A stretch of DNA of 64,000 nucleotides from positions 202,834 to 266,833 of the forward strand of contig NZ_JACSQC010000002.1 of NCBI RefSeq assembly GCF_014836875.1, read 5' to 3'. The notes below the pieces were generated by a model. It searched no databases. It was not told where the DNA came from and saw only the letters and a list, made by a program, of their open reading frames with translations. The DNA is from Arthrobacter pullicola. Its GTDB lineage: Bacteria > Actinomycetota > Actinomycetes > Actinomycetales > Micrococcaceae. Positions 1 through 64,000 of the stretch are shown here, one piece after another (position 1 is the first letter of the stretch; each line of letters begins with the position of its first letter). A program made the translations under genes and the position numbers.

Positions 1-1038
1 CGTACTCACGTCATAGACCACGCCGTCGTAAGCGTCCATGGCCGCGAGCCGGACCCGCTGGCCCTGGGGCAGTCCTTCCACGGTGAACAGCGGAGTATCC
101 GCGTTGTCTTTGACGTAGCGCCGGAAGTCGGTGAGCGGACTGGGGTAGTTGAACAGATCAACGGGAGGTTCGACGGCGTCGCGCAGCACCCTGCGCTCCG
201 CGTCCACCCCGAGCAGCGGAGCGGCAACCAGCGATAAAGCGGCCGCACCGGCCAGAACCGCGGCGCCGTACGCTGTCCGCCGGATCCGGGCTGCCCGTGC
301 CGGTGCACTGTCCAGGACGATCGATCCCGCGGCGCCGGCGGCCGCCTCCGCTCCGACAGCACCTCCCGTTGCCGCGCGGCGCTGCGCGGACCGGCGGCGG
401 TAGGCCAGGAAGGCCAGGAGCCCGGCGGCGAGCAGGATCGCCCGGAACCCGGGCAGCGGGGCCTGCTTGGTGCCGAAGGCGATGCCGGCGGCGAACAGTG
501 CCAGCACCGGCACGGCTGGCCAGTACGGCCGGCGGACCCGCCAGCACAGCAGTCCGGCAGCCAGCGCGCAGGCCAGACTGAGCAGGAGCGGAACCACCAG
601 CATCCCGCCGGCCGTGCCCACCGGAGCAGCGACGGTCAGCAGGTCCTTCCAGGCGAACACCACGCCGAAAACCAGCACGCGCAGGGAAGCGAAGGTGGGC
701 AGCACCCCTCCGGCGGACTCCACCGGAGCCGCCAGTGCCGAACCGAGCACCAGGTAGGTTCCTGCTGCCGCTCCGGCCGTTGTCCAGGCTCCCCAGCCGC
801 GCAGGGTGGACGCGCCAGCCAGCAGCAGGCCCAGCACAATGCCCCCGATCCCGGCCACGAGGTAGCGCGGATCGGAGCCGAAGGTGGGCCCGAAGCCCAG
901 CAGCCCGGCCAGGAGGAGCAGGGCCAGCGCGGCGGCTTCCAGTCCTGGCCGCAGCAGGGCCGGTCCCAGCAGGGTTGGGGCGGGAACCTTTGGACCGGTT
1001 TGGCGGGCGCGGTCCCGGCGGGGGGCGTCGACGCTCAT
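1..1038 (-). CDS. TgpA-type transmembrane transglutaminase, N-terminal part (cut by window edge)
   Basis: The reading frame stays open from an ATG at 1038 to the left edge (346 residues), so only the N-terminal part is visible. It starts MSVDAPRRDRARQTG and has about seven hydrophobic helices (roughly residues 33-49, 58-76, 86-104, 140-165, 172-189, 198-213 and 255-275), followed by an extracytoplasmic segment (LFNYPSPLTDFRRYVKDN). This is the layout of the DUF3488/TgpA family, whose transglutaminase-like domain would lie beyond the edge. The ATG overlaps the stop of the DUF58 gene (ATGA), so the two are translationally coupled. MoxR, DUF58 and TgpA commonly occur together. Function is inferred from context because the catalytic Cys-His-Asp region is not in view. 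Confidence 0.8.
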   Translation of the reverse strand, partial: MSVDAPRRDRARQTGPKVPAPTLLGPALLRPGLEAAALALLLLAGLLGFGPTFGSDPRYLVAGIGGIVLGLLLAGASTLRGWGAWTTAGAAAGTYLVLGSALAAPVESAGGVLPTFASLRVLVFGVVFAWKDLLTVAAPVGTAGGMLVVPLLLSLACALAAGLLCWRVRRPYWPAVPVLALFAAGIAFGTKQAPLPGFRAILLAAGLLAFLAYRRRSAQRRAATGGAVGAEAAAGAAGSIVLDSAPARAARIRRTAYGAAVLAGAAALSLVAAPLLGVDAERRVLRDAVEPPVDLFNYPSPLTDFRRYVKDNADTPLFTVEGLPQGQRVRLAAMDAYDGVVYDVST

Positions 1039-2369
1039 GCGGTTCCCTTCCGTACCAGCGCCGGGAGGCCGTCAAGGTCGCCGCAGGACAGGACCGTCAG
1101 ATCGGCGATCTCCCGGCGTCCAGGCTGCTCGCCCTCGGCGCAGCGCACGGCGAGGCAGCGGATGCCCGGGGCGATGGCAGCTGCCGCGGACCGCAGTACC
1201 GACGCGCTCACGGCAGTGCCGGTCACCAATATGACCACCGAGGCGTTGGGCACGGCATCAGCTGTCAGGGCCGCGAGTTCGCGGGTACCCTGCCGCCGTT
1301 CGGCGCCCGCCACCCGGGTCAGTTCATCCAGCAGGATCCGCCCGCTGCCGCTGCGCAGCGTTCCGTCCTGGGTCAGCACGGTGAGGTCCCGCTGTTCACG
1401 GATGGCCTGCAGTCCCAGCGACCCCGCCACGGAGACCGCCAGCTCGAAATCCTGCTCGGAGGAATAGTCAGCCAGGTTGGTGGACAGGGCCACGGCCAGG
1501 TGGGAACGGCGGGTCTCCTCGAACTGCCGGACCATCAGGGTGCCGGTGCGTGCGGTGGTCTTCCAGTGGATGTGCCGCCGGTCGTCACCGGGAACATATT
1601 CGCGCAGGGCGTGGAAGGCCACGTCCGCGGTGGAGAGTTCCCGGGTGGGCAGGCCTTCGAGGTCCTTGATGAAGCCGGTCGCGGTTCCCTGCAGGTTCAC
1701 GGTCCGGGGGTGGACGAACAGGTCCACCGGATCGGTCCAGACCAGCCGCCGTCCCAAAAGGGAAAACGGATCCTGGCGGACGGATTCCACCGGCCCCACC
1801 ACGATCACTGCGCGTTTCTGCGTCGGAATCCGGAAGAGTTCCTCGTGTTCGGCGCCCGGCGCCATGCGCGGCAGTTCAAAAACGGCGGTGGCCGCACCGA
1901 CCGGCAGTTCCAGCGTGGCCGGCAGCAGCAGACGGCCGCCGGGGTTGCTGACGGTCAGGGATCCGACGGCGGCGTCCCCCACGGCCACGCGGGTGCGGGC
2001 CAGGTCCAGGCGCACTTCATAGGCCTGGCGGCCGATGATAAAGCCGGCGGCAGCAGCCAGCACCAGGGTCAGCAGGGCCGCTGCGATCAGCAGTTCCCGC
2101 CAGCCCAGCACTCCCCCGGCCAGCCAACACGCCAGTGCCAGCCCGGCCACGGTCCAGCCCAGGGAGGAGACGCTGCCCGAGACGGTGGATACGGCGCGGC
2201 TCACCTGCCCGGCTGCCGTACCCAGACGCTGCCGGACGGCCCGGGTCCAGGGCCCGCCGGCAGTGCCGGCGGCGGCGCGCAGGCGTGCGGCAGGAGCACT
2301 GGGCAGCGCCGCCCGCGCAGTGTCGGCGGCGGCGCGCAGGCGCGCGGTGGAGGAACGAAGGAGTGGCAC
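1035..2369 (-). CDS. DUF58 domain-containing protein
   Basis: 444 residues. Two adjacent hydrophobic helices lie near residues 65-110 (around WTVAGLALACWLAGG and LIAAALLTLVLAAAAGF). A large cytoplasmic or external domain follows and holds the DUF58 signature around YVPGDDRRHIHWKTTAR, then a von Willebrand-A-like C-terminal half. The N-terminal 60 residues are an unusual Ala/Arg-rich low-complexity stretch. It sits 14 nt downstream of moxR and overlaps the next gene by 4 nt. DUF58 proteins are thought to be clients or partners of MoxR AAA+ ATPases. The biochemical role is not established. Confidence 0.88.
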   Translation of the reverse strand: MPLLRSSTARLRAAADTARAALPSAPAARLRAAAGTAGGPWTRAVRQRLGTAAGQVSRAVSTVSGSVSSLGWTVAGLALACWLAGGVLGWRELLIAAALLTLVLAAAAGFIIGRQAYEVRLDLARTRVAVGDAAVGSLTVSNPGGRLLLPATLELPVGAATAVFELPRMAPGAEHEELFRIPTQKRAVIVVGPVESVRQDPFSLLGRRLVWTDPVDLFVHPRTVNLQGTATGFIKDLEGLPTRELSTADVAFHALREYVPGDDRRHIHWKTTARTGTLMVRQFEETRRSHLAVALSTNLADYSSEQDFELAVSVAGSLGLQAIREQRDLTVLTQDGTLRSGSGRILLDELTRVAGAERRQGTRELAALTADAVPNASVVILVTGTAVSASVLRSAAAAIAPGIRCLAVRCAEGEQPGRREIADLTVLSCGDLDGLPALVRKGTA

Positions 2370-2383
2370 GGTAAGTGCAGTCC

Positions 2384-3355
2384 TCAGACGGCCACGCGCT
2401 GCTGGGGTGCAGCCGTGGCGGTGAGCACCTGGTCCAGGACGGCTGCGGCGGTGGCTCCGGCGAACTCGGCTTCCGGGTCCATGACCAGCCGGTGGGTGAA
2501 GACGCTGGGAGCCAGGATTTTGACGTCGTCGGGCAGGACGAAGTTCCGTCCCTCCGACGCCGCCCAGACCTTGGCCGCGCGGACCATGGCCAGTGCGCCG
2601 CGGACGCTGACGCCCAGCCGGGTTTCCGGCGCTTCGCGGGTAGCCGCGGTCAGGTGCGCAATGTATTCCAGGACCGACGTGTCGGTATGGACGGTCGCGG
2701 CCAGGTCTGCCATGTCCCGCACCGCGGAGGCGGTGATAACGGCGGACAGCGCGGCGGACCGGTCACGGGTGGCGGACCCGGCCAGGAGTTCCACGGTGGC
2801 GGCATGGTCCGGGTAGCCCATGGAGGTCTTGACCAGGAACCGGTCCAGCTGCGCCTCGGGCAGCCGGTAGGTTCCTGCCTGCTCGATCGGGTTCTGGGTG
2901 GCGATGACCATAAACGGCCGTTCCTGCGTGTAGGTGGCGCCGTCCACGGTGACCCGGGATTCTTCCATGACTTCCAGCAGCGCGGACTGGGTCTTGGGCG
3001 AGGCCCGGTTGATTTCATCGGCCAGCACCACGTTCGCGAAGATCGGCCCGCGGTGGAATTCGAAGGCCTGGGTCTTCTGGTCGTAGATGGTGATGCCGGT
3101 GACATCCGAAGGCAGCAGGTCCGGGGTGAACTGGATCCGGGACGTGGTTCCCTGCACGGTGTTGGCCAGCGCCCGGGCAAGCATCGTTTTCCCGGTGCCG
3201 GGGGCGTCCTCCAGCAGTACGTGTCCTTCGGCGAGCATTGCGGTGAGGATCAGCCGCACGGCGTCCGGCTTGCCCAGCACGGCCTGGCCGACGTTCGTCA
3301 CCAGTTTGGCGAACGTCTCGGCGAACCAGGCGGCCTGTTCTTCGGTCATTGACAT
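2384..3355 (-). CDS. MoxR family AAA+ ATPase
   Basis: 323 residues from an ATG at 3355, which has a GGGGGAAA ribosome site 8-10 nt upstream; an upstream in-frame ATG at 3394 lacks one. Walker A is DAPGTGKTML, Walker B is VVLADEINRASPKTQ, sensor 1 is in VIATQNPIEQ, and an AAA lid domain follows. MoxR ATPases act as chaperones that mature or assemble partner proteins, often von Willebrand-A domain proteins. Here the immediate downstream partners are DUF58 and TgpA, and the upstream gene is a giant Ig/FN3 surface protein, all on the same strand, so a role in envelope or surface-protein maturation is inferred. Confidence 0.95.
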   Translation of the reverse strand: MSMTEEQAAWFAETFAKLVTNVGQAVLGKPDAVRLILTAMLAEGHVLLEDAPGTGKTMLARALANTVQGTTSRIQFTPDLLPSDVTGITIYDQKTQAFEFHRGPIFANVVLADEINRASPKTQSALLEVMEESRVTVDGATYTQERPFMVIATQNPIEQAGTYRLPEAQLDRFLVKTSMGYPDHAATVELLAGSATRDRSAALSAVITASAVRDMADLAATVHTDTSVLEYIAHLTAATREAPETRLGVSVRGALAMVRAAKVWAASEGRNFVLPDDVKILAPSVFTHRLVMDPEAEFAGATAAAVLDQVLTATAAPQQRVAV

Positions 3356-3423
3356 GGTTGGTATTTCCCCCAGATGGATGTGGCGGTGGAACAATGCTTC
3401 GGGTCAGTGGGCGTGGTCATGGG

Positions 3424-6400
3424 TCAGCAGCGGCCCATGCCCGACGGCGGGTTGTAACCGAAGCTGGTGTGGATGCCCTTGATGTGCAGGCCGTTGTTGG
3501 ACGGGTTGGGTCCGGAGTGCTGGTTGTACCAGATCTCCCCTCCGCTGCGTGTGATGTAGCACCGGGTCTCAATGATGTCCCCGATGTACGCCCAGTGACT
3601 GTTCCGGCAGTTTTGGCCGTCATAGTTGGTTGCGCCCGCCGGGTCCATACAGGTGCGCCGGTCTCCGCTGGAGAGCTGGTTGCCAACTGTGAGCGTCCAG
3701 GTGTCCGGCGGGGGCGGTGCTGAAGGCATGCCGGTGATTACCGACGCCGTGGCTTCGGTCCCCGGGGTTCCCTCGGAGTTCAGCACCCGCACCCGGATGT
3801 TGAACACTTGTTCGAACCCGTCCCCGACTGTGCGGCTGCCGGAGGCAGCCACGTTCTCCCAGGGTCCGCGGTTAATGGCGATCTGGACCTGGGCGACGTC
3901 GTGCGCGTTCTGGTTGGGTGGGCCCCAGGACAGCGTGGCCGTGGTGCTGCCCGGTCCGCCGTTGGAACCCGAGGCCGAGGGCGTACCCGGACTGCCGAAC
4001 ACTTTCACGGCCGGCGAAGCTGCGGAGGCGGGGCTGTCGTAGCGGGAGCCGTCGGAATTGACCACGACTGTCAAGGTCGCGGTGATGTTCGCCCCGTTGC
4101 TGAATCCGGTGATTTCCTGACCACTGCTCACGGCCAGGGAGCGGCCGTCGCTGAAGCTGGCGCGGTAGCTGACTTCCTCGGCGCGGGCGCCGTTGCGGCC
4201 GCTGGCGCTGAGGGGACTGAAAGTGATTGTGAGCGCCCGGCCCTCGGCACCCGTGCGGGAGGCAGCCAGGCTTGGCGCTGCCGGAGCGTCGGGCGTCCCG
4301 ACGGCGCGGCGCGGCGCGGACGCCGGTCCCCAGTCGCTCCAGCCGGCCTTGTTAAGGGCGCGGACGGCGTAGGTGTAGTTCTGCTCCGAGTTCGGCACCC
4401 GGATGGTCATGTTGGACACGGCACCGGCTTCGAGGGTGCGCACCACGGTGGACCCCTGGGATTCGCGCAATTGGTACTGCGTAACGGCCGCGCCGTTGGC
4501 TGCGGTGTCGTTCCAGTCGACCGTGAGCTGGCTCTGCGTCCCCACCGAGTCGGCCCGCGCCGTTGTGGGCGCCCCGGGTGCTGCCGGTGTTCCGGCGGGG
4601 ACCTCTGCCGCCGAGTAGTCACTGAAACCGGACGGTTCCGGGGCAGCATTGCGCGCCTGGACCCGCACCCGGTAGCTGGTGCCGTTGGCCAATCCGGTCC
4701 AGGCGGTTTGCGTCATGGACGCCGGGACGGTTTTCTGCGACACGCCGCTGGCCGGCGCCGGGGAGATCTGCAGGTCGTAGGACTCGATCGGTGACCCGTC
4801 GTTCGCCGGCGGGGTCCAGGAGACGCTGAGCTGCTTGTCCCCGAAGGTGAGGACCGGGGGCGCGGGCTGCGCTGGCTGGGTGTCAGGGCGGACGACGGCG
4901 GACTGCGGGGACGGATCGGAGGTTCCGTGGGCGTTGGCCGCCGTGACCGAGAAGGCGTACTCCACGTTGTTCGTCAGGCCGGTCAGCGTACAGGTGGTGG
5001 CCGGGCAGGCCTGGCTGAAGCCGCCGGTCCCGGTGACGGTGTAACCGGTGATCGCAGAGCCGTTGGCGGCGGGAGGATCCCAGGCGAGCACCACCGTGCG
5101 GCTGCGGGTGGACTCGGCCACCGGTGTGGCCGGCGCGTCGGGGCGGCCCTGCACGGTGAGCAGGATGCGGGCCGAGGCCTGCCTGTCGGCCTGGCCGGTC
5201 TTGTCCTGCACCCGGTACTGCACGGTCATGCTGCCCACAAAGTCAGGGGCCGGGGTGACCACCACGGAACTTCCCTGGATGCTGGCCGTGCCGTTGCCGT
5301 CGGCGCTGGCGTCCATGATTTCCAGCGGGGTGTCCGGGAACGGATTGTCATCGTTTTCGAGCACGGGAACCGTGACCGGCCGGCCCTGCACTGCGTCGTC
5401 CACGGAGTCATCAGCGGCGACCGGCAGCGGCCGGGTGGAGCCCAGGACCGCCAGGTCTACGCGGCCAGCCACTGGATCGCTGCGGCCGTCGGTGACGGTG
5501 ACGCCCAGCTGGCCCAGCGTGCCCACCGCGGCACCGTCTGCGGCAGAGACTGACAGAACAGTTCCGGAGAGCCTGGCCTGGAACCCGTCCGGGACCGGAC
5601 CGGCCAGGGCGAAGGACAGCTTCCCGGCGTCGGCCGGATTCGGGTCGGAGGCCAGCGGAGCCAGGTCCAGGCTCACGGCGTCCTCGCCGATGGCGGCCTC
5701 CAGCGATCCGGGACTCATCACCGGCGGCAGGTTCTGTTCCGGCTGCGGAAGCACGTTGATCAGCACCGTCAGGGTCGCTTTCAAACCCTCCGGGTCATCG
5801 GGACCGGAGCCGTCGGTGACCTCGAACGTCATCGAGCCCAGCCCGGCGTAGTTCCCGTCGGCGGTGTAGGCCAGCGTGTCTTCGTCCGCCACCCAGGTGT
5901 CCCGGTTGGAGGACCCGATGCCACTGACTTTGGCGGCCTCGGTGATCCGCGGCGTCCGGCCTTCCCGGACCTCAACGAGTTCCGCGAGTTCCAGGTCCAG
6001 GGTCTGGGCAGCTTCCACTTCCAGCACGGCGTTGCTCCGCAGCGTCGGGTACTGGGCGCTCAGGCCCGGAACCCAGATCACGGCCGCAGCGGTGCCGCCG
6101 TCCATGTCCTGAACGGTGTAGGGAATGATCTGCGCTTCCTCCAGCAGTTCCACCCGGACCCGGTCCCCCGCCACCGAGGCGGTGATCCGGGACGGATCCA
6201 CGGAAACCTTGAGGTCCTCGGCAATGCCGTCGGGATCTTCATCATTTTCCAGGACCGCGACGTCGACGGCGGTCCGGCCGCGGATTTCCGCGACCTCCAC
6301 CCGGTCATCGCGCGCCACCGGGGCCAGCAGTTCCGCGTTGGGGTCGGACACGACGGCGACGTTGCCGTTCGCTGAGCCGCCGCGGTTGTCCCGCACGGCG

Positions 6401-9400
6401 TAGCGCACGTTGTAGCTGCCTGCCTCGGCGGGCACAGTGAAGCGGACCCGGCCGGCGTCGGCCCGGGCTTTCATCTCCGGGTTCTGCGCGGTGACCCCTT
6501 CGGGGTCCAGCGAAATCGGATCGCCGTCGGGGTCGGAATCGTTCTGCAGCGCGGGGACGGCGACCTCGCGGCCCGGACGCACCGTCACGGCGTCGTCGAC
6601 CGCCACGGGCTTCTGGTTCGCCTCGGCGATGGGCGCGATTCCCACCCGGACCGTGCCGGTGTTCACCAGGCCCAGCCGGTCCCGGACGGAGTACGTGAAG
6701 GAGTCGGTGCCCGCAGCAGTGGCGGAAGCGGTGTAGTCGATGTAATTGGGACCGGGAACGGCGGCACCGAATTTGGGCGCCTCCTCAATCCCGTTGAGGA
6801 ACACGGAATCGCCGTCGGCGTCGAGCGCATCCAGGGGCACGGGGATCCGCACAGTGGTGCCGGCGATGGCCCGGCCTTCGAGGTTCTTCGGAACAGGAGG
6901 GGTGTTCCGCTCGTCGTCGCGCGGCCGGATGTTGATGCGCACCTGCGCGGAGTCGCTCTGCCCGGTGGAATCACGGACCTCATAGATGGCGTACACCGTC
7001 TTGGCAGTCTCACCTGCCACGAACCGAAGGACGTTCTCCGCGGTGAACATCTGCCCGTCCAGCGGGTCAACGCCCTGGGCCAGCACCGGGTTAAGCGTCA
7101 GGGTATCGCCGGTCGGCGAGACATCGTTCTCCAGAACCGGAATGTTCACGACGTCCCCGACACGCACGGTCGCCGTATCGGCGGCGGCCGACGGCGGCAG
7201 CAGCGTCCCGGGCCCTTCCACCGGCAGGACGCTGACTTCCCCGCTGGCACTCGCCGTTCCGTTGGACACCGTGTAACGGATGGTGGACTGGTCCTGGAGC
7301 CCGCGCACGTCATGGATCTGCAGGATGTTGTGGTCCAGCACGGCCACATCCAGCGGGGAGCTGCTGCCGGTGCTGACGGACTGCACCACCAGCACGCCGC
7401 CGGTGGGATCGGTGTCGTTTCCGAGGACGTCCACCAGCACGTTCCCGCCGCGCGGCAACAGGGCAACGTCCCGCACGGCTACCGGGGCTCCCTGCCGGCC
7501 CGATTCGGCGGCGTCCACACGGATGAGGCCGCTGGCGCTCTGCGGACCGTTGGTCACCAGGTATTCGATGTAGTAGGTCTTCGCGGCGCCGGGGGTAAAG
7601 GCGATGGATCCCGTTTCATAGTCCGGGGTAAGTTCGGACCCGTCTTCGGCCTCCGCCTTGGCCAGGCTGAGCCGTCCGCCGGCCGGATCGAGGTCGTTCT
7701 GCAGCGGATACAGGGTGACGGCTTCGCCGACAGTGGCAGTGAAGTGATCGAAGTTGGTCACCGGAGGCAGGACTCCGCCTGGACGGACGTCGAAGGTCAC
7801 CGTGCCGGTTGTGGCTTCCGTGCCGTCGGAGACGGTGATGGCCACGTCCTTGATGCCCTGGCTCTTGCCGATGTCCCGGAAGGTCAGCAGTCCGTCGGAG
7901 CGGGTGCGCACCTGGTCGCCGTCGGCCGTAGGCTCAGCCGACACGAGGACCAGGTCATCGCCGTCGGGATCCATCCAGTCGTTGAGGATGTTCTGGCTGA
8001 CCGACTGGCCCTGTTCCACCAGGATCCTGGTGGACCGCCGGGGTTCGGGCGGGGAATTTTCGGTGTTGCCGCGCACCTGCACGGTGGCGCTGGCCGAGGC
8101 GCTGCCGCCGCGGCCGTCCCGGACCTCGTAGGTAAAGGTGCTGGTTCCCGCGGCGTCGGGCGGAACCACCACCTGCAGTCCGGCGCCGTTGTAGATTTCC
8201 TGCACGGTCCCGGCGGAGGGCTGGTTGCCCGAAAGTTGAACGGTCAGCAGGTCGCCGTCGGGATCAGTGTCGTTGTCCAGGACGTTGAGAATGGTGGTGC
8301 GGCCGGGGCGGACGCCGAACCGGTCATCGCCGGCCACCGGCGGCCGGTTCTCCCCGGTGCGGTCCGGCAGCGTGTTGACCGGGTTTTCGCTGGCGGATTC
8401 CTCTTCGTCCTCGCTGGAGTCCTGTTTCGGCGGGATCACGTCGCCCCAGTTGTCCACCAGCTGCATGTTCTCCAGCACCAGCCAGATGTTGCCGCCGTTG
8501 ATGTCATTGAGCACCACCACGGAGCGGTTGGCACGGAAGACCAGTTCGGAGGAAGCACCGATGCCGGGGATCTCCTCCCGCGAGTCATCGGCATCGGACG
8601 CGCAGTCGCGGAGGTAGGTGCCGGCACCGGACCAGGCGGCATGGACGCAGGAGTCCACCACCACGGGAGGGGCAGGCATTCCGGAACCCCCGATTTCGGT
8701 GATGGTGGCCTCGGAGGCGTCCAGCGGCTGCTTGATCAGGGCGGAGGCGGTGGCAAGGACGACGACCTCAGATTCCGGCCCGGACTCCTGGAGCTGCGCC
8801 CCGCGCGTATCCGGCAGGACCACGGTTTTCCCGCCGGGCAGGACCATGGTGCCCGTCTCCGGATCAAAGGCGACGGCCTTGCGCCCGACGGCGGCCACCT
8901 GGGCATCGCCGAATCCGCGCAGTTCCTCTGCCTCCGTGATGTCCGGTTCGCCGTAACTGCCGTCCGGTTCGACGTCGTAGCCGTAGAGCCGGCCGTCCCG
9001 CGGCGCTGCGACGGCCACGTGGCCTTCCGGGGAGACTCCGGCGGCGATCCCCGGGGAATCTTCCAGGGCGGGTTCGGTTTCCGTATCGCTGAAGAAGGGC
9101 AGTGAACCGGCGGTGGTCAGCCACAACGCACCGGCAGCGGGATCGGTCACCGCGATGATGGAGCCGCCCTGGGAGATGGTGGCCGACGCCGGCAGCTGCA
9201 CTTCGCTGCCGCGGGCAACGTTGGCAACGTCAACCGGCGAGACCTTGGCCTGGTCGGTGTTGGCATGAAAGACGGTGCCGGCGTTCTGAGTCACGTCAAA
9301 GCCGTCGCTGTTGGCCGCGTAAGCGCCGTCGAGCATGCGGGCCGAGTAGTTGAGGTGGCCGACCATGCCCTGGGTGCCGTTGGTGACCCACACGCCGCCG

Positions 9401-9576
9401 TCGTTCAGGTCGACGTCTGCACTGGCGAACCCGGGGTACAGGATGGCGGTGGCCACGAGTGCGCCGGCCGCGGCAACAGCCGCGCCAACGGATGCCGCCT
9501 TACGGCGGGTACGGCTCTGCGCGCGCGTAGCCCCCCTGAACAGTGACACTGACTTCCCCCTGTTAAGAACCCCCAA
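3424..9576 (-). CDS. Giant secreted Ig-like/FN3 repeat surface protein
   Basis: 2050 residues. A basic N-terminus is followed by one hydrophobic segment (residues about 28-52, ending GFASA), either a signal peptide or a signal anchor. Residues about 55-380 look like a beta-propeller. An acidic Ser/Glu linker (near DSSEDEEESASE) leads into about ten or eleven Ig-like/cadherin-like modules marked by repeated NDxDPDGD motifs (for example VLDNDTDPDGD, ALQNDSDPDGD, VLENDEDPDG). About five fibronectin-III modules follow from residue about 1450. The last 90 residues are a separate Cys-containing domain (CMDPAGATNYDGQNC ... GMGRC). It heads the same-strand MoxR-DUF58-TgpA operon (69 nt gap). The NDxDPDGD motifs suggest calcium binding. 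A surface or adhesive role is inferred, with no enzymatic motif seen. Confidence 0.9.
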   Translation of the reverse strand: MGVLNRGKSVSLFRGATRAQSRTRRKAASVGAAVAAAGALVATAILYPGFASADVDLNDGGVWVTNGTQGMVGHLNYSARMLDGAYAANSDGFDVTQNAGTVFHANTDQAKVSPVDVANVARGSEVQLPASATISQGGSIIAVTDPAAGALWLTTAGSLPFFSDTETEPALEDSPGIAAGVSPEGHVAVAAPRDGRLYGYDVEPDGSYGEPDITEAEELRGFGDAQVAAVGRKAVAFDPETGTMVLPGGKTVVLPDTRGAQLQESGPESEVVVLATASALIKQPLDASEATITEIGGSGMPAPPVVVDSCVHAAWSGAGTYLRDCASDADDSREEIPGIGASSELVFRANRSVVVLNDINGGNIWLVLENMQLVDNWGDVIPPKQDSSEDEEESASENPVNTLPDRTGENRPPVAGDDRFGVRPGRTTILNVLDNDTDPDGDLLTVQLSGNQPSAGTVQEIYNGAGLQVVVPPDAAGTSTFTYEVRDGRGGSASASATVQVRGNTENSPPEPRRSTRILVEQGQSVSQNILNDWMDPDGDDLVLVSAEPTADGDQVRTRSDGLLTFRDIGKSQGIKDVAITVSDGTEATTGTVTFDVRPGGVLPPVTNFDHFTATVGEAVTLYPLQNDLDPAGGRLSLAKAEAEDGSELTPDYETGSIAFTPGAAKTYYIEYLVTNGPQSASGLIRVDAAESGRQGAPVAVRDVALLPRGGNVLVDVLGNDTDPTGGVLVVQSVSTGSSSPLDVAVLDHNILQIHDVRGLQDQSTIRYTVSNGTASASGEVSVLPVEGPGTLLPPSAAADTATVRVGDVVNIPVLENDVSPTGDTLTLNPVLAQGVDPLDGQMFTAENVLRFVAGETAKTVYAIYEVRDSTGQSDSAQVRINIRPRDDERNTPPVPKNLEGRAIAGTTVRIPVPLDALDADGDSVFLNGIEEAPKFGAAVPGPNYIDYTASATAAGTDSFTYSVRDRLGLVNTGTVRVGIAPIAEANQKPVAVDDAVTVRPGREVAVPALQNDSDPDGDPISLDPEGVTAQNPEMKARADAGRVRFTVPAEAGSYNVRYAVRDNRGGSANGNVAVVSDPNAELLAPVARDDRVEVAEIRGRTAVDVAVLENDEDPDGIAEDLKVSVDPSRITASVAGDRVRVELLEEAQIIPYTVQDMDGGTAAAVIWVPGLSAQYPTLRSNAVLEVEAAQTLDLELAELVEVREGRTPRITEAAKVSGIGSSNRDTWVADEDTLAYTADGNYAGLGSMTFEVTDGSGPDDPEGLKATLTVLINVLPQPEQNLPPVMSPGSLEAAIGEDAVSLDLAPLASDPNPADAGKLSFALAGPVPDGFQARLSGTVLSVSAADGAAVGTLGQLGVTVTDGRSDPVAGRVDLAVLGSTRPLPVAADDSVDDAVQGRPVTVPVLENDDNPFPDTPLEIMDASADGNGTASIQGSSVVVTPAPDFVGSMTVQYRVQDKTGQADRQASARILLTVQGRPDAPATPVAESTRSRTVVLAWDPPAANGSAITGYTVTGTGGFSQACPATTCTLTGLTNNVEYAFSVTAANAHGTSDPSPQSAVVRPDTQPAQPAPPVLTFGDKQLSVSWTPPANDGSPIESYDLQISPAPASGVSQKTVPASMTQTAWTGLANGTSYRVRVQARNAAPEPSGFSDYSAAEVPAGTPAAPGAPTTARADSVGTQSQLTVDWNDTAANGAAVTQYQLRESQGSTVVRTLEAGAVSNMTIRVPNSEQNYTYAVRALNKAGWSDWGPASAPRRAVGTPDAPAAPSLAASRTGAEGRALTITFSPLSASGRNGARAEEVSYRASFSDGRSLAVSSGQEITGFSNGANITATLTVVVNSDGSRYDSPASAASPAVKVFGSPGTPSASGSNGGPGSTTATLSWGPPNQNAHDVAQVQIAINRGPWENVAASGSRTVGDGFEQVFNIRVRVLNSEGTPGTEATASVITGMPSAPPPPDTWTLTVGNQLSSGDRRTCMDPAGATNYDGQNCRNSHWAYIGDIIETRCYITRSGGEIWYNQHSGPNPSNNGLHIKGIHTSFGYNPPSGMGRC

Positions 9577-9718
9577 GAAGCCTGGCCGGGCTGCGGCAGG
9601 CCGTGAGGTGCGCTGTCCAGGCGCGGCGGCAGCAGATCGGCAGGCAGACGCACCTAGTCTCGCATATTGCTAAGCTCCCTGCGCATAAGTTACCGGAGTG
9701 GCGGGTGGGGGATGCCGG

Positions 9719-9855
9719 GCCAGCACCAGCCGCTGACTGTCCCCCGCGCGAGGTCCGCGGGGTGGGTCACGCCGGAACCGCGGGGTGGGTCACTCCGGAA
9801 CCGCGGGGTGGGCCACGCCGGAACCGCGCCCGTTGCGCGGTGGATGCGGGTTGCC
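9719..9855 (-). pseudogene. Decayed duplicate of the cyclase gene 3' end, with a 23-nt triplication
   Basis: This noncoding stretch aligns along its length with the last ~90 nt of the adenylate cyclase gene at 10712-10803: both run CAGCACCAG..., then TCCCCCG.GCGAGG, then GAACCGCG or GAAACCGCG, then GTTGCGCGG.GGATGCGGG. Within the copy a 23-nt unit (GGGTGGGTCACGCCGGAACC plus GCG) occurs three times in tandem (9760-9782, 9783-9805, 9806-9828). Because 23 is not a multiple of 3, the reading frame is broken. I read it as a pseudogene fragment left by segmental duplication. Confidence 0.65.
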
Positions 9856-9906
9856 GGCGCCGGCGCCTGTTTGCTGACGGCTTCGGCTCCTTGTTCCCTG
9901 CCGGTT

Positions 9907-9975
9907 CTGCTCCGTTTTGGGACAAATCGGACGCCGCGGGACAATCCTGCCGTGGCGCCGCGCAGGAAAGTCCCA
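9907..9975. repeat. 69-bp direct repeat, copy 1
   Basis: Starts CTGCTCCGTTTTGGGACAAA and ends GCAGGAAAGTCCCA. The same 69 nt recur at 10481-10549 with a single T/C difference near the middle. The two copies flank the small membrane-protein gene at 10176-10385. The element contains TTTTGGGAC, and the downstream GTCCCAAA is complementary to it, so a stem is possible. Confidence 0.9.
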
Positions 9976-10010
9976 AACCGGCAGGCAAGTCCCACACCGG
10001 AGGGAAACGC
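9965..10010. repeat. Short degenerate GTCCCAAACCGGCAGG repeats, left cluster
   Basis: Two adjacent copies of an approximately 19-nt unit, AAAGTCCCAAACCGGCAGG and CAAGTCCCACACCGGAGGG. It is the same family as the larger cluster at 10541-10680. The copies are imperfect and spacing is irregular. Confidence 0.7.
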
Positions 10011-10094
10011 GGCCGCGCGGAGTCCAGCACCAGTGGCAAAGTTCCCAGACGGGAGATTCGAGCACCAGAACCGGCCGAGTCCGGAAGCTGCCCT

Positions 10095-10123
10095 CGTCCA
10101 GCACCAGGCCCTGCCCGGTCCCC
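10095..10123 (-). repeat. Second fragment of the cyclase 3' end
   Basis: The segment reading GTCCAGCACCAGGCCCTGCC followed by CGGTCCCC matches the final codons of the cyclase gene (10715-10742, GTCCAGCACCAGTCCCTGGC then CGGTCCCC) with about two mismatches. On the minus strand it still reads GTGQGLVLD, the same as the cyclase C-terminus. It is isolated from any complete gene, so it is a duplication remnant. Confidence 0.6.
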
Positions 10124-10175
10124 CATTCCCAGGTCACGTTGTGGGTCTGTCCGAAAAGGATTCTGCGGGAATCGG

Positions 10176-10385
10176 CTACTCGGCGTCTCGGCTTGAGCTG
10201 CCGGTTGGTCTCCTGATGACCTTGAACACTGCGAGAACTGTGACGGGCACCGCCCAGACCATCGCAAAAATGGTTCTGGATGGGTTGTCACCGGGCAGCG
10301 CAAAGACTACCGCCAGCAGATACAGCCAACCGATTTGGAACCAGGAAGGATCACGGTACTTCCAGCGTCTGCGCTCCCTTGCCAT
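10176..10385 (-). CDS. Small two-helix membrane protein, unknown function
   Basis: 69 residues. A basic, aromatic start (MARERRRWKYRDPSW) is followed by two hydrophobic helices (about residues 17-34 and 38-58) and a short basic polar tail. The composition is plausible for a real actinobacterial membrane micro-protein, unlike the Arg/Pro-rich shadow frames around it. No clear ribosome site is visible. It sits inside a duplicated, repeat-rich stretch between two copies of a 69-bp repeat, which may have arrived or been duplicated with it. I cannot assign a function. Confidence 0.55.
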   Translation of the reverse strand: MARERRRWKYRDPSWFQIGWLYLLAVVFALPGDNPSRTIFAMVWAVPVTVLAVFKVIRRPTGSSSRDAE

Positions 10386-10480
10386 GGCTGCACTCTAGGG
10401 GAAGCTGACACGTTTCCTCTCTCCAGTTTCATCGCAGGTCTTGGCCGCCTTCGGCCCGCCGGGGCATGCCGGGTCCGGTC

Positions 10481-10549
10481 CTGCTCCGTTTTGGGACAAA
10501 TCGGACGCCGCGGGACAATCCTGCCGCGGCGCCGCGCAGGAAAGTCCCA
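10481..10549. repeat. 69-bp direct repeat, copy 2
   Basis: Matches the copy at 9907-9975 in all but one position. It lies between the small membrane-protein gene and the end of the cyclase gene, so the pair brackets the membrane-protein gene. Confidence 0.9.
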
Positions 10550-10680
10550 CAGCGGCAGGAAAGTCCCAAACCGCAGGAAACCGTGCGGCGCGGAGTCCCA
10601 AACCGGAGGAAATCGTGCGGTGCGGAGTCCCGACGTGGCTGGCAAGTCCCAAACCGGCAGGAAAGTCCCACCGGAAAACT
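10541..10680. repeat. Array of degenerate ~19-nt GTCCCAAACCGG repeats
   Basis: At least six imperfect copies of a unit close to AAGTCCCAAACCGGCAGGA are seen here: near 10541, 10560, 10592, 10623, 10643 and 10661. Some are back to back and others are separated by about 12-14 nt that are themselves similar (GTGCGGCGCGGAG, GTGCGGTGCGGAG). It lies directly downstream of the cyclase stop codon. The spacers are not unique and the repeat is degenerate, so it is not a CRISPR. Confidence 0.7.
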
Positions 10681-10711
10681 CCAGCCGCGGAACCGACCGG
10701 AGCGAGCCGGC

Positions 10712-11854
10712 TTAGTCCAGCACCAGTCCCTGGCCGGTCCCCCGTGCGAGGGTGACGGGGTGGATCTCACCGAAACCGCGTACGTTGCGCGGCGGATGCG
10801 GGATCAGGACGAAGCTGTCATTACTACGCAGCGCCGCGGCCGTCGACGCGTCGGTCAGCACCGTTCCGGGTTCCGCCAGCGAGGTCAGCCGGGAGGCCAG
10901 GTTGACGGTCGGTCCGTAAATGTCACCCAGCCGGGACAATACCCGTCCCCACACCACCGCCACCCGGGCGGAGGGAAGCAGCTCATCTTCGCTGAAGGCC
11001 TTGGCCAGCGCCAGGGAGATCTCCGCACCGGCTTCCGGGGTTTCAGCGTTGAACAGGACTTCATCACCGATGGTCTTCACCAGCCGTCCGCCGCCTACGG
11101 AGATGATTTCGGAGCACTTGTGCTCAAAACGCTGGACCATTTGGGCCAGTGTCTTCTCGTTCATCTGCCGCGACAGGCTCGTGTAGGACACCAGGTCCGC
11201 AAACCCGACCGCGCGGGCCAGCGGCAGCGGATTGTCGTCAGCATCGGCGTCGTGGCTCGCCAGTCCCGCTTCGGCCCGGAGCGCCAGCCGCTGAATCGCG
11301 GCGTTCAGCTGCCGTTTCCAGGCATAGACAAGGGTCTTTTCCAGCGGCTCAATGAGGTCCGGCAGCGCTGCGACCAGTTTTTTACGCGCCTCCGCGTCGG
11401 TGATTCCGCGCTGGACCACCATCTCCTCCACGAGGGCTTCGACCTGCCACACCACCATGCGGTCGGTCATCTGCCCGATCGACCGCATGATCGAAATGGC
11501 AGCTTCCTCGGTGAGCTGTTCGTCGCGGACCAGCTGAATCACGGTGCTCAGTGCATCGCGGTCCGCCTCGGTGAAGAACACCGCGTCGTCGTCGAGGTTC
11601 GGAAACCCCATGGCCCGCCAGAGCTTGCGGGCGGAGAGCAGGGAGACACCGGCTCCGGCAGCTGCTTCCCGCCGCTTGAGCGTCCGCGGACCACCGATCA
11701 GCTGCGCTTCAAGTTTGCGCACGTCCTCCCGGTCAATTGCCCCCGGGGAATCCGCAAGCGTGGACTTCTCAGGCAGCGGCACCGCATTCATGGACAGGGT
11801 CAGCGGCTCGGGTTCGACGGCGCCGTCAGGCGCTTCGGAGCCCTGATCACTCAT
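10712..11854 (-). CDS. Class III adenylate/guanylate cyclase, cytosolic
   Basis: 380 residues from an ATG at 11854 (MSDQGSEAPDG), which overlaps the end of the upstream PH-domain gene by 8 nt. The N-terminal half is helical and contains a winged-helix-like stretch (REAAAGAGVSLLSARKLWRA). The C-terminal catalytic domain (about residues 195-340) shows the metal-binding Asp in GFADLVSYT, KTIGDEVLF with the second Asp, and the transition-state Asn/Arg in PTVNLASRL. The layout recalls mycobacterial Rv1264-type cyclases whose N-terminal region is autoinhibitory; this is inference. There are no membrane segments. The 3' end of the gene has been copied into the downstream repeat region. Confidence 0.9.
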   Translation of the reverse strand: MSDQGSEAPDGAVEPEPLTLSMNAVPLPEKSTLADSPGAIDREDVRKLEAQLIGGPRTLKRREAAAGAGVSLLSARKLWRAMGFPNLDDDAVFFTEADRDALSTVIQLVRDEQLTEEAAISIMRSIGQMTDRMVVWQVEALVEEMVVQRGITDAEARKKLVAALPDLIEPLEKTLVYAWKRQLNAAIQRLALRAEAGLASHDADADDNPLPLARAVGFADLVSYTSLSRQMNEKTLAQMVQRFEHKCSEIISVGGGRLVKTIGDEVLFNAETPEAGAEISLALAKAFSEDELLPSARVAVVWGRVLSRLGDIYGPTVNLASRLTSLAEPGTVLTDASTAAALRSNDSFVLIPHPPRNVRGFGEIHPVTLARGTGQGLVLD

Positions 11855-12410
11855 AGCCGCTCCAATCGTCGTCGTAACCCGTGCTTCCTTCAATATCTAC
11901 ACCATCGAACATCGCTGTCATGGGCAGCTGCTCTATGGTGGCCAACACAATCGACTTGAATTTATGCACCTCAGGCACGGAGGGATAGTCAATCACCCGG
12001 CCGCGGCCAAGGTCGATCCGCAGGGTTCCGGCCCGCTGCATCCGCTGCAGGATGCCCTGCCGCGCTTCCAGCTGGTAGATCGAGGCCAGCGGCAGATCGT
12101 GCTCACGGCGCCGAAGAATGCCCCGGCGCTGGATCAGCCGGCGGTTGGTCAGGACATAGCGGGTGGCGTTCCACCGCAGCACCGGCGGAACACAAAACCG
12201 TGCCAGCAGCAGGAGCGTCAGGATCACGACGCCGGGTGCCAGGACAAAGGCCCAGTCCGCCAGGGCCGCCGGGAGGGTGTCCCGGCCCAGGTACCCCAGC
12301 GCGAAGCCCCCGGCAGAGCCGGCGGCGGCGGCCAGCAGGATGGGACCGAGCAGCGGCCCTGCATGTGGCCGCGCAGCGACTATGACCTGTTCCCCCGGCT
12401 CCAGCCTCAT
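11847..12410 (-). CDS. PH domain-containing (bPH2-type) membrane protein
   Basis: 187 residues from an ATG at 12410 (MRLEPGEQVIVAARPHAG). The longer frame starting inside birA is unlikely. Two hydrophobic helices (about residues 18-60) are followed by the bacterial PH fold: WNATRYVLTNRRLIQRRGILRRR, then a dipole-like QLEARQGILQRMQRAGTLRID. These membrane-anchored bPH2 proteins are widespread in actinobacteria beside birA and cyclase genes, and their role is unknown. The stop overlaps the cyclase start by 8 nt, so the two are probably cotranslated. Confidence 0.88.
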   Translation of the reverse strand: MRLEPGEQVIVAARPHAGPLLGPILLAAAAGSAGGFALGYLGRDTLPAALADWAFVLAPGVVILTLLLLARFCVPPVLRWNATRYVLTNRRLIQRRGILRRREHDLPLASIYQLEARQGILQRMQRAGTLRIDLGRGRVIDYPSVPEVHKFKSIVLATIEQLPMTAMFDGVDIEGSTGYDDDWSGYE

Positions 12411-12438
12411 CCGCACCGGAGCCCGACTGGGCGCGCGC

Positions 12439-13323
12439 TCATGCCTCAGCGGCCCGGAGATGCACCACGTCCGCCGCGGCCACCGCATGCCTGGTACCTT
12501 CGCCGTCGACGATCAGAAGCCCGCCATGCGGATCGAGGCCAACGGCGCGGCCCACCAGTTCTTCTTCGCCGGGCAGGTAGGCCCGGACCTCCCGGCCCAG
12601 CGTGACCATCCGTGCCGAAATGCTCTCCTTCAGCGTCCGGCCATCCGCCTGCCGCGCATCCGCATCCCCGTCAACGGCGCAGAACCCGCGGTAGTCCGAG
12701 GTGAACCGGAGCAGGAAGTCCTCCAGCAGGACGTTCCGGTCCGTGGTGGAGGCGTATTCCATCAGCAGGCTGGTGGCCGTGCTCACCGGCTGGTCCTCAT
12801 CGGTGAGGGATACGTTCAGTCCGGTGCCGACGACGACGGCGGGCGGATTGCCGGACGTTTCCGGAACCACCTGCGCCAGGACGCCGGCCAGCTTCCGTCC
12901 GTCCACCATCACATCATTGGGCCACTTCAGCTTGGGCTCGACCCCCGTGCGGGCGGCAATGCTCTCAGTGAGGGACAGCGCTGACAGCAGGGACAGCCAG
13001 CCGTAGGACTGTGTCGGCAGCGGCCGCCCCGAAGGATTAACCGGACGCAGCAGGACGCTGACGAACAGCGATGATCGTTCCGGAGCAATCCAGGTGCGGC
13101 CCAGCCTGCCCCGGCCTGCAGTCTGGAGTTCCGCGGTCAGGACGGAGAGGTCGGGGTACTGTGACGGCACCAGGCGCGCGGCCTCGGCCAGATCGACGTT
13201 AGTGGATCCGGTTTCGGAAACGACGTCCAGCCTGGACAGGGGGCCAGCCGGGGCAATGAGCCGCGCCTGGAGCCGCTCCGGTTCCAGGGGTGGGCGCTCC
13301 ATGCTGGAGTAGTGCAAATGCAT
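12439..13323 (-). CDS. birA: Biotin--[acetyl-CoA-carboxylase] ligase
   Basis: 294 residues. It makes biotinyl-AMP and attaches biotin to the carboxylase BCCP domain, here that of the AccA3-like protein at 21.6-23.4 kb. Motifs include SETGSTNVDL, the biotin/AMP loop GRGRLGRTW, LKWPNDVMVDGRKLAG and a C-terminal SH3-like domain (MVTLGREVRAYLPG). There is no N-terminal DNA-binding domain, so it is a ligase only. The ATG at 13323 follows GGAGG by only one base. The TTG two codons later (13317) has better spacing and may be the true start. The longer frame back to 13503 is Pro/Arg-rich and overlaps the SDR gene, so I reject it. Confidence 0.92.
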   Translation of the reverse strand: MHLHYSSMERPPLEPERLQARLIAPAGPLSRLDVVSETGSTNVDLAEAARLVPSQYPDLSVLTAELQTAGRGRLGRTWIAPERSSLFVSVLLRPVNPSGRPLPTQSYGWLSLLSALSLTESIAARTGVEPKLKWPNDVMVDGRKLAGVLAQVVPETSGNPPAVVVGTGLNVSLTDEDQPVSTATSLLMEYASTTDRNVLLEDFLLRFTSDYRGFCAVDGDADARQADGRTLKESISARMVTLGREVRAYLPGEEELVGRAVGLDPHGGLLIVDGEGTRHAVAAADVVHLRAAEA

Positions 13324-13426
13324 GCCTCCGATCTTACGCGCCGGGTCCCCCGGCCCGGCCGACTCCCAGTCCCGGCGCTGCCGCGGCGGGCCCGGCGCGG
13401 AGCCGCCGGGCGGCCCGACAGGCCCG

Positions 13427-13462
13427 CGGGAACACGGGAACGCGGGAACGCGGGAACGCGGG
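13427..13462. repeat. 8-nt tandem repeat CGGGAACG, about 4.5 copies
   Basis: Copies CGGGAACA, CGGGAACG, CGGGAACG, CGGGAACG and a final CGGG abut the stop codon of the SDR gene at 13463. It is a simple-sequence tract that could vary in copy number between strains. Confidence 0.85.
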
Positions 13463-14314
13463 TCAGAGGAAGAAGTCGGCCATGAGCTGGTCTTCAGGTG
13501 CACCGAGGCTGTACTTGGTGAAGTCCGTGACTCCCTCTTCGGCCAGGACCTGTTCGTCGGTGTAGAAGTTGCCCGTGGCTTCCTTGCCGGAGCGGGTCAG
13601 GATGGCGTGCGCGGCGTCGGCCATAATGTCCGCGCTGCGGGAAACCCTGGCCAGTTCCGGGCCGCCGGGCATATTGCGGATGGCGGCGGTGTCAATGGAG
13701 GTGCACGGCCAGAGTGAGTTGACCCCGATCCCGTCCTTTCTCAGCTCTTCAGCCAGCCCCAGCGTCGTCAGGGACATGCCGTACTTGGCCATGGTGTAGG
13801 CCAGGTAGCTGCCGGCCCACTTCGGGTCCAGGTTCAGCGGCGGCGACAGGGTGAGGATGTGCCCGTTGTCCGACTCGCGCAGCGCGCCCAGCGAGGACTT
13901 GGAGAGCAGGAACGTTCCGCGGGCGTTGATGTCCTGCATCAGGTCATAGCTCTTCATGGTCACGTCGTCCGTGCCGCGCAGGTCAATGGCCGAGGCGTTG
14001 TTCAACACGATGTCGATCCCGCCGAACCGCTCCACCGTCGCGGCGACCGCGTTGATGACGTCCTCGTCGCTGCGGACATCACCAATGATCGGCAGGGCTT
14101 TTCCGCCGGCCGCTTCCAGCTGTTCGGCAGCGGTGTACACCGTGCCCTCCAGCTTGGGGTGCGGTTCGCCGGTCTTCGCCAGCATGGCTATGTTGGCGCC
14201 GTCGGCCGCTGCCCGCAGGGCGATGGCCAGGCCGATTCCGCGGCTGCCGCCGGACATCAGGATGGTGCGCCCGGCCAGGGAACGCGTGTTCATTGAAGCT
14301 GTGTTCGAGGTCAT
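13463..14314 (-). CDS. Short-chain dehydrogenase/reductase, HSDL2-like
   Basis: 283 residues from an ATG at 14314 (MTSNTASMNTRSLAGR); MNTRSLAG at 14293 is an alternative. The Rossmann motif is SGGSRGIGLAIA, followed by LNNASAI (NNAG-like). The active-site tetrad is near TLSPPLN and the Y-x-x-x-K of YTMAKYGMS. The sequence resembles the N-terminal SDR domain of hydroxysteroid dehydrogenase-like protein 2 and bacterial relatives, with the long insert around KWAGSYLAYTMAK. The catalytic Ser aligns with the LSPP segment. The substrate is not predictable. It diverges from accD across a region with two palindromic operator-like sites. Confidence 0.88.
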   Translation of the reverse strand: MTSNTASMNTRSLAGRTILMSGGSRGIGLAIALRAAADGANIAMLAKTGEPHPKLEGTVYTAAEQLEAAGGKALPIIGDVRSDEDVINAVAATVERFGGIDIVLNNASAIDLRGTDDVTMKSYDLMQDINARGTFLLSKSSLGALRESDNGHILTLSPPLNLDPKWAGSYLAYTMAKYGMSLTTLGLAEELRKDGIGVNSLWPCTSIDTAAIRNMPGGPELARVSRSADIMADAAHAILTRSGKEATGNFYTDEQVLAEEGVTDFTKYSLGAPEDQLMADFFL

Positions 14315-14344
14315 ACGGACAGGGTAATGCACCCGCGCCAAATA

Positions 14345-14364
14345 TGTTACTCACCAGTAACATC
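14345..14364. promoter_or_regulatory. Perfect palindrome ATGTTACT-N4-AGTAACAT (TetR-type operator candidate)
   Basis: Eight-base arms separated by CACC, 31 nt upstream of the SDR start codon. TTACT-N4-AGTAA spacing is typical of TetR-family operators. No TetR gene is next to it, so the regulator would be encoded elsewhere. It is placed to control the SDR gene. Confidence 0.65.
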
Positions 14365-14466
14365 TGACGGGAATTGCCGTTGCCTGCCAACGGTTCAACC
14401 GGGGACTTCCGCACCCCGCTCCCGGCACCGGCATCTTGCGGCAGGCCAACACGCCGGGACCGAAAT

Positions 14467-14481
14467 TGTAGGATTCCTACA
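14467..14481. promoter_or_regulatory. Perfect palindrome TGTAGGA-T-TCCTACA (operator candidate)
   Basis: Seven-base arms with a one-base centre, midway between the divergent SDR and accD genes (about 150 nt from each start). It is a different sequence class from the palindrome at 14345, implying a second regulator. The 14315-14628 gap holds no gene. Confidence 0.6.
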
Positions 14482-14628
14482 CCCGGGATGGGTGTTACTG
14501 CTCACTAGACTGGGTGGAACGCCCGCCCAATTGTGTAAAACCTACTTAACCCCGTCCTGACCCGTCATGACGGACCGTTGGGGTGGGGCACCGACCGGCA
14601 GCCACCCCCAGAAGCACCCGGAGAACAC

Positions 14629-16224
14629 ATGAGCATCGACCAGGACATCGATCTGCAGACGACCGCAGGCAAAATTGCGGACTTCCGGCGCCGCCAGGCC
14701 CTGGCCGCAGCACCCTCCGGAACCGCCGCCATCGAGAAGCAGCATGCCCGCGGCAAGCACACGGCCCGCGAGCGCATCGATCTGCTGCTGGATGAGGGCT
14801 CGTTTGTCGAATTCGATGCCCTGGCTGTCCACCGCTCCACCGCCTTCGGCATGGAAAAGAAGAAGCCGCTGGGTGACGGGCTGGTGTCCGGCTACGGCAC
14901 GGTCGACGGCCGCCCGGTCGCGGTCTACAGCCAGGACTTCACTGTGTACGGCGGGTCGCTGAGCCAGGTCAACGGCGAGAAGATCGTCAAGGTCCAGGAA
15001 CATGCCCTGCGCAACGGCTGCCCGGTCATTGGAATTCTCGACGGCGGCGGGGCCCGGATCCAGGAAGGTGTGGCCTCCCTGGCGATGTTCGCCGATATTT
15101 TCCGCAACAATGTCCACGCGTCCGGCGTCGTCCCTCAGATCTCGCTGATCATGGGGCCGTCCGCCGGCGGTGCCGCCTACTCCCCCGCCCTGACCGACTA
15201 CGTGGTGATGGTGGATAAGACCTCACACATGTTCATCACCGGGCCGGACGTTATCAAGACGGTCACCGGTGAAGACGTCGACATGGAAACCCTCGGCGGG
15301 GCGCGGCAGCACAACACCAACACCGGTACATCCACCTACCTGGCCTCGGATGAGGAAGACGCAATCGACTTCGTCCGGGAACTGCTGGACTTCCTGCCCT
15401 CCAACAACCTGGCCGAGGCGCCGCTGGCCGCGTTCGACCAGGATCTGGAAGTCAACGACGGCGACCTCGCCCTGGACACGCTCATTCCGGACTCGGCCAA
15501 CCAGCCGTATGACATGCGCACGGTCATCGAACAGGTGGTGGACGACGGGCACTTCCTGGAAATGCAGGCCCTCTACGCCCCCAACGTGATCATCGGCTAC
15601 GGCCGGCTCGAAGGGCATACGGTTGGCATCGTCGCCAACCAGCCGATGCAGTTCGCCGGCACCCTGGACATCAATGCCTCCGAGAAGGCTGCACGCTTTG
15701 TCCGGAACTGCGACGCGTTCAATATCCCCATCCTGACCTTCGTGGACGTTCCCGGCTTCCTGCCCGGCAAGGACCAGGAATTCCAGGGCATCATCCGCCG
15801 CGGCGCTAAGCTGCTCTACGCCTACGCTGAAGCCACCGTGCCGAAGCTGACCGTGATCACCCGCAAGGCCTACGGCGGCGCATACATCGTGATGGGCTCC
15901 AAGAAGCTGGGGGCTGATCTCAACGTCGCCTGGCCCACCGCCCAGATCGGCGTGATGGGCGCCCAGGGCGCGGTGAACATCCTGTACCGCGGTCAGCTGG
16001 CCGCGGCCGCAGCGGAAGGCCGCGACGTCGACGAAGTCCGGCAGGGCTTTATCAACGCCTACGAGGAAGAACTGCTCAACCCCTACCAGTCAGCGGAACT
16101 GGGTTACGTGGACGCCGTGATCGCACCGTCGGAAACCCGGCTGCAGCTGATCCGCGGCCTGCGCGCCCTGCGGGACAAACGCGCGACACTCCCGCACAAG
16201 AAGCACGGAAACATCCCGCTGTGA
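14629..16224 (+). CDS. accD: Acyl-CoA carboxylase carboxyltransferase (beta) subunit
   Basis: 531 residues from an ATG at 14629, with GGAGAACAC before it. It transfers carboxyl from carboxybiotin to acetyl-, propionyl- or longer acyl-CoA, making malonyl- or methylmalonyl-CoA. It has the two crotonase-like carboxyltransferase halves: [11 protein letters not shown] and [10 protein letters not shown] in the first, and oxyanion-hole glycines in [12 protein letters not shown] and [14 protein letters not shown]. Closest in style to AccD5/PccB proteins of mycobacteria and streptomycetes. It is followed by an epsilon subunit with a GTGA overlap. The alpha subunit is encoded 5.4 kb downstream, and BirA lies 1.3 kb upstream on the other strand. 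Substrate specificity cannot be read from sequence alone. Confidence 0.95.
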
Positions 16225-16469
16225 GTACAGCCAACGACACCGCGCTCACCCCGGAAGAGCCGCTGTTCCAGGTCCTGGCCGGTAATCCAACGGATGAGGA
16301 ACTCGCTGTCCTGGCGGCCGTCGTCGTCGGACTCAGCGCCGGTTCCGGCGGGTCCGACGCCCACGCTGCATCGGACCCGGCGAGCACCCGCCGAGCCTGG
16401 ACCAGGCGGCGCCAGCTGGCCCTGCGGCCCGCTCCCGGACCGGGCTCGTGGCGGCGCAGTTACCGCTGA
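16221..16469 (+). CDS. Acyl-CoA carboxylase epsilon subunit (AccE-like)
   Basis: 82 residues from a GTG at 16221 that overlaps the accD stop by 4 nt (GTGA). The N-terminal motif [23 protein letters not shown] is the hallmark of the small actinobacterial epsilon subunit that stabilises the AccA3-AccD5 complex. The C-terminus ends in a Trp/Arg-rich tail (RRAWTRRRQ ... SWRRSYR), also typical. Short length and tight coupling to accD leave little doubt. Confidence 0.92.
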
Positions 16470-16474
16470 CCCGT

Positions 16475-16480
16475 TACGCT
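16475..16480 (+). promoter_or_regulatory. -10 element TACGCT giving a leaderless transcript
   Basis: TACGCT ends exactly 7 nt before the GTG of the DUF885 gene at 16488, so transcription would start at the start codon. The same TANNNT-N7-GTG arrangement precedes the symporter and maf genes. No convincing -35 was seen. Confidence 0.45.
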
Positions 16481-16487
16481 CGGGAGT

Positions 16488-18206
16488 GTGACTGAACAGA
16501 CAACCTCGCCAGAATCCCTGTCCACCGACGGGACGCGCACTCCTACAGCCATCGATGCCGTCGCCGAAGCATTCACCGAAAACCTGCTGCACCTGGATCC
16601 GTCCTTCGCGACCACGCTGGGCATCCCGGGCCACGAAACGGAGTACGCCGACTATTCGCCCGCCGGCCTGGAATCCACCGCCGAAGCGATGCGGGAAACC
16701 CTCGAGAGGCTGGAGGACCTGCAGCCCGCGGACGACGTCGACCGCGTCACCCTCGATGCCATGCGTGAACGCCTGGGCCTGGCCCTGGAAATCCATGACT
16801 CCGGCTGGGACCTCGCGGACCTGAACAACATCGCCTCACCGGCCCAGGACATCCGCGCGATCTTCGACCTGATGCCCACCGACACCATCGAGGCCTGGGA
16901 ACACATCTCCGGCCGCCTGCACAATCTGCCCGACGCCATCGCCGGGTACATCACCTCGCTGCGCAGCGGCGCCGAGCAGGGCCTCGTTGCTGCCCGCCGC
17001 CAGGTCTCCATCGTGATGGAGCAGGCCGGCAAGTACGCCGAGGACGGCGGCTTCTTTGATGCCTTTGTTTCGCAGGCAGCCCTCGCCGACGGCGTTGAAC
17101 TGCCGGAAGCACTGCAGTCCTCACTGCGGCAGAACGCCGACGGCGCCCGCGCCGCCTACCGGGCGCTTGTGGACTTCCTCAGCGGTGAGCTGCTGCCCGC
17201 TGCACCGGAAAAGGACGCCGTCGGTGCCGAGCGCTACGCCCTGATGTCCCGCCAGTTCCTCGGCTCCGCCGTCGATCTGGAGGAAACCTACCAGTGGGGC
17301 GTCGCGGAGCTGGACCGCATCATCGCCGAGCAGGAGGAAGTGGCCCACCAGATCCAGCCCGGCGCCTCAGTCCGCGAGGCCATGGACCTGCTCGACGCCG
17401 ATCCGGACCGCCAGCTGAACGGCACTGAAGAGCTGCGCACCTGGATGCAGGAGCTCTCCGACCGGGCCGTCGCCGAACTCTCCGGCACCCACTTCGACAT
17501 CACCGGCCCGATGCGCAAGCTGGAATGCATGATCGCGCCCACGAACGAGGGCGGGATCTACTACACCGGTCCCAGCGATGACTTCTCCCGGCCGGGCCGC
17601 ATGTGGTGGTCCGTCCCCGAGGGCGAGGACACCTTCACCACGTGGAAGGAAACCACCACCGTCTACCACGAGGGTGTTCCCGGCCACCACCTGCAGATCG
17701 CCACCGCGGTTGCCTCCAGGGACCTGTTGAACGGCTGGCGCCGCAACGTCTGCTGGGTCTCCGGACACGGCGAAGGCTGGGCGCTCTACGCCGAACGGCT
17801 CATGGCCGAACTCGGCTACCTGAACGATCCGGGAGACCGGATGGGGATGCTCGACGCGCAGCGGATGCGCGCTGCCCGCGTGGTCTTCGACATCGGCGTT
17901 CACCTGGAGCTGGAAGTCCCGGAGCGCTGGGGCTCGGGCACCTGGACCCCGGAGAAGGGCTACGACTTCCTCAAGCAGAACATCGCGATCTCCGAGGGCC
18001 AGCTCAACTTCGAGTTCACTCGCTACCTGGGCTGGCCGGGGCAGGCTCCGGCCTACAAGCTGGGCCAGCGGCTCTGGGAGCAGATCCGGGACGAGGTCCG
18101 TGCCCGTGAAGGAGCGGCCTTCGATGAGAAGGCTTTCCACACCAAGGCGCTGCAGCTCGGTTCTGTCGGCCTGGACACCCTGCGCCGGGCGCTGCTGGAG
18201 GGCTAG
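16488..18206 (+). CDS. DUF885 family putative metallopeptidase
   Basis: 572 residues from a GTG at 16488. DUF885 proteins are peptidase-like and mostly uncharacterised. The metal-binding signature HEGVPGHH (an HExxxGHH-type site) is at about residues 394-401 in TTVYHEGVPGHHLQ, with a downstream GEGWALYAERL that carries the likely third ligand Glu. There is no signal peptide, so it is cytosolic. It lies 18 nt after the epsilon subunit but appears to have its own leaderless promoter. It ends just before a strong terminator. An amino- or carboxypeptidase role is inference. Confidence 0.88.
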   Translation: MTEQTTSPESLSTDGTRTPTAIDAVAEAFTENLLHLDPSFATTLGIPGHETEYADYSPAGLESTAEAMRETLERLEDLQPADDVDRVTLDAMRERLGLALEIHDSGWDLADLNNIASPAQDIRAIFDLMPTDTIEAWEHISGRLHNLPDAIAGYITSLRSGAEQGLVAARRQVSIVMEQAGKYAEDGGFFDAFVSQAALADGVELPEALQSSLRQNADGARAAYRALVDFLSGELLPAAPEKDAVGAERYALMSRQFLGSAVDLEETYQWGVAELDRIIAEQEEVAHQIQPGASVREAMDLLDADPDRQLNGTEELRTWMQELSDRAVAELSGTHFDITGPMRKLECMIAPTNEGGIYYTGPSDDFSRPGRMWWSVPEGEDTFTTWKETTTVYHEGVPGHHLQIATAVASRDLLNGWRRNVCWVSGHGEGWALYAERLMAELGYLNDPGDRMGMLDAQRMRAARVVFDIGVHLELEVPERWGSGTWTPEKGYDFLKQNIAISEGQLNFEFTRYLGWPGQAPAYKLGQRLWEQIRDEVRAREGAAFDEKAFHTKALQLGSVGLDTLRRALLEG

Positions 18207-18228
18207 CCTTTCCGGCTGAATGAGTGTT

Positions 18229-18264
18229 CAGAACGTGCCCGGCGATTTCGCCGGGCACGTTCTG
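18229..18264 (+). terminator. Intrinsic terminator, 16-bp perfect stem
   Basis: CAGAACGTGCCCGGCG, loop ATTT, CGCCGGGCACGTTCTG. It lies 23 nt after the DUF885 stop codon. Confidence 0.85.
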
Positions 18265-18460
18265 TGTTTCCGGATGAGTTTTTTGGCGGCCCGGTCCGCT
18301 GGATGCCTGCGAGAATCCTCACAGGCAGGCCGGGAATAATGGCAGCCGCCCGCCCACGCACGCCACGGTCCGGGATTCCGGCCTGAAAATCCGCTGCGGA
18401 TCCAAATTTCCCGCCGTAACATTTCGCAACCCTAAAGCGACTCTGATATTGGGCCTCGTC

Positions 18461-18466
18461 TAGCAT
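18461..18466 (+). promoter_or_regulatory. -10 element TAGCAT, leaderless
   Basis: TAGCAT ends 7 nt before the GTG of the cation symporter gene at 18474, placing the transcription start on the start codon. No ribosome site is visible between them. Confidence 0.5.
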
Positions 18467-18473
18467 TTTCAAC

Positions 18474-19910
18474 GTGACTTCACCACAGACACCCCCTCAG
18501 TCCCCGGCCGACGCCGCCACCCGCCGCAGGCTCCCCCGCTGGGCCACAGCTTTCGGCCCGCAGATCATCGCTGCCCTCGTGGTTGGTCTCTGCCTTGGCC
18601 TGCTGGCCAGGTCCATGGGCGAAACCAACGGTGAACCGAACTGGCTCGCCACCACGCTGGCCACCATCGGCTCCAGCTATGTTTCCCTACTGAAGGCAGC
18701 CGTGGTTCCGCTGATCTTCACGGCCGTTGTCAGTTCCATCGCCAACCTCCGCCAGGTCTCCAATGCGGCCCGGCTGGCGTGGCAGACCCTGCTGTGGTTT
18801 GGCATCACGGCGCTGATCGCCGTCGGCATCGGCATTGTCCTGGGCGTCGTTATGCAGCCCGGCGCCAATGCGGACGCCGCCACACCGGACGGCTACGAAG
18901 GCAGCACCGGAAGCTGGGTCGGATTCCTGACCGGCCTCATCCCGGGCAACTTCCTTGGCCTGACCGCTTCCACCTCGGAGTCCCTGACCACGTCGCTGAA
19001 CTTCAATGTGCTGCAGGTCCTGGTGATTGCGATCGCCGTCGGCATTGCCGCCCTGAAGGTCGGCAAGCCCGCCGCACCGTTCCTGGCGCTGAACGCCTCC
19101 GCCCTTGCTGTGATCCAGAAGGTTCTCTGGTGGATCATCCGCCTTGCTCCGCTGGGTACCGTCGGCCTGATCGGCCGCGCCGTCGCCACCTACGGCTGGG
19201 ACACCATCGGTTCGCTCGGCACCTTCACCGTAGCCGTCTACCTTGGCCTGGCCCTGGTGATCTTCGTGGTCTACCCGGTCCTGATCAAGAGCCAGGGGCT
19301 CTCCATCCGGCAGTGGTTCTCCGGCGCCTGGCCGGCCATTCAGCTCGGTTTCGTTTCCCGCTCTTCCGTTGGCACCCTGCCCCTGACCCAGCGGGTCACG
19401 GAGCGCAACCTCGGCGTTCCCCGGGCCTACGCGTCCTTCGCCGTTCCCCTGGGCGCCACCACCAAGATGGACGGCTGCGCAGCCATCTACCCGGCCATCG
19501 CAGCGATCTTCGTGGCCCAGTTCTTCGGCATTGACCTGAGCATCGGCCAGTACCTGCTGATCGCCGTCGTCGCTGTCCTGGGTTCGGCGGCGACTGCCGG
19601 GACCACGGGCGCCGTCGTGATGCTGACCCTGACCTTGTCCACCCTGGGACTGCCGCTGGACGGCGTCGCGCTGCTCCTGGCGATCGACCCGATCATCGAC
19701 ATGGGCCGGACGGCCGTGAACGTTGCCGGACAGACTGTGGTGCCCACCATTGTCGCCAAGCGCAACGGCCTGCTGCAGCACGAGCTGTACAACGCCAAGC
19801 GCACCGGAGACCCGTTCGACGACGATTCCGATGACACCACCAGCAACACCGAGTCCCCCGCCGAGCAGGGCGAAACGTCCCTTTCTTCGGAGGCCCCCGC
19901 ACGCGCCTAA
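18474..19910 (+). CDS. Dicarboxylate/amino acid:cation symporter (DAACS/SLC1 family)
   Basis: 478 residues from a GTG at 18474, apparently leaderless. It imports C4-dicarboxylates or acidic amino acids with Na+ or H+. It has eight or so membrane helices, the Ser-rich re-entrant loop (FVSRSSVGTLPLT), the GATTKMDGCA motif of the substrate/cation site, the second re-entrant loop (LGSAATAGTTGAVVML) and the signature AIDPIIDMGRTAVNVAGQ. The final ~50 residues are an acidic, Ser/Thr-rich cytoplasmic tail. Which substrate is carried cannot be told; FVSRSS rather than SSSSATLP argues for a branch other than classical DctA or GltP. Confidence 0.93.
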   Translation: MTSPQTPPQSPADAATRRRLPRWATAFGPQIIAALVVGLCLGLLARSMGETNGEPNWLATTLATIGSSYVSLLKAAVVPLIFTAVVSSIANLRQVSNAARLAWQTLLWFGITALIAVGIGIVLGVVMQPGANADAATPDGYEGSTGSWVGFLTGLIPGNFLGLTASTSESLTTSLNFNVLQVLVIAIAVGIAALKVGKPAAPFLALNASALAVIQKVLWWIIRLAPLGTVGLIGRAVATYGWDTIGSLGTFTVAVYLGLALVIFVVYPVLIKSQGLSIRQWFSGAWPAIQLGFVSRSSVGTLPLTQRVTERNLGVPRAYASFAVPLGATTKMDGCAAIYPAIAAIFVAQFFGIDLSIGQYLLIAVVAVLGSAATAGTTGAVVMLTLTLSTLGLPLDGVALLLAIDPIIDMGRTAVNVAGQTVVPTIVAKRNGLLQHELYNAKRTGDPFDDDSDDTTSNTESPAEQGETSLSSEAPARA

Positions 19911-19943
19911 ACCGGTGTAGGGTGCAGGTACTCGCATCTTTTT

Positions 19944-19982
19944 GGAATGGCCGTCCCGACGCCGGGGCGGCCATTCCGTTTT
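19944..19982 (+). terminator. Intrinsic terminator after the symporter gene
   Basis: GGAATGGCCG ... CGGCCATTCC, with inner CCC/GGG pairing, followed by GTTTT. Confidence 0.8.
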
Positions 19983-20004
19983 CCCGGGCGCTGCGCCTGC
20001 GCAC

Positions 20005-20010
20005 TAGGCT
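20005..20010 (+). promoter_or_regulatory. -10 element TAGGCT, leaderless maf
   Basis: TAGGCT ends 7 nt before the GTG at 20018, which begins the conserved Maf sequence. It overrules the longer frame from 19922, whose first 32 residues run through the preceding terminator. Confidence 0.55.
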
Positions 20011-20017
20011 GGAAACC

Positions 20018-20647
20018 GTGACTGACCTGACGCTGATCCTTGCCTCCGCTTCCCCCGCCCGCACCAAGCTCCTGTCCAACGCGGGCATCGCCCACCGTGT
20101 GCTCGTCTCCGACGTGGATGAGGACGCGGTCACCGCCCGCTACGGGCTAACCGACCCGCACGACACCGCTCTCCTGCTGGCCCGCGCCAAAGCGGAGGCC
20201 GTGGCGTCCCTCCCGGAGGCCGAGGGCGCCCTGGTCCTCGGCTGCGATTCGGTCTTCGAGTTCGACGGCGAGGCACACGGCAAGCCGTGGGAAGCCGACG
20301 TCGCCCGCGAACGCATCCGCCGGATGAGCGGCCGCCACGGAGTGCTTCACACCGGTCACTGGCTCGTGGACTGCCGGGACACGGACGACGACGGTTCCGG
20401 CGCCACCCTGGGGGCGGTCAGCTCCGCCGAAGTGCACTTCGCCAAGCTTCTCGACGAAGAAATCGAAGCGTACATCGCCACCGGCGAACCACTTCAGGTG
20501 GCCGGCTCGTTCACTATCGACTCCCTCGGCGGCGCATTCATCGACAAGGTGGTCGGCGATCCGCACGCTGTCGTCGGCCTTTCCGTTTCCACGCTCCGCC
20601 ACCTCCTGGCCAGTGCCGGCGTCGGGGTTACCTCTCTCTGGAAGTAG
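20018..20647 (+). CDS. maf: Maf family nucleoside-triphosphate pyrophosphatase
   Basis: 209 residues from a GTG at 20018. Maf proteins hydrolyse non-canonical or methylated NTPs and are linked to house-cleaning and septum regulation. The start is fixed by the family motif LASASPARTKLL at the N-terminus. Further motifs are LGCDSVFEFDGEAHGKP, with the catalytic Asp region, and AGSFTIDSLGGAFIDKV. In mycobacteria maf sits in the same accD-accE-maf-accA3 neighbourhood, as it does here. The leaderless promoter is described separately. Confidence 0.95.
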   Translation: MTDLTLILASASPARTKLLSNAGIAHRVLVSDVDEDAVTARYGLTDPHDTALLLARAKAEAVASLPEAEGALVLGCDSVFEFDGEAHGKPWEADVARERIRRMSGRHGVLHTGHWLVDCRDTDDDGSGATLGAVSSAEVHFAKLLDEEIEAYIATGEPLQVAGSFTIDSLGGAFIDKVVGDPHAVVGLSVSTLRHLLASAGVGVTSLWK

Positions 20648-20760
20648 TCCTATTCCAAAGGTGCCCTGACCGGCATGGTGCCATCCTGCCGGCCGGGCCC
20701 TGAGCGTGGCGCTTCCGGCGGGGCGGCCGCCGCCCGGGCCCAGCGTCGACGGGCGCTCAG

Positions 20761-20852
20761 TGTGCAGATATGGCGACCTTCCGCCCCAAACCCGACGCTC
20801 GATGTGCAGATATGGCGACCTCCCGCGAGAAAAAGTCGCCATACCTGCACAT
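20761..20852. repeat. Three-copy TGTGCAGATATGGCGACCT element forming a hairpin
   Basis: Two direct copies (20761-20779 and 20803-20821) and one inverted copy (20834-20852) with one internal difference. The second and third copies can pair over about 17 bp around a ~13-nt loop. It is the only structure seen in the 20648-20951 gap. It looks like an interspersed palindromic repeat (REP-like) rather than a terminator for maf, because no T-run follows the stem. Confidence 0.75.
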
Positions 20853-20951
20853 CCACCGAGCCGGCCACCCAACACCGCCAGACACCCCCACCACCCCGAC
20901 ACGAACCGAACCCCGGCTACCTCCGGCGGGAACACCACCACACCTATCCGC

Positions 20952-21413
20952 TCACGGCGTCCAGCCACCGCGAACCAGCGCCTGCCGGACCTTGCCCACC
21001 ACCCAGGCCGGTCCCTGGGCAACGTCGAACTTGTTGATCCGGACCTGATGCCACCCCAGTTGATGGGTGAGCAGATCCCGGTGATGGTCCCGGCTCTGCT
21101 GCGCCGGGGTGAGGTGATGCGCGCCGTCGTACTCGACGCACGTCGGTTCGCTCTGCAGCGGCCGGGGAAGCGGCAGGCCGTAAAGCCGGGCCGCCGTGAC
21201 GTGAGACAGAAACGCATCCGGAAGCAGGTCAAGGTAGGGCCGGCAGCGCTCGGCCAGCACCGGCTCCGCGTCCCTGCGGAGCCGGATGTCCCGGCTGGGT
21301 ATCAACAGGTCCTTCGCCCGGAGCCTTGATCGTCGAAGCCCCAGACTCCGGGCGCGCCGAAGCGTAAAGGAGTTTTCCGGCAGATTGGCGGGAAGCGGCA
21401 TGGCACGAGTCAT
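20952..21413 (-). pseudogene. Internally deleted AbiEi-like/DUF559 protein remnant
   Basis: 153 residues from an ATG at 21413 (MTRAMPLPANLPENS). The first ~85 residues match the N-terminal helix-turn-helix part of a common actinobacterial protein family (FTLRRARSLGLRRSRLRAKDL ... SHVTAARLYGLPLPRP). The last ~65 match its C-terminal DUF559/Vsr-like nuclease-fold part (CVEYDGAHHLTPAQQSRD, then LGWHQVRINKFD). In intact members roughly 100-150 residues separate these blocks, but here they are joined directly at QSEPTCVEYDG. I infer an in-frame internal deletion, so the product is probably non-functional even though the frame is open. The family function is unknown. Confidence 0.6.
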
Positions 21414-21645
21414 GCCCCTATTACCGCCCCTCAGCGGAAATCCCGGCGGTGAGGCTGTGCACAGGCCGTTCTTTCCACAACCGGCACCCACGGGGTTGCA
21501 TCCCCCTCCGCGTCACACCAACGCAACACGTTTGTAGGGTTTCCACAACGAATCCTCCTGCCCCACGCAGAAACAGCACGGTTTATGGCGGGAGAGCACA
21601 AAATCGCGCTAGGCTCCCAACAGATCAAAGGAGCCACTGCATTTC

Positions 21646-23430
21646 ATGAGCCAGTTCACCACAGCCCCCCTGGGCAAGGTCCTGATTGCCAACCGCGGAG
21701 AGATTGCCGTCCGGATCATCCGGGCCGCACGCGACGAAGGAATCGGTACGGTCGCCGTCTACGCGGAACCCGACCGGGACGCGCTGCACGTCCGGCTCGC
21801 CGACGAGGCCTACGCCCTGGGCGGCAGCACCGCCGCTGAGACCTACCTCGACATGGACAAGCTGCTGGCCGCCGCAGAGCGGTCCGGTGCGGACTCCATC
21901 CACCCCGGTTACGGCTTCCTTTCCGAAAACGCAGAGTTTGCCCGCCGCATCATCGCCGCCGGATTGACCTGGATTGGTCCCTCCCCCGAAGCCATCGATC
22001 AGCTGGGTGACAAGGTCCAGGCCCGGCATCTGGCAGCCAAGGTGGGCGCTCCCCTGGTTCCGGGCACGGCGGACCCGGTTACCAGCGCCGATGAGGTGCT
22101 GGCGTTCGCCCAGGAACACGGTCTTCCGGTCGCCATCAAGGCTGCCTTCGGCGGCGGCGGCCGCGGCATCAAGGTGGCCCGCACGCTTGAGGAGATTCCG
22201 GAACTCTACGACTCCGCCGTCCGCGAGGCCACGGCAGCATTTGGCCGCGGCGAATGCTTCATTGAACGGTTCCTTGACTCTCCCCGGCACGTCGAAACCC
22301 AGTGCCTGGCAGACGCGCACGGCAACGTCGTCGTCATCTCCACCCGCGACTGCTCGCTCCAGCGCCGTAACCAGAAACTGGTCGAGGAGGCGCCCGCCCC
22401 GTTCCTGACGCCCGAGCAGAACCAGCGGCTGTACGACTCCTCCAAGGCCCTCCTCCGGGAGGCCGGATACCAGGGCGCCGGAACCTGCGAGTTCCTGGTC
22501 GGCACCGACGGAACCATCTCCTTCCTTGAGGTCAACACGCGCCTTCAGGTGGAGCACCCGGTGTCAGAGGAAGTCACCGGAATCGACCTTGTCCGCGAAC
22601 AGTTCCGCATCGCCCGCGGTGAGGAGCTCGGCTACACCGACCCGGAGGTCCGCGGTCACTCCTTCGAGTTCCGGATCAACGGGGAAGACGCCGGCCGCGG
22701 CTTTATGCCCTCGCCCGGAACGGTGGAAACACTGCGGCTTCCCACCGGACCCGGCGTCCGTGTGGATTCCGGCATCGAAGCCGGAGAAGTAGTGGGCGGG
22801 AACTTCGATTCCATGCTTGCCAAGCTGGTCATCACCGGGTCCACCCGCACCCAGGCGCTCCAGCGCGCCCGCCGCGCACTGCAGGAAATGGAGATCACCG
22901 GTCTCCCCACGGTCCTGCCGTTCCACGCCGCCGTGGTCTCGGACCCGGCCTTCGCCCCCGAGGAAGGCCCGTTCAGCGTGCACACGCGCTGGATTGAGAC
23001 CGAATTCAATAACACGATTCCGGCGTTTTCCGGCCTGCCCTCGGCAGGAACGGGCGACGACGCTTCCCGGCAGCGCCTGACCGTCGAAGTCGGCGGGAAG
23101 CGGCTGGAAGTGGTCCTGCCGGCAGGTCTGGCGGCCGCACCCTCCCGCGGAGCGTCCCCCGCCAATGGCAAGCCGCGCAAGGGCCGGGCACGGTCCGCCT
23201 CCGCAGCTGCAACCGGTAACGACCTCACCTCCCCCATGCAGGGAACCATCGTCAAGGTGGCGGTAGAGGACGGCACCGTCGTGGCCGAGGGCGATCTGGT
23301 GGTGGTGCTGGAAGCCATGAAGATGGAGCAGCCGCTGACGGCCCATAAGTCCGGCACGGTCAGCGGCCTGAGCGCCCTTCCCGGCGCCACAGTGTCCGCC
23401 GGAGCGGTCATCGCCACCATCCTGGACTGA
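21646..23430 (+). CDS. Acyl-CoA carboxylase alpha subunit (biotin carboxylase + BCCP), AccA3-like
   Basis: 594 residues with an AAAGGAG ribosome site before the ATG. It carboxylates its own biotin with ATP and bicarbonate and hands the carboxyl to an AccD partner. Biotin-carboxylase N-domain ([20 protein letters not shown]), ATP-grasp ([11 protein letters not shown] near residue 169, then [14 protein letters not shown]), a Ser/Ala/Arg-rich linker (about 495-525), and a C-terminal biotinyl domain with EAMKMEQ near residue 555. Length and layout match mycobacterial AccA3 (Rv3285). It would partner the AccD/AccE at 14.6-16.5 kb and be biotinylated by the BirA at 12.4 kb. Confidence 0.95.
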
Positions 23431-23440
23431 CTTGTTCAAG

Positions 23441-23472
23441 GAAGGCCCGGATCCGCCAGGATCCGGGCCTTC
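23441..23472 (+). terminator. Intrinsic terminator after the carboxylase alpha gene
   Basis: GAAGGCCCGGATCC, loop GCCA, GGATCCGGGCCTTC; 14-bp perfect stem, 10 nt after the stop. Confidence 0.85.
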
Positions 23473-23622
23473 TGCGTGTTTGGGGCAGCCGAGGGCGCTG
23501 CGACGACGCCGGAAGGGCCCCACAACGACGCCGGCCGCCGCAACGCCCGGGGAAACCGGGTGCTGCAGCGGCCGACAGAGCTTCAGCGGATCCGGGAAGA
23601 GTCCCGGGACCGCACTTGCGAA

Positions 23623-25023
23623 CTAGCTGGAGTGGTTCACGTAGTCGACGTCCTTGGTCTCGCGGGTCACCAGCAGGGCGATGAAAGTCAGCACCGCCAT
23701 GGAGGAGAGGTAGACGCCCACCAGCCACGGGCTGCCGTCAGCGGCCTGCCAGAGGGCGACGGCGATGAACGGTGCAACGGCAGCGCCCAGGATCGAGGAC
23801 ACGTTGTACGCGATCGCCGATCCGGTGTACCGCACGTTGGTCGGGAAGAGTTCCGGCAGGACGGCGCCCATCGGTCCGAAGGTCAGGCCCATCAGGGTGA
23901 AACCGAGGATCAGCAGTGCCATGGTGCCGGCGAACCCGCCGCCGAACAGCGGGGCGAAGCTGAAGCCGAAGACGAAGATGCCCGCGGTGACCACCAGCAG
24001 GGTCTTGCGGCGGCCGAACTTCTCCGCCAGCGGACCGGCAACCATGGTGAAGATACCGAAGAAGACGACGCCGACGATCAGCATGATCAGGAAGTCGTTC
24101 CGGGCGTAGCCCAGACCGGCGGCAAACGTATCGGGGTCGAATGCCTTGCCCGCGGCCTCGGCCTTGGCCTGCGCCTCTTCGGCCGTCTTGGCAGCGGTGC
24201 CGTAGGAGAGGGTGAACGTGGTCATCAGGTAGAAGAGCACGTACGTGGCGAGCATGATGAACGTGCCGGCGATCATGGGGCGCCAGGAGAACTTGAACGC
24301 AGCGGCCAGCGGCAGCTTGCTCACCTCGCCGGAATCAACCACCTTCTGGAAGGCGGGGGTTTCCACGAGCTTCAGCCGGACGTAGAGGCCGATGACGACC
24401 ATCACGGCGCTGGCCAGGAACGGAATACGCCAGCCCCAGGACATAAACTGCTCTTCGCTGAGGTTGAAGCTCAGGACCAGGAACAGGCCGTTGGCCAGGA
24501 TGAAGCCGATCGGTGCGCCCAGCTGCGGGAACGTGCCATAGATGGCGCGCTTGTTGGCCGGAGCGTTCTCCGTAGCCAGCAGGGCCGCGCCGGACCATTC
24601 GCCGCCGAGGGCCAGGCCCTGGGCAAAGCGCATCACAACGAGCAGGGCCGGAGCCCAGAAGGTCCAGCCGGCAACGTTGGCCGTCGGCAGGCAGCCGATC
24701 AGGAACGTGGCAATACCCATGGTCAGCAGCGACGCCACCAGCGTGCCCTTGCGTCCGACCTTGTCCCCGAAGTGCCCGAAGATAATCGAGCCCAGCGGGC
24801 GGGCAATGAATGCCACACCGAAGACGGCGAAGGAGCTCAGCAGAGCGGTGACGCCTTCGGCGTTCGGGAAGAAGAGGACGGGGAAAACGAGCACGGCCGC
24901 GGTCGCGTAGACGTAGAAGTCGTAGAACTCGATCGAGGTGCCGACCAGGGACGCGACGATGACGCGTCCGCGGGAGTTGGCCGGGGCCTTTGCAGCCTCG
25001 GCACTGGAGGTTTCTGTTGACAT
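23623..25023 (-). CDS. MFS transporter, metabolite:H+ symporter (MHS) family
   Basis: 466 residues with 12 hydrophobic helices. The start region (RVIVASLVGTSIEFYDFYVYATAAVLVFP) and the motif GHFGDKVGRKGTLVASLLTMGIATFLIG are those of the MHS/ShiA/ProP group of the major facilitator superfamily. The loop EWSGAALLATENAP and a second GRRKTLLVVTAG motif agree. The periplasmic loop at about residues 280-305 is Ala/Lys/Glu-rich, longer than usual. The substrate (an organic acid, osmolyte or similar) cannot be read from sequence. It is transcribed alone, convergent with the carboxylase gene. Confidence 0.9.
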   Translation of the reverse strand: MSTETSSAEAAKAPANSRGRVIVASLVGTSIEFYDFYVYATAAVLVFPVLFFPNAEGVTALLSSFAVFGVAFIARPLGSIIFGHFGDKVGRKGTLVASLLTMGIATFLIGCLPTANVAGWTFWAPALLVVMRFAQGLALGGEWSGAALLATENAPANKRAIYGTFPQLGAPIGFILANGLFLVLSFNLSEEQFMSWGWRIPFLASAVMVVIGLYVRLKLVETPAFQKVVDSGEVSKLPLAAAFKFSWRPMIAGTFIMLATYVLFYLMTTFTLSYGTAAKTAEEAQAKAEAAGKAFDPDTFAAGLGYARNDFLIMLIVGVVFFGIFTMVAGPLAEKFGRRKTLLVVTAGIFVFGFSFAPLFGGGFAGTMALLILGFTLMGLTFGPMGAVLPELFPTNVRYTGSAIAYNVSSILGAAVAPFIAVALWQAADGSPWLVGVYLSSMAVLTFIALLVTRETKDVDYVNHSS

Positions 25024-25151
25024 GGGGAGTCTTTCGGGTGCGGGATGGAAACAGAGTTCATCCTAAAACCCGGCGTCCGCCATTCGGACATCCGTCCACT
25101 ATTTGGACATCGGGTGCGTCACACCTTGACAGACGCCCCGAAATGCAGCGA

Positions 25152-25192
25152 AGGCCCGGCACCGGATCGTAAGAACGTCCGGTCCCGGGCCT
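25152..25192 (-). terminator. Intrinsic terminator-like hairpin after lpdA
   Basis: AGGCCCGG ... CCGGAT on the left pairs with GTCCGG ... CCGGGCCT on the right. It lies between the lpdA stop and the transporter start. Confidence 0.6.
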
Positions 25193-25230
25193 GGCCACCG
25201 CCGCGGATTGCGGGTGCCGCGGCCGCAGAA

Positions 25231-26634
25231 CTAGAGGTGCACGTGCAGGCGCCGCGCGGCTTCCGAGATGGAACCGGTGAGCGAGGGGTACACGGTGAAG
25301 GTGTTTGCCACGTCATCCACGTGCAGCTTCTGCGTGACGGCCAGGGCAATCGGGAAGATCAGCTCCGAGGCACGCGGGCCGACGACGACGCCGCCGATCA
25401 CCGTGCCGGATCCCTTCCGCGCGATGATCTTCACGAAGCCTTCCTTCACGTCCATCATCTTGGCGCGGGCGTTGGTGTGCAGGGACAGCTTGATGACGTC
25501 CCCCTGGTAGCGGCCGGCAGCGATGTCGGCTTCCGAGACACCAACGGACGCGATTTCCGGGGAGGTGAAGATGTTCGAGGCCACGTTCTTGAGCTTCAGC
25601 GGCTTAACGCTGTCCCCCATCAGGTGGGCGATCGCGATCCGGCCCTGCATGGCGGCCACCGAGGCAAGATTAAACACGCCGGTGCAGTCGCCGGCGGCGT
25701 ACACGTTGGAGGCGGTGGTGCGGGAAACGCCGTCGACCTTGATCTGTCCCTGTTCATCCAAGGTGATGCCGGCCTCTTCCAGGCCGATGCCCCGGGTGTT
25801 GGGGATGGCGCCGACAGCCACCAGGCAGTGCGAACCTTCAACGGTGCGCCCATCGGAGAGCGTGACGAGCACCCCGTCACCGGTGTTTTTCACGGATTCG
25901 GCGCGGGAACGGGACAGGACGGTCATGCCGCGGGCCTGGAAGACGTCCTCCAGGACGCGGGCGGCGTCGGCGTCTTCTCCGGGGAGCACCCGGTCACGGC
26001 TGGAAATCAGTGTGACGCGCGAGCCCAGCCCGTTGTAGGCGGAGGCGAACTCGGCGCCGGTGACACCCGAGCCGATGACAATCAGGTGCTCGGGGACCTC
26101 GGTCAGGTTGTAGATCTGCTTCCAGGTGAAGATCCGCTCGCCGTCCGGCATGGAGGATTCCAGTTCGCGCGGGTTCGCGCCGGTGGAGATCAGCAGTGCT
26201 TCGGCTTCCACTGTGGTGGTGCCCTCGTCCGAGGTGACCTCGATCGTACGGTTGTCCAGCAGGCGCCCCTCGCCCACCAGCACCTTCACGCCCATGCGCT
26301 CCAGGGTGCGCCGGATGTCATTGGACTGTTCCTTGGCCAGGGCGAGCAGGCGGTGGTTAACCATCTTCAGGTCAGCCACCACCGGCTTGCTGGCGTCACC
26401 GAAATCGACGCCCAGATTCGAGGCCGAGCTCATGCGGGTCATCACGTCGGCGGTGGCAATAAGGGTTTTGGACGGTACGACGTCGGTAAGGACGGCGGAG
26501 CCTCCCAGCCCGTTGCGCTCAACGATGGTCACATCCGCGCCCAGGGACGCAGCCACCATGGCCGCCTCATATCCGCCCGGGCCGCCGCCCAGGATCGCAA
26601 TTTTTCTGGCAGTAAAGTCTAGTTGGCTCGTCAC
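25231..26634 (-). CDS. lpdA: NAD(P)H-quinone dehydrogenase, LpdA (Rv3303c-like)
   Basis: 467 residues from a GTG at 26634. FAD/NAD-linked reductase of the dihydrolipoamide-dehydrogenase fold: FAD motif ILGGGPGGYEAAMVA, second Rossmann VIGSGVTGAEFASAY, VYAAGDCTGVFNLA, and a C-terminal dimerisation domain. The CxxxxC redox disulfide of true lipoamide dehydrogenases is absent: the site reads GLGGSAVLTDVVPSK. That matches mycobacterial LpdA, which reduces quinones and contributes to oxidative-stress resistance. The C-terminal HPT-E motif is also altered (YPSLTGSISEAARRL). It diverges from the nucleoside phosphorylase gene. Confidence 0.92.
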   Translation of the reverse strand: MTSQLDFTARKIAILGGGPGGYEAAMVAASLGADVTIVERNGLGGSAVLTDVVPSKTLIATADVMTRMSSASNLGVDFGDASKPVVADLKMVNHRLLALAKEQSNDIRRTLERMGVKVLVGEGRLLDNRTIEVTSDEGTTTVEAEALLISTGANPRELESSMPDGERIFTWKQIYNLTEVPEHLIVIGSGVTGAEFASAYNGLGSRVTLISSRDRVLPGEDADAARVLEDVFQARGMTVLSRSRAESVKNTGDGVLVTLSDGRTVEGSHCLVAVGAIPNTRGIGLEEAGITLDEQGQIKVDGVSRTTASNVYAAGDCTGVFNLASVAAMQGRIAIAHLMGDSVKPLKLKNVASNIFTSPEIASVGVSEADIAAGRYQGDVIKLSLHTNARAKMMDVKEGFVKIIARKGSGTVIGGVVVGPRASELIFPIALAVTQKLHVDDVANTFTVYPSLTGSISEAARRLHVHL

Positions 26635-26714
26635 AAGTGTCCATTCTGTCCCATCCTGGACCCCCTCTCAAACGACCCGTTCCCCTACCGCCCGCGGAAA
26701 CCGGCCGCAGGCGG

Positions 26715-26720
26715 TAAGTT
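26715..26720 (+). promoter_or_regulatory. -10 element TAAGTT, probably leaderless
   Basis: TAAGTT ends 6 nt before the GTG at 26727 of the purine nucleoside phosphorylase gene, and no ribosome site intervenes. Spacing is nearly the same as in the three TANNNT-N7-GTG starts listed above. Confidence 0.4.
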
Positions 26721-26726
26721 GTACGG

Positions 26727-27530
26727 GTGAGCAACGACGAACCTTTTGAACTTGCCCGGCAGGCCGCGGCCTACATCGCCGAAAAGACAGGCGTGCCCTC
26801 CCACGATTTTGCCCTGGTCCTGGGCAGCGGCTGGGGGGACGCAGCGGACCTGATCGGTGAGACCACCGCCACCCTCCCGGCGTCGGAAATCCCTGGTTTC
26901 TCCGCCCCCGCGGTGGAGGGACATGTAGGAACCATCCGCTCCGTCCTGACACCGGGCGGCAAGCGCGCACTGATCCTCGGCGCCCGCACCCACTACTACG
27001 AGGGCAAGGGCGTGCGGGCCGTGGTCCACGGAGTGCGCACGGCCGCTGCCGCGGGCGCCAAGGTAATGGTCCTGACCAACGGCTGCGGCGGACTGAACCC
27101 GGAGTGGAAGCCCGGCACGCCCGTGCTGATCAGCGACCACATCAACCTCACCGCCACATCACCGCTGGAGGGTGCGACGTTTGTCGACCTCACGGATCTG
27201 TACTCACCCCGTCTGCGCGGCCTGGCCCGCACCGTGGATCCCAGCCTCGACGAGGGCGTGTACGCCCAGTTCCCCGGCCCGCACTATGAGACGCCGGCCG
27301 AAGTCCGGTACGCCAAAACCATCGGCGCCGACCTTGTAGGCATGTCCACGGCGCTCGAAGCCATCGCGGCCCGGCACGCGGGAATGGAAGTTTTCGGTAT
27401 CAGCCTGGTGACCAACCTGGCCGCCGGCATCAGCCCGGAACCGCTCAGCCACCAGGAGGTCCTTGAAGCCGGCGCCGAGGCCGGTCCCCGTATCTCCAAG
27501 CTGCTTGCCGGAATCATCGGCGCCCTGTAG
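26727..27530 (+). CDS. Purine-nucleoside phosphorylase (trimeric PNP family)
   Basis: 267 residues from a GTG at 26727. It cleaves purine (deoxy)nucleosides with phosphate to base and (deoxy)ribose-1-phosphate. Motifs: phosphate site [49 protein letters not shown], and the signature [25 protein letters not shown]. It belongs to the trimeric class like mycobacterial Rv3307. It is followed 27 nt later by a phosphosugar mutase and, further on, by deoC, which would together degrade purine nucleosides to central metabolites. Confidence 0.95.
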
Positions 27531-27557
27531 CGCCGTTCGTAGATCAGAGGCATCCCA

Positions 27558-29318
27558 ATGACCTTGACCGCCATGGAACTGCAGGAACTGCTGACCGAAG
27601 CACGCCTCTGGGCGGATGAGGATCCGGATCCGGCCACAGCCGCAGAACTGCGCGCGCTGCTCAGCCGGGCGGGCGCCCAGGGACCCGACGGCGAGGCAGC
27701 CGTTGCCGACCTGACCGACAGGTTCACCGGCACCCTGGAGTTCGGCACCGCCGGGCTGCGCGCCGCTCTCGGTGCCGGACCGCGCCGCATGAACCGGGCG
27801 GTGGTCCGGCGGACGGCGGCCGGAATCGCGGCGTTCCTGCAGAGCAAGGCGGACGGACGGATTCCCAGTGCCGTGATTGGCTATGACGCGCGGTACAACT
27901 CCCGTGCCTTCGCTCTGGACACCGCGGCGGTGTTCAGCGCCGCCGGCATTGAGGCGTTCCTGCTCCCCTCCGCGCTGCCCACCCCGGTCCTCGCCTACGC
28001 TGTCCGGGCACTGGATACCGACGCCGGCGTCATGGTCACCGCCAGCCACAACCCGGCACTGGACAATGGGTACAAGGTCTACCTGGGCGGAAGGACGGTC
28101 AAGGGACCGGGCCGCGGTGCCCAGATTGTCCCGCCGTACGACGCGGAGATCGCCGCCCGCATCGACTACACCGTTCCGCTGTCCTCGATCGACACCGCGC
28201 CGGAAGGCTGGACGGACGTCTCCGACTCGATCGTGGCCGACTACATCAATGCCGTGGACGCGCTGGCCAGCCGGGACGGCTACCCGGCCCGGGACCTGTC
28301 GATCGTGCTCACGCCGATGCACGGCGTCGGTGGCGAAACCATGTCCGCTGTCCTGCGCGACGCCGGTTTCACCTCCGTCCGTGTAGTGGCAGCGCAGGCC
28401 GAACCGGACCCCGATTTCCCCACGGTGGCCTTCCCCAATCCGGAAGAACCCGGAGCGCTGGATCTGGCCCTGGCCATGGCCGCCCAGACAGGTGCCGACG
28501 TCGTCCTGGCCAATGACCCGGACGCGGACCGGGCAGCAGTGGCAGCCAAGGACCCCGCAACCGGCGAATGGCGGATGCTCCGCGGAGACGAAACCGGCGC
28601 CCTGCTGGGCGCCCATCTCGCCGAGCGGATCCGTTCCGGCCACTTGAAGCCGCGGAACGATTCGGCCCGCACCCCGGTGTTCGCCAACTCGATCGTCTCC
28701 TCGCGGCTGCTGGCCCGGATCGCGGCGGCAGCAGGCTTCGAACATCAGGAAACCCTCACGGGCTTCAAATGGATTTCCCGGGTCCCAGGACTGGTCTACG
28801 GCTATGAAGAGGCCCTTGGGTACTGTGTGGCCCCGGCGCTGGTCCGGGACAAGGACGGCATCTCCGCGGCACTGCTGATCGCGGAGTTGGCGGCTGCTTT
28901 GAAGGCACGGGGACGGACCCTGTTCGACATGCTGGATGACCTCGCCCTGGAGCACGGACTGCATGCCTCGGATCAGCTCTCCATCCGGGTGGAGGACCTG
29001 TCCCTGATTCCACGGATGATGACGCTGCTGCGGGAACGGCCTCCGGTTTCGCTGGCCGGCTCCCCCGTCGTCTCCGCGGCGGACCTCTCCGAGGGCTCCG
29101 AGTCGCTGCCGCCGACGGATGGCCTGCTGTACCTCACCGGGGACGGCACCAGGATCATTGTCCGCCCCTCCGGCACCGAACCTAAGCTCAAGTGCTACCT
29201 GGAGGTGATTGAGCCGGTGGACAGCCGGGACGACCTGCCACGGTCACGCGCCGCCGCGGCCGACCGGCTGGCCGCCGCACAGGCAGATATTGCCGCTGCG
29301 CTGGGGCTCGAAGCCTAA
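27558..29318 (+). CDS. Phospho-sugar mutase (PGM/PMM family; PmmB-like)
   Basis: 586 residues. Alpha-D-phosphohexomutase family with all four landmarks: active-site serine loop VTASHNPALDNGYKVY, metal loop NDPDADRAAV, sugar-binding loop in FKWISRVPGLVYGYEEALGY, and phosphate-binding RPSGTEPKLKCY. Its length matches the PmmB/PGM2 branch, which includes phosphopentomutases acting on ribose-1-phosphate. Being just downstream of a purine nucleoside phosphorylase, a ribose-1-phosphate to ribose-5-phosphate role is plausible. A hexose substrate is equally possible from sequence. AGAGG precedes the ATG. Confidence 0.92.
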   Translation: MTLTAMELQELLTEARLWADEDPDPATAAELRALLSRAGAQGPDGEAAVADLTDRFTGTLEFGTAGLRAALGAGPRRMNRAVVRRTAAGIAAFLQSKADGRIPSAVIGYDARYNSRAFALDTAAVFSAAGIEAFLLPSALPTPVLAYAVRALDTDAGVMVTASHNPALDNGYKVYLGGRTVKGPGRGAQIVPPYDAEIAARIDYTVPLSSIDTAPEGWTDVSDSIVADYINAVDALASRDGYPARDLSIVLTPMHGVGGETMSAVLRDAGFTSVRVVAAQAEPDPDFPTVAFPNPEEPGALDLALAMAAQTGADVVLANDPDADRAAVAAKDPATGEWRMLRGDETGALLGAHLAERIRSGHLKPRNDSARTPVFANSIVSSRLLARIAAAAGFEHQETLTGFKWISRVPGLVYGYEEALGYCVAPALVRDKDGISAALLIAELAAALKARGRTLFDMLDDLALEHGLHASDQLSIRVEDLSLIPRMMTLLRERPPVSLAGSPVVSAADLSEGSESLPPTDGLLYLTGDGTRIIVRPSGTEPKLKCYLEVIEPVDSRDDLPRSRAAAADRLAAAQADIAAALGLEA

Positions 29319-29357
29319 GCACCGGCCTGGCCGGCCACCGGGACGCGACAGGTTACC

Positions 29358-30929
29358 TCAACCCGCTGTGGGGGCCGCGGCAGAGGCCTGCACCAGCGGC
29401 AGCGTGGTACCCGATTCCAGGATCGCGGCTACCTGGCCAGCCTCGAGCGGCCGGCTGAAATAGTAGCCCTGGCCGCTGCGGCAGCCCAGCACCAGTAGGT
29501 CCGCCGCCTGGTCCAGGGTTTCGATTCCTTCGAAAACAGCTTCCATTCCGGCTGCCTGGATGAGCCCGTGGACAGCGTCAACGAACTGCAGCTGACCGGG
29601 ATCGGCGCTGATCTCGCTGATCAGGCTGCGGTCCACCTTCACCGTGTGCACCGGAAGCCGGCGCAGGTAGCTGATGGACGAGTATCCGGTGCCGAAGTCG
29701 TCGATCTCGATGCCGACGCCCAGGGCGTCCAGCGATTTGAGCGAGTACATCTCCACGTCCCCGCCGCTGACGAACGCGCTTTCGGTAATCTCGATGACCA
29801 GGCGGCTGGGAGCTATTCCGGTCTCAGCGAGTGCCCGGCGGACGTGATCCACCAGGTCCAGCCGCTGGAGTTCCATGGCAGAGAGGTTCACGCGCACCTG
29901 GAAGTCGGGTTCGAGGGCCAGCTGCGCTTCCCAGCGTGCCACCTGTTCAAGGGCAGCGCGCAGCACCCACCGCCCGACGTCCAGGATGATCCCGGTCTCC
30001 TCGGCGATCGAAATGAAGTCGTCCGGCATGATGAGTCCGCGCTTCGGATGCCGCCACCGGATGAGGGCTTCCACCCCTGTCATCCGGCCTGTGGCGAGTT
30101 CCACCACCGGCTGGTAGGCCAGGAACAGCTCATTTCTGCCCACACCCTCGCGGAGCTCAGCGGCCATCTCCCGGCGGAACTGGCGCGCATAGAGCATCAC
30201 GGGTTCAAAGGCCTTGCTCTGGCTCCGGCCGGCGTCCTTGGCCGCGTACATGGCGGTATCCGCGCGGACCATGATGTCTTCCGAGGATTCGCCCTGGAGC
30301 GCGGAGTGCACCCCGATGCTTGCGCGCGGCCAGACGTCGATTTCCTCCACGCGGATACACTCAGCCAGTGATTCCTGGACCCGCGCAGCCACCCCCATGG
30401 CAGTCGTCAGGCCCGTCTCCGGGAGCAGGACGGCAAACTCGTCTCCGCCCAGCCGGGCCACCGTGTCACCGCGCCGTACGGCCCAGCGGATCCGCCGGGC
30501 CACTTCCACGAGCACCTGGTCTCCGGTCTGGTGCCCAAAGCTGTCATTGATGTCCTTGAACGCGTCGAGGTCGATCATCAGGATGGCGGGCCGTTTGAGG
30601 CCTTCCTCCGAGGCGACCAGTTCGGCATCAATCTCGTGCATCAGCGCTGTCCGGTTGGCGGTGCCGGTCAGGGCGTCACTCATGGCCATCCGCTGCATCT
30701 GGCGGTGCGCCGCCTGCAGCTCACGCGTCCGTGATTCCACCCTCTCCTCAAACTCCTGGTAGACCGAGTTCAGTTCCTCGGCCAGGAGGTTGATGCCGGT
30801 GATAACGGCGTCCACGGCGTCGCGCCTGGGCGAGGTGCGGATCCGCGTACTCAGGTCACCGGCGGCGATCCGGACAATTCCGTCCACAACCTGCTGGAGA
30901 CGGGTGTCCTCTGTGTCTGGCTCCGTCAT
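29358..30929 (-). CDS. GGDEF-EAL cyclic-di-GMP turnover protein
   Basis: 523 residues from an ATG at 30929 (MTEPDTEDTRLQ) that overlaps the upstream stop (ATGA). A short HAMP-like/coiled-coil N-terminus (RIAAGDLSTRI ... EELNSVYQEFEERVES) replaces any sensor domain, and there is no membrane segment. GGDEF domain: DALTGTANRTAL and RLGGDEF near residue 161, with an inhibitory RxxD site (RRGD) five residues before it. EAL domain: EALIRWRHP near residue 288, NLSAMEL, EITESAF, DDFGTGYSS, VKVDRSL, FEGIET and QGYYFSRP, so catalytic residues for both cyclase and phosphodiesterase are present. It is probably bifunctional, with the upstream STAS-like protein as regulator (inference). Confidence 0.93.
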   Translation of the reverse strand: MTEPDTEDTRLQQVVDGIVRIAAGDLSTRIRTSPRRDAVDAVITGINLLAEELNSVYQEFEERVESRTRELQAAHRQMQRMAMSDALTGTANRTALMHEIDAELVASEEGLKRPAILMIDLDAFKDINDSFGHQTGDQVLVEVARRIRWAVRRGDTVARLGGDEFAVLLPETGLTTAMGVAARVQESLAECIRVEEIDVWPRASIGVHSALQGESSEDIMVRADTAMYAAKDAGRSQSKAFEPVMLYARQFRREMAAELREGVGRNELFLAYQPVVELATGRMTGVEALIRWRHPKRGLIMPDDFISIAEETGIILDVGRWVLRAALEQVARWEAQLALEPDFQVRVNLSAMELQRLDLVDHVRRALAETGIAPSRLVIEITESAFVSGGDVEMYSLKSLDALGVGIEIDDFGTGYSSISYLRRLPVHTVKVDRSLISEISADPGQLQFVDAVHGLIQAAGMEAVFEGIETLDQAADLLVLGCRSGQGYYFSRPLEAGQVAAILESGTTLPLVQASAAAPTAG

Positions 30930-31369
30930 CCCGCCCGGCTTCCAAGCCACGCCAAGGCGTCGTGCCTCGACGAAAAGTACTTTGTGGGACACGGCGGCAG
31001 GTCGCCGCCCAGCAGGAAGTTGGCTATGACGCGATCAACCTGGGTGGAGCCAACGACGGCGACGGCGGACGCGGAGCGTGCGGATCCGAAAACGGTGCGT
31101 GCGCTGCGCGTGATCGACTCGATGCCGGTTAGTTCCAGCAGCAGCGGTTTATCCGCGGTTCCGGCGAGTTCCTGGAACTCCGCAGCAGCGCGGGCGGCAA
31201 TTCCACCGGTAATGACCGCGCCGGGCGGCAGGACCATGCTGATGAACCCGTCATCCTGGCAGACCTCCGCGTAGCCTTCAGCGGCTGCGGGGATTTCTTC
31301 GCCCTGCCTGCCGGATCCCAGAGGGTCCGCTGCACCGGGCGCTGGAGCTGAACCACCCATGACTGTCAT
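30926..31369 (-). CDS. Small STAS-like/hypothetical protein coupled to the GGDEF-EAL gene
   Basis: 147 residues. The first ~35 are low-complexity (Gly/Ala/Pro/Glu). The remainder has alternating strand-helix pattern (ISMVLPPGAVITGGIAARAAAEF, KPLLLELTGIESITRSAR, VAVVGSTQVDRVIANFLLG), like STAS or SpoIIAA-type folds found next to actinobacterial signalling enzymes. No membrane segment. The stop overlaps the GGDEF-EAL start (ATGA), so the two proteins are made together. The ATG at 31360, preceded by GGGGGGAG with about 10-nt spacing, is an alternative start. Fold assignment is by eye and uncertain. Confidence 0.75.
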   Translation of the reverse strand: MTVMGGSAPAPGAADPLGSGRQGEEIPAAAEGYAEVCQDDGFISMVLPPGAVITGGIAARAAAEFQELAGTADKPLLLELTGIESITRSARTVFGSARSASAVAVVGSTQVDRVIANFLLGGDLPPCPTKYFSSRHDALAWLGSRAG

Positions 31370-31558
31370 GCTCCCCCCATACGCCAGCTACCCAAATGGC
31401 GGCGTGCAGGATCAGTTCCGTCCGCATTATGAGACCTAAAAAATCGATGCTTTCCCATGTTTCCCCCCCCAAAAAACCAAAGGTACCCCAGCTGATCCCG
31501 GAAACGGTGGATTTCCGCCCGCCATTCCGGATCAAATTAAAGTTGGCTTAGCTACTTC

Positions 31559-32614
31559 TTATGTCTGACTTTCATCAGTACAACCACCAACGAGACTCTG
31601 TTCCTCGAGGAACTTTCTGGATTGATCCGCCCGCATGACAGCACCTGCTGCGTCGAAAAGTTCGACACTGGCTCTGGCCTGCATTAGTGCCGCGTTCGCG
31701 GCGCCGTCGTCATTGAGTATCCGCGCATACAGCAGGCGCGCATCGCCTTCGCTGAGTGGGGACAATGACCCGGCATCTTCCATAACCTTGGCCATTTGTT
31801 CCCGGGCAGCAGCCACCTCGCCGGTGAGGTAGCGCCAATGGGCGCGGATGATCATGATGTCGAGTTCATCTTGACGGTTTCCACCGCTGATAGAGATGGC
31901 CATCTCTGCACGTTCTATACACTGGAGGGTTTCCGGCTCCATGAGATTAGCGGTCAACCGCATAAACGCGGATGCCTTGTTAAACAACGCCCATAGACTG
32001 ACGTCGTGACTGAGGGAAAGGGAATCCGCCGCCAGCCTGTGGTAGTGCGTAGCTTCATTATTCCTTCCCAGCAGGAAGGCCACGTTGCCTATCGACCAGT
32101 AGGCCCTACCCGCCTTGTCGGGTGCAGTTCCTTGATCGACCATGCCAGCCAGCACAACCGATTCATGCCAAGCATCCTCCAAGTGGCCGCTTTCAGCCAG
32201 AACCGCCATCAGTACTTGCTGCGCTTCGAGTTTGCCTCTACTGCCATACCCGGTTTCAGGAAAATCCAAGGCTGCTTCTCTTGCGATTTCCAGCGCCTCG
32301 GGCAGCTGGCCCAAGCTCCGCAGTCCGGCAGATTTCAGAGCCTTCGCTTTGGCAGCAAGCTCAGGCTCCCGCAGAGCAATCGAATGCCCTTCGAGCATTT
32401 TGGCAGTTTCCACATAATCGTCGATTAGGCCGAGCTCCCGCTGGCATTCGGCGAGCAGATAAGTCATCCGCCACCATCCATCGTCATCACCTCGCGAGGC
32501 CGCAGTGTCCGCAGCTCTCCGCGTGTGTGCCATGGCAGCGTCATACTCCCGCTGCTCCCAGAGCTGCCGGGCTTTGTACTCATTCAAAATGAAGTCATCC
32601 GCACTCAAAGCCAC
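31559..32614 (-). CDS. TPR-repeat cytosolic protein, possible peptide receptor
   Basis: 351 residues from a GTG at 32614, with AGGAAAG upstream. All-helical: about eight TPR-like helix pairs, e.g. residues about 12-37 (ARQLWEQREYDAAMAHTRRAA), 47-75, 87-118 (GLRSLGQLPEALEIAREAALD), 127-157, 168-199 (SIGNVAFLLGRNNEATHYHRL), 249-283 and 295-325. No DNA-binding, enzymatic, signal or membrane segment is recognised. GC content is visibly lower than that of neighbours. It is divergent (239 nt) from a 46-codon gene for a secreted peptide. TPR-only proteins paired with an exported peptide gene recall Rap/Phr-type RRNPP systems of Bacillota; that comparison is an inference from architecture. Confidence 0.8.
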   Translation of the reverse strand: MALSADDFILNEYKARQLWEQREYDAAMAHTRRAADTAASRGDDDGWWRMTYLLAECQRELGLIDDYVETAKMLEGHSIALREPELAAKAKALKSAGLRSLGQLPEALEIAREAALDFPETGYGSRGKLEAQQVLMAVLAESGHLEDAWHESVVLAGMVDQGTAPDKAGRAYWSIGNVAFLLGRNNEATHYHRLAADSLSLSHDVSLWALFNKASAFMRLTANLMEPETLQCIERAEMAISISGGNRQDELDIMIIRAHWRYLTGEVAAAREQMAKVMEDAGSLSPLSEGDARLLYARILNDDGAANAALMQARASVELFDAAGAVMRADQSRKFLEEQSLVGGCTDESQT

Positions 32615-32826
32615 GCCACTTTCCTACTCTCGCCATCCGGCTGCTCTCAACACACACTACGACTATTCTGCTCCGCTTGCGGCAGGCCACCCAAGCATTA
32701 CGTCAGGCAAGTCGTCACTGAAATAAATGAAAGGCATCCTCGATCGAATGACCACACCAAAAAACTGCCGCTTCGTGAACATACTTGGCGATTTCTGGGT
32801 AGGATAAGTCCTGTCAGTAATCTGGG

Positions 32827-32832
32827 TATGAT
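32827..32832 (+). promoter_or_regulatory. -10 element TATGAT before the secreted-peptide gene
   Basis: TATGAT (in GGGTATGATTTAG) lies 21 nt before the ATG at 32854, leaving a short leader that just accommodates the AGGAG ribosome site. No good -35 was found, so an activator may be needed. Confidence 0.4.
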
Positions 32833-32853
32833 TTAGTCACCATAGGAGCACTA

Positions 32854-32994
32854 ATGAAGAAATTTGGCGCATCACTTCTTCTCGCAGCAGCCATCGCCGC
32901 CGTAGGCGTAGCAGCACCGGCAAATGCAGCACCGTCCACCGGCAACGGTGGCGGCAACATTGCCCAGCCGCTGATCGGCAACTGGCCTTACTAA
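32854..32994 (+). CDS. Sec-exported mini-peptide (46 aa), candidate signalling pro-peptide
   Basis: A short gene: ATG at 32854, AGGAG five nt upstream, TAA at 32992. Residues 1-25 are a textbook Sec signal (MKKFGASLLLAAAIAAVGVA, then cleavage after ANA). The predicted mature part is 21 residues: a Gly/Asn-rich stretch APSTGNGGGN followed by IAQPLIGNWPY. There are no cysteines, so it is not a lantibiotic- or defensin-like peptide. A strong intrinsic terminator begins 13 nt after the stop, showing an independent transcription unit. It lies divergent to the TPR gene. A communication peptide cut from the C-terminus (for example PLIGNWPY) is the idea I favour. A small structural or antimicrobial peptide is the alternative. 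Confidence 0.75.
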   Translation: MKKFGASLLLAAAIAAVGVAAPANAAPSTGNGGGNIAQPLIGNWPY

Positions 32995-33006
32995 GATAGC
33001 CGGAAA

Positions 33007-33051
33007 AGTCGGACGGTGTTGCTCGTGGGGCACCGTCCGGCTTTCTTCTTT
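33007..33051 (+). terminator. Intrinsic terminator of the secreted-peptide gene
   Basis: AGTCGGACGGTG pairs with CACCGTCCGGCT (12 bp, one G-T pair), followed by TTTCTTCTTT. Confidence 0.88.
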
Positions 33052-33195
33052 AAACGGTCACCCTAGCTGGGTAACATTGGGGCCACTATCCGGTATGTGG
33101 ACTTAGGTTCCCTTCCCTGTGAGCACCCTTCTCATGGACGCGCACGGCTCCGCCCCATATGCGAGGATGGGAAGCCCAGTTTGGAAAGGACCGCC

Positions 33196-33903
33196 ATGCC
33201 CACGAACACCGCGCCTGGAGAGACTCCGCAGACCTCCGACCTCGCCTCCTACATCGATCACACGCTGCTGAAGCCGGATGCCTCCCGCGAGGACATTCTG
33301 CGCGTCTGTGAAGAGGCAGCCGAGTACCGGTTCAAGTCCGTATGCGTAAACCCATTGTGGGTCAGCACGGTCCACACCGCCCTGAAGGATACGGGCGTGG
33401 ATACCTGCTCCGTCATCGGCTTCCCGCTGGGCGCCACCACCACCGAGGTCAAGGTCTTCGAGGCGCAGGGCGCCCTGCAGGACGGCGCCGACGAAATCGA
33501 CATGGTCATTGATATCGCGGCGGCCCGGCGCGGGGACAGGGATGCCCTGGTCCGAGACATAGCTTCGGTCGCCGAAGCCGTCCATGAGGCGGGCGGCATC
33601 TTGAAAGTCATTATCGAAACCGCGCTGCTCACCGATGAGCAGAAGGTCCTGGCCTGCGAAGCGTCCGTTGAGGCGGGAGCCGACTTCGTCAAGACCTCCA
33701 CGGGTTTCAATGGGGGCGGGGCAACCACCGAAGACGTCGCCCTGATGCGCCGGACGGTTGGGCGGGATCTCGGTGTGAAGGCTTCCGGCGGGGTCCGCAG
33801 CCGCGAAGATGCCCTGGCAATGATCGATGCCGGCGCTACCCGAATTGGAGCCAGCTCAGGTATCGCTATTGTTAAGGGTGGTAACGGCGGGTCCGGTTAC
33901 TGA
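33196..33903 (+). CDS. deoC: Deoxyribose-phosphate aldolase
   Basis: 235 residues from an ATG at 33196 (MPTNTAPGE) with GGAAAGGA upstream; the longer frame from 33097 has no family similarity in its first 33 residues. It splits 2-deoxyribose-5-phosphate into glyceraldehyde-3-phosphate and acetaldehyde. Class I aldolase TIM barrel: [35 protein letters not shown], Schiff-base lysine in DFVKTSTGF, and [14 protein letters not shown]. It would complete the nucleoside breakdown begun by the phosphorylase and mutase at 26.7-29.3 kb. A small membrane-protein gene follows 40 nt later. Confidence 0.95.
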
Positions 33904-33943
33904 TCCGTCCGCCGCTGAAAACTTTTTGAAACGGAGAACTCCC

Positions 33944-34195
33944 ATGGCAGGTACCAATGCTAAGCAGCCCACCCACTCGGGCGAAGGACACCTGGTCAAG
34001 AACCTCGTTACGTTTGTCATCTTCTTCGGGATCTTCGGGCTGTCCCTCTACTCGCTGAACTGGCTGACGCTCGACGTCGTGTGGCCGATGGCCGCGTGCC
34101 TCGTGCTCGGCACCCTTGCGTACCTGATTCCGTTCATGATGGGACGTTCGGACAGCACCGTAGAGCTGGCAGAGGGCAAGAGCCACAACGAGTAG
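33944..34195 (+). CDS. Small two-helix membrane protein, unknown function
   Basis: 83 residues from an ATG at 33944 (MAGTNAKQPTHSGEG), with GGAGAA upstream. Two hydrophobic helices (about residues 19-38 and 43-64) lie between polar ends. It probably shares a transcript with deoC (40 nt gap) and is closed off by a strong terminator. Such proteins are common beside deoC in Micrococcaceae-type genomes to my recollection, but no function is known. Confidence 0.8.
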   Translation: MAGTNAKQPTHSGEGHLVKNLVTFVIFFGIFGLSLYSLNWLTLDVVWPMAACLVLGTLAYLIPFMMGRSDSTVELAEGKSHNE

Positions 34196-34213
34196 TCTGC
34201 AACCGCTTTTCTG

Positions 34214-34263
34214 AAGGCACATTGCCTTGGCCGCCACCGCGGCCAAGGCAATGTGCCTTTGCT
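34214..34263 (+). terminator. Intrinsic terminator, 19-bp perfect stem
   Basis: AAGGCACATTGCCTTGGCC and its exact complement at 34241-34259, followed by TTTGCTGTT. It ends the deoC unit. Confidence 0.9.
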
Positions 34264-34384
34264 GTTCCGGCAGCGCCCACCCCAAAAAGTGCGTAATATA
34301 AGCGCTCGTCCGGGTAACAATCGGCAAGGAACAGGTAGTAAGTACTCTTCGTAATCTGCGGACGTGGTTTCTACAGTTCAGCCC

Positions 34385-34522
34385 ATGAGTGCAACACTGA
34401 CCCGCAGGGAATGGCGCCTGGAGCGCAGCCGGAAGCAGCGCTTTACCCGAATCTCCTATGCGATGATCGGCGTGGTCGTGCTGGCCGCCGCCGTCGTGTT
34501 TACCATCGCCGTCACCCGGTAA
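34385..34522 (+). CDS. 45-residue single-pass membrane micro-protein
   Basis: ATG at 34385, TAA at 34520. Product: MSATLTRREWRLERSRKQ, then one hydrophobic helix (about residues 23-43, YAMIGVVVLAAAVVFTIAV), then TR. Strongly basic N-terminus, so the helix would have an inside-positive orientation. A terminator directly follows the gene, which favours a real unit. No strong ribosome site was seen. Function unknown. Confidence 0.55.
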   Translation: MSATLTRREWRLERSRKQRFTRISYAMIGVVVLAAAVVFTIAVTR

Positions 34523-34531
34523 CCCGGGGGG

Positions 34532-34565
34532 CTGCCCGGCTAGGCACACCCAGCCGGGCAGTTTC
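34532..34565. terminator. Hairpin terminator between the micro-protein gene and mfd
   Basis: CTGCCCGGCT pairs with AGCCGGGCAG, then TTTCTCC. It lies between convergent genes and could serve both. Confidence 0.75.
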
Positions 34566-34577
34566 TCCGCGCCTGGC

Positions 34578-37500
34578 CTAGTCCTTGAAGATTGCGTCAA
34601 GCACCTGGTGCGCCCATTCCAGGATCTCCGCGTCCTGCAGGTCCCGTCCGCCTATCCGCGCAGTCTTTGGCTTGGGGATAAGGACCGCGTTCAGCGCAGG
34701 TTTGACCTGCGACCCCGGATACATGCGCTGCAGGCGCATTGTCTTGGATTCCGGCAGGTCTCCCGGGGAGAACCGGATAAAGTTCCCCTGGAGCGCGACG
34801 TCGGTGAGCCCGGCCTCGCGGGCATCAACCCGGAAGCGGGCGACGTCGATCAGGTTCTTCACTGCCTGCGGCGGCTCGCCGTAGCGGTCCACCAGCTCGG
34901 CAAGCACCTCATCGATCGCCTCATTCGTGATGGCCGACGCCAGCTTGCGGTACGCCTCCAGCCGCAGCCGCTCCCCCGGCACGTAGTCGTGCGGCAGGTG
35001 GGCGTTGACCGGGAGCTCGATCTTCATTTCCGCGGCCTTTTCCTCGGCCTCGCCGCGGTAGTCCGCCACGGCCTCGCCGACCAGCCGGATGTAGAGGTCG
35101 AAACCTACGCCGGCAATATGGCCGGACTGCTCACCGCCGAGCAGATTGCCCGCTCCGCGGATTTCCAGGTCCTTCATGGCCAGCTGCATACCGGCCCCGA
35201 GCTCGTTGTGCGCAGCCACGGCCTTCAGCCGTTCCAGCGCGACCTCGCCCAGCGGCTTCTCCGCCGGGTACAGGAAGTAGGCGTAGGCGCGTTCGCGCCC
35301 ACGGCCCACGCGTCCGCGCAGCTGGTGCAGCTGGGACAGCCCGAAGTGGTCCGCCCGGTCCACGATCAGGGTGTTGGCGTTGGAGATATCCAGGCCGGTT
35401 TCGATGATGGTGGTGCAGACCAGCACATCGAACCGCTTCTCCCAGAAATCCACAATGATCTGCTCAAGCTTCGCTTCGCTCATCTGGCCGTGTGCGACGG
35501 CGATCCGGGCTTCGGGCACCAGCTCCTGCAGGTGCGCGGCGGTCCGGTCGATCGAGGAAACCCGGTTATGCACGAAGAACACCTGCCCTTCACGCATCAG
35601 CTCGCGGCGGATCGCGGCCGAGGCCTGCTTGTCCGTGTACGGACCGACGTAGGTGAGGACCGGGTGGCGTTCCTCCGGCGGGGTGGCCAGCGTAGAGGTT
35701 TCCCGGATGCCGGTCAGTGACATTTCCAGTGTCCGCGGGATCGGCGTCGCGCTCATGGCCAGCACATCCACGTTGGTGCGCATTTTCTTCAGCGCTTCCT
35801 TGTGCTCCACGCCGAACCGCTGCTCCTCATCCACGATGACCAGGCCCAGGTCCTTGAACTGAACCTCCGGCGAGAGCAGACGGTGGGTTCCGATGATCAC
35901 GTCCACGGTGCCGGTCCGCACGCCCTCAATCACTTCCTTGGCCTGCTTCGCGGTCTGGAACCTGGACAGCGCAGCCACCCGGACCGGGAACCCGGAGAAC
36001 CGTTCGGTGAAAGTCTCCATGTGCTGCTGCGCCAGCAGGGTAGTCGGGACCAGCACCGCCACCTGCTTGCCGTCCTGCACTGCCTTGAACGCTGCCCGCA
36101 CCGCAATTTCGGTCTTGCCGTAGCCCACATCGCCCGAGACCAGGCGGTCCATGGGGACCTCACGTTCCATGTCCGCCTTGACCTCATTGATGGTCGTCAG
36201 CTGGTCGGGGGTTTCGATGTAGGGGAACGCCTCCTCCAGTTCACGCTGCCACGGGGTGTCCTGGCCGAAGGCATGGCCCCGGGACGCCATCCGGGCGGAG
36301 TACAGCCGGATCAGCTCCCCGGCGATCTCCTTGACCGCCTTGCGGGCCCGGCTCTTGGTTTTCGCCCAGTCCGAGCCGCCCATCTTGGACAGCACCGGCG
36401 TCTCGCCGCCCACGTACCGGGTGATCTGATCGAGCTGGTCCGTGGGAACAAACAGCCTGTCCCCGGGTGCCCCGCGCTTGGCGGGGGCGTATTCCAGCAC
36501 CAGGTACTCGCGGACCGTTTTGTTGATGCCCGCGCCGGTGGCCCGCTGCATCAGCTCCACGAACCGGCCAACGCCGTGCTGTTCGTGCACCACGTAGTCG
36601 CCTTCCTGCAGCTGCAGGGGGTCGACGGCGTTCCGCCGGCGGGAGGGCATCCTACGCATGTCGCGGGTGGAGTACGTGCTGGCCCGGCCGAGCAGGTCCG
36701 CTTCGGTCAGCAGGCCGGTCTTCAGATTGTCGAAGACGAATCCGCGGCCCGCGCTGGCGGTGGTGATCTCGATGATCCCGGGCTGCGGCTCGGAATCCAA
36801 TGATTCCACCCGGGAGGCGGGAATGTCATTATCGGAGAAGAGCTCCGCCAGCCGGGACGCCGGGCCGGGACCTTCGGTCACCACCACGATCCGCCATTGG
36901 TCGCGCACCCGGGAGCCGATGAAGTCCATCATCTCCGCGACGTCGCCCTTGTACCCGCGCGGTTCCCGCGCGTTGATGGTCAGGGTATCGATGTCCAGGA
37001 CGGTCTCTTCGTCCGGGTTGAAGGACGTAATTGCCCACCAGGACACGTCGTTCTGCAGTGCTGCCGTACGGGTGTCGGCCAGCGAGCGGAAACTGGCCGC
37101 TTCCAGGTCCGCGCTGAGCCCGGCGGACAGATCCACCGGGGCTGCGCCGCCGTCGGATGCCGTGGCCCACGCGGCGGCCAGAAATTCCTCGTTGGTGGAC
37201 TCCAGGTCGTGGGCACGGGCGCGCACCTTCTCAGGTTCGATCACCACGCAGATGGAACCCGACGGCAGCTCGCTCATCAGCGGCACCATCTCGTCGACCA
37301 GCACGGGAGCCAGGGACTCCATCCCCTCAACGGCAATGCCGCCGGCCAGCTTTTCCAGCATGTCCGCAGCTGCGGGCATTTCGTCCTTGAGCTTCGCAGC
37401 CCGGCTCATTACGGACGGCGTAATCAGCAGCTCACGGCATGGCGGGGCGTAAAGCTCCTTGGGGTGGATCACGCCCTCCCCCGTCAGCGTGCGCTGATCG

Positions 37501-38174
37501 GCGACGGCGAACCAGCGCATCGATTCCACTTCGTCCCCAAAGAAGTCGATGCGGATCGGATGGTCATCGGTAGGCGGGAAGACATCCAGAATGCCGCCGC
37601 GCACCGCGAACTCGCCGCGGTGGGACACCATGTCCACCCGTGCGTAGGCAGCATCTGCGAGCGCCTGAACCACGGACTCGAAGGGGCGTTCATCCCCCAC
37701 CGCCAGGGAGACCGGTTCCAGGTCTCCGAGGCCCTTTACCAGCGGCTGCACCACCGCCCGGACCGGTGCCACCACAATCTGCACCGGATCGTTGCCGGGG
37801 TGCGCCAGCCGGCGCAGGACGGAGAGCCTGCGCCCCACGGTGTCGGAACGCGGCGAGAGCCGTTCGTGCGGCAGCGTCTCCCAGCTCGGGAACTCCTCGA
37901 TCCCGGCCAGCGGGAGGTAACTGCGCAGCGCGGCGGCCAGGTCTTCAGCCTCCCGCCCGGTGGCGGTCACAGCCAGAACCACGGGTGCGGCGCCGTCGGC
38001 CGTTTCAGCGGCCAGCCCGTCCACCATCTCGGCCAGCAGCGCGGCCCGCATCCCCTGCGGAGCTCCGATTTCCAGGTCCTGGCTGCGCTTGGCCGGCGGC
38101 CGTGCGGCGTGGGCACGGAGGCGTGCGTAGGACGGGTCCTCGGCCAGGGCGGCGCGCAGTCCGTTCAGGCTCAT
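34578..38174 (-). CDS. mfd: Transcription-repair coupling factor
   Basis: 1198 residues from an ATG at 38174 ([15 protein letters not shown]), with GAAGGAG upstream. Mfd releases RNA polymerase stalled at DNA damage and recruits UvrA. Order seen: UvrB-like N-terminal modules (residues about 1-350), the CarD-like polymerase-interaction domain ([17 protein letters not shown] near 525), RecG-like helicase with Walker [17 protein letters not shown] near 680 and the box [17 protein letters not shown] near 780, helicase C-terminal motifs ([15 protein letters not shown]), and the C-terminal TRCF domain ([20 protein letters not shown]). Full length and apparently intact. Single-gene unit on the minus strand. 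Confidence 0.97.
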
Positions 38175-38305
38175 CTTCGGTGTTTCTCCTTCAGTGCAGG
38201 GCAACACAAGAACCCGAAGTTGGCAGTCAACCCCGGGTGGTCTTTCCAGCGTACCCGCTGAGCATGGCCGGTTGTTCCGGATCCCGCTGTCGGCGGAACG
38301 GCGAA

Positions 38306-38332
38306 GGAGGCCGTCCGGTGCGGACGGCCTCC
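38306..38332 (-). terminator. Terminator-like hairpin between the M28 peptidase and mfd
   Basis: GGAGGCCGTCC, loop GGTGC, GGACGGCCTCC. No clear T-run follows on the minus strand, so the stem is certain but its role less so. Confidence 0.55.
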
Positions 38333-38371
38333 CTGGCTCCCTGCGTTTGCTCCTACCAGGCAGCCGGACTG

Positions 38372-40036
38372 TTACCGCAGGGCCTCATGGCCCAGGTAAT
38401 CAGGCTGCGCAGGCGCGGTGCGGGCGGCACCTGCACCGCCCTTGAGATCGGCATCCGTCTGCGCGAAGGTCAGCACGGAATGCGCGACGGCGTCGGACAT
38501 CTCGTCCATTGCCTTGTTGCTGATGTTGCTCCGGTTGTCACACACCGCGTGGTAGCAGGGATCGTAGGCGGCACCCGCGGTCCCGCCGAAGAGCGCTGCC
38601 TCCTCAGGCGTCTTGATCCCTTCAGCGCCTGTGAACAGGCCACCGGCCGGGATCCCGTTGTTGATGAACGCCTGATAGTCGGAGCGTCCGCTGAACTCGG
38701 TCGGCGCCGAAGCCAGGCCAACCGAGGCAAAGTAGCTCTCGAAGACTCCCTCGATCACGTCCGAGCCGGTGGGTCCTGCCGTGCCGAAGGCGTCGCCGTC
38801 TCCGTCGTAGACGAAGCGGACGAAGTTCGTGGAGCCGACCATGTCGAAGTTCAGGTTCGCCAGCGTGTTCTGCAGGCCAGCCTCATCCAGCTGGGAAACG
38901 TAGTGCGTGGAACCGACCAGGCCGTCCTCTTCCGCACCCCAGAACGCGAAGCGGACCTGGTTCTCCAGCTTGAACTTCCCGGTCTTGCCGAGCTGGATCG
39001 CGGTCTCCAGGATGGCGGCGGAACCACTGCCGTTGTCATTAATGCCCGGACCCTCGGCCACGGAGTCCAGATGCGCGCCTACGACGACCTGCCGTGCCGG
39101 GTCCCCCTTGGGCGTATCAGCGATGACGTTGAAGGTTTCGGTGGCCTTGATGGCGGAATCAACGGCCAGGCGGACCGTCACTCCCGGTGTCCCGGCAAGG
39201 GTCTCCCCCAAGGCGAAGGTGGCACCCACGGCCGGGATGGCGGACAGCTCAGAGCCGAGCGTTCCGTTGATCAGCCCGGTGCGGTCATCCCCCGGGACAT
39301 CGTTGCCCTGGTTGAAGATGATGGCACCGGCGGCACCGGCTGCCGCCGCATTGGCAACCTTGTCGCCAAAGGCGCAGGTTCCCCGCTGCAGCAACGCAAT
39401 GTTGCCCGGAGTGAACCCTGCAAAGTCCGCAGCTTCACAGCCGGAGCTGTTGGCCCGGGTTCCGGTGAGGTTAATGTCGACGGCGGTGACAGCCGCGGTC
39501 ACGTCCCCGCTGCCGGAATAACTCATGGTGAGGTAGTCGGTACCGGCTGCATAGGTGGCCGGATTGGGTGACACCTGCTCCAGCGCGTCACCGTTGAGGA
39601 CGAACTGCTCGTACGTGAAGGCCTGGCGGAACGGCTTATAGCCGGCCTTGCGCAGCTGCGATTCCACGTACCGGGCACTGGCCTCGTATCCCGCTGTTCC
39701 TGCTGCACGGTTACCGCTGTTGGCGTCCGCTGCGGCCTGGAAAGCGTCCAGATGCCCCAGCAGTCCCTTGAGCGTTACCTTGTCCCGCAGTTTCTCCGAG
39801 TCACTCTTTCCGGGCTTCCCGGGCTTGTCCGGTTTCCCGTTTCCGGGCTTCCCGGGCTTGTCCGGTTTCCCGTTTCCGGGTTTGCCGCTGCCTTGGCCCG
39901 GCCCCTGATGGGAGCCCTGCCCGCCCTTGCCGCCCGAGTTAACCTCGGCCGCGAAGGCAGCCGGTGCTCCCGCCGAAACCGTCAGGACAATGGTGGCCGC
40001 GAGTGCTGCCCCGCGCGCCGATCTGCTGAAATTCAT
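38372..40036 (-). CDS. Secreted M28 family aminopeptidase with PA domain
   Basis: 554 residues. Signal peptide (ALAATIVLTVSAGAPAAFA), then a Gly/Lys/Pro-rich spacer (residues about 33-82) built from 11-residue repeats. A protease-associated domain is inserted at about 150-290 (LLQRGTCAFGDKVANAAAAG). The M28 zinc-peptidase core carries all five ligands: VGAHLDSV (His), INDNGSGSA (Asp), GAEEDGLVG (Glu), NFDMVGS (Asp) and CYHAVCDN (His). This is the layout of Streptomyces-type secreted leucine aminopeptidases. Monocistronic on the minus strand. No sortase or anchor signal is seen, so a free extracellular enzyme is likely. Confidence 0.93.
   Translation of the reverse strand: MNFSRSARGAALAATIVLTVSAGAPAAFAAEVNSGGKGGQGSHQGPGQGSGKPGNGKPDKPGKPGNGKPDKPGKPGKSDSEKLRDKVTLKGLLGHLDAFQAAADANSGNRAAGTAGYEASARYVESQLRKAGYKPFRQAFTYEQFVLNGDALEQVSPNPATYAAGTDYLTMSYSGSGDVTAAVTAVDINLTGTRANSSGCEAADFAGFTPGNIALLQRGTCAFGDKVANAAAAGAAGAIIFNQGNDVPGDDRTGLINGTLGSELSAIPAVGATFALGETLAGTPGVTVRLAVDSAIKATETFNVIADTPKGDPARQVVVGAHLDSVAEGPGINDNGSGSAAILETAIQLGKTGKFKLENQVRFAFWGAEEDGLVGSTHYVSQLDEAGLQNTLANLNFDMVGSTNFVRFVYDGDGDAFGTAGPTGSDVIEGVFESYFASVGLASAPTEFSGRSDYQAFINNGIPAGGLFTGAEGIKTPEEAALFGGTAGAAYDPCYHAVCDNRSNISNKAMDEMSDAVAHSVLTFAQTDADLKGGAGAARTAPAQPDYLGHEALR
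39808..39887 (-). repeat. 33-nt coding tandem repeat (2.4 copies) in the peptidase linker
   Basis: Two perfect 33-nt copies (39808-39840 and 39841-39873) and a partial third. They encode NGKPDKPGKPG-type units. The copy number could change without breaking the frame. Confidence 0.9.
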
Positions 40037-40344
40037 CGTTCCCCTAAGTGAGTGCCAGTGAGTGGTTTACGGTGTGCCCGTCGTCGCCCCAGGGCAGCAG
40101 CCGTGCGGTGATGCTAGTTGACGGTTTCCGGGCCAAACAGGGGCGGAAGCGAAACCCGGGCGATTAGCCGGCTTCCAGCTCAATCACGGTGCTGGGCTCT
40201 TCCCCCGGCTGCTGCCATGGTCTAGGTTTCCTCCCGCCCTGCCGCGGACAGGAGTGTGGATTTTCCGGAGCGCGCCTGCCACGCTGGAATGGCACCCGGG
40301 CATCACCGCAACCGCCTTTTCCCAGCGCATCGGAGGCCTGCCCC
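40037..40344. other. Gene-free interval
   Basis: 308 nt between the divergent peptidase and SOD-like lipoprotein genes. It must hold both promoters, but I found no convincing -10/-35 pair, repeat or small gene. Confidence 0.5.
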
Positions 40345-41010
40345 ATGGAACGCAAAACGGCTCGTACTGCCCCGCTCCTGCTGATTGCCTTCGCCGCCGT
40401 TTTCTTCTTCACTGCCTGCGCCACTGGCGGTGGCGAGGAGGACATGTCCAGTTCTCCGGCGGCGTCGGCTGAGGAGTCGATGGACCCTGCGTGCAAGACG
40501 GGGCCCCAAGCCACCTCCGCCTCCTGCCAGGCCGCCGGGCCGGGCACCACCGTGGAGGCCAACCGCTGCCCGTCCACCTCACCCTCGGCCCTCGAAGGCG
40601 GCGTGATTGAAGGGGCCTTTGGCCCGTGGTGTGAGAACGCGATTGCCACCGCTTATGACACGGAGCTGATCCCCGCCGGAGCTGAAGCTGAACTCACCCT
40701 CCAGGAAACGGATCTGGAGACAACAATGGAAATGCAGGTCCAGGGCTTCGCTGCGGACACCGCCTATTCGGGGATGCTCCACAGCCAGGCGTGTGGGGAC
40801 GATGCTTCCGCGGCCGGGCCTGAATACGTCCAGGAGGACATCAGCGAGAATGTTCCCGCCGGCCTGGCACTGGACTTCACCACCGATGCGGACGGGTCCG
40901 CCGATGCGTCGGTGACGGTCCCCTGGGTGCTGCCCGATAACGGGTCCGGCAAGTCCATCCTGCTCTTCTCCGCGGACAATCAGGCAGCCGGTTGCGTGAC
41001 GCTTCCCTGA
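40345..41010 (+). CDS. Lipoprotein with degenerate Cu/Zn superoxide dismutase-like domain
   Basis: 221 residues from an ATG at 40345, with GGAGG eight nt upstream. Lipobox at FFFTAC (Cys about residue 25), followed by a Ser/Ala-rich linker. Residues about 120-221 follow the SodC pattern (TAYSGMLHSQACGDD, AAGPEYVQ, DADGSADASVTVPWVL, SILLFSADNQAAGC). Compared with real SodC, one copper His is kept (MLHSQACG), but the His before it and the GPH histidine are replaced (SGM and GPE). I conclude it is unlikely to be an active dismutase and may bind metal weakly or be structural. Family assignment by eye. Confidence 0.7.
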   Translation: MERKTARTAPLLLIAFAAVFFFTACATGGGEEDMSSSPAASAEESMDPACKTGPQATSASCQAAGPGTTVEANRCPSTSPSALEGGVIEGAFGPWCENAIATAYDTELIPAGAEAELTLQETDLETTMEMQVQGFAADTAYSGMLHSQACGDDASAAGPEYVQEDISENVPAGLALDFTTDADGSADASVTVPWVLPDNGSGKSILLFSADNQAAGCVTLP

Positions 41011-41121
41011 GCGGCGCGGTACGGACAGCGTTGGAGGGCGCTGCGTTTCACCGACTAGGATGTTTGGCGGGTCCGGCGCTTCGGTGCGGGACCCGCCGCA
41101 CACCACCTATCGGAGGACCCA

Positions 41122-41619
41122 ATGGCCCTGACTGCTTCCACCACCCTGCCCTACGACGTCGCCACGCTGACCAAGACCTTCACGGATGAGGACTTTGTCC
41201 GCAGCATCAGTGAGCATGTGGGCGGCTCCCTGGTCTCGCTGGTGGTCGACGGCGACATTGCCGGCCCGTTCACCCTCACCGCCGTCCGCACCCTCCCTAC
41301 CGACCGCTTGCCGGACATGGCCAAGAAGCTGGTTGGCGCCTCGCTGACCGTGACCCAGAAGGAATCCTGGGAAGCTCCCGCCGCGGACGGCTCCCGCACC
41401 GCCATCATCGATCTGTCCATCGGCGGCGTTCCGCTGAAGGTCAACGCGGTCCAGCGCCTGGTGGTGGTTCCGGAAGGGACCCGTACCGACGTCGAAGGCT
41501 CCGTCAGTTCCTCGATTCCGTTCCTGGGTGACAAGATTGCCAAGGCCGCAGAACCGATGATTGGCAAGGCCTTGACCATCCAGGCCACGCAGGCCGGCAA
41601 ATGGATTGAAAACAACTAG
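41122..41619 (+). CDS. DUF2505 family protein
   Basis: 165 residues; CGGAGGACCC precedes the ATG. The pattern (TLPYDVATLTKTFTDEDFVRSI, TVTQKESWEAPAADGS, IDLSIGGVPLKVNAVQRLV, VEGSVSSSIPFLGDKIAKAAEPMIGKAL) is that of DUF2505, a START/SRPBCC-like small-molecule-binding fold common in actinobacteria. No enzymatic residues known. A SCO4848-family membrane protein gene follows 30 nt downstream. Confidence 0.85.
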   Translation: MALTASTTLPYDVATLTKTFTDEDFVRSISEHVGGSLVSLVVDGDIAGPFTLTAVRTLPTDRLPDMAKKLVGASLTVTQKESWEAPAADGSRTAIIDLSIGGVPLKVNAVQRLVVVPEGTRTDVEGSVSSSIPFLGDKIAKAAEPMIGKALTIQATQAGKWIENN

Positions 41620-41649
41620 GTCCGCGCACGGCCTGAAAGCGAGAACCCC

Positions 41650-41871
41650 TTGGTACTGTCTGCGCCCCTGGCGTTTGTCCTCATTGTGGCCGGCCTCTGG
41701 TCGATCATCGTCTGGCCTCCGTTCCTGAAGCGCGTCCTGAAGGATCCCGCAGCCCGGGATGCCAACGGCGCCCCCACCCGGTTTATGACGGTAAACCTGA
41801 TGATGATCAGCACGGCGATCATTTTCGGTCTGGCTACCACGATCATCGGCGTCCGCGCCCTGGCCGCGTAG
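41650..41871 (+). CDS. SCO4848 family small membrane protein
   Basis: 73 residues from a TTG at 41650, with GAGAA upstream. Two hydrophobic helices (about residues 3-24 and 47-70) flank the conserved loop IVWPPFLKRVLKDPAARDANGAPT. This matches the Streptomyces SCO4848 family as I remember it. The function is unknown. It probably shares a transcript with the DUF2505 gene. Confidence 0.8.
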   Translation: MVLSAPLAFVLIVAGLWSIIVWPPFLKRVLKDPAARDANGAPTRFMTVNLMMISTAIIFGLATTIIGVRALAA

Positions 41872-41876
41872 GCCTC

Positions 41877-41914
41877 TACCTTCCCCCGCACTTCCCAGGG
41901 GGCTGGGGAAGGTA
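41877..41914 (+). terminator. Hairpin upstream of nhaA
   Basis: TACCTTCCCC pairs with GGGGAAGGTA around a GC-rich centre, 6 nt after the previous stop. No T-run follows, so it may be a terminator or a structured leader element. Confidence 0.5.
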
Positions 41915-41992
41915 AGCTAGAGCGAAGGTGAGCCGGGAAGTCTGGTCGGCAGTAGATCTGCTGTACCCGATTACGTTTAGGAGCCTGTCTTC

Positions 41993-43351
41993 ATGGCCTC
42001 ACACAAGCCCTCCGGGGCCTCCCCTGTCATTCTTGGCCGTTCCAGTTACAGGGAACACCTGCGCATCGGCGAGATCCTGCGCAAAGAAACCGTGGGTGGC
42101 ATCCTGCTGCTCATCGCCACCGTTGCCGCACTCATCTGGGCCAATTCCCCCGCCTCGGACAGCTACTTCGCCATCCGGGATTTCACTTTCGGCTACGAGC
42201 CGTGGCATCTGGACCTCTCCGTGGGCGCCTGGGCGGCGGACGGCCTGCTGGCTATTTTCTTCTTCCTGGTAGGCCTGGAATTGAAGAAGGAATTCGTTGC
42301 CGGCGACCTGCGGCAGGTCAGCAAGGCAATCGTTCCGGTGGCTGCTGCCTTTGGCGGCGTCATCGTGCCGGCACTGATCTACGTTGCCGTGAACCTGGTT
42401 TCCGGCTCCGATGGGCTCCGCGGCTGGGCCATCCCGACCGCCACGGACATCGCCTTTGCACTGGCAGTTCTCGCCGTCATCAGTTCCCACCTGCCCAGCG
42501 CGCTGCGCATTTTCCTGCTGACCCTGGCCGTCGTCGATGACCTGATCGCCATCATGATCATTGCGTTCTTCTACTCGGAGGACGTCAGCCCCGCCATGCT
42601 GGGACTGATGCTGATTCCGCTCGCTGCGTTCACCCTCCTGGTCCAGCGTGCTCCCCGGTTCTTCGGTACCCGCCCCTGGGCCTTCTGGACATTCCTTGCC
42701 CCTCTGGCCATCGCTGTCTGGATCCTGATGCACGCCTCGGGTGTCCACGCCACTGTGGCCGGCGTCCTGCTGGGCTTTGCCGTCCCAGTGCTGCGCCTCA
42801 GCGCAGACGGCAAGCCGCTCCCCCACAGCGAAGAGAAGCCCGGCCTGGCGGAGATCTTCGAACACCGCTTCCGGCCGATCTCCACCGGCTTCGCCGTCCC
42901 TGTCTTCGCGTTCTTCTCTGCCGGCGTTGCGATCGGCGGACTCGACGGCCTGGGCCGAGCCCTGACCGATCCGGTTGCCGTTGGCATCATCATTGCGCTC
43001 GTGGCCGGCAAGCCCATCGGCGTCCTGCTGACCACCTGGGTCCTCACGACCGCGACCAAGGCACGGCTGGACGCGTCAGTGAAATGGGTCGATCTTGCCG
43101 GCATCGGCATCCTCGCGGGCATCGGCTTCACCGTCTCCCTGCTCGTCAACGACCTCAGCTTCGAGGTCGGCTCAGCCCACAACGACGACGCGAAGGTCGC
43201 CATCCTGGCTGCGTCCGTGCTTGCCGCCCTGCTGGCCTCAATCCTGCTGACCATCCGCAACCGCCGGTACGCGGTGCTCGATGCGGCCGAACGCGTTGAC
43301 GCGGACCACAACGGGATCCCGGACGTGTTCGAGGAGGACGAGCGGCGCTAG
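41993..43351 (+). CDS. nhaA: Na+/H+ antiporter NhaA
   Basis: 452 residues. It exports Na+ in exchange for protons. NhaA landmarks: [18 protein letters not shown], the [13 protein letters not shown] segment, the ion-binding Asp-Asp pair in [38 protein letters not shown] and [21 protein letters not shown]. About 11-12 helices. The ~40-residue hydrophilic C-tail ends [15 protein letters not shown], a short acidic EF-hand-like stretch. GGAGCC precedes the ATG. The stop codon overlaps that of the convergent FN3-like gene. Confidence 0.95.
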
Positions 43352-44412
43352 AGCGACTCGTTGGTGGTCACCCAGCAGCCCTGGCTGTATTCACCGAGCT
43401 GGTACGTCAGGTACGCCGGATCGCCTGCTCCGCTGGCATTCATCGGCTGGACCCGGACCGTGTACTGCCCGTAGGACCCTGATTCCTTCGCGAACCGGAG
43501 GGCAGCCTGCACATCCGGTGTGGTTATATCCAGCCCATAGACACCCGGGCGGCCGTTCGACAGAATCGTTACCCGGTATGAGGCTGCCGCAGGCGCGGGC
43601 TGCCAGCCCAGAGCCAGCGTGTAATAGCCGTCCACCCACTTCGGCGCGGGAGTCTGGGGACAAGCGAGAGCCGTGTTGCCCACCGTGCCCAGCCCGCTTC
43701 CCTGCCTCCCGCCGCCGAAATCGTAGTAGCAGTTGCTCGAGTTCCAGTGTTCGTACTTGTACGTCCAATACAGCGGATCCCCGGCGACTGAGCCGTTCAT
43801 GGGGATCACCCGGACGGTATAGGTCGTGTAGTACGGGGCGGAGGTCTCCGTGGCATTCCCGCTGTTGGGATCGGAGGGCGAACGCGGGAACGTAAACACG
43901 GCATTCGTCGACGTGACGTTCTGCACCTGGTCATACACGAATCCGGTGCTGTTGGAGCTGACCCGCACCACATAGCCCGTCGGCGCGGTGCCCTTAACCG
44001 GAGGCAGCCAGTTGAAGCGGATATCCGCCGCCGTCTCCTTTTTCAGGCTGGCTTCGTCCTTGAGCGGGGCACAGATGCCCGATTTCCCAGAGACTTCGGA
44101 GGGTTTGCCCGGCCACCCGGCCAGGACCGGATTCGGGCCAACGGCCGGAGGCCCCGACGGTTCCGGAGTTGGGGTCGGTTCCGGAGTTGGGGTCGGTTCC
44201 GGAGCAGGCGTGGGAACCGGCGCACCGGCAGTCACGGAGAAGCTGGCGGTTCCCTGCTGGCTCCACCAGGCGTAGGCGGCCGGGCCGCCCACCCCCAGCC
44301 CGATCGCAAGGATAAAGGCCACCAGCGCCGTACGGGATCCCGGAAGGCGCCGAAACCGCTGCAGCACGCCGGGTTTCTCCTTTGGCGGCTTCGGCTGCTC
44401 GTTCGGGTTCAT
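43348..44412 (-). CDS. Anchored FN3-like secreted protein in the SipW cluster
   Basis: 354 residues. A basic N-terminus with one hydrophobic helix (about 30-48, [20 protein letters not shown]) is followed by [15 protein letters not shown], similar to the TAxASF/VxAG segment after SipW-type signals. Then a Pro/Thr/Glu spacer ([11 protein letters not shown]) and two modules resembling fibronectin-III ([27 protein letters not shown], and again [22 protein letters not shown]). Two cysteines in the spacer and modules. Last gene of the operon, overlapping the upstream stop by 4 nt (ATGA) and convergent with nhaA. Probably a matrix or fibre-associated protein (inference). Confidence 0.8.
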
Positions 44413-45305
44413 GGCGTCCTTCGGGTAATTCGTGTCCTGACTGCCGCCGCCGCGAAGAATGCAGCGGTAAGCAGCACCATCAAGGTGCCCTGCCAGGTGC
44501 GGATGATCGGTTCCACCGTACTCTCAATGAACGCGGCGGCCGTGATTTCAGGCGGTGCGTCAGTGCTTCCGGAGGGCACGGCGCCAGGGACGGGCACTGT
44601 CTCCGCCGGCTGAAGCGCGGCTGGTCCGGCTGCCGGTACTGCGGCGACCAGCACTGTGGAGGATCCGGGGAGGGCAGCAGCCCCTGCGGGGAGCTGCGGC
44701 TGGCCGGCTGCCGGGGACGGGACCTGGATGGGCCGGACCGGTTCTGCGGCTGCGTCGCATGCGGAGCGGCCCGTTCCGGCGGAATCGAGCAGGAGCAGCA
44801 GGTCAAAGCTGCCCTGTTTGGACCTTGCAGCGTTGGGGGTGTCGAGCTGCAGGCCGGCTGCGAGTTCCACCTGGCGGGTCCCGCCGGCCGGGATAGCCAG
44901 GTCCAGGTCCAGGTCGGTGCAGGAACCCGCCGGACCGATCACGGCCTGGCCGGTTGCCGGCGCGTCCGCTGCGGAGGACCGGACTGCTAAATGTCCGGCA
45001 AGCTCCGGGTCCATCGCCGTGCTGAGGGCTGCTGCGGTGAGGAAGGCCGGCTCAGGGCCGGTGTTGCGGACCCAGACAGAGGCCGTGCTGGTGGCACCGG
45101 GGACCAGGCGCGCGCCGTCTGCGAAGACAGACCCGGCGGCCGAGGTGCCGAAGGTCCGGCCATCCAGGCTGATCTGGAGAAAATCATCGGCGGCCGAGGC
45201 TGCGGGGGCTGAAGCAAGGGAGGCTGCGGCCAGCAGCCCGCATGCCAGAGCTGCCAGGCCGGCCCTGGCGCCCAGGGGCACCACAGTCCGGCTGGAGGAG
45301 TGCAT
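44409..45305 (-). CDS. Secreted, C-terminally anchored hypothetical protein in the SipW cluster
   Basis: 298 residues. Signal peptide (LAALACGLLAAASLASAPAASA), then a beta-rich ectodomain (LQISLDGRTFGTSAAGSVF, STASVWVRNTGPEPAFLTAA), an Ala/Pro-rich stalk (about 180-245), one C-terminal hydrophobic helix (about 272-290) and RTRITRRTP, which is the sequence of a tail anchor with positive-inside residues. There is no LPxTG. Starts overlap the signal-peptidase stop by one base. The ectodomain resembles the C-rich part of SipW-cluster partner proteins in actinobacteria. Function inferred from location only. Confidence 0.78.
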   Translation of the reverse strand: MHSSSRTVVPLGARAGLAALACGLLAAASLASAPAASAADDFLQISLDGRTFGTSAAGSVFADGARLVPGATSTASVWVRNTGPEPAFLTAAALSTAMDPELAGHLAVRSSAADAPATGQAVIGPAGSCTDLDLDLAIPAGGTRQVELAAGLQLDTPNAARSKQGSFDLLLLLDSAGTGRSACDAAAEPVRPIQVPSPAAGQPQLPAGAAALPGSSTVLVAAVPAAGPAALQPAETVPVPGAVPSGSTDAPPEITAAAFIESTVEPIIRTWQGTLMVLLTAAFFAAAAVRTRITRRTP

Positions 45306-46060
45306 CAGACTGCCACGCTCTTGGGTACTTCTGCCGTGTGGAAGGAACCGGCGGGGTGGTCGCAGTGGTCACAGTCGCGCAGCACCGGGTCGTGACCGAA
45401 CGCGGTGGTGCTGTTCTCGTGCAGGTGCCGGACGGCGGGACCGGCGTCGCGGGTGAAGGCACCGCTGGTCGGCAGGTCCAGCACCACGGCATCCACCTCG
45501 GCTGCCGGGTTCTTCCGCTTCTTCTCGAGGCTGCCGCGGACCAGCAGCACGATCCCGTATCCCAGCAGGCCGACTGCAGCCCACTGTGCGATCTCGCCGC
45601 GGTCGCTGTTGCCCAGGCCGTTGGCCACGAAGCCGACGTACGGAACCGCGTAGGACAGCTTTCCGCGGATCTGCGCTTCCATCACCGGGAACTGGTCGGC
45701 AACGGCATTGTTGTCGCCCTGGGTAGTGAAGGTACGCTCGCCGTTCTGCCCGGCGGCGATGCCGGTGATCCGGTGGGTGATGACTGCCGGCTTGCCGGAT
45801 TCAATCTGGAAGGTGATGACGTCGCCGATCCGCAGCGCGTCGGCAGGTGTCGGCTTGACGACCAGGAAGGTGCCCGGCGCATAGCTCGGAGCCATGGAGC
45901 TGGTCAGCACGGTGTAGGTCTGCGAACCGGTTACCAGCGGGACGATGATCAGCACCAGGGCGGCCAGGGCGGCCACGCTCATGGCGACAAGGCTGATTGC
46001 GGTGCCGGCCAGCTTCAGTACCCGAACGGCCGGTGAGGCGGTGCTGTGTCCAGTTGACAT
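45305..46060 (-). CDS. sipW: Signal peptidase I, SipW/ER type
   Basis: 251 residues from an ATG at 46060 (MSTGHSTASPAVRVL) preceded by TAGGAAAAA. N-terminal helix (about 20-42). Serine nucleophile in VLTSSMAPSYAPG, GDVITFQI, then the histidine general base in VITHRITG, which marks the SipW/ER class instead of the Ser-Lys class, and TTQGDNN. A second helix lies near residues 165-185. The C-terminal tail (about 190-251) is cytoplasmic and unusually rich in His/Asp (HDPVLRDCDHCDHPAG), a possible metal-binding patch. It lies 8 nt after a SipW-type substrate gene and should process both upstream proteins. Confidence 0.9.
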   Translation of the reverse strand: MSTGHSTASPAVRVLKLAGTAISLVAMSVAALAALVLIIVPLVTGSQTYTVLTSSMAPSYAPGTFLVVKPTPADALRIGDVITFQIESGKPAVITHRITGIAAGQNGERTFTTQGDNNAVADQFPVMEAQIRGKLSYAVPYVGFVANGLGNSDRGEIAQWAAVGLLGYGIVLLVRGSLEKKRKNPAAEVDAVVLDLPTSGAFTRDAGPAVRHLHENSTTAFGHDPVLRDCDHCDHPAGSFHTAEVPKSVAV

Positions 46061-46068
46061 GGTTTTTC

Positions 46069-46623
46069 CTAACCTACTTGTGCGGCGGAGAGCGGGACGG
46101 TGATGGTGGAAACCTGTCCCTGGATGTTCGCCGATTCGGCGAGGGTGACTTGGAAGCAGATGATTCCGGAGCCGCCCTTGGGGATGTCTACGGTCTGTGC
46201 CTGGGAACCGGTGAACAGTGCGGCGTTGCAGGCACCCAGATCGGTGCCGGCCACGGCCCGGTGCTGGATTGTCCACAGCTCCGGGAAGGAGGACACCTGT
46301 GCTGCACCTGCGGAGGCGTTGATGGTAAAGCTGCCGCCGGCGTCGGAGTTGTTGGTGAGCAGTACACCCGTGTACGAGGCGGAACCTGCATTGACGGTGC
46401 CAACGTTCAGCGCCAGCGTTCCCTGGCTGCCGTCTGCCTGGGTCATCAGCACCGGGCCGGTGCCGTTATCCATCACGACGTCGAAGCTGGCTGCCTGAAT
46501 GGTCCCGGCTTCCACCGTGGTTCCTGCGTTCCACAGTGCGTAGCTGGCCTGGGCCGTCATGAGTCCGAGCACCAGCGCAGCCAGGACCAGGCCTGCCGCT
46601 TTCAGTACTCGAAGGCAATTCAT
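46069..46623 (-). CDS. SipW-dependent (TasA/CalY-like) exported protein 2
   Basis: 184 residues from an ATG at 46623, with GGAG nine nt upstream; the ATG three codons earlier is too close. SipW-type signal: basic, hydrophobic helix (AGLVLAALVLGLMTAQASYALW), then WNAGTTVEAGTIQAASFDV. The rest is beta-rich (GTLALNVGTVNAGSASYTGVLLTNN), with two cysteines (ACNA; GIICFQV). It resembles TasA/CalY-family fibre subunits in size and layout. It is the second of two substrates preceding sipW. Confidence 0.82.
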   Translation of the reverse strand: MNCLRVLKAAGLVLAALVLGLMTAQASYALWNAGTTVEAGTIQAASFDVVMDNGTGPVLMTQADGSQGTLALNVGTVNAGSASYTGVLLTNNSDAGGSFTINASAGAAQVSSFPELWTIQHRAVAGTDLGACNAALFTGSQAQTVDIPKGGSGIICFQVTLAESANIQGQVSTITVPLSAAQVG

Positions 46624-46719
46624 GAGCTGCATCTCCAGGGAACAGGCTGTGCGCGGAGCGTGCGCGGAGCGTGCGCGCCGCGCACAGCCAGGGGTCGGAA
46701 CAAGTGGCGGGGTGCCGGA

Positions 46720-47241
46720 TTACTTCGGAGCGACCTGGTCCAGGGTGTAGCGCAGGGCCGTGAAGTCGGCGGTGTTCTGGGCGTCGTCGCGGTTCACGGT
46801 GGCCACGTTGAAGGCGAACGTGGTGGTGGCCGTTACCGACTTGTCAGCCGGGATGTCCGAGGGGACCAGGCTCTCCGCGTCGAGCACAACGCCCTCGGAG
46901 TTCTCGAGCACGACTTTGGAGACATCCGCGTTGGCGAAGTTGTTGTCCGCACCGTCGAGGCTGAGCTTGGCTTCCATGAGATCGCCCACCAAGGTGACGT
47001 CCAGTTCCTGGGTGTAGGTCAGGACATCGCCCGGAACCACCTTGTAGCTGGCGGGATCAACCGGTGTGCCGGCGGCGTTCGTCCAGGCACCTTCGCCTGC
47101 AACCAGGTTCAGGTCACCGGCGACGATGGTGCCGGCTTTGACTACCTGGCTCTGGTTCCACACGGCCAGGGTTCCGCCGCCGCCTAGCAGCAGTGCCACG
47201 CCTACGCCGGTTGCCAGTGCGCCTTTTGCCATCTTGTTCAT
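46720..47241 (-). CDS. SipW-dependent exported protein 1 (alternate-type signal peptide)
   Basis: 173 residues from an ATG at 47241 (MNKMAKGALATGVGVALLL) with AAGGGGAA upstream. The signal ends GGTLAVWNQSQVVKAGTIVAGDL, the classic SipW-type motif in which A-V-W is followed by a T/V-AGTI sequence. The mature part is an Ig-like beta domain (LTYTQELDVTLVGDLMEAKLSLDG ...) without cysteines. First gene of the operon; probably the major subunit of a TasA/camelysin-like fibre. Ending about 97 nt before the next gene, it may be made in excess over the downstream proteins. Confidence 0.85.
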   Translation of the reverse strand: MNKMAKGALATGVGVALLLGGGGTLAVWNQSQVVKAGTIVAGDLNLVAGEGAWTNAAGTPVDPASYKVVPGDVLTYTQELDVTLVGDLMEAKLSLDGADNNFANADVSKVVLENSEGVVLDAESLVPSDIPADKSVTATTTFAFNVATVNRDDAQNTADFTALRYTLDQVAPK

Positions 47242-47533
47242 TGTGTTCCCCTTGTTCCTGGTGAGACCTATCGGCACCGGGTTTTCCCCTGCCGCTGGAA
47301 CTACTCTCCATCCCGCAACTCAAGAAACCGGGCAGTCTTGGCACAGGGTTCGGAAAACATTCGGGCAAGGCTCAAGGCGTCCGCAAGACGCCCTCAACAT
47401 CTGCGCAATCCGAGTCGCTAAGCACCCTGATACCGCTTCTGGTGGCTGTGTCACCAACACGTGATTTGTTTACCGCGAAGGCCGTTTCGGGGCATGATGA
47501 CATAACCCACTTTTATGCTTAAGGAGTACGGAC

Positions 47534-48931
47534 GTGAGCACCACTTCCAACACAACGGCCAGGTCTTACCGGGTAGTGAATCCCGCTACCGGTGAACAGG
47601 GCGAGGAATTCCCCACGGCCACCGACGCCCAGATCCAGGAAGCCCTGGCGGGATCGCAGGCCGCGTTCGAGTCCTGGCGTGAAGTTCCCATCGAGGAACG
47701 GAGCCGGATCGTGGCCCGGGTCGGCGAGCTTTTCACCGAACGTGTCGAGGAACTGGCCGCCATCATTACCGAAGAGATGGGCAAGCCGCTGGCCGAGTCC
47801 AAGGGCGAAGCCGAGTTCTGCACGGATATTTTCAGTTACTTCGCCACTGAAGGTCCCGGGCTGGCAGCGGACCAGGAGATCAAGGCAATTGGCGGCGGCC
47901 GTGCCATGATCCAGAAGCTCCCGGTCGGGCCGCTGCTGGGCATCATGCCGTGGAACTTCCCCTACTACCAGGTGGCCCGGTTCGCTGCGCCCAACCTGAT
48001 GCTGGGCAACACCATCATCCTCAAGCACGCCGAATCCTGCCCGAAGTCCGCGCTGGCGATCCAGAAAATCATGGACGACGCCGGTGTACCGGCAGGCGTC
48101 TACACCAACGTCTTCGCCAACTACGACCAGATCGCGGACATCATCGCTGATCCGCGTGTCCAGGGCGTCTCGCTCACCGGCTCCGAGCGTGCCGGTGCGA
48201 TCATCGGCGAACTGGCCGGCAAGAACCTGAAGAAGGTTGTCCTGGAACTGGGCGGATCCGACCCCTACGTGGTGCTCGACACCGAGGACGTCAAGGCATC
48301 CGCAGGCCAGGCCTGGGCTACCCGGATCGAAAACACCGGGCAGGCCTGCAACTCCAATAAGCGGATGATCGTCATGGAAGACATCTATGACGAGTTCGTG
48401 GCGGAGCTGACTCACCTGGCCAAGGACCTGGTGCCCGGCAACCCGGCTGAGGGAGCCGAAGGCACCTACACCCCGCTCTCCTCCCGGGCCGCAGCCGAAG
48501 GGCTGGCCGAGCAGGTCCAGGATGCCGTCAATAAGGGCGCCACCCTGCACGCCGGCGGCACCCTGCAGGACGGCCCCGGAGCCTACTTCGCGCCGGCAGT
48601 ACTCACGGGCGTAACCCCCCAGATGCGCGCCTACCGGGAGGAACTGTTCGGTCCGGTGGCGGTGGTTTACAAGGTCTCCAGCGACGAGGAAGCCATCAAG
48701 CTCGCCAATGACAGCGATTACGGCCTCGGCGGCGCCGTCTTCTCCACGGACGAGGAGCGCGCACGCCGCGCCGCCGCCCAGCTGGAAGTCGGCATGGCCA
48801 ATGTCAACGGCGTCGGCGAAGGTGCCGACATCCCGTTCGGCGGCGTTAAGCGCTCGGGCTACGGCCGGGAACTTGGCCCGCTGGGCATGGACGAGTTCGT
48901 CAACAAGCGGCTCTTCTACATCGCAGACTAG
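47534..48931 (+). CDS. NAD(P)-dependent succinate-semialdehyde dehydrogenase-like ALDH
   Basis: 465 residues from a GTG at 47534, with AAGGAG upstream. Aldehyde dehydrogenase fold: MPWNFPYYQVARFAAPNLMLGNT, catalytic Glu in LELGGSDPYVVL, catalytic Cys in NTGQACNSNKR, and EELFGPVAVVYK. Overall closest in feel to GabD/Sad-type succinate-semialdehyde dehydrogenases of the short (~460 aa) class. Aldehyde specificity is not provable from sequence. No gabT lies beside it. A strong terminator follows. Confidence 0.88.
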   Translation: MSTTSNTTARSYRVVNPATGEQGEEFPTATDAQIQEALAGSQAAFESWREVPIEERSRIVARVGELFTERVEELAAIITEEMGKPLAESKGEAEFCTDIFSYFATEGPGLAADQEIKAIGGGRAMIQKLPVGPLLGIMPWNFPYYQVARFAAPNLMLGNTIILKHAESCPKSALAIQKIMDDAGVPAGVYTNVFANYDQIADIIADPRVQGVSLTGSERAGAIIGELAGKNLKKVVLELGGSDPYVVLDTEDVKASAGQAWATRIENTGQACNSNKRMIVMEDIYDEFVAELTHLAKDLVPGNPAEGAEGTYTPLSSRAAAEGLAEQVQDAVNKGATLHAGGTLQDGPGAYFAPAVLTGVTPQMRAYREELFGPVAVVYKVSSDEEAIKLANDSDYGLGGAVFSTDEERARRAAAQLEVGMANVNGVGEGADIPFGGVKRSGYGRELGPLGMDEFVNKRLFYIAD

Positions 48932-48958
48932 TTCCGGACAGCCGTTTAGCGGCTGCTG

Positions 48959-49000
48959 AGGACGACGCCGGTACCTTCCCAGGTGCCGGCGTCGTCCTTT
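48959..49000 (+). terminator. Intrinsic terminator after the aldehyde dehydrogenase gene
   Basis: AGGACGACGCCGGTACCT, loop TCCC, AGGTGCCGGCGTCGTCCT (one mismatch), then TTT. A smaller CAGCCG/CGGCTG hairpin sits just before it. Confidence 0.88.
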
Positions 49001-49224
49001 AACTCCTTTGTCCGGCTGACCGGCAAAATTTCCGCGATCTTGAGCCTGCGGGGGGAGAGTTCCTGAGCTTGCCCTGCCACAGTTGGCAGCATTGACTCAC
49101 CCGAATCCTCCACAAAAGGATTGCTGCCCATCAGGAGGACCCCCATGTCTCCCCACCCGAGATTCGTGCCGGCAGGCTGCGCCATCCGCGCCTGCGGCGC
49201 TGCTCCCGCTCCGCCTATTCCGGC

Positions 49225-49599
49225 ATGATCGCCGTGACAGAACGCCCAACTTCCCAAACTCTGGTCTCCACCCGGGTGCTGCGCGAGCTCAGCGAGCAGA
49301 TGGGCCCGGAGATCTGCCATCAGTTCGTTGGAAACTACATCGAGATGTGGGATGGACGGTTTTCCCGGCTCGTGGCGGCAGTGGACACCTCGGATTTCCC
49401 CGACGCCATGGACGTGGTGCTGAGCATCAAGATTTCCAGCGAAATGGCCGGGGCCCAGCGGCTCGCCGGTTTGGCCACGCGTGCGCAGGAGATGGTCCGG
49501 AGCGCCGACCGGTGCGGCCTCGCTTCATTGATCGAGCCGATTCAGCAGTGCGGCGACGACACCGTGCGGCACCTCAGCCAGACGTATCCTGCCCGCTGA
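49225..49599 (+). CDS. HPt-domain-like protein lacking the phospho-accepting histidine
   Basis: 124 residues from an ATG at 49225 (GTG at 49234 is an alternative). It is all helical, with the HPt layout: LVSTRVLRELSEQMGPEICHQFVGNYI, MWDGRFSRLVAAVDTSDF, then the signature helix DVVLSIKISSEMAGAQRLAG, where canonical HPt proteins have A-H-x-L-K-G-x-S. At the His position this protein has Leu (VLSIK), so phosphotransfer by the usual residue is impossible. It faces a divergent response regulator/kinase pair. A binding-only or antagonist role is inferred; assignment is by eye. Confidence 0.72.
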   Translation: MIAVTERPTSQTLVSTRVLRELSEQMGPEICHQFVGNYIEMWDGRFSRLVAAVDTSDFPDAMDVVLSIKISSEMAGAQRLAGLATRAQEMVRSADRCGLASLIEPIQQCGDDTVRHLSQTYPAR

Positions 49600-49679
49600 C
49601 GCAGCCCGGAACTGCAAGCCGGAGTTACCAGGCAGCAGATTTACCGGGTTTACCGGGCCGGACCCTACTGGGCGGGACT

Positions 49680-50468
49680 CTACTGGGCGGGAGCGAGCCG
49701 GTAACCGACGCCGCGGACTGTTTCCAGCCAGCGCGGAGAGCGCGAGTCGTCGCCAAGCTTGCGCCTGACATTCCCGACGTGGACTTCGATCGTGCGTTCG
49801 TCCGACTCGCTGATGTAGGACCCGGTGTCATAGTCCTCCCCGCGCAGGCGGCGGACCAGGTCGGTTTTGCTCCGGACGCGGCGGCCACTTTCCAGCAGCG
49901 CGTGAAGCAGTTCAAATTCCGTGCGTGTGAGGTCCACGTCGCGGCCGGAGAGCTGCGTTGTCCGCGTTCCGGCGTCGAGCATCAGGCCGTTGTGCTGAAA
50001 GACACCCACGTCAGACCCGTGCAGGGGGACTTCGGGAACGGGCGCCGGCGGGACTTCGGCGGCCGGCACCGCAGCGGGCGCAGGGACCGCCTCGTCCTTG
50101 CGCGGGCGGCGCATCATTGCCGAGATGCGGGCGCGGAGCTCACGTGGCCGGAAGGGCTTGGTGATGTAGTCGTCCGCGCCGGCTTCCAGGCCCATCAGGG
50201 TGTCCAGCTCTTCGGCACGCGCCGTGAGCATCACGATGTAGGCGTCGCTGAACAGCCGCAGCTGCCGGATGACTTCGAATCCGTCGATATCCGGCAGTCC
50301 GAGGTCCAGGGTGACGACGGCGGGATTGTGACTGCGCACGGCCTCCACGCCTTCGGAGCCGGTGGGGCTTGCATGTACTTCAAAACCGGACTGCTGGAGT
50401 ACTGCGTGCAGAAGATCGCGAATGTCTTTGTCGTCTTCGATAATGACGGCTACGCGCTGTGTTTCCAT
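49680..50468 (-). CDS. OmpR/PhoB-family response regulator
   Basis: 262 residues. Receiver domain: acidic pair in VIIEDDKDIRDLL, phospho-acceptor Asp in VVTLDLGLPDIDGF, and TKPFRPREL with the conserved Lys. A long Ala/Pro/Val-rich linker (about residues 122-150; usually 10-20) is followed by a winged-helix domain ending in RTIEVHVGNVRRKLGDD and TVRGVGYRL. Divergently transcribed from the histidine kinase at 50592 across 123 nt, so the pair are probably cognate partners. The 12-nt end CTACTGGGCGGGA is duplicated just past the stop. Confidence 0.92.
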   Translation of the reverse strand: METQRVAVIIEDDKDIRDLLHAVLQQSGFEVHASPTGSEGVEAVRSHNPAVVTLDLGLPDIDGFEVIRQLRLFSDAYIVMLTARAEELDTLMGLEAGADDYITKPFRPRELRARISAMMRRPRKDEAVPAPAAVPAAEVPPAPVPEVPLHGSDVGVFQHNGLMLDAGTRTTQLSGRDVDLTRTEFELLHALLESGRRVRSKTDLVRRLRGEDYDTGSYISESDERTIEVHVGNVRRKLGDDSRSPRWLETVRGVGYRLAPAQ

Positions 50469-50591
50469 ACTTTTTGTGGTTTTCCTGTCCTGCGAGACCT
50501 GCTGTACCCGCTCCCCTTATTCGGCATCCTACAGGCTTGGCAGATAAACTGCGGACTCCATTCACTCACAAAATGCGAGGTTGCCGCCCCC

Positions 50592-52283
50592 ATGTCCAGA
50601 TTTAAGGACGCGACCCTGTCCTCGCTGGGAAAGCGCAGGGACTTCTATTTGTTTGCCCTGCGCGACCGGGTAGCCCTGAGCCAGTCCCCTCTTGTGCTCG
50701 CCGTTGTTCTTTTGCTGCCGGTCGTTTATGTGGTTAGGCCGGCAGCATATTCAAATCCTGAGTTCCTGACCGGCCTGGGAATGATCGCTGGTTTGTCGGT
50801 ACTGTCCGTGGCAGTGCCCTGGGGCCGCTGTTTCCGCTGGGCGTATCTGCTCATTCCAATCCTCGATTTTGGTGCTGTTGCCCTGCTTTACCGCGGCGTG
50901 CCCGATGTTCCGGGCGTCGCTGCGCTGGCCGTCTTTCCCGTCCTCTGGCTGGCCTGGTCAGCGTTCGCGCCACGGCTGGCAGCGCTGGCGGCTTTTGCCG
51001 GTGCCCTGCTGGTCGCCTGGGCTCCCCTGATAGGCGGCAATCCGTCGCCCGCGGATCTCCTGAGCCCCGCACTGGTGCCGCTGGTAATGCTTCTTGTCTA
51101 CCTGGCCGCTGCCATCACCGTCCAGGACGCAGCTGGCCACCAGCAGGAACTTCAGGAGAAGGACCTGGAGCTCAAACGCAGCCTGCAGGACAGCCGGCGC
51201 CGCGCACAGCTCCTCGACGCCGTCCAGGACACCATCGACGTCGGCGTTGTGGTCCTGGCCAGGGACGGCCACATCATGCTGATGAACAACCGGCAGCTGG
51301 CCACCCATCAACTCTCTGTGCCTCCGGACAGTGACGGCGAGGATGAAGCCGACATGCTGCTCTTCGATCAGGACGGCTCCACTCCCCTTCCCGCTGCGGA
51401 CCGCCCGATGGCCAGGGCCCTGCGCCGCGAAGCGTTCTCAGGCAGCCTCATGTGGGTGGGCCGCGGCGCGGAACAGCGTGCCATGGCAGTTTCCGCCAGC
51501 CCGCTGAATGATGAGAACGGGGAGTTCAACGGCTCGGTCATAGCGTTCAGCGACGTCACTGACATGCTCCGGGCGCTCCGGGCAAAGGAGGACTTCGTCG
51601 CGAGTGTCTCCCACGAGCTGCGCACTCCGCTGACCTCGATCATCGGTTACCTCGACCTCGTCGTGTCCGACGCCGAAGAGGAGGGCCTCTCCGCATCTCT
51701 GCAGGCCTCCCTGTCAGTGGCGCTGCGCAATGCTGAGCGGCTGCTGGTTTTGGTCGCCGACCTGCTGACGACGGCGTCGGATTCCATCCATCTGGAAGCC
51801 AGGGAACTGTCCCTGCGGGACCTGGTGCGGTCAGCTGCGGACTCTGCCCAGCCCCGGGCCAAAGCAGCGGGTATCAGGCTGGTGGTCGATGCCCCCTCCG
51901 ACGTCCGCGGGGTCTTCGACTCAATGCGCGTCCAGCAGGTCCTGGACAACTTGGTCTCCAACGCGATCAAGTACTCCCCGGATGGGGGAACCGTCACCCT
52001 CCGAGTGGTGGGACGCGGGGCGTCCGTGCTGCTGGAGGTGGAGGACGAAGGCATGGGAATGACTGAAGCTGAGCAGGGTGAGGTCTATAAACGGTTCTTC
52101 CGTGCCGCTGCCGTGAAGAAAGCGGGAATACCCGGCGTCGGACTGGGCCTCGGCATCACCAAGGACATTGTCGATGCCCACGGCGGAAACATCAGCCTGA
52201 CGTCGCAGTTGGGTGCCGGAACGACGTTCCGCGTTGAGCTCCCTTGTGCGGCCATCCCCGCCGGAGACGTTCCGGCAGGGTAA
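50592..52283 (+). CDS. Sensor histidine kinase with MASE-like membrane domain and PAS
   Basis: 563 residues from an ATG at 50592. Six or so membrane helices occupy residues about 30-180, then a coiled linker (QQELQEKDLELKRSLQDSR), a PAS-like domain (DTIDVGVVVLARDGHIMLMN, to SVIAFSDVT), HisKA with the phospho-acceptor in VSHELRTPLTSIIGYL near residue 339, and HATPase (DNLVSNAIKYSPDGG, DEGMGM, GVGLGLGITK). No periplasmic sensor loop is obvious, so the ligand may be sensed in the membrane or by PAS. The longer frame from 49083 would run through other genes and is rejected. Confidence 0.92.
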   Translation: MSRFKDATLSSLGKRRDFYLFALRDRVALSQSPLVLAVVLLLPVVYVVRPAAYSNPEFLTGLGMIAGLSVLSVAVPWGRCFRWAYLLIPILDFGAVALLYRGVPDVPGVAALAVFPVLWLAWSAFAPRLAALAAFAGALLVAWAPLIGGNPSPADLLSPALVPLVMLLVYLAAAITVQDAAGHQQELQEKDLELKRSLQDSRRRAQLLDAVQDTIDVGVVVLARDGHIMLMNNRQLATHQLSVPPDSDGEDEADMLLFDQDGSTPLPAADRPMARALRREAFSGSLMWVGRGAEQRAMAVSASPLNDENGEFNGSVIAFSDVTDMLRALRAKEDFVASVSHELRTPLTSIIGYLDLVVSDAEEEGLSASLQASLSVALRNAERLLVLVADLLTTASDSIHLEARELSLRDLVRSAADSAQPRAKAAGIRLVVDAPSDVRGVFDSMRVQQVLDNLVSNAIKYSPDGGTVTLRVVGRGASVLLEVEDEGMGMTEAEQGEVYKRFFRAAAVKKAGIPGVGLGLGITKDIVDAHGGNISLTSQLGAGTTFRVELPCAAIPAGDVPAG

Positions 52284-52365
52284 TCTCACGGGCAGTGCAT
52301 ACGGCGGTGCCGGACTCTGCTGTAATTCGCTTCGCTTTGTCCAGAACTGAACTGAAACCGAGGTG

Positions 52366-52941
52366 ATGACCATCAACCCGCCCTTCCGCATTTTGACCGT
52401 GTGCACAGGCAACATCTGCCGCTCGCCCATGGCTGAGCGCCTGCTCCAAGCAGGATTGGATTCGCTGGCTCCGGGTGAGTTTGAGGTTGCCAGCGCCGGA
52501 ACGGGAGCCCTGGCAGGCTCGGCCATCGAACCCCATGTGGCTGGGTTCATCAACGTGTTTGGCGGCGTTTCCACCGGTTTCATCTCCCGGCAGCTCACCC
52601 CGGAACTACTGCAGGGCCAGGATCTGGTCCTGGCCCTGACCCGTGGACACCGCAGCAGAATCCTGGAGATGTCCCCCGGGCTGCTGCACCGGACTTTTAC
52701 CCTGCGCGAGCTGGCCCGTTTGCTTCCCGGGGTTGATGCTGAGCCGCAGGCACCAGCTGCCGAACGCTGGAAAAGTGCCATACCGCTTGCCCTGCGGCGG
52801 CGGTCAGCTCATCCTGCCGGCCCGGGCGAGGACGATGTGGTGGACCCATACCGCCGCTCAGATGAGATCTACCAGCAGATGGTCAGGGAAATCAGCCCAG
52901 CCGTTGAGGCCATTCTGGGCTGGGAGAGGCAGTACCGTTGA
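52366..52941 (+). CDS. Low-molecular-weight protein-tyrosine phosphatase
   Basis: 191 residues from an ATG at 52366 (a GTG directly before it is equally possible). P-loop CTGNICRS (Cys 13, Arg 19) at the N-terminus and the general-acid loop DPYRRSDEIY near residue 163. It dephosphorylates tyrosines of BY-kinases. The Wzz/BY-kinase at 62.7 kb, 10 kb downstream, is a natural partner. It is slightly longer than usual LMW-PTPs because of an insert around LPGVDAEPQAPAAERW. Confidence 0.92.
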   Translation: MTINPPFRILTVCTGNICRSPMAERLLQAGLDSLAPGEFEVASAGTGALAGSAIEPHVAGFINVFGGVSTGFISRQLTPELLQGQDLVLALTRGHRSRILEMSPGLLHRTFTLRELARLLPGVDAEPQAPAAERWKSAIPLALRRRSAHPAGPGEDDVVDPYRRSDEIYQQMVREISPAVEAILGWERQYR

Positions 52942-53035
52942 ACAGGCGGACAGGACGGGGCCGCAGTCCCGTGACGCGCTCACGCTCCGACCCGCTGCCA
53001 GGGCATCACCCGGCTCCCTGCCGGGCTGCCCGAAC

Positions 53036-53500
53036 CTACTGCGCTGCCTGAACAGCCTCTTCCAGGGCCACCCACGCGAGCATCGCGCATTTGACCCGGG
53101 CCGGATAGCGGGCAACACCGGAGAAGGCCGCGGCGTCGCCGAGGACCTCCTCATCCGCCTCGACCGTCCCGCGGGAGCGCATCACCTCGCGGAAGTTCTC
53201 CACCAGGCCCAGCACCTCCTCCTTCGGCAGCCCGGCGGCCAGATCGGACAAAACCGAGGCTGATGCCATTGAAATGGAACAGCCCTGCCCCTCCCAGCTG
53301 ATCCCGCCAATCGTGGCGCCTGCTGCTGCGGAACCGTCCAACGATGCCCGCAACCTGATCTCATCCCCGCAAGTGGGGTTCAGCTGATGGGATTCCCCCG
53401 TCAGTGCGCCTTCCGGGGCGTCCGCCAACCCCTCACCGTGCCGGGTCTTGGCATGTTCCAGAATGATCTGCTGGTACAGCTGTTCAAGATCCGAGCTCAT
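53036..53500 (-). CDS. sufU: Fe-S cluster assembly sulfur-transfer protein SufU
   Basis: 154 residues. Accepts sulfur from the cysteine desulfurase. Zinc/active-site ligands: Cys44 and Asp46 (LNPTCGDEIRL), Cys74 (GQGCSIS) and Cys138 (RVKCAMLAW). Encoded 2 nt after sufS on the same strand, so the pair are coexpressed. The SufBCD scaffold is not in this window. Confidence 0.95.
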   Translation of the reverse strand: MSSDLEQLYQQIILEHAKTRHGEGLADAPEGALTGESHQLNPTCGDEIRLRASLDGSAAAGATIGGISWEGQGCSISMASASVLSDLAAGLPKEEVLGLVENFREVMRSRGTVEADEEVLGDAAAFSGVARYPARVKCAMLAWVALEEAVQAAQ

Positions 53501-53502
53501 GT

Positions 53503-54819
53503 CTACTTCACTCCAAAGAAGGGACGGACGCCGGCAACAGCTGCCAGGAACGCATCGACGTCGTCGGTGGTGTTATACAAATACGTGCTCGCCCGGGTGC
53601 TCGAAACGAGTCCCAGCCGGCGGTGCAGCGGCTGCGCGCAGTGGTGTCCCACCCGCACGGCAATGCCCTTGTCATCGAGGAACTGACCGACGTCGTGCGA
53701 GTGGACGCCTTCGACGTCGAATGCTGCCAACCCAATCCGCTCAATCCCGGCAGCCGGGCCCAGCACCTTGATGCCCTCAATCTGCTCCAGTCCAGCCACC
53801 AGCCGCTGGCCCAGCTCTGCCTCCCAGGCGTGGACCCGGTCCATCCCGGTTTCCTGCAGGTAGTTCACCGCTGCGCCCAGGGCCATGGCCTGGGAGATCC
53901 GCTGTGTTCCCGCCTCGAAGCGCTGCGGAGCCGGAAGGTATTCTGCCTTGTCCATGGTGACCGTGGTGATCATGGACCCGCCGGTCAGGAAGGGCGGCAT
54001 GGCATTGAGCAGCCCGGACTTGCCGTACAGCACGCCGATCCCGGTGGGCCCCAGCATTTTGTGTCCGGAGAAAGCTGCGAAGTCAATGTCCAGGGCACGG
54101 ACATCCACGGGCAGATGCGGAACGGACTGGCAGGCATCCAGCACCACCAGGGCGCCGTGCCGGCGCGCCATCGTCACCAGTGTCTCTACCGGGTTGATGG
54201 TTCCCAGCACGTTGGAGGCATGCGTAAACGCCAGCACCTTGGTCCGTCCGGAGATCAGCTGCTCCGCTTCTTCGAGCCGAAGTGCACCGGAATCGTCCAC
54301 CGGGATCCAGCGCAGCGTGGCGCCGGTTCGGGCAGCGAGCTCCTGCCACGGAATGAGGTTGGCGTGGTGCTCCATCTCCGTCACCACTATCTCGTCACCG
54401 GGGCCCAGGACGAACCTGCCGGCGGCCTCTCCCCCGCGGCCAGCCGACGCATTCGAAAACGCATACGTGATCAGATTCAGGGCTTCGGTGGCGTTGGACG
54501 TCCACACGATTTCCTCCGGTGCAGCGTTGATGAACCCTGCGACCGTCCGGCGTGCATCCTCGAACACATCCGTTGCCGAAACGGCCAATGAGTGGGCGCC
54601 GCGGTGGACCGCTGAGTTGCGCTGTTCGTAGAATTCCTGCTCCGCCTCAATGACGCTGAGCGGATTCTGCGACGTGGCTCCGGAATCCAGGTAGACCAGC
54701 GGGTGGCCGTTGACCTGCTGGTGGAGGATCGGGAAGTCGTTGCGGATGCGCAGCACTTCGGCATTGTCCATCAGCCCTGCGGCGGGTTTGAGGGTGTCAG
54801 GCGTGGAAACCACGGGCAC
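53503..54819 (-). CDS. sufS: Cysteine desulfurase SufS
   Basis: 438 residues from a GTG at 54819 (MPVVSTPDTLKP), with AGGAGAG upstream; the frame from 54891 lacks support. PLP-dependent desulfurase that supplies sulfur for Fe-S clusters. Motifs: MEHHANLIPW, TKVLAFTHASNVLGT, PLP lysine in FSGHKMLGPTG, catalytic Cys in VRVGHHCAQPL with the following RAS.YLYNT (substrate-binding Arg). The N-terminus carries ~20 extra residues before the family start. Operon with sufU. Confidence 0.96.
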   Translation of the reverse strand: MPVVSTPDTLKPAAGLMDNAEVLRIRNDFPILHQQVNGHPLVYLDSGATSQNPLSVIEAEQEFYEQRNSAVHRGAHSLAVSATDVFEDARRTVAGFINAAPEEIVWTSNATEALNLITYAFSNASAGRGGEAAGRFVLGPGDEIVVTEMEHHANLIPWQELAARTGATLRWIPVDDSGALRLEEAEQLISGRTKVLAFTHASNVLGTINPVETLVTMARRHGALVVLDACQSVPHLPVDVRALDIDFAAFSGHKMLGPTGIGVLYGKSGLLNAMPPFLTGGSMITTVTMDKAEYLPAPQRFEAGTQRISQAMALGAAVNYLQETGMDRVHAWEAELGQRLVAGLEQIEGIKVLGPAAGIERIGLAAFDVEGVHSHDVGQFLDDKGIAVRVGHHCAQPLHRRLGLVSSTRASTYLYNTTDDVDAFLAAVAGVRPFFGVK

Positions 54820-55125
54820 GGATTTACTCTCCTTGGCTGGCCGTCGGGTCGCGCGTAGTGGCAAGTTGTGTCTAACTGCGCCATTACGCAACGTAAGTCT
54901 GTGCTAATCATCCCACTGCGGGCGAACGAACGCATCTGAGTCCGGCCTTAGTTGGTTGTTGATCCCGGTACGGGTGACATCCGGGAGCGGTGCAGGCCCT
55001 GGCATGCACCGCGCGTACAGCACCGGAAAAAGCAGGTATCTACCCGCCTTACCCTGCAGGGCAGGGAACGTTAGGTTCCATCACGGATACGTCACGAAGC
55101 AGTAGGCATCAGGGGGTTGGCAGAA
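54820..55125. other. Gene-free interval upstream of the propeller/LamG gene
   Basis: 306 nt between the divergent sufS and the giant secreted-protein gene. Inverted segments (TGCAGGCCC/TGCACC and CCTGCAGGGCAGG) are seen but no clear riboswitch, operator or small gene. Confidence 0.4.
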
Positions 55126-57372
55126 ATGCGTAGAAAAATCACTGCAGTCCTGGCCGGGGCGCTGCTTGCAGCCACGTCGCTCATCGGGCTGGCTCCTCCG
55201 GCCGGCGCCATCTCCCCGGGGGTCGCCTTCGCCGCCTCCAACCTGCCCACCTGGCAGACCAACGGAATCGTCTGGGCCATGGCCGAGTCCAAAGGCATCG
55301 TTTATGCCGGAGGCACCTTCACGGCTATCCGCCCGCCCGGAACCACCGCAGGCGCGGCCGGATCGGTCAGCGCCGTCAACTTTGCCGCCTTCAACGCCCA
55401 AACCGGAAATCCCACCAGCTGTTCCCTCTCGGTCACGGGCGGCAGCGCCACCGTCCGGGCACTTGATGTCTCGCCCGACGGACGCACCCTGTACATCGGC
55501 GGCAGCTTCGGAGCGGTAAATGGCGTCTCCACCACCCGCATAGCCGCCATCAACCTTCCCGCGTGCACGGTGAACACAAACTTCAAACCGGGTGCAGTCT
55601 CCGCCACAGTCCGGGCAATTGAAGCAACGAACACGGCCGTTTACTTTGGCGGCGACTTCAAAACAGTCGGCACCACCAACCGCGCCCGTGCTGCTGCTGT
55701 CTCGAACACCGGTGCGCTGCAGGCATGGGCCCCGGCAGCAGACCAGCCGGTACGGGCCCTGCATATCCCGGCGGGAAAGAACGTGGTGATTGCCGGGGGA
55801 GATTTCCTCACCATGAACTCGGCTGATTCAAAAGCGCTTGCAGTTGTAAACAACACCACCGGCGCCAACGTGCGGACCTATCCGAACTTCTTTATTCCCA
55901 AAACCTCCGTAGTGAAGTCCATCGACTCCGACGCCACCAGCTTCTACATCGGCAACGAAGGAACCGGCGGCGGGGTCTTCGACGGCCGGGCACGGTTCGA
56001 TCTGGGGACCTATTCCCAGGTCTGGCGAGACACCTGTCTCGGCGCAACCCAGGCTGTCTCCGTTTACGCCAAAACCCTGTACTCCGGCCATCACGCCCAC
56101 AACTGCGCCAGTATGAACTCCTTCACCGAAGGAGAGCGTGTGCACCTCAGCGCACAAAACGTCGACACCCCGTCCCCCATGCTGCAGTGGAACCCCATCA
56201 CCAACGACGGCCAGGGCGAAAAACTCGGTCCCCGGACCCTGGCCCACACCACCGCCGGAACCAACGACGTCCTCTGGGCCGGTGGCGAGTTCACCACCGT
56301 CAACGGCAAAGGCCAGCAGAGCCTGACCAGGTTCGGTCCCGGTCCCGGCACCGCCGGACCGGGAGCGCCCCAGCTGGTCAGCGGTGAATCCCGCGCTACC
56401 GGGCAGAACACCGTCCGCTGGCAGACCTCCTCCGATCCTGACGACTCGGACCTCACGTACAGTGTTTACCGAAACGGGTCCGCGACTGCGCTGGGAACCG
56501 TCAAGGCGTCCTCGCAATGGTGGAATCTCCCCCAGGCATCCTTCACCGACAAGACCGCGGCGCCGGGCACAACATACACCTACCGGGTCCGGGCGAGCGA
56601 TCCGAATGGCCATGTGGGTGCACTGTCAGCTCAGGTCTCGATCGCCACGGCTGGATCTGTACCCGCCTACCCGGCGGCGGTCCGGGCCGACGGAGCCACC
56701 ACATACTGGCGGCTGGGCGACACGTTTGCTGCGGCAGCGGACTCCTCCGCCGGGGATCGGATGGGCCTGCCGTTCGGCAAACCCACCATTGGCGGGGTTG
56801 CCGGCGTGCTTGCAGGGGACAGCAACAAGGCCACCTATTTCGACGGCGTTGATGATTTTGTCTATGGTCCGCAGCGGATCACGCCTCCAGCCGTGTACAG
56901 TGCCGAGGCCTGGTTCAAGACGAACACCACAACGGGCGGCAAGATTATGGGATTCGGCAACGGCCAACCCTGGCGGAACGGCAAAAATGCTGGTCTCAGC
57001 AATAACTATGGCCGGCACGTGTACATGACCAACGCGGGAAAACTGGTCTTCGGTGAATGGGCCAGCGGCGCCGCAAGAACGGTGGTCTCCTCCGCCAGCT
57101 ACAACAACAACGCCTGGCACCATGTGGTCGCCACGCAGGGTCCGGCGGGCATGACCCTGTACGTCGATGGCGTGAAGGTTGGGTCCAACACCGTGGCCGC
57201 GAGCCAGACCACCATCGGCTCCTGGCGGATCGGCGGAGACACCCTGACCACGGGCTGGCCCAGCGCTCCAACCAGCCGGTACTTCAAGGGCTCCATTGAC
57301 GAGTTTGCCGTTTACCCGACAGTGCTCACCGCTGCCCAAGCGGCCGCCCATAACCAGCTGGGGCGGAAGTAG
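55126..57372 (+). CDS. Secreted propeller-FN3-LamG protein, paralogue A
   Basis: 748 residues from an ATG at 55126 (MRRKITAVLAG), with AGGGGG upstream. Signal peptide ending PPAGA. Residues about 30-415 form a repeat-rich propeller-like domain with recurring blade ends (IVYAGGTFTAI, LYIGGSFGAVNGVSTTRIAAINL, VYFGGDFKTV, VVIAGGDFLTMNSAD). One FN3 module (about 430-520) and a LamG/concanavalin-like domain follow (about 530-748; FDGVDDFVYG, YSAEAWFKTNTT, WHHVVATQGPAGMTLYVDG). It is a close paralogue of the 1026-residue protein at 58714. LamG domains bind glycans or proteins. The gene borders the polysaccharide locus. Confidence 0.9.
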   Translation: MRRKITAVLAGALLAATSLIGLAPPAGAISPGVAFAASNLPTWQTNGIVWAMAESKGIVYAGGTFTAIRPPGTTAGAAGSVSAVNFAAFNAQTGNPTSCSLSVTGGSATVRALDVSPDGRTLYIGGSFGAVNGVSTTRIAAINLPACTVNTNFKPGAVSATVRAIEATNTAVYFGGDFKTVGTTNRARAAAVSNTGALQAWAPAADQPVRALHIPAGKNVVIAGGDFLTMNSADSKALAVVNNTTGANVRTYPNFFIPKTSVVKSIDSDATSFYIGNEGTGGGVFDGRARFDLGTYSQVWRDTCLGATQAVSVYAKTLYSGHHAHNCASMNSFTEGERVHLSAQNVDTPSPMLQWNPITNDGQGEKLGPRTLAHTTAGTNDVLWAGGEFTTVNGKGQQSLTRFGPGPGTAGPGAPQLVSGESRATGQNTVRWQTSSDPDDSDLTYSVYRNGSATALGTVKASSQWWNLPQASFTDKTAAPGTTYTYRVRASDPNGHVGALSAQVSIATAGSVPAYPAAVRADGATTYWRLGDTFAAAADSSAGDRMGLPFGKPTIGGVAGVLAGDSNKATYFDGVDDFVYGPQRITPPAVYSAEAWFKTNTTTGGKIMGFGNGQPWRNGKNAGLSNNYGRHVYMTNAGKLVFGEWASGAARTVVSSASYNNNAWHHVVATQGPAGMTLYVDGVKVGSNTVAASQTTIGSWRIGGDTLTTGWPSAPTSRYFKGSIDEFAVYPTVLTAAQAAAHNQLGRK

Positions 57373-57392
57373 GTCCATGCCGGCAGCCGCCC

Positions 57393-57908
57393 TTGTCTAG
57401 TTCCAGACCGCGCCGGAGTCCGCCGCCCGGGAACCGTGCGCGGGCGGGGTGCCGAACCCGGATCCGGAGACCGGCAGTGGTCCTGTGGCTCTGCGCGGTG
57501 GGGGCTGCCGGAGTGGTGACCGCCATCCTGCTGAACCCGACTCCGGTGGACCGTCCGGTTTACGGCCATGTGCTCAAGGCCCTTGCCTGGCTGCAGGCCC
57601 GCGGTGTCCCCAGCTGGGTGACTTACGACGACGTCGAGCGGCTGGCCAACGTGGCGCTGTTCATTTTGCCCGGCTTGCTGGTGTCCCTGCTTCTGGCCAG
57701 GAAACGGTGGTGGCTGGCGCTGGCCCTGTGCCTCGGGCTCTCCGCCGCTATGGAACTGGCTCAGCACCTGTTCCTCCCGGAACGCTCCGCCAGCAGTGTC
57801 GACGTGCTGCTCAACGGCGCCGGGGCGCTGATCGGCGTTCTGCTGGGCTCCGCGCTTCGAAACCTGGGTGCGGCCCGGCGGCTTAGGCGGACGTGCCGCC
57901 AAGGCTAG
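57393..57908 (+). CDS. VanZ family membrane protein
   Basis: 171 residues from a TTG at 57393, since no ATG is in frame; GTG at 57477 would shorten it by 28 residues. Four hydrophobic helices. Motifs NPTPVDRPVYGHVLKALAWL, then ANVALFILPGLLVSLLL, AMELAQHLFLPERSASSVDVLLNGAGALIGVLL match VanZ. VanZ domains are linked to teicoplanin resistance in enterococci, but most actinobacterial members have unknown envelope roles. It lies 20 nt after the propeller/LamG gene and may be cotranscribed. Confidence 0.82.
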   Translation: MSSSRPRRSPPPGNRARAGCRTRIRRPAVVLWLCAVGAAGVVTAILLNPTPVDRPVYGHVLKALAWLQARGVPSWVTYDDVERLANVALFILPGLLVSLLLARKRWWLALALCLGLSAAMELAQHLFLPERSASSVDVLLNGAGALIGVLLGSALRNLGAARRLRRTCRQG

Positions 57909-58018
57909 GGCTTACCCCCTGTTGTCCGGCCCGGTGCGCGCCTGGACCAGCCAGCGGTCCCGGGCGCGCGTGCCGCCGGCTCAAACCGGATTTGCTTCCC
58001 TCCGCGGAAAACCGCGCT

Positions 58019-58471
58019 TCAGGCGTTCCGGACGGCGTTTCCGCCGCGTCCGCCGTCAAGCAGTGTCAGAGCCTTCCGGAGCACGCTGGAAGAGGTGGTG
58101 GCGGTGTACGGGAGGTAGACGACCTCCACCTTGATCCGGGCCATATCCCGTTCCAGCCGGTCGCCCTTCCCCGTGCCCCGCCAGTCATCGCCCTTGAAAA
58201 ACACGTTAAAACCCACTTCGGCCCAGGTTTCGGCTTTGTTGATGTGCTCGTCCACCACCACGTCATCCACGAAGCGGATGCTGCGAACAATTTCCAGCCG
58301 TTCCGCGAGCGGAACCACGGGAGTCGTGCCTTTGAGCCTTTCAGACATTCCGGGGGAAGCGACGCCGGCAATCAGGTAATCGCACCGGCTCCGCGCATGC
58401 CGGAGCAGATTCAAGTGCCCGATATGAAAAAGGTCGTAAACGCCAGAGGCGTAGCCGATCCGAACCGCCAT
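58019..58471 (-). CDS. Glycerol-3-phosphate cytidylyltransferase (TagD-like)
   Basis: 150 residues. Nucleotidyltransferase fold: HxGH motif HIGH (residues 16-19) in YDLFHIGHLNLL, AERLEIVRSIRFVDDVV, FFKGDDWRGTGK, and the C-terminal YTATTSSSVLRKAL in the place of the usual R-T-x-G-I-S-T-T/S. It makes CDP-glycerol or a related CDP-activated alcohol for teichoic-acid-like or capsular polymers. It overlaps the Pro-rich end of no other gene. Single minus-strand gene between the two LamG paralogues. Confidence 0.9.
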   Translation of the reverse strand: MAVRIGYASGVYDLFHIGHLNLLRHARSRCDYLIAGVASPGMSERLKGTTPVVPLAERLEIVRSIRFVDDVVVDEHINKAETWAEVGFNVFFKGDDWRGTGKGDRLERDMARIKVEVVYLPYTATTSSSVLRKALTLLDGGRGGNAVRNA

Positions 58472-58713
58472 GTGTTCAACCCCCAGATGTGGTGTGGTAC
58501 CCGATCATCTTGGGGTGCGCGCAGGCGGCGGTAAAGCGGTCTTGGGGTATTCAAGTAGGGTTCCCGCAAACACGAGTACCGCCCGTATTTGCACAGGGTA
58601 GCGGGGCACCGGATTCGGGTAGGGCCCACCGTAGGGCGCATCTGGGGCCGCCGCTACGATTCGAGTCAGTTTCGGGCCGTGGGCCCGTCCCCAGTACACG
58701 AGGCGGTTGAGCC

Positions 58714-61700
58714 GTGCAGAAGAAAATTGCGGCGATGTTCTCCATCGCGGCCCTGTCTGCGACAGCAGTAATTGGCGTGGCGGCGCCGGCGTCGGCGCTG
58801 TCCCCCGGCGTCGGGTTCAGCGCGGTTGCGCTGCCCACCTGGCAGACAAACGGCATCGTCTGGTCAGTCGCAGAGTCCGGCGGCGTGATGTACGCCGGCG
58901 GCACCTTCAGTCAGATCCGTCCACCGGGCACCGCCGCCAACAGCACCCAGGCCCGGGCCGCAGTGAACTTTGCCGCCTTTGATGCCTACACCGGTAACCC
59001 GACGTCATGCGCTTTGTCCTTCACCGGCGGCACCGGAACCACGGTCCGTGCCATCGATGTCTCCCCCGACGGGAAGAAGCTCTATGTGGGCGGCAACTTC
59101 ACCAACGTCAACGGCGTCTCCGCCAACCGCCTGGCCGCCATCAACCTGCCCGGATGCACAGTGGACACCGGTTTCCGCCCCGGCTCCATATCCGCCACTG
59201 TCCGGGCCATTGCTGCCACGGCCGACACCGTTTATTTCGGTGGCGACTTTCTAAACGTCAACGGTACGCCCCGCAGCAGCTTTGCCGCTGTCAGCACCAC
59301 CGGTGCCCTGCGCCCGTGGGCCCCGCAGGTCGACGCGGTGGGACGGGCGGTCGACGTCCCTGAAGGCCGCAGTGCTGTCCTGATCGGCGGCGACTTCAGC
59401 ACCGTCAACGGGGCGGATTCCAAGGCAATGGCCGTGGTGGACACCAGCACGGGTGCCAGCGTGCGCACCTACCCCACCCGTGAGTACATTCCGCGGACAG
59501 CCGTTATCAAGGACATCACCAGCGACGGCAGCGACTTCTACATTGCCGGCGAAGGCACCGGCCCCACCTCCTTCGACGGCCGTGCCCGCCTGTCCCTGGA
59601 CAACAACTACGAACAGGTCTGGAAGGATACCTGCCAGGGGGCAACCCAGACGGTGCTGCCCTACAACGGAGTGCTTTACTCCGGGCACCACGTCCACGAC
59701 TGCTCGGCCATGGGCGGTTTTTCCGACGGCAACCGCCGGCACCTCTCCGCGCAGGACGTGGACAACCCGTACCCCTTCCTTGGCTGGAGCCCGGACACCA
59801 ACGGCGGCACCGGTGAAGGAATCGGTCCGCGGGCCATGGCCATGACCAAAGCGGCCAGCAACAACGTGCTGTGGGTGGCCGGCGAGTTTACCGCAGCCAA
59901 CGGCTCCCCGCAGCAGGGGCTGACCCGGTTCGGTCCGGGTCCGGGCTCGGCCGCGCCCAGCACCCCGGCAACGGTCAGCGTCTCCAGCCTGTCAGCCGGA
60001 GAAAACACCATCCGGTGGCGCCAGAGCATCGACAACGATGACTCCGACCTGACGTACAGCATCTTCCGCAACGGTTCCTCCACACCGCTGGGCACCGTTT
60101 CCGGCAGCTCCACCTGGTTCGATGCCCCGCAGCTGTCCTTTACCGACACCACCGCGCGTCCGGGAACGGCGTACTCCTACCGGGTCCGGGCCAGCGACGG
60201 CACCAATACCAGCGCCCTCTCGGCGCAGGTATCGGTCACCACGGCCACGGAGTCCCATCCGTATCCGGCAGCAGTCCTGCGTGACGGAGCCAACACGTAC
60301 TGGCGCCTGGACGACGCCACCGCCGCCGCTCCTGCAGACAGCTCCTCAGGCAACAACCGCGGCCTTCCCTACGGCTCGCCTGTGACCGCAGGAACACCGG
60401 GAGCCGTATCCGGCAGCACGGCAGCAGTGTTCGACGGCGTCGATGACCAGGTCTCCGGGCAGCAGCGCTACGCGGCGCCCACCACCTACACCGCGGAAGC
60501 CTGGTTCAAGACCAGCACCACCCGCGGCGGGGAGATCTTCGGTTTCGCCTCCGGCCAGCCCAACCGCCGTGCCGACCGCAACTCCAGCGGCACCGTGGAC
60601 CGCAGTCTGTATATGACCAACACCGGCACGCTGGCCTTCGCCGTCCTCAACCCCGCCAACACGCTGGTTGCACCCGCCACGTCCGCCACCTACAACGACG
60701 ACGCCTGGCACCACGCCGTAGTTAGCCAGACGGAGACAGGCTGGACCCTGTACGTCGATGGCGAGGTGGCGGCGAGGGGCGACACGCCAGCAGTCCAAAC
60801 CTACAAAGGGTCCTGGCGGATCGGCGGAGACAGCCTGAATTTCCGCTGGCCCAACCGTCCCGCCAGTGGTTACCTCGCCGGGTCCATTGACGAGTTCGCC
60901 GCGTATCCGACGGCGCTCAGCGCGGCGCAGGTTGCGCAGCACTTCGCTGCCGGAACCGGCGGCGCGGGACCCGAACCGGTACCCGATACCACAGCGCCGT
61001 CAACAGTCCCCGGTGCAACGGCAACGGTGGATGACACCACCGCCACCCTGCGCTGGGAAGCTGCCACGGACAACGTGGGCGTAACCGGATACCAGGTGCA
61101 CCGTGCCACCACGGACGGGTTTGAACCCACAGAAACAACGCTGCTCACCACCGCCGGAGCCTCCGTTCTCTCCTACACGGACGCCGCCCTGGCCCCGGGG
61201 ACCTACTACTACCGGGTGCGGGCAGTGGACGAAGCCGGCAACACCGGCCCGGCCTCCGCGCAGGCAGCCGCCACCGTGGCCGGCGCACCGCCGGTGGACC
61301 CGGTGACCCTGGCCCTCACGCCCACCGCCGACACCTATGTCAATCAGGGGGCGCCGGGCACGGTCCACGGCTCAGCCACCTCGATGGCCTCCCGTGGAAG
61401 CCTCGCCTACACGTCCTATCTGCGGTTCTCCGCAGGAACCGGGGTGCCACCCGGCATGCGGCTGGTCTCGGCCACCCTGCGCCTGTACACCACATCGGAC
61501 AGCTTCGGCGGTTCCCTGGACACGCACACCGTCCATCCGGTGGAAGGGACGTGGGCGGAAGCGACCACCACCTACAACAACCGGCCCGCCCTCGCCGCTG
61601 CACTGCTTGGCAGCGCAGCACCGGTGGCGGTCAACACGCCGTACTCGGTGCATCTGGATGCCGCGGCCATCTCGGCCATGCTGTCCGGTTCCATCGACCT

Positions 61701-61794
61701 GGGAATCACCAGTGTGGGCACCGACAACGCCTGGTTCTACACCAAGGAAGCCTCCTCCACGAGGCGCCCGGTGCTGACCCTGGTTTTCGAATAG
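58714..61794 (+). CDS. Secreted propeller-FN3-LamG-FN3-DNRLRE protein, paralogue B
   Basis: 1026 residues from a GTG at 58714 (VQKKIAAMFSIAALS). Signal peptide ending APASA. Same propeller as paralogue A (PGVGFSAVALPTWQTNGIVW, LYVGGNFTNVNGVSANRLAAINL), FN3 (about 440-530), LamG (about 540-750; FDGVDDQVSG, YTAEAWFKTSTT, GGEIFGFASGQ, WHHAVVSQTETGWTLYVDGE), then a second FN3 (about 770-860) and a DNRLRE-type jelly-roll domain (about 865-1026; PTADTYVNQGAPGTVHGSA, LRLYTTSD, DNAWFYTKEASSTRRPVLTLVF). A carbohydrate-binding surface protein, larger than paralogue A by the C-terminal two domains. Terminator not clear; a lipoprotein gene follows 98 nt later. Confidence 0.9.
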   Translation: MQKKIAAMFSIAALSATAVIGVAAPASALSPGVGFSAVALPTWQTNGIVWSVAESGGVMYAGGTFSQIRPPGTAANSTQARAAVNFAAFDAYTGNPTSCALSFTGGTGTTVRAIDVSPDGKKLYVGGNFTNVNGVSANRLAAINLPGCTVDTGFRPGSISATVRAIAATADTVYFGGDFLNVNGTPRSSFAAVSTTGALRPWAPQVDAVGRAVDVPEGRSAVLIGGDFSTVNGADSKAMAVVDTSTGASVRTYPTREYIPRTAVIKDITSDGSDFYIAGEGTGPTSFDGRARLSLDNNYEQVWKDTCQGATQTVLPYNGVLYSGHHVHDCSAMGGFSDGNRRHLSAQDVDNPYPFLGWSPDTNGGTGEGIGPRAMAMTKAASNNVLWVAGEFTAANGSPQQGLTRFGPGPGSAAPSTPATVSVSSLSAGENTIRWRQSIDNDDSDLTYSIFRNGSSTPLGTVSGSSTWFDAPQLSFTDTTARPGTAYSYRVRASDGTNTSALSAQVSVTTATESHPYPAAVLRDGANTYWRLDDATAAAPADSSSGNNRGLPYGSPVTAGTPGAVSGSTAAVFDGVDDQVSGQQRYAAPTTYTAEAWFKTSTTRGGEIFGFASGQPNRRADRNSSGTVDRSLYMTNTGTLAFAVLNPANTLVAPATSATYNDDAWHHAVVSQTETGWTLYVDGEVAARGDTPAVQTYKGSWRIGGDSLNFRWPNRPASGYLAGSIDEFAAYPTALSAAQVAQHFAAGTGGAGPEPVPDTTAPSTVPGATATVDDTTATLRWEAATDNVGVTGYQVHRATTDGFEPTETTLLTTAGASVLSYTDAALAPGTYYYRVRAVDEAGNTGPASAQAAATVAGAPPVDPVTLALTPTADTYVNQGAPGTVHGSATSMASRGSLAYTSYLRFSAGTGVPPGMRLVSATLRLYTTSDSFGGSLDTHTVHPVEGTWAEATTTYNNRPALAAALLGSAAPVAVNTPYSVHLDAAAISAMLSGSIDLGITSVGTDNAWFYTKEASSTRRPVLTLVFE

Positions 61795-61892
61795 TCACCG
61801 CAGCAACTACATCCATCCGACCTTCGATCCCGGCATCCCAGGAGTGCATCATCCCGCCGACCGGTTCCACCTTCGATTAGAAAGCTCAGGCT

Positions 61893-62636
61893 ATGAAATC
61901 TGGTCTCAAACCTCCGTCACGATCCAGGCGGGTGCCTGGTCTGCTGCTGGTGCCTCTGCTGACACTTGGCCTGGCGTCCGGGTGCAGCTTCACCGAGCCG
62001 GCCACCGACACCGCCCCCGCGGCATCGCCGTCGCCATCCGCCTCCAGCTCCGGTTCCGGCAAAGCCAAGCCCTCCAAATCATCCTCTGCCTCCGCTTCTC
62101 CCGTGGAAGGTGGTGCGGAGACCCAGGAAGATGCGGAGGCCGTGGTCCAGTCCCCGCAGCCTGCACCGGAACCGGAATTTGATGCAGCGCAGGAACAGTT
62201 CCTCCAGGACAAGGTCCCGGAGGGCAACGATCCCAACGCCATTCTCCAGGTGGGTCAGGAGCACTGCGACCAGCTGACCAGTGCCAACGCCCTGGACGGT
62301 GAGGCCGTGCTCAGCGAGCTGATCATGAAGCCCTCAAAAGACACGTCCGACGCGATCGTGTCCCTCTGCCCGGGTCTGCTTCCCGTCCTGGAAGCTGCCG
62401 CTCTCGGGTTCCCGGACGGCGTTTTCGCCGTCGGTGAAGCTGCACCGTGGGCTGAGGAACCCTCCGTTGCGCCCGGCACCTACCGTGCCTACGGCATGTC
62501 GACGGAATGCGGCATCTCCGTATACGCGGGCAGCGGGGACCTCATCGGATCCTTCGACGGAACCCAACCTGTAACTGTCGGCGCGGATGCCGCCCGCGTG
62601 GAATCGACCCAGTGCTATTCGTGGTCCCGCGCATGA
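61893..62636 (+). CDS. Lipoprotein with DUF732-like region
   Basis: 247 residues. Lipobox LASGC (cleavage before Cys about residue 31), then a Ser/Pro/Glu-rich linker (about 35-95). The mature core (FDAAQEQFLQDKVPEG, AILQVGQEHCDQLTSANAL, IVSLCPGLLPVLEAAALG) resembles the Asp/Cys-containing helices of DUF732 proteins. The last ~75 residues are a small beta domain with two Cys (GMSTECGISVYAG, ESTQCYSW). Located directly before the BY-kinase gene, so possibly part of the polysaccharide export locus. Role unknown. Confidence 0.75.
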   Translation: MKSGLKPPSRSRRVPGLLLVPLLTLGLASGCSFTEPATDTAPAASPSPSASSSGSGKAKPSKSSSASASPVEGGAETQEDAEAVVQSPQPAPEPEFDAAQEQFLQDKVPEGNDPNAILQVGQEHCDQLTSANALDGEAVLSELIMKPSKDTSDAIVSLCPGLLPVLEAAALGFPDGVFAVGEAAPWAEEPSVAPGTYRAYGMSTECGISVYAGSGDLIGSFDGTQPVTVGADAARVESTQCYSWSRA

Positions 62637-62695
62637 TTTTCCGGTCTCAGAACTGTCTTGCTTTATAAATGCCTATCCTAGGGAAGGGGTAACCA

Positions 62696-64000
62696 ATGGA
62701 TATGCGCGAACAAATACTCATACTTCGCCGAAATTGGATGCTCATAGTCTCATTTGCACTCATCGGCATAATTATTGCCGCGGGGGCATCAGTCCTGATG
62801 CCAAAAACCTATACCGCCACCAGCAGTCTCTTTGTTTCCACCCAGAATGTCGAAACCTCCGCTGAACTCCAGCAGGGCAGTGTGTTCGCGCTTGCACGTG
62901 TCCAGTCCTATGTGGGTCTGGCCCGCAAACCCCAGGTCCTGGACCCGGTGATCGCAGATCTGGATCTGGACATGTCGGCCCAGGAGCTGGCGAAGAGCGT
63001 CCAGGCGTCCACCTCCCGCAACACCGTCCTCATCGACATCACCGCCACGGACTCCTCGCCCGAGATGGCAGCGGACATCGCCAACGGGGTGTCCGCCAGC
63101 CTGATCGCCTCGGTCGCGGATCTTGAGCGGCCCACCAACGGACTGCCGTCGCCGGTGCGCCTGACATCGGTGGACGCAGCTCAGCCGCCGTCCGGCGCCT
63201 CCAGCCCCAACACTGTGCTCAATCTGATACTCGGTTTCCTGTACGGGCTGGTCGCTGGACTGATCGTGGCCGTGCTGCGGCATGTCCTGGACCGGCATGT
63301 CCGCAGCGAGGCGGACCTGCGCCGGTCCACGAGCCTGCCGCTGCTGGGTGGAATCACCGAGACGCAGGTTCCGCGGAATTCCCCCGCCCCTGCCGTACTG
63401 TCCGGCTCCGGCACGGACTCCTTCCGCCGGCTGCGGACCAACCTTGAGTTCGCTGCCCTCGGCCGGCAGATGCGGTCATTGGTCATCACCTCCTCGCAGC
63501 CGGGCGAAGGCAAGAGCACGGTGGCGCTCAATCTGGCGTTGAGCATCGCCCACAGCGGCCAGAAAGTCATGCTGGTCGACGCCGACCTGCGGCTGCCGTC
63601 GGTTGCCGATGCCACCGGCCTGGAGGGCAGCGTGGGGCTGACCACCGTCCTGATCGGGCGCCTCACGTTAGCGGAAGCAACCCAGCACTGGGGATCGGCC
63701 GGACTATCGGTCCTGACCTCGGGGCCGCTGCCGCCGAATCCCACCGAATTGCTGGGGTCCCGGGCCATGGAGGAACTGGTCCAGAAACTCGAATCCGACT
63801 ACGACGTTATTATTTTCGATGCTCCGCCGGTCCTCCCGGTTGCCGACGCCGCCATCCTGACCCGCCATGCGGACAGTGTGCTGCTCGTGGTCGGTGCCAC
63901 ACACGTCAGCCAGCACAACCTGTCCAAATCCGTGGAGCAGCTGACCCTGGCAAAGGCGAACGTGGTGGGTGTTGTGCTCAACCGGATTCCGCGCAGCGGC
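62696..64000 (+). CDS. Wzz/BY-kinase: polysaccharide chain-length regulator with tyrosine autokinase (cut by right edge)
   Basis: 435 residues visible, frame open to the window end. Start ATG at 62696 with GGAAGGGG upstream. Wzz-type N-terminus: first helix about 17-39, periplasmic region (YTATSSLFVSTQNVETSAELQQG), second helix (about 180-200, LGFLYGLVAGLIVAVL). Cytoplasmic kinase: Walker A in ITSSQPGEGKSTVALNLA (near residue 268), Walker A' VMLVDADLRLPS, Walker B VIIFDAPPVLPVAD. The Tyr cluster would be past the edge. Single fused protein as in proteobacterial Wzc. Regulates capsule or EPS length. Its phosphatase is likely the LMW-PTP at 52.4 kb. Confidence 0.93.
   Translation, partial: MDMREQILILRRNWMLIVSFALIGIIIAAGASVLMPKTYTATSSLFVSTQNVETSAELQQGSVFALARVQSYVGLARKPQVLDPVIADLDLDMSAQELAKSVQASTSRNTVLIDITATDSSPEMAADIANGVSASLIASVADLERPTNGLPSPVRLTSVDAAQPPSGASSPNTVLNLILGFLYGLVAGLIVAVLRHVLDRHVRSEADLRRSTSLPLLGGITETQVPRNSPAPAVLSGSGTDSFRRLRTNLEFAALGRQMRSLVITSSQPGEGKSTVALNLALSIAHSGQKVMLVDADLRLPSVADATGLEGSVGLTTVLIGRLTLAEATQHWGSAGLSVLTSGPLPPNPTELLGSRAMEELVQKLESDYDVIIFDAPPVLPVADAAILTRHADSVLLVVGATHVSQHNLSKSVEQLTLAKANVVGVVLNRIPRSG

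What the first reader, a model, noticed from the sequence alone, without database searches (positions are those of the whole stretch)
31559..32994. TPR-only protein divergently paired with a tiny Sec-secreted peptide: possible actinobacterial peptide-communication cassette
The TPR protein (351 residues, minus strand) has no DNA-binding, enzymatic, membrane or signal segment, yet about eight TPR pairs. Divergent to it is a 46-codon gene with its own AGGAG site, TATGAT-like -10 and a strong terminator. It codes for a Sec signal and a Cys-free mature tail ending PLIGNWPY. In Bacillota, RRNPP systems (Rap/Phr, NprR, PlcR, AimR) combine a TPR receptor with a neighbouring exported pro-peptide. I know of no described system of exactly this kind in Micrococcaceae, but I cannot check the literature.
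Basis: partly seen in the sequence, partly recalled or inferred. Interest (0 to 1): 0.82.

Follow-up and report, generated by a model that had tools for sequence, protein, structure and literature searches.

The report
Actinobacterial peptide signal and TPR receptor
A small secreted peptide gene and a divergent TPR-protein gene in an Arthrobacter-like bacterium look like one example of a widespread peptide signalling system in Actinobacteria, a way of cell-to-cell communication so far described mainly in Bacillus and its relatives.

Summary
In detail: a 351-aa TPR-only gene (31559-32614, -) divergent to a 46-codon Sec-like ORF (32854-32994, +) ending PLIGNWPY. All 29 same-genus genomes searched carry the pair; 26 tails hold W-P, 3 F-P. 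The receptor family occurs in 144 of 295 sampled family genomes, 17 of 32 genera, as two sister clades, HTH-TPR and TPR-only. A divergent peptide lies by 47 of 47 TPR-only and 42 of 67 HTH-TPR rows; many precursors hold 2-8 tandem cores. The own genome holds exactly two G[ND]WP[DY]-stop sites, one at each receptor. The groove of repeats 5-6 is most conserved; groove Asn177 is kept in 128 of 128 receptors with a W-P peptide, 34 of 46 without (not significant after tree correction). A GGDEF-EAL gene lies by TPR-only genes in 28 of 28 same-genus and 19 of 19 other loci examined, by HTH-TPR genes in 0 of 20. Similar pairs occur in other actinobacterial families. Best reading: an RRNPP-like pheromone system whose HTH-less arm may control c-di-GMP. 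Export, import, binding and output are inferred. No listed paper describes it.

The parts
31559..32614 (-). TPR-only receptor gene (351 aa, GTG start), eight TPR pairs plus cap helix, no HTH
   Evidence: family tree
32084..32098 (-). codons of Trp173 to Asn177 (TPR repeat 5, groove positions 5 and 9): W173 in 113 of 114 rows; N177 kept in all 128 rows that have a W-P peptide
32854..32994 (+). propeptide gene, 46 aa: MKKFGASLLLAAAIAAVGVAAPANA / APSTGNGGGNIAQPLIGNWPY
32854..32928 (+). predicted Sec signal (residues 1-25, ends in A-x-A); judged by eye, no SignalP here
   Evidence: sequence
32968..32991 (+). C-terminal PLIGNWPY with the conserved G-x-W-P core, proposed mature pheromone
32844..32848 (+). 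AGGAG ribosome-binding site of the peptide gene; same or similar in same-genus relatives
32827..32832 (+). TATGAT, possible -10 element (by eye; not found by the consensus scan)
33005..33044 (+). terminator-like hairpin after the peptide gene
30926..31369 (-). DUF7793 / SpoIIAA-like (STAS) protein, neighbour downstream of the TPR gene, conserved in the genus and in part of the other genera
29358..30992 (-). GGDEF-EAL protein (intact GGDEF and EAL motifs), conserved neighbour and proposed output enzyme

Best explanation
The pair is a peptide-pheromone cassette that works like the RRNPP systems of Bacillota. The 46-aa propeptide is exported by Sec, cleaved after A-N-A, trimmed outside to a short C-terminal peptide with the core IGNWPY, taken back in by an oligopeptide permease and bound in the groove of the TPR protein around repeats 5-6 (W173, N177, F180, W208, N212). 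Two sister receptor classes exist. HTH-TPR receptors should act on DNA. TPR-only receptors, such as this one, have no HTH and should act on a protein; the best candidate partner is the adjacent GGDEF-EAL enzyme (with the STAS-like protein where present), so the signal would change c-di-GMP level. Shown: gene pairing, conservation, tandem cores, purifying selection, groove conservation, context. Inferred: export, processing, import, binding, output. The confidence is for the pheromone-receptor reading; the c-di-GMP output alone I put at about 0.45.
For: Pair in 29 of 29 same-genus genomes. Receptor family in 144 of 295 f1 genomes. Divergent peptides at 47 of 47 TPR-only and 42 of 67 HTH-TPR rows. 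W-P detector: 24 of 28, 12 of 20 and 47 of 71 loci against 14/560, 27/400 and 59/1420 shuffles. Tandem cores, 2-8 copies, with 174 synonymous and 0 nonsynonymous pairwise differences in the pattern-matched core codons. Own-genome core pattern only at the two receptor loci. Groove conservation and N177 retention. Foldseek matches to Rap and PlcR, behind other TPR proteins; HTH-TPR profile matches PlcR over HTH plus first TPRs, E 3.3e-5. Seven SBP_bac_5 (oligopeptide-binding type) proteins in the genome. GGDEF-EAL near TPR-only in 28 of 28 plus 19 of 19 loci, near HTH-TPR in 0 of 20; only two EAL genes in the genome.
Against: No expression, secretion, binding or phenotype data. Best fold matches are eukaryotic LGN and designed TPRs; Rap only at TM 0.49-0.58. 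Best sequence matches in the PDB are designed or eukaryotic TPRs too. Groove-peptide co-variation test negative. N177 association is not significant after tree correction, nor in the validation set alone (p 0.3). 25 of 67 HTH-TPR rows lack a detected peptide. GGDEF-EAL linkage may be inherited gene order and lies about 4.5 kb away in 4 of the 19 loci; ten of the 20 HTH-TPR flanks reach only about 4 kb.
Confidence: 0.82

Rival explanations
1. The peptide acts inside the producing cell without export and import: it binds the TPR protein in cis as a timer or dose sensor.
For: HTH-TPR peptides of the own genus (19-23 aa, e.g. MKMLQTPNSVSSRTLVGDWPD), of genus g32 and of two f17 species (L303, L304) have no clear signal sequence.
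Against: The window peptide and the other TPR-only peptides have Sec-type N-termini by eye; tandem precursors need processing.
Confidence: 0.08
2. The peptide is a small secreted antimicrobial or toxin and the TPR protein is its regulator or immunity factor.
For: Small secreted peptide next to a regulator; repeats and variable linkers are compatible; two ABC-exporter-sized genes (one of each pair checked) lie near HTH-TPR genes in L212 and L220, not followed up.
Against: In the own genus the next gene after the peptide is deoC, not a modification or immunity gene; the core is 4-6 residues and not cationic; core and receptor groove are kept in the same rows. Flanks were not annotated in full.
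Confidence: 0.05
3. Peptide and TPR protein are unrelated neighbours kept together by slow gene-order change.
For: Within the own genus the surrounding order (GGDEF-EAL, STAS, TPR, peptide, deoC) is also kept.
Against: A divergent peptide was found in 15 of the 16 genera in the tree and in other families, in different neighbourhoods: deoC, ksgA, purC.
Confidence: 0.03
4. TPR-only receptors act on a DNA-binding partner (for instance the HTH-TPR paralogue), and the GGDEF-EAL neighbour is incidental. This concerns the output only and is compatible with the pheromone reading.
For: All 29 same-genus genomes have a second relative, and it bears an HTH in 20 of 20 fetched; a perfect inverted repeat lies upstream of it in 3 close species.
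Against: GGDEF-EAL sits near TPR-only genes in six genera, in different orders.
Confidence: 0.35

Closest known systems
Rap-Phr (Bacillus)
   Same: TPR receptor without HTH, adjacent Sec-exported propeptide with a short C-terminal pheromone; tandem pheromone copies known, up to 8 (PMC11343458, PMC9765709; passages); Foldseek matches RappLS20 and RapF; a groove Asn that binds the peptide backbone is conserved in all B. subtilis Rap proteins (RapJ Asn225, PMC3601965 passage)
   Different: No N-terminal three-helix bundle (a Rap feature, recalled) apparent in the helix list; sequence match to RapF only E 0.35 or 0.0034 with a sub-profile; divergent gene order; neighbour is a GGDEF-EAL protein; core is W-P
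PlcR-PapR and NprR-NprX
   Same: HTH-TPR receptor with a short neighbouring propeptide; profile match to PlcR over HTH and first TPRs, fold match 3u3w/2qfc
   Different: Actinobacterial; divergent orientation; multi-copy W-P precursors; TPR-only sister clade
Rgg-SHP / RopB-LCP leaderless peptides (recalled; LCP abstract start seen in the listing)
   Same: Own-genus HTH-TPR peptides are short and lack a signal sequence
   Different: C-terminal VGDWPD core; no direct sequence comparison was made
AimR-AimP arbitrium (recalled)
   Same: HTH-TPR and secreted peptide
   Different: No relative of one HTH-TPR protein in phage records and none of the profile in viral contigs

Membership tests
RRNPP(A) quorum-sensing receptors | cytosolic TPR-repeat protein of about 250-500 aa | tested here: met
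   AlphaFold models pLDDT 93.2 and 92.7, all helical, TPR pairs; no signal or membrane segment by eye
RRNPP(A) quorum-sensing receptors | adjacent gene for an exported short propeptide with a conserved core | tested here: met
   Sec signal judged by composition, not SignalP; own-genus HTH-TPR peptides lack it
RRNPP(A) quorum-sensing receptors | N-terminal HTH (all but Rap) | tested here: met
   HTH-TPR sister clade: Pfam HTH_3 over cut-off in L028, below cut-off or absent in L066 and L062; PlcR and ComR HTH matches; absent in the window protein, as in Rap
RRNPP(A) quorum-sensing receptors | significant sequence membership in known subfamilies | tested here: inconclusive
   PlcR E 3.3e-5 with A2; RapF 0.35 with A1; better matches to unrelated TPR proteins in both and in the fold search
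RRNPP(A) quorum-sensing receptors | groove Asn that binds peptide backbone | tested here: inconclusive
   N177/N212 conserved and retained with peptide; equivalence to RapJ Asn225 not established
RRNPP(A) quorum-sensing receptors | import of peptide by oligopeptide permease and direct binding | not testable with these tools
   seven SBP_bac_5 proteins in the genome only make it possible
Rap | N-terminal three-helix bundle acting on a response regulator (recalled) | tested here: inconclusive
   the helix pairs begin at residue 3 in the model; no extra N-terminal bundle apparent, coordinates not inspected

The most novel reading that the evidence does not exclude
A class-wide actinobacterial pheromone language built on a Trp-Pro core, with HTH-TPR transcriptional receptors and an HTH-less arm that directly gates a GGDEF-EAL enzyme, so that a peptide signal sets c-di-GMP level through a cytosolic TPR receptor.
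Probability: 0.45. Interest if true: 0.96.

Novelty: new variant of a known kind. Interest (0 to 1): 0.88.

Why it matters
Peptide quorum sensing through cytosolic TPR receptors is described for Bacillota and their mobile elements; an introduction passage in PMC10075063 says that signals in Actinomycetota are typically small molecules. A conserved family in soil actinobacteria, with predictable short ligands, makes the question directly testable with synthetic peptides. If the HTH-less arm controls the adjacent GGDEF-EAL protein, it would join peptide pheromones to c-di-GMP; the papers listed by my searches (for this link, 12 of 101 seen) show no such case by title and abstract start.

Tried and rejected
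Tried without result: Pfam, NCBIfam and PHROGs for the window pair; relatives of one HTH-TPR protein (L107) in phage records and of the profile in viral contigs; plasmids gave 32 records, the 20 shown being distant Streptomyces-type HTH-TPR proteins at 27-29% identity. Partial Mantel test of groove-peptide co-variation: negative in both sets. Tree-aware test of N177 against peptide: 1-4 pairs in the same direction, 0 opposite, not significant; the 60-locus validation alone is not significant (p 0.3). Operator search upstream of 18 same-genus HTH-TPR genes: a perfect 8-bp inverted repeat in L062-L064 only, so not used as evidence. Equivalence of N177/N212 to RapJ Asn225: not established; the aligned ranges suggest a shift of about three residues. 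Rejected: chance ORF (codon evidence), single-genome curiosity, phage arbitrium system.

Rows dropped or set by hand: in the tree L015 (near-copy), L020 (truncated), L025, L142_1 (partial) and L144_0 (contig edge) were left out; G011's receptor, the split gene L172 and the same-genus HTH-TPR loci L101-L104 were not entered. Twenty peptides were set by hand from earlier outputs, because the automatic rule missed them or took a wrong start or ORF; two of these were entered with M for a GTG or TTG start. HTH state was called by length (372 aa or more). The core codon count covers only copies that match the pattern, so degenerate copies (L106, L111, L117) are excluded and G, W and P could not vary in it. 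In the validation set the 18 loci 'without peptide' hold at least one miss (L259; its peptide is seen in L287). In one search four f17 loci (L185, L305, L310, L312) were read on the wrong strand; they were read again and are not in the count.

Full report
What is in the window. A 351-aa protein with a GTG start at 32614 (minus strand) and a 46-aa ORF with an ATG at 32854 (plus strand) lie divergently, 239 bp apart. The peptide has AGGAG with a five-base spacer before its start, a Sec-like N-terminus ending in ANA, and the tail APSTGNGGGNIAQPLIGNWPY. A terminator-like hairpin follows at 33005-33044, though one such hit is within the shuffle expectation. The AlphaFold model of the protein has mean pLDDT 93.2, and its helix list reads as eight helix pairs plus a cap. 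No Pfam, NCBIfam or PHROGs family passes for either.

Conservation in the genus. A search of 59 genomes found the TPR gene in 31: 29 of 29 same-genus genomes, own included, 2 of 8 other genomes of the family, and 0 of 22 of the rest of the order. All 29 also have a second relative at about 31-36% identity (one of its two pieces in G005 at 29%). At the first locus a divergent Sec-type ORF is present in all 29 (28; G011); 28 start with ATG and one with GTG (G019). In 26 the tail holds W-P (PLIGNWPY, SPLVGWWPN, KPYGMWPNA, SVFGIWPKSD and others); in 3 (L018, L021, L022) it is F-P. The peptide is under purifying selection: against L003-L005, pS 0.41-0.53 and pN 0.06-0.08.

The second receptor. The paralogue has an N-terminal HTH fused to the TPR domain in 20 of 20 loci fetched; Pfam recognises the HTH over its cut-off in a relative (L028), not in the own copy. 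In 12 of these 20 a 19-23 aa ORF without signal sequence lies divergent to it and ends VG(D/N)WPD (own genome: MKMLQTPNSVSSRTLVGDWPD). In the other 8 it is not found, and by eye its place looks decayed. Of six further same-genus loci one has it (L172) and five do not (L171, L101-L104), so 13 of 26. A pattern for G[ND]WP[DY]-stop occurs exactly twice in the own genome, once beside each receptor; the reversed control occurs 0 times.

The family. A profile of the HTH-TPR proteins found relatives in 144 of 295 genomes sampled from the family, 17 of 32 genera. I fetched part of these loci. Many precursors hold tandem cores: AIGNWPDPM two to six times, FVGNWPDAVAP five times, VGNWPDA six times, eight copies in L249, L250 and L278. 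With a detector for divergent ORFs with W-P, 24 of 28, 12 of 20 and 47 of 71 loci scored, against 14 of 560, 27 of 400 and 59 of 1420 shuffled sequences; among 167 control genes (which include receptor genes of those loci) 24 scored, 18 of them receptor genes and 6 others, none of these 6 with a Sec-like start by eye. Between copies within a precursor the matched core codons differ 174 times synonymously and 0 times otherwise; this count is biased because copies were picked by the pattern, and at least three degenerate copies exist.

Tree. 114 receptors split into a TPR-only side (47 rows) and an HTH side (67 rows), separated by one branch (SH-aLRT 97; midpoint root). After curation 47 of 47 TPR-only and 42 of 67 HTH rows have a peptide, in 15 of the 16 genera in the tree. 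The 25 without include 8 paralogues in genus g7 and 6 of 8 rows of g46, which could be orphan receptors; such 'eavesdroppers' are discussed for Bacillota (PMC9765709, passages).

Receptor groove. By TPR numbering, groove positions of repeats 5 and 6 are the most conserved (entropy 1.05 and 0.55 against 1.67 for all groove positions and 1.71 for other A-helix positions), with W173, W208, F180, N177 and N212. N177 is Asn in 86 of 86 rows with a W-P peptide and in 17 of 28 without; the 11 exceptions are 9 rows with no peptide and 2 rows with F-P. On 60 further loci, called by a rule fixed before N177 was read, it was 42 of 42 and 17 of 18 (p 0.3 alone). Together 128 of 128 and 34 of 46, Fisher p 3.6e-8, but rows are related: independent pairs give 1-4 in the same direction, 0 opposite, not significant. 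A general co-variation test of groove and peptide was negative, although N177 was the top single column there in the TPR-only set and the second in the larger set.

Context and output. Downstream of the window TPR gene lie a DUF7793/SpoIIAA-like protein and a GGDEF-EAL protein with intact motifs. Both follow the TPR-only gene in 28 of 28 same-genus loci examined (G011 not examined). Outside the genus a GGDEF-EAL relative lies in the flank of 19 of 19 TPR-only loci examined (L025; L202-L211 and L292-L299; genera g8, g31, g47, g50, g53), about 4.5 kb away in four of them (L204, L206, L208, L209) and on the peptide side in L202; the STAS-like protein is absent near it in several (L205, L207, L292-L295). 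It lies in 0 of 20 HTH-TPR flanks (L212-L221, about 5 kb each way; L282-L291, about 4 kb each way, so a gene 4.5 kb off would be missed there). The own genome has only two EAL genes in all. Inherited order may explain part of this.

Beyond the family. In a sample of the order 32 of 297 genomes scored, 15 of them of family f1. In family f17, 9 of 119 genomes have the receptor, and in 6 of these 9 a receptor has a divergent W-P peptide: 51-aa ORFs without clear signal ending LARGDWP (L303, L304), Sec precursors with three or two GGSWPT units (L311, L313; L305) and one ending SDTWPA (L187); other f17 receptors show none (L185, L186, L306-L309, L312). In a class sample 36 of 345 genomes scored at E 1e-25 or better, 6 of them of f1 or f17. 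Of 24 fetched loci from other families (L320-L343), 15 have a divergent Sec-like ORF within 380 bp and 9 hold W-P, against 71 of 480 and 5 of 480 shuffles; the region after the gene gave 7 and 0 of 24. For ten f17 loci the strict rule gave 6 and 3 against 55 and 10 of 200 shuffles, which is weak by itself.

Known systems. Foldseek ranks eukaryotic LGN and designed TPRs first for both models, then RappLS20 and RapF for the window protein and PlcR and Rap for the paralogue. The HTH-TPR profile matches PlcR over HTH and TPR (E 3.3e-5), again behind designed TPRs. Multi-copy propeptides are common with AimR, NprR, Rap and PlcR (PMC9765709, passage) and reach 8 copies (PMC11343458, passage). A search of 13,513 genomes with RRNPPA profiles reported hits in genera of the Firmicutes (PMC9765709, passages), and RRNPP_detector was applied to Firmicutes and viruses (PMC10075063, passages). 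In a 2026 review the passages found by four terms name RRNPP only for Firmicutes or Gram-positives (PMC13220807, passages). Ten paper searches listed no paper that, by title and abstract start, describes this system. Six of them listed only the top 12-20 of 39 to 1,804 matching papers, and the library lacks most subscription journals and bioRxiv, so this is not proof of absence.

Verdict. Gene pair, core motif, tandem copies and receptor conservation are shown. That it is a secreted, re-imported pheromone read by the TPR groove is inferred (0.82). Control of c-di-GMP through the GGDEF-EAL neighbour is a context-based hypothesis (about 0.45).

Noticed in passing
L172 (G005), 1121-2328: The HTH-TPR gene of this genome is split into two pieces (possible frameshift or assembly error) while its leaderless VGDWPD peptide ORF is intact.
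   Followed up: no
L153-L160 (genus g7), L132, L163, L165-L168 (genus g46) and most of L247-L264: HTH-TPR paralogues without a detected divergent W-P peptide; most keep W173 and N177, so they may be orphan receptors that read a peptide made elsewhere.
   Followed up: partly
L145 and L206 (genus g53): Two TPR-only genes in a row, each with its own divergent peptide and a different core (IDDWPH and VGNWPG; IDNWPN and VGNWPD).
   Followed up: no
L221 (own genome, C8:297500-309000): The HTH-TPR gene lies between ksgA and an rpfB-like gene (Transglycosylase, DUF348, G5 domains).
   Followed up: no
L323, L329, L330, L333, L334, L336, L339: In other actinobacterial families the divergent Sec-like peptides end in Cys-Cys, with or without W-P before it (NWPKCC, PDWPGMCC, SSDCC, PVDMCC).
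   Followed up: no
L212 and L220 (HTH-TPR loci of genera g31 and g40): Two ABC-exporter-sized genes lie a few hundred bases beyond the peptide gene; one of each pair was confirmed by Pfam. Whether they export the peptide was not tested.
   Followed up: no
L062-L064, about 25-47 bp upstream of the HTH-TPR start: Perfect 8-bp inverted repeat GCGGCAGA-7-TCTGCCGC between peptide and receptor genes, a possible operator; not seen as such in the other 15 same-genus loci checked.
   Followed up: partly
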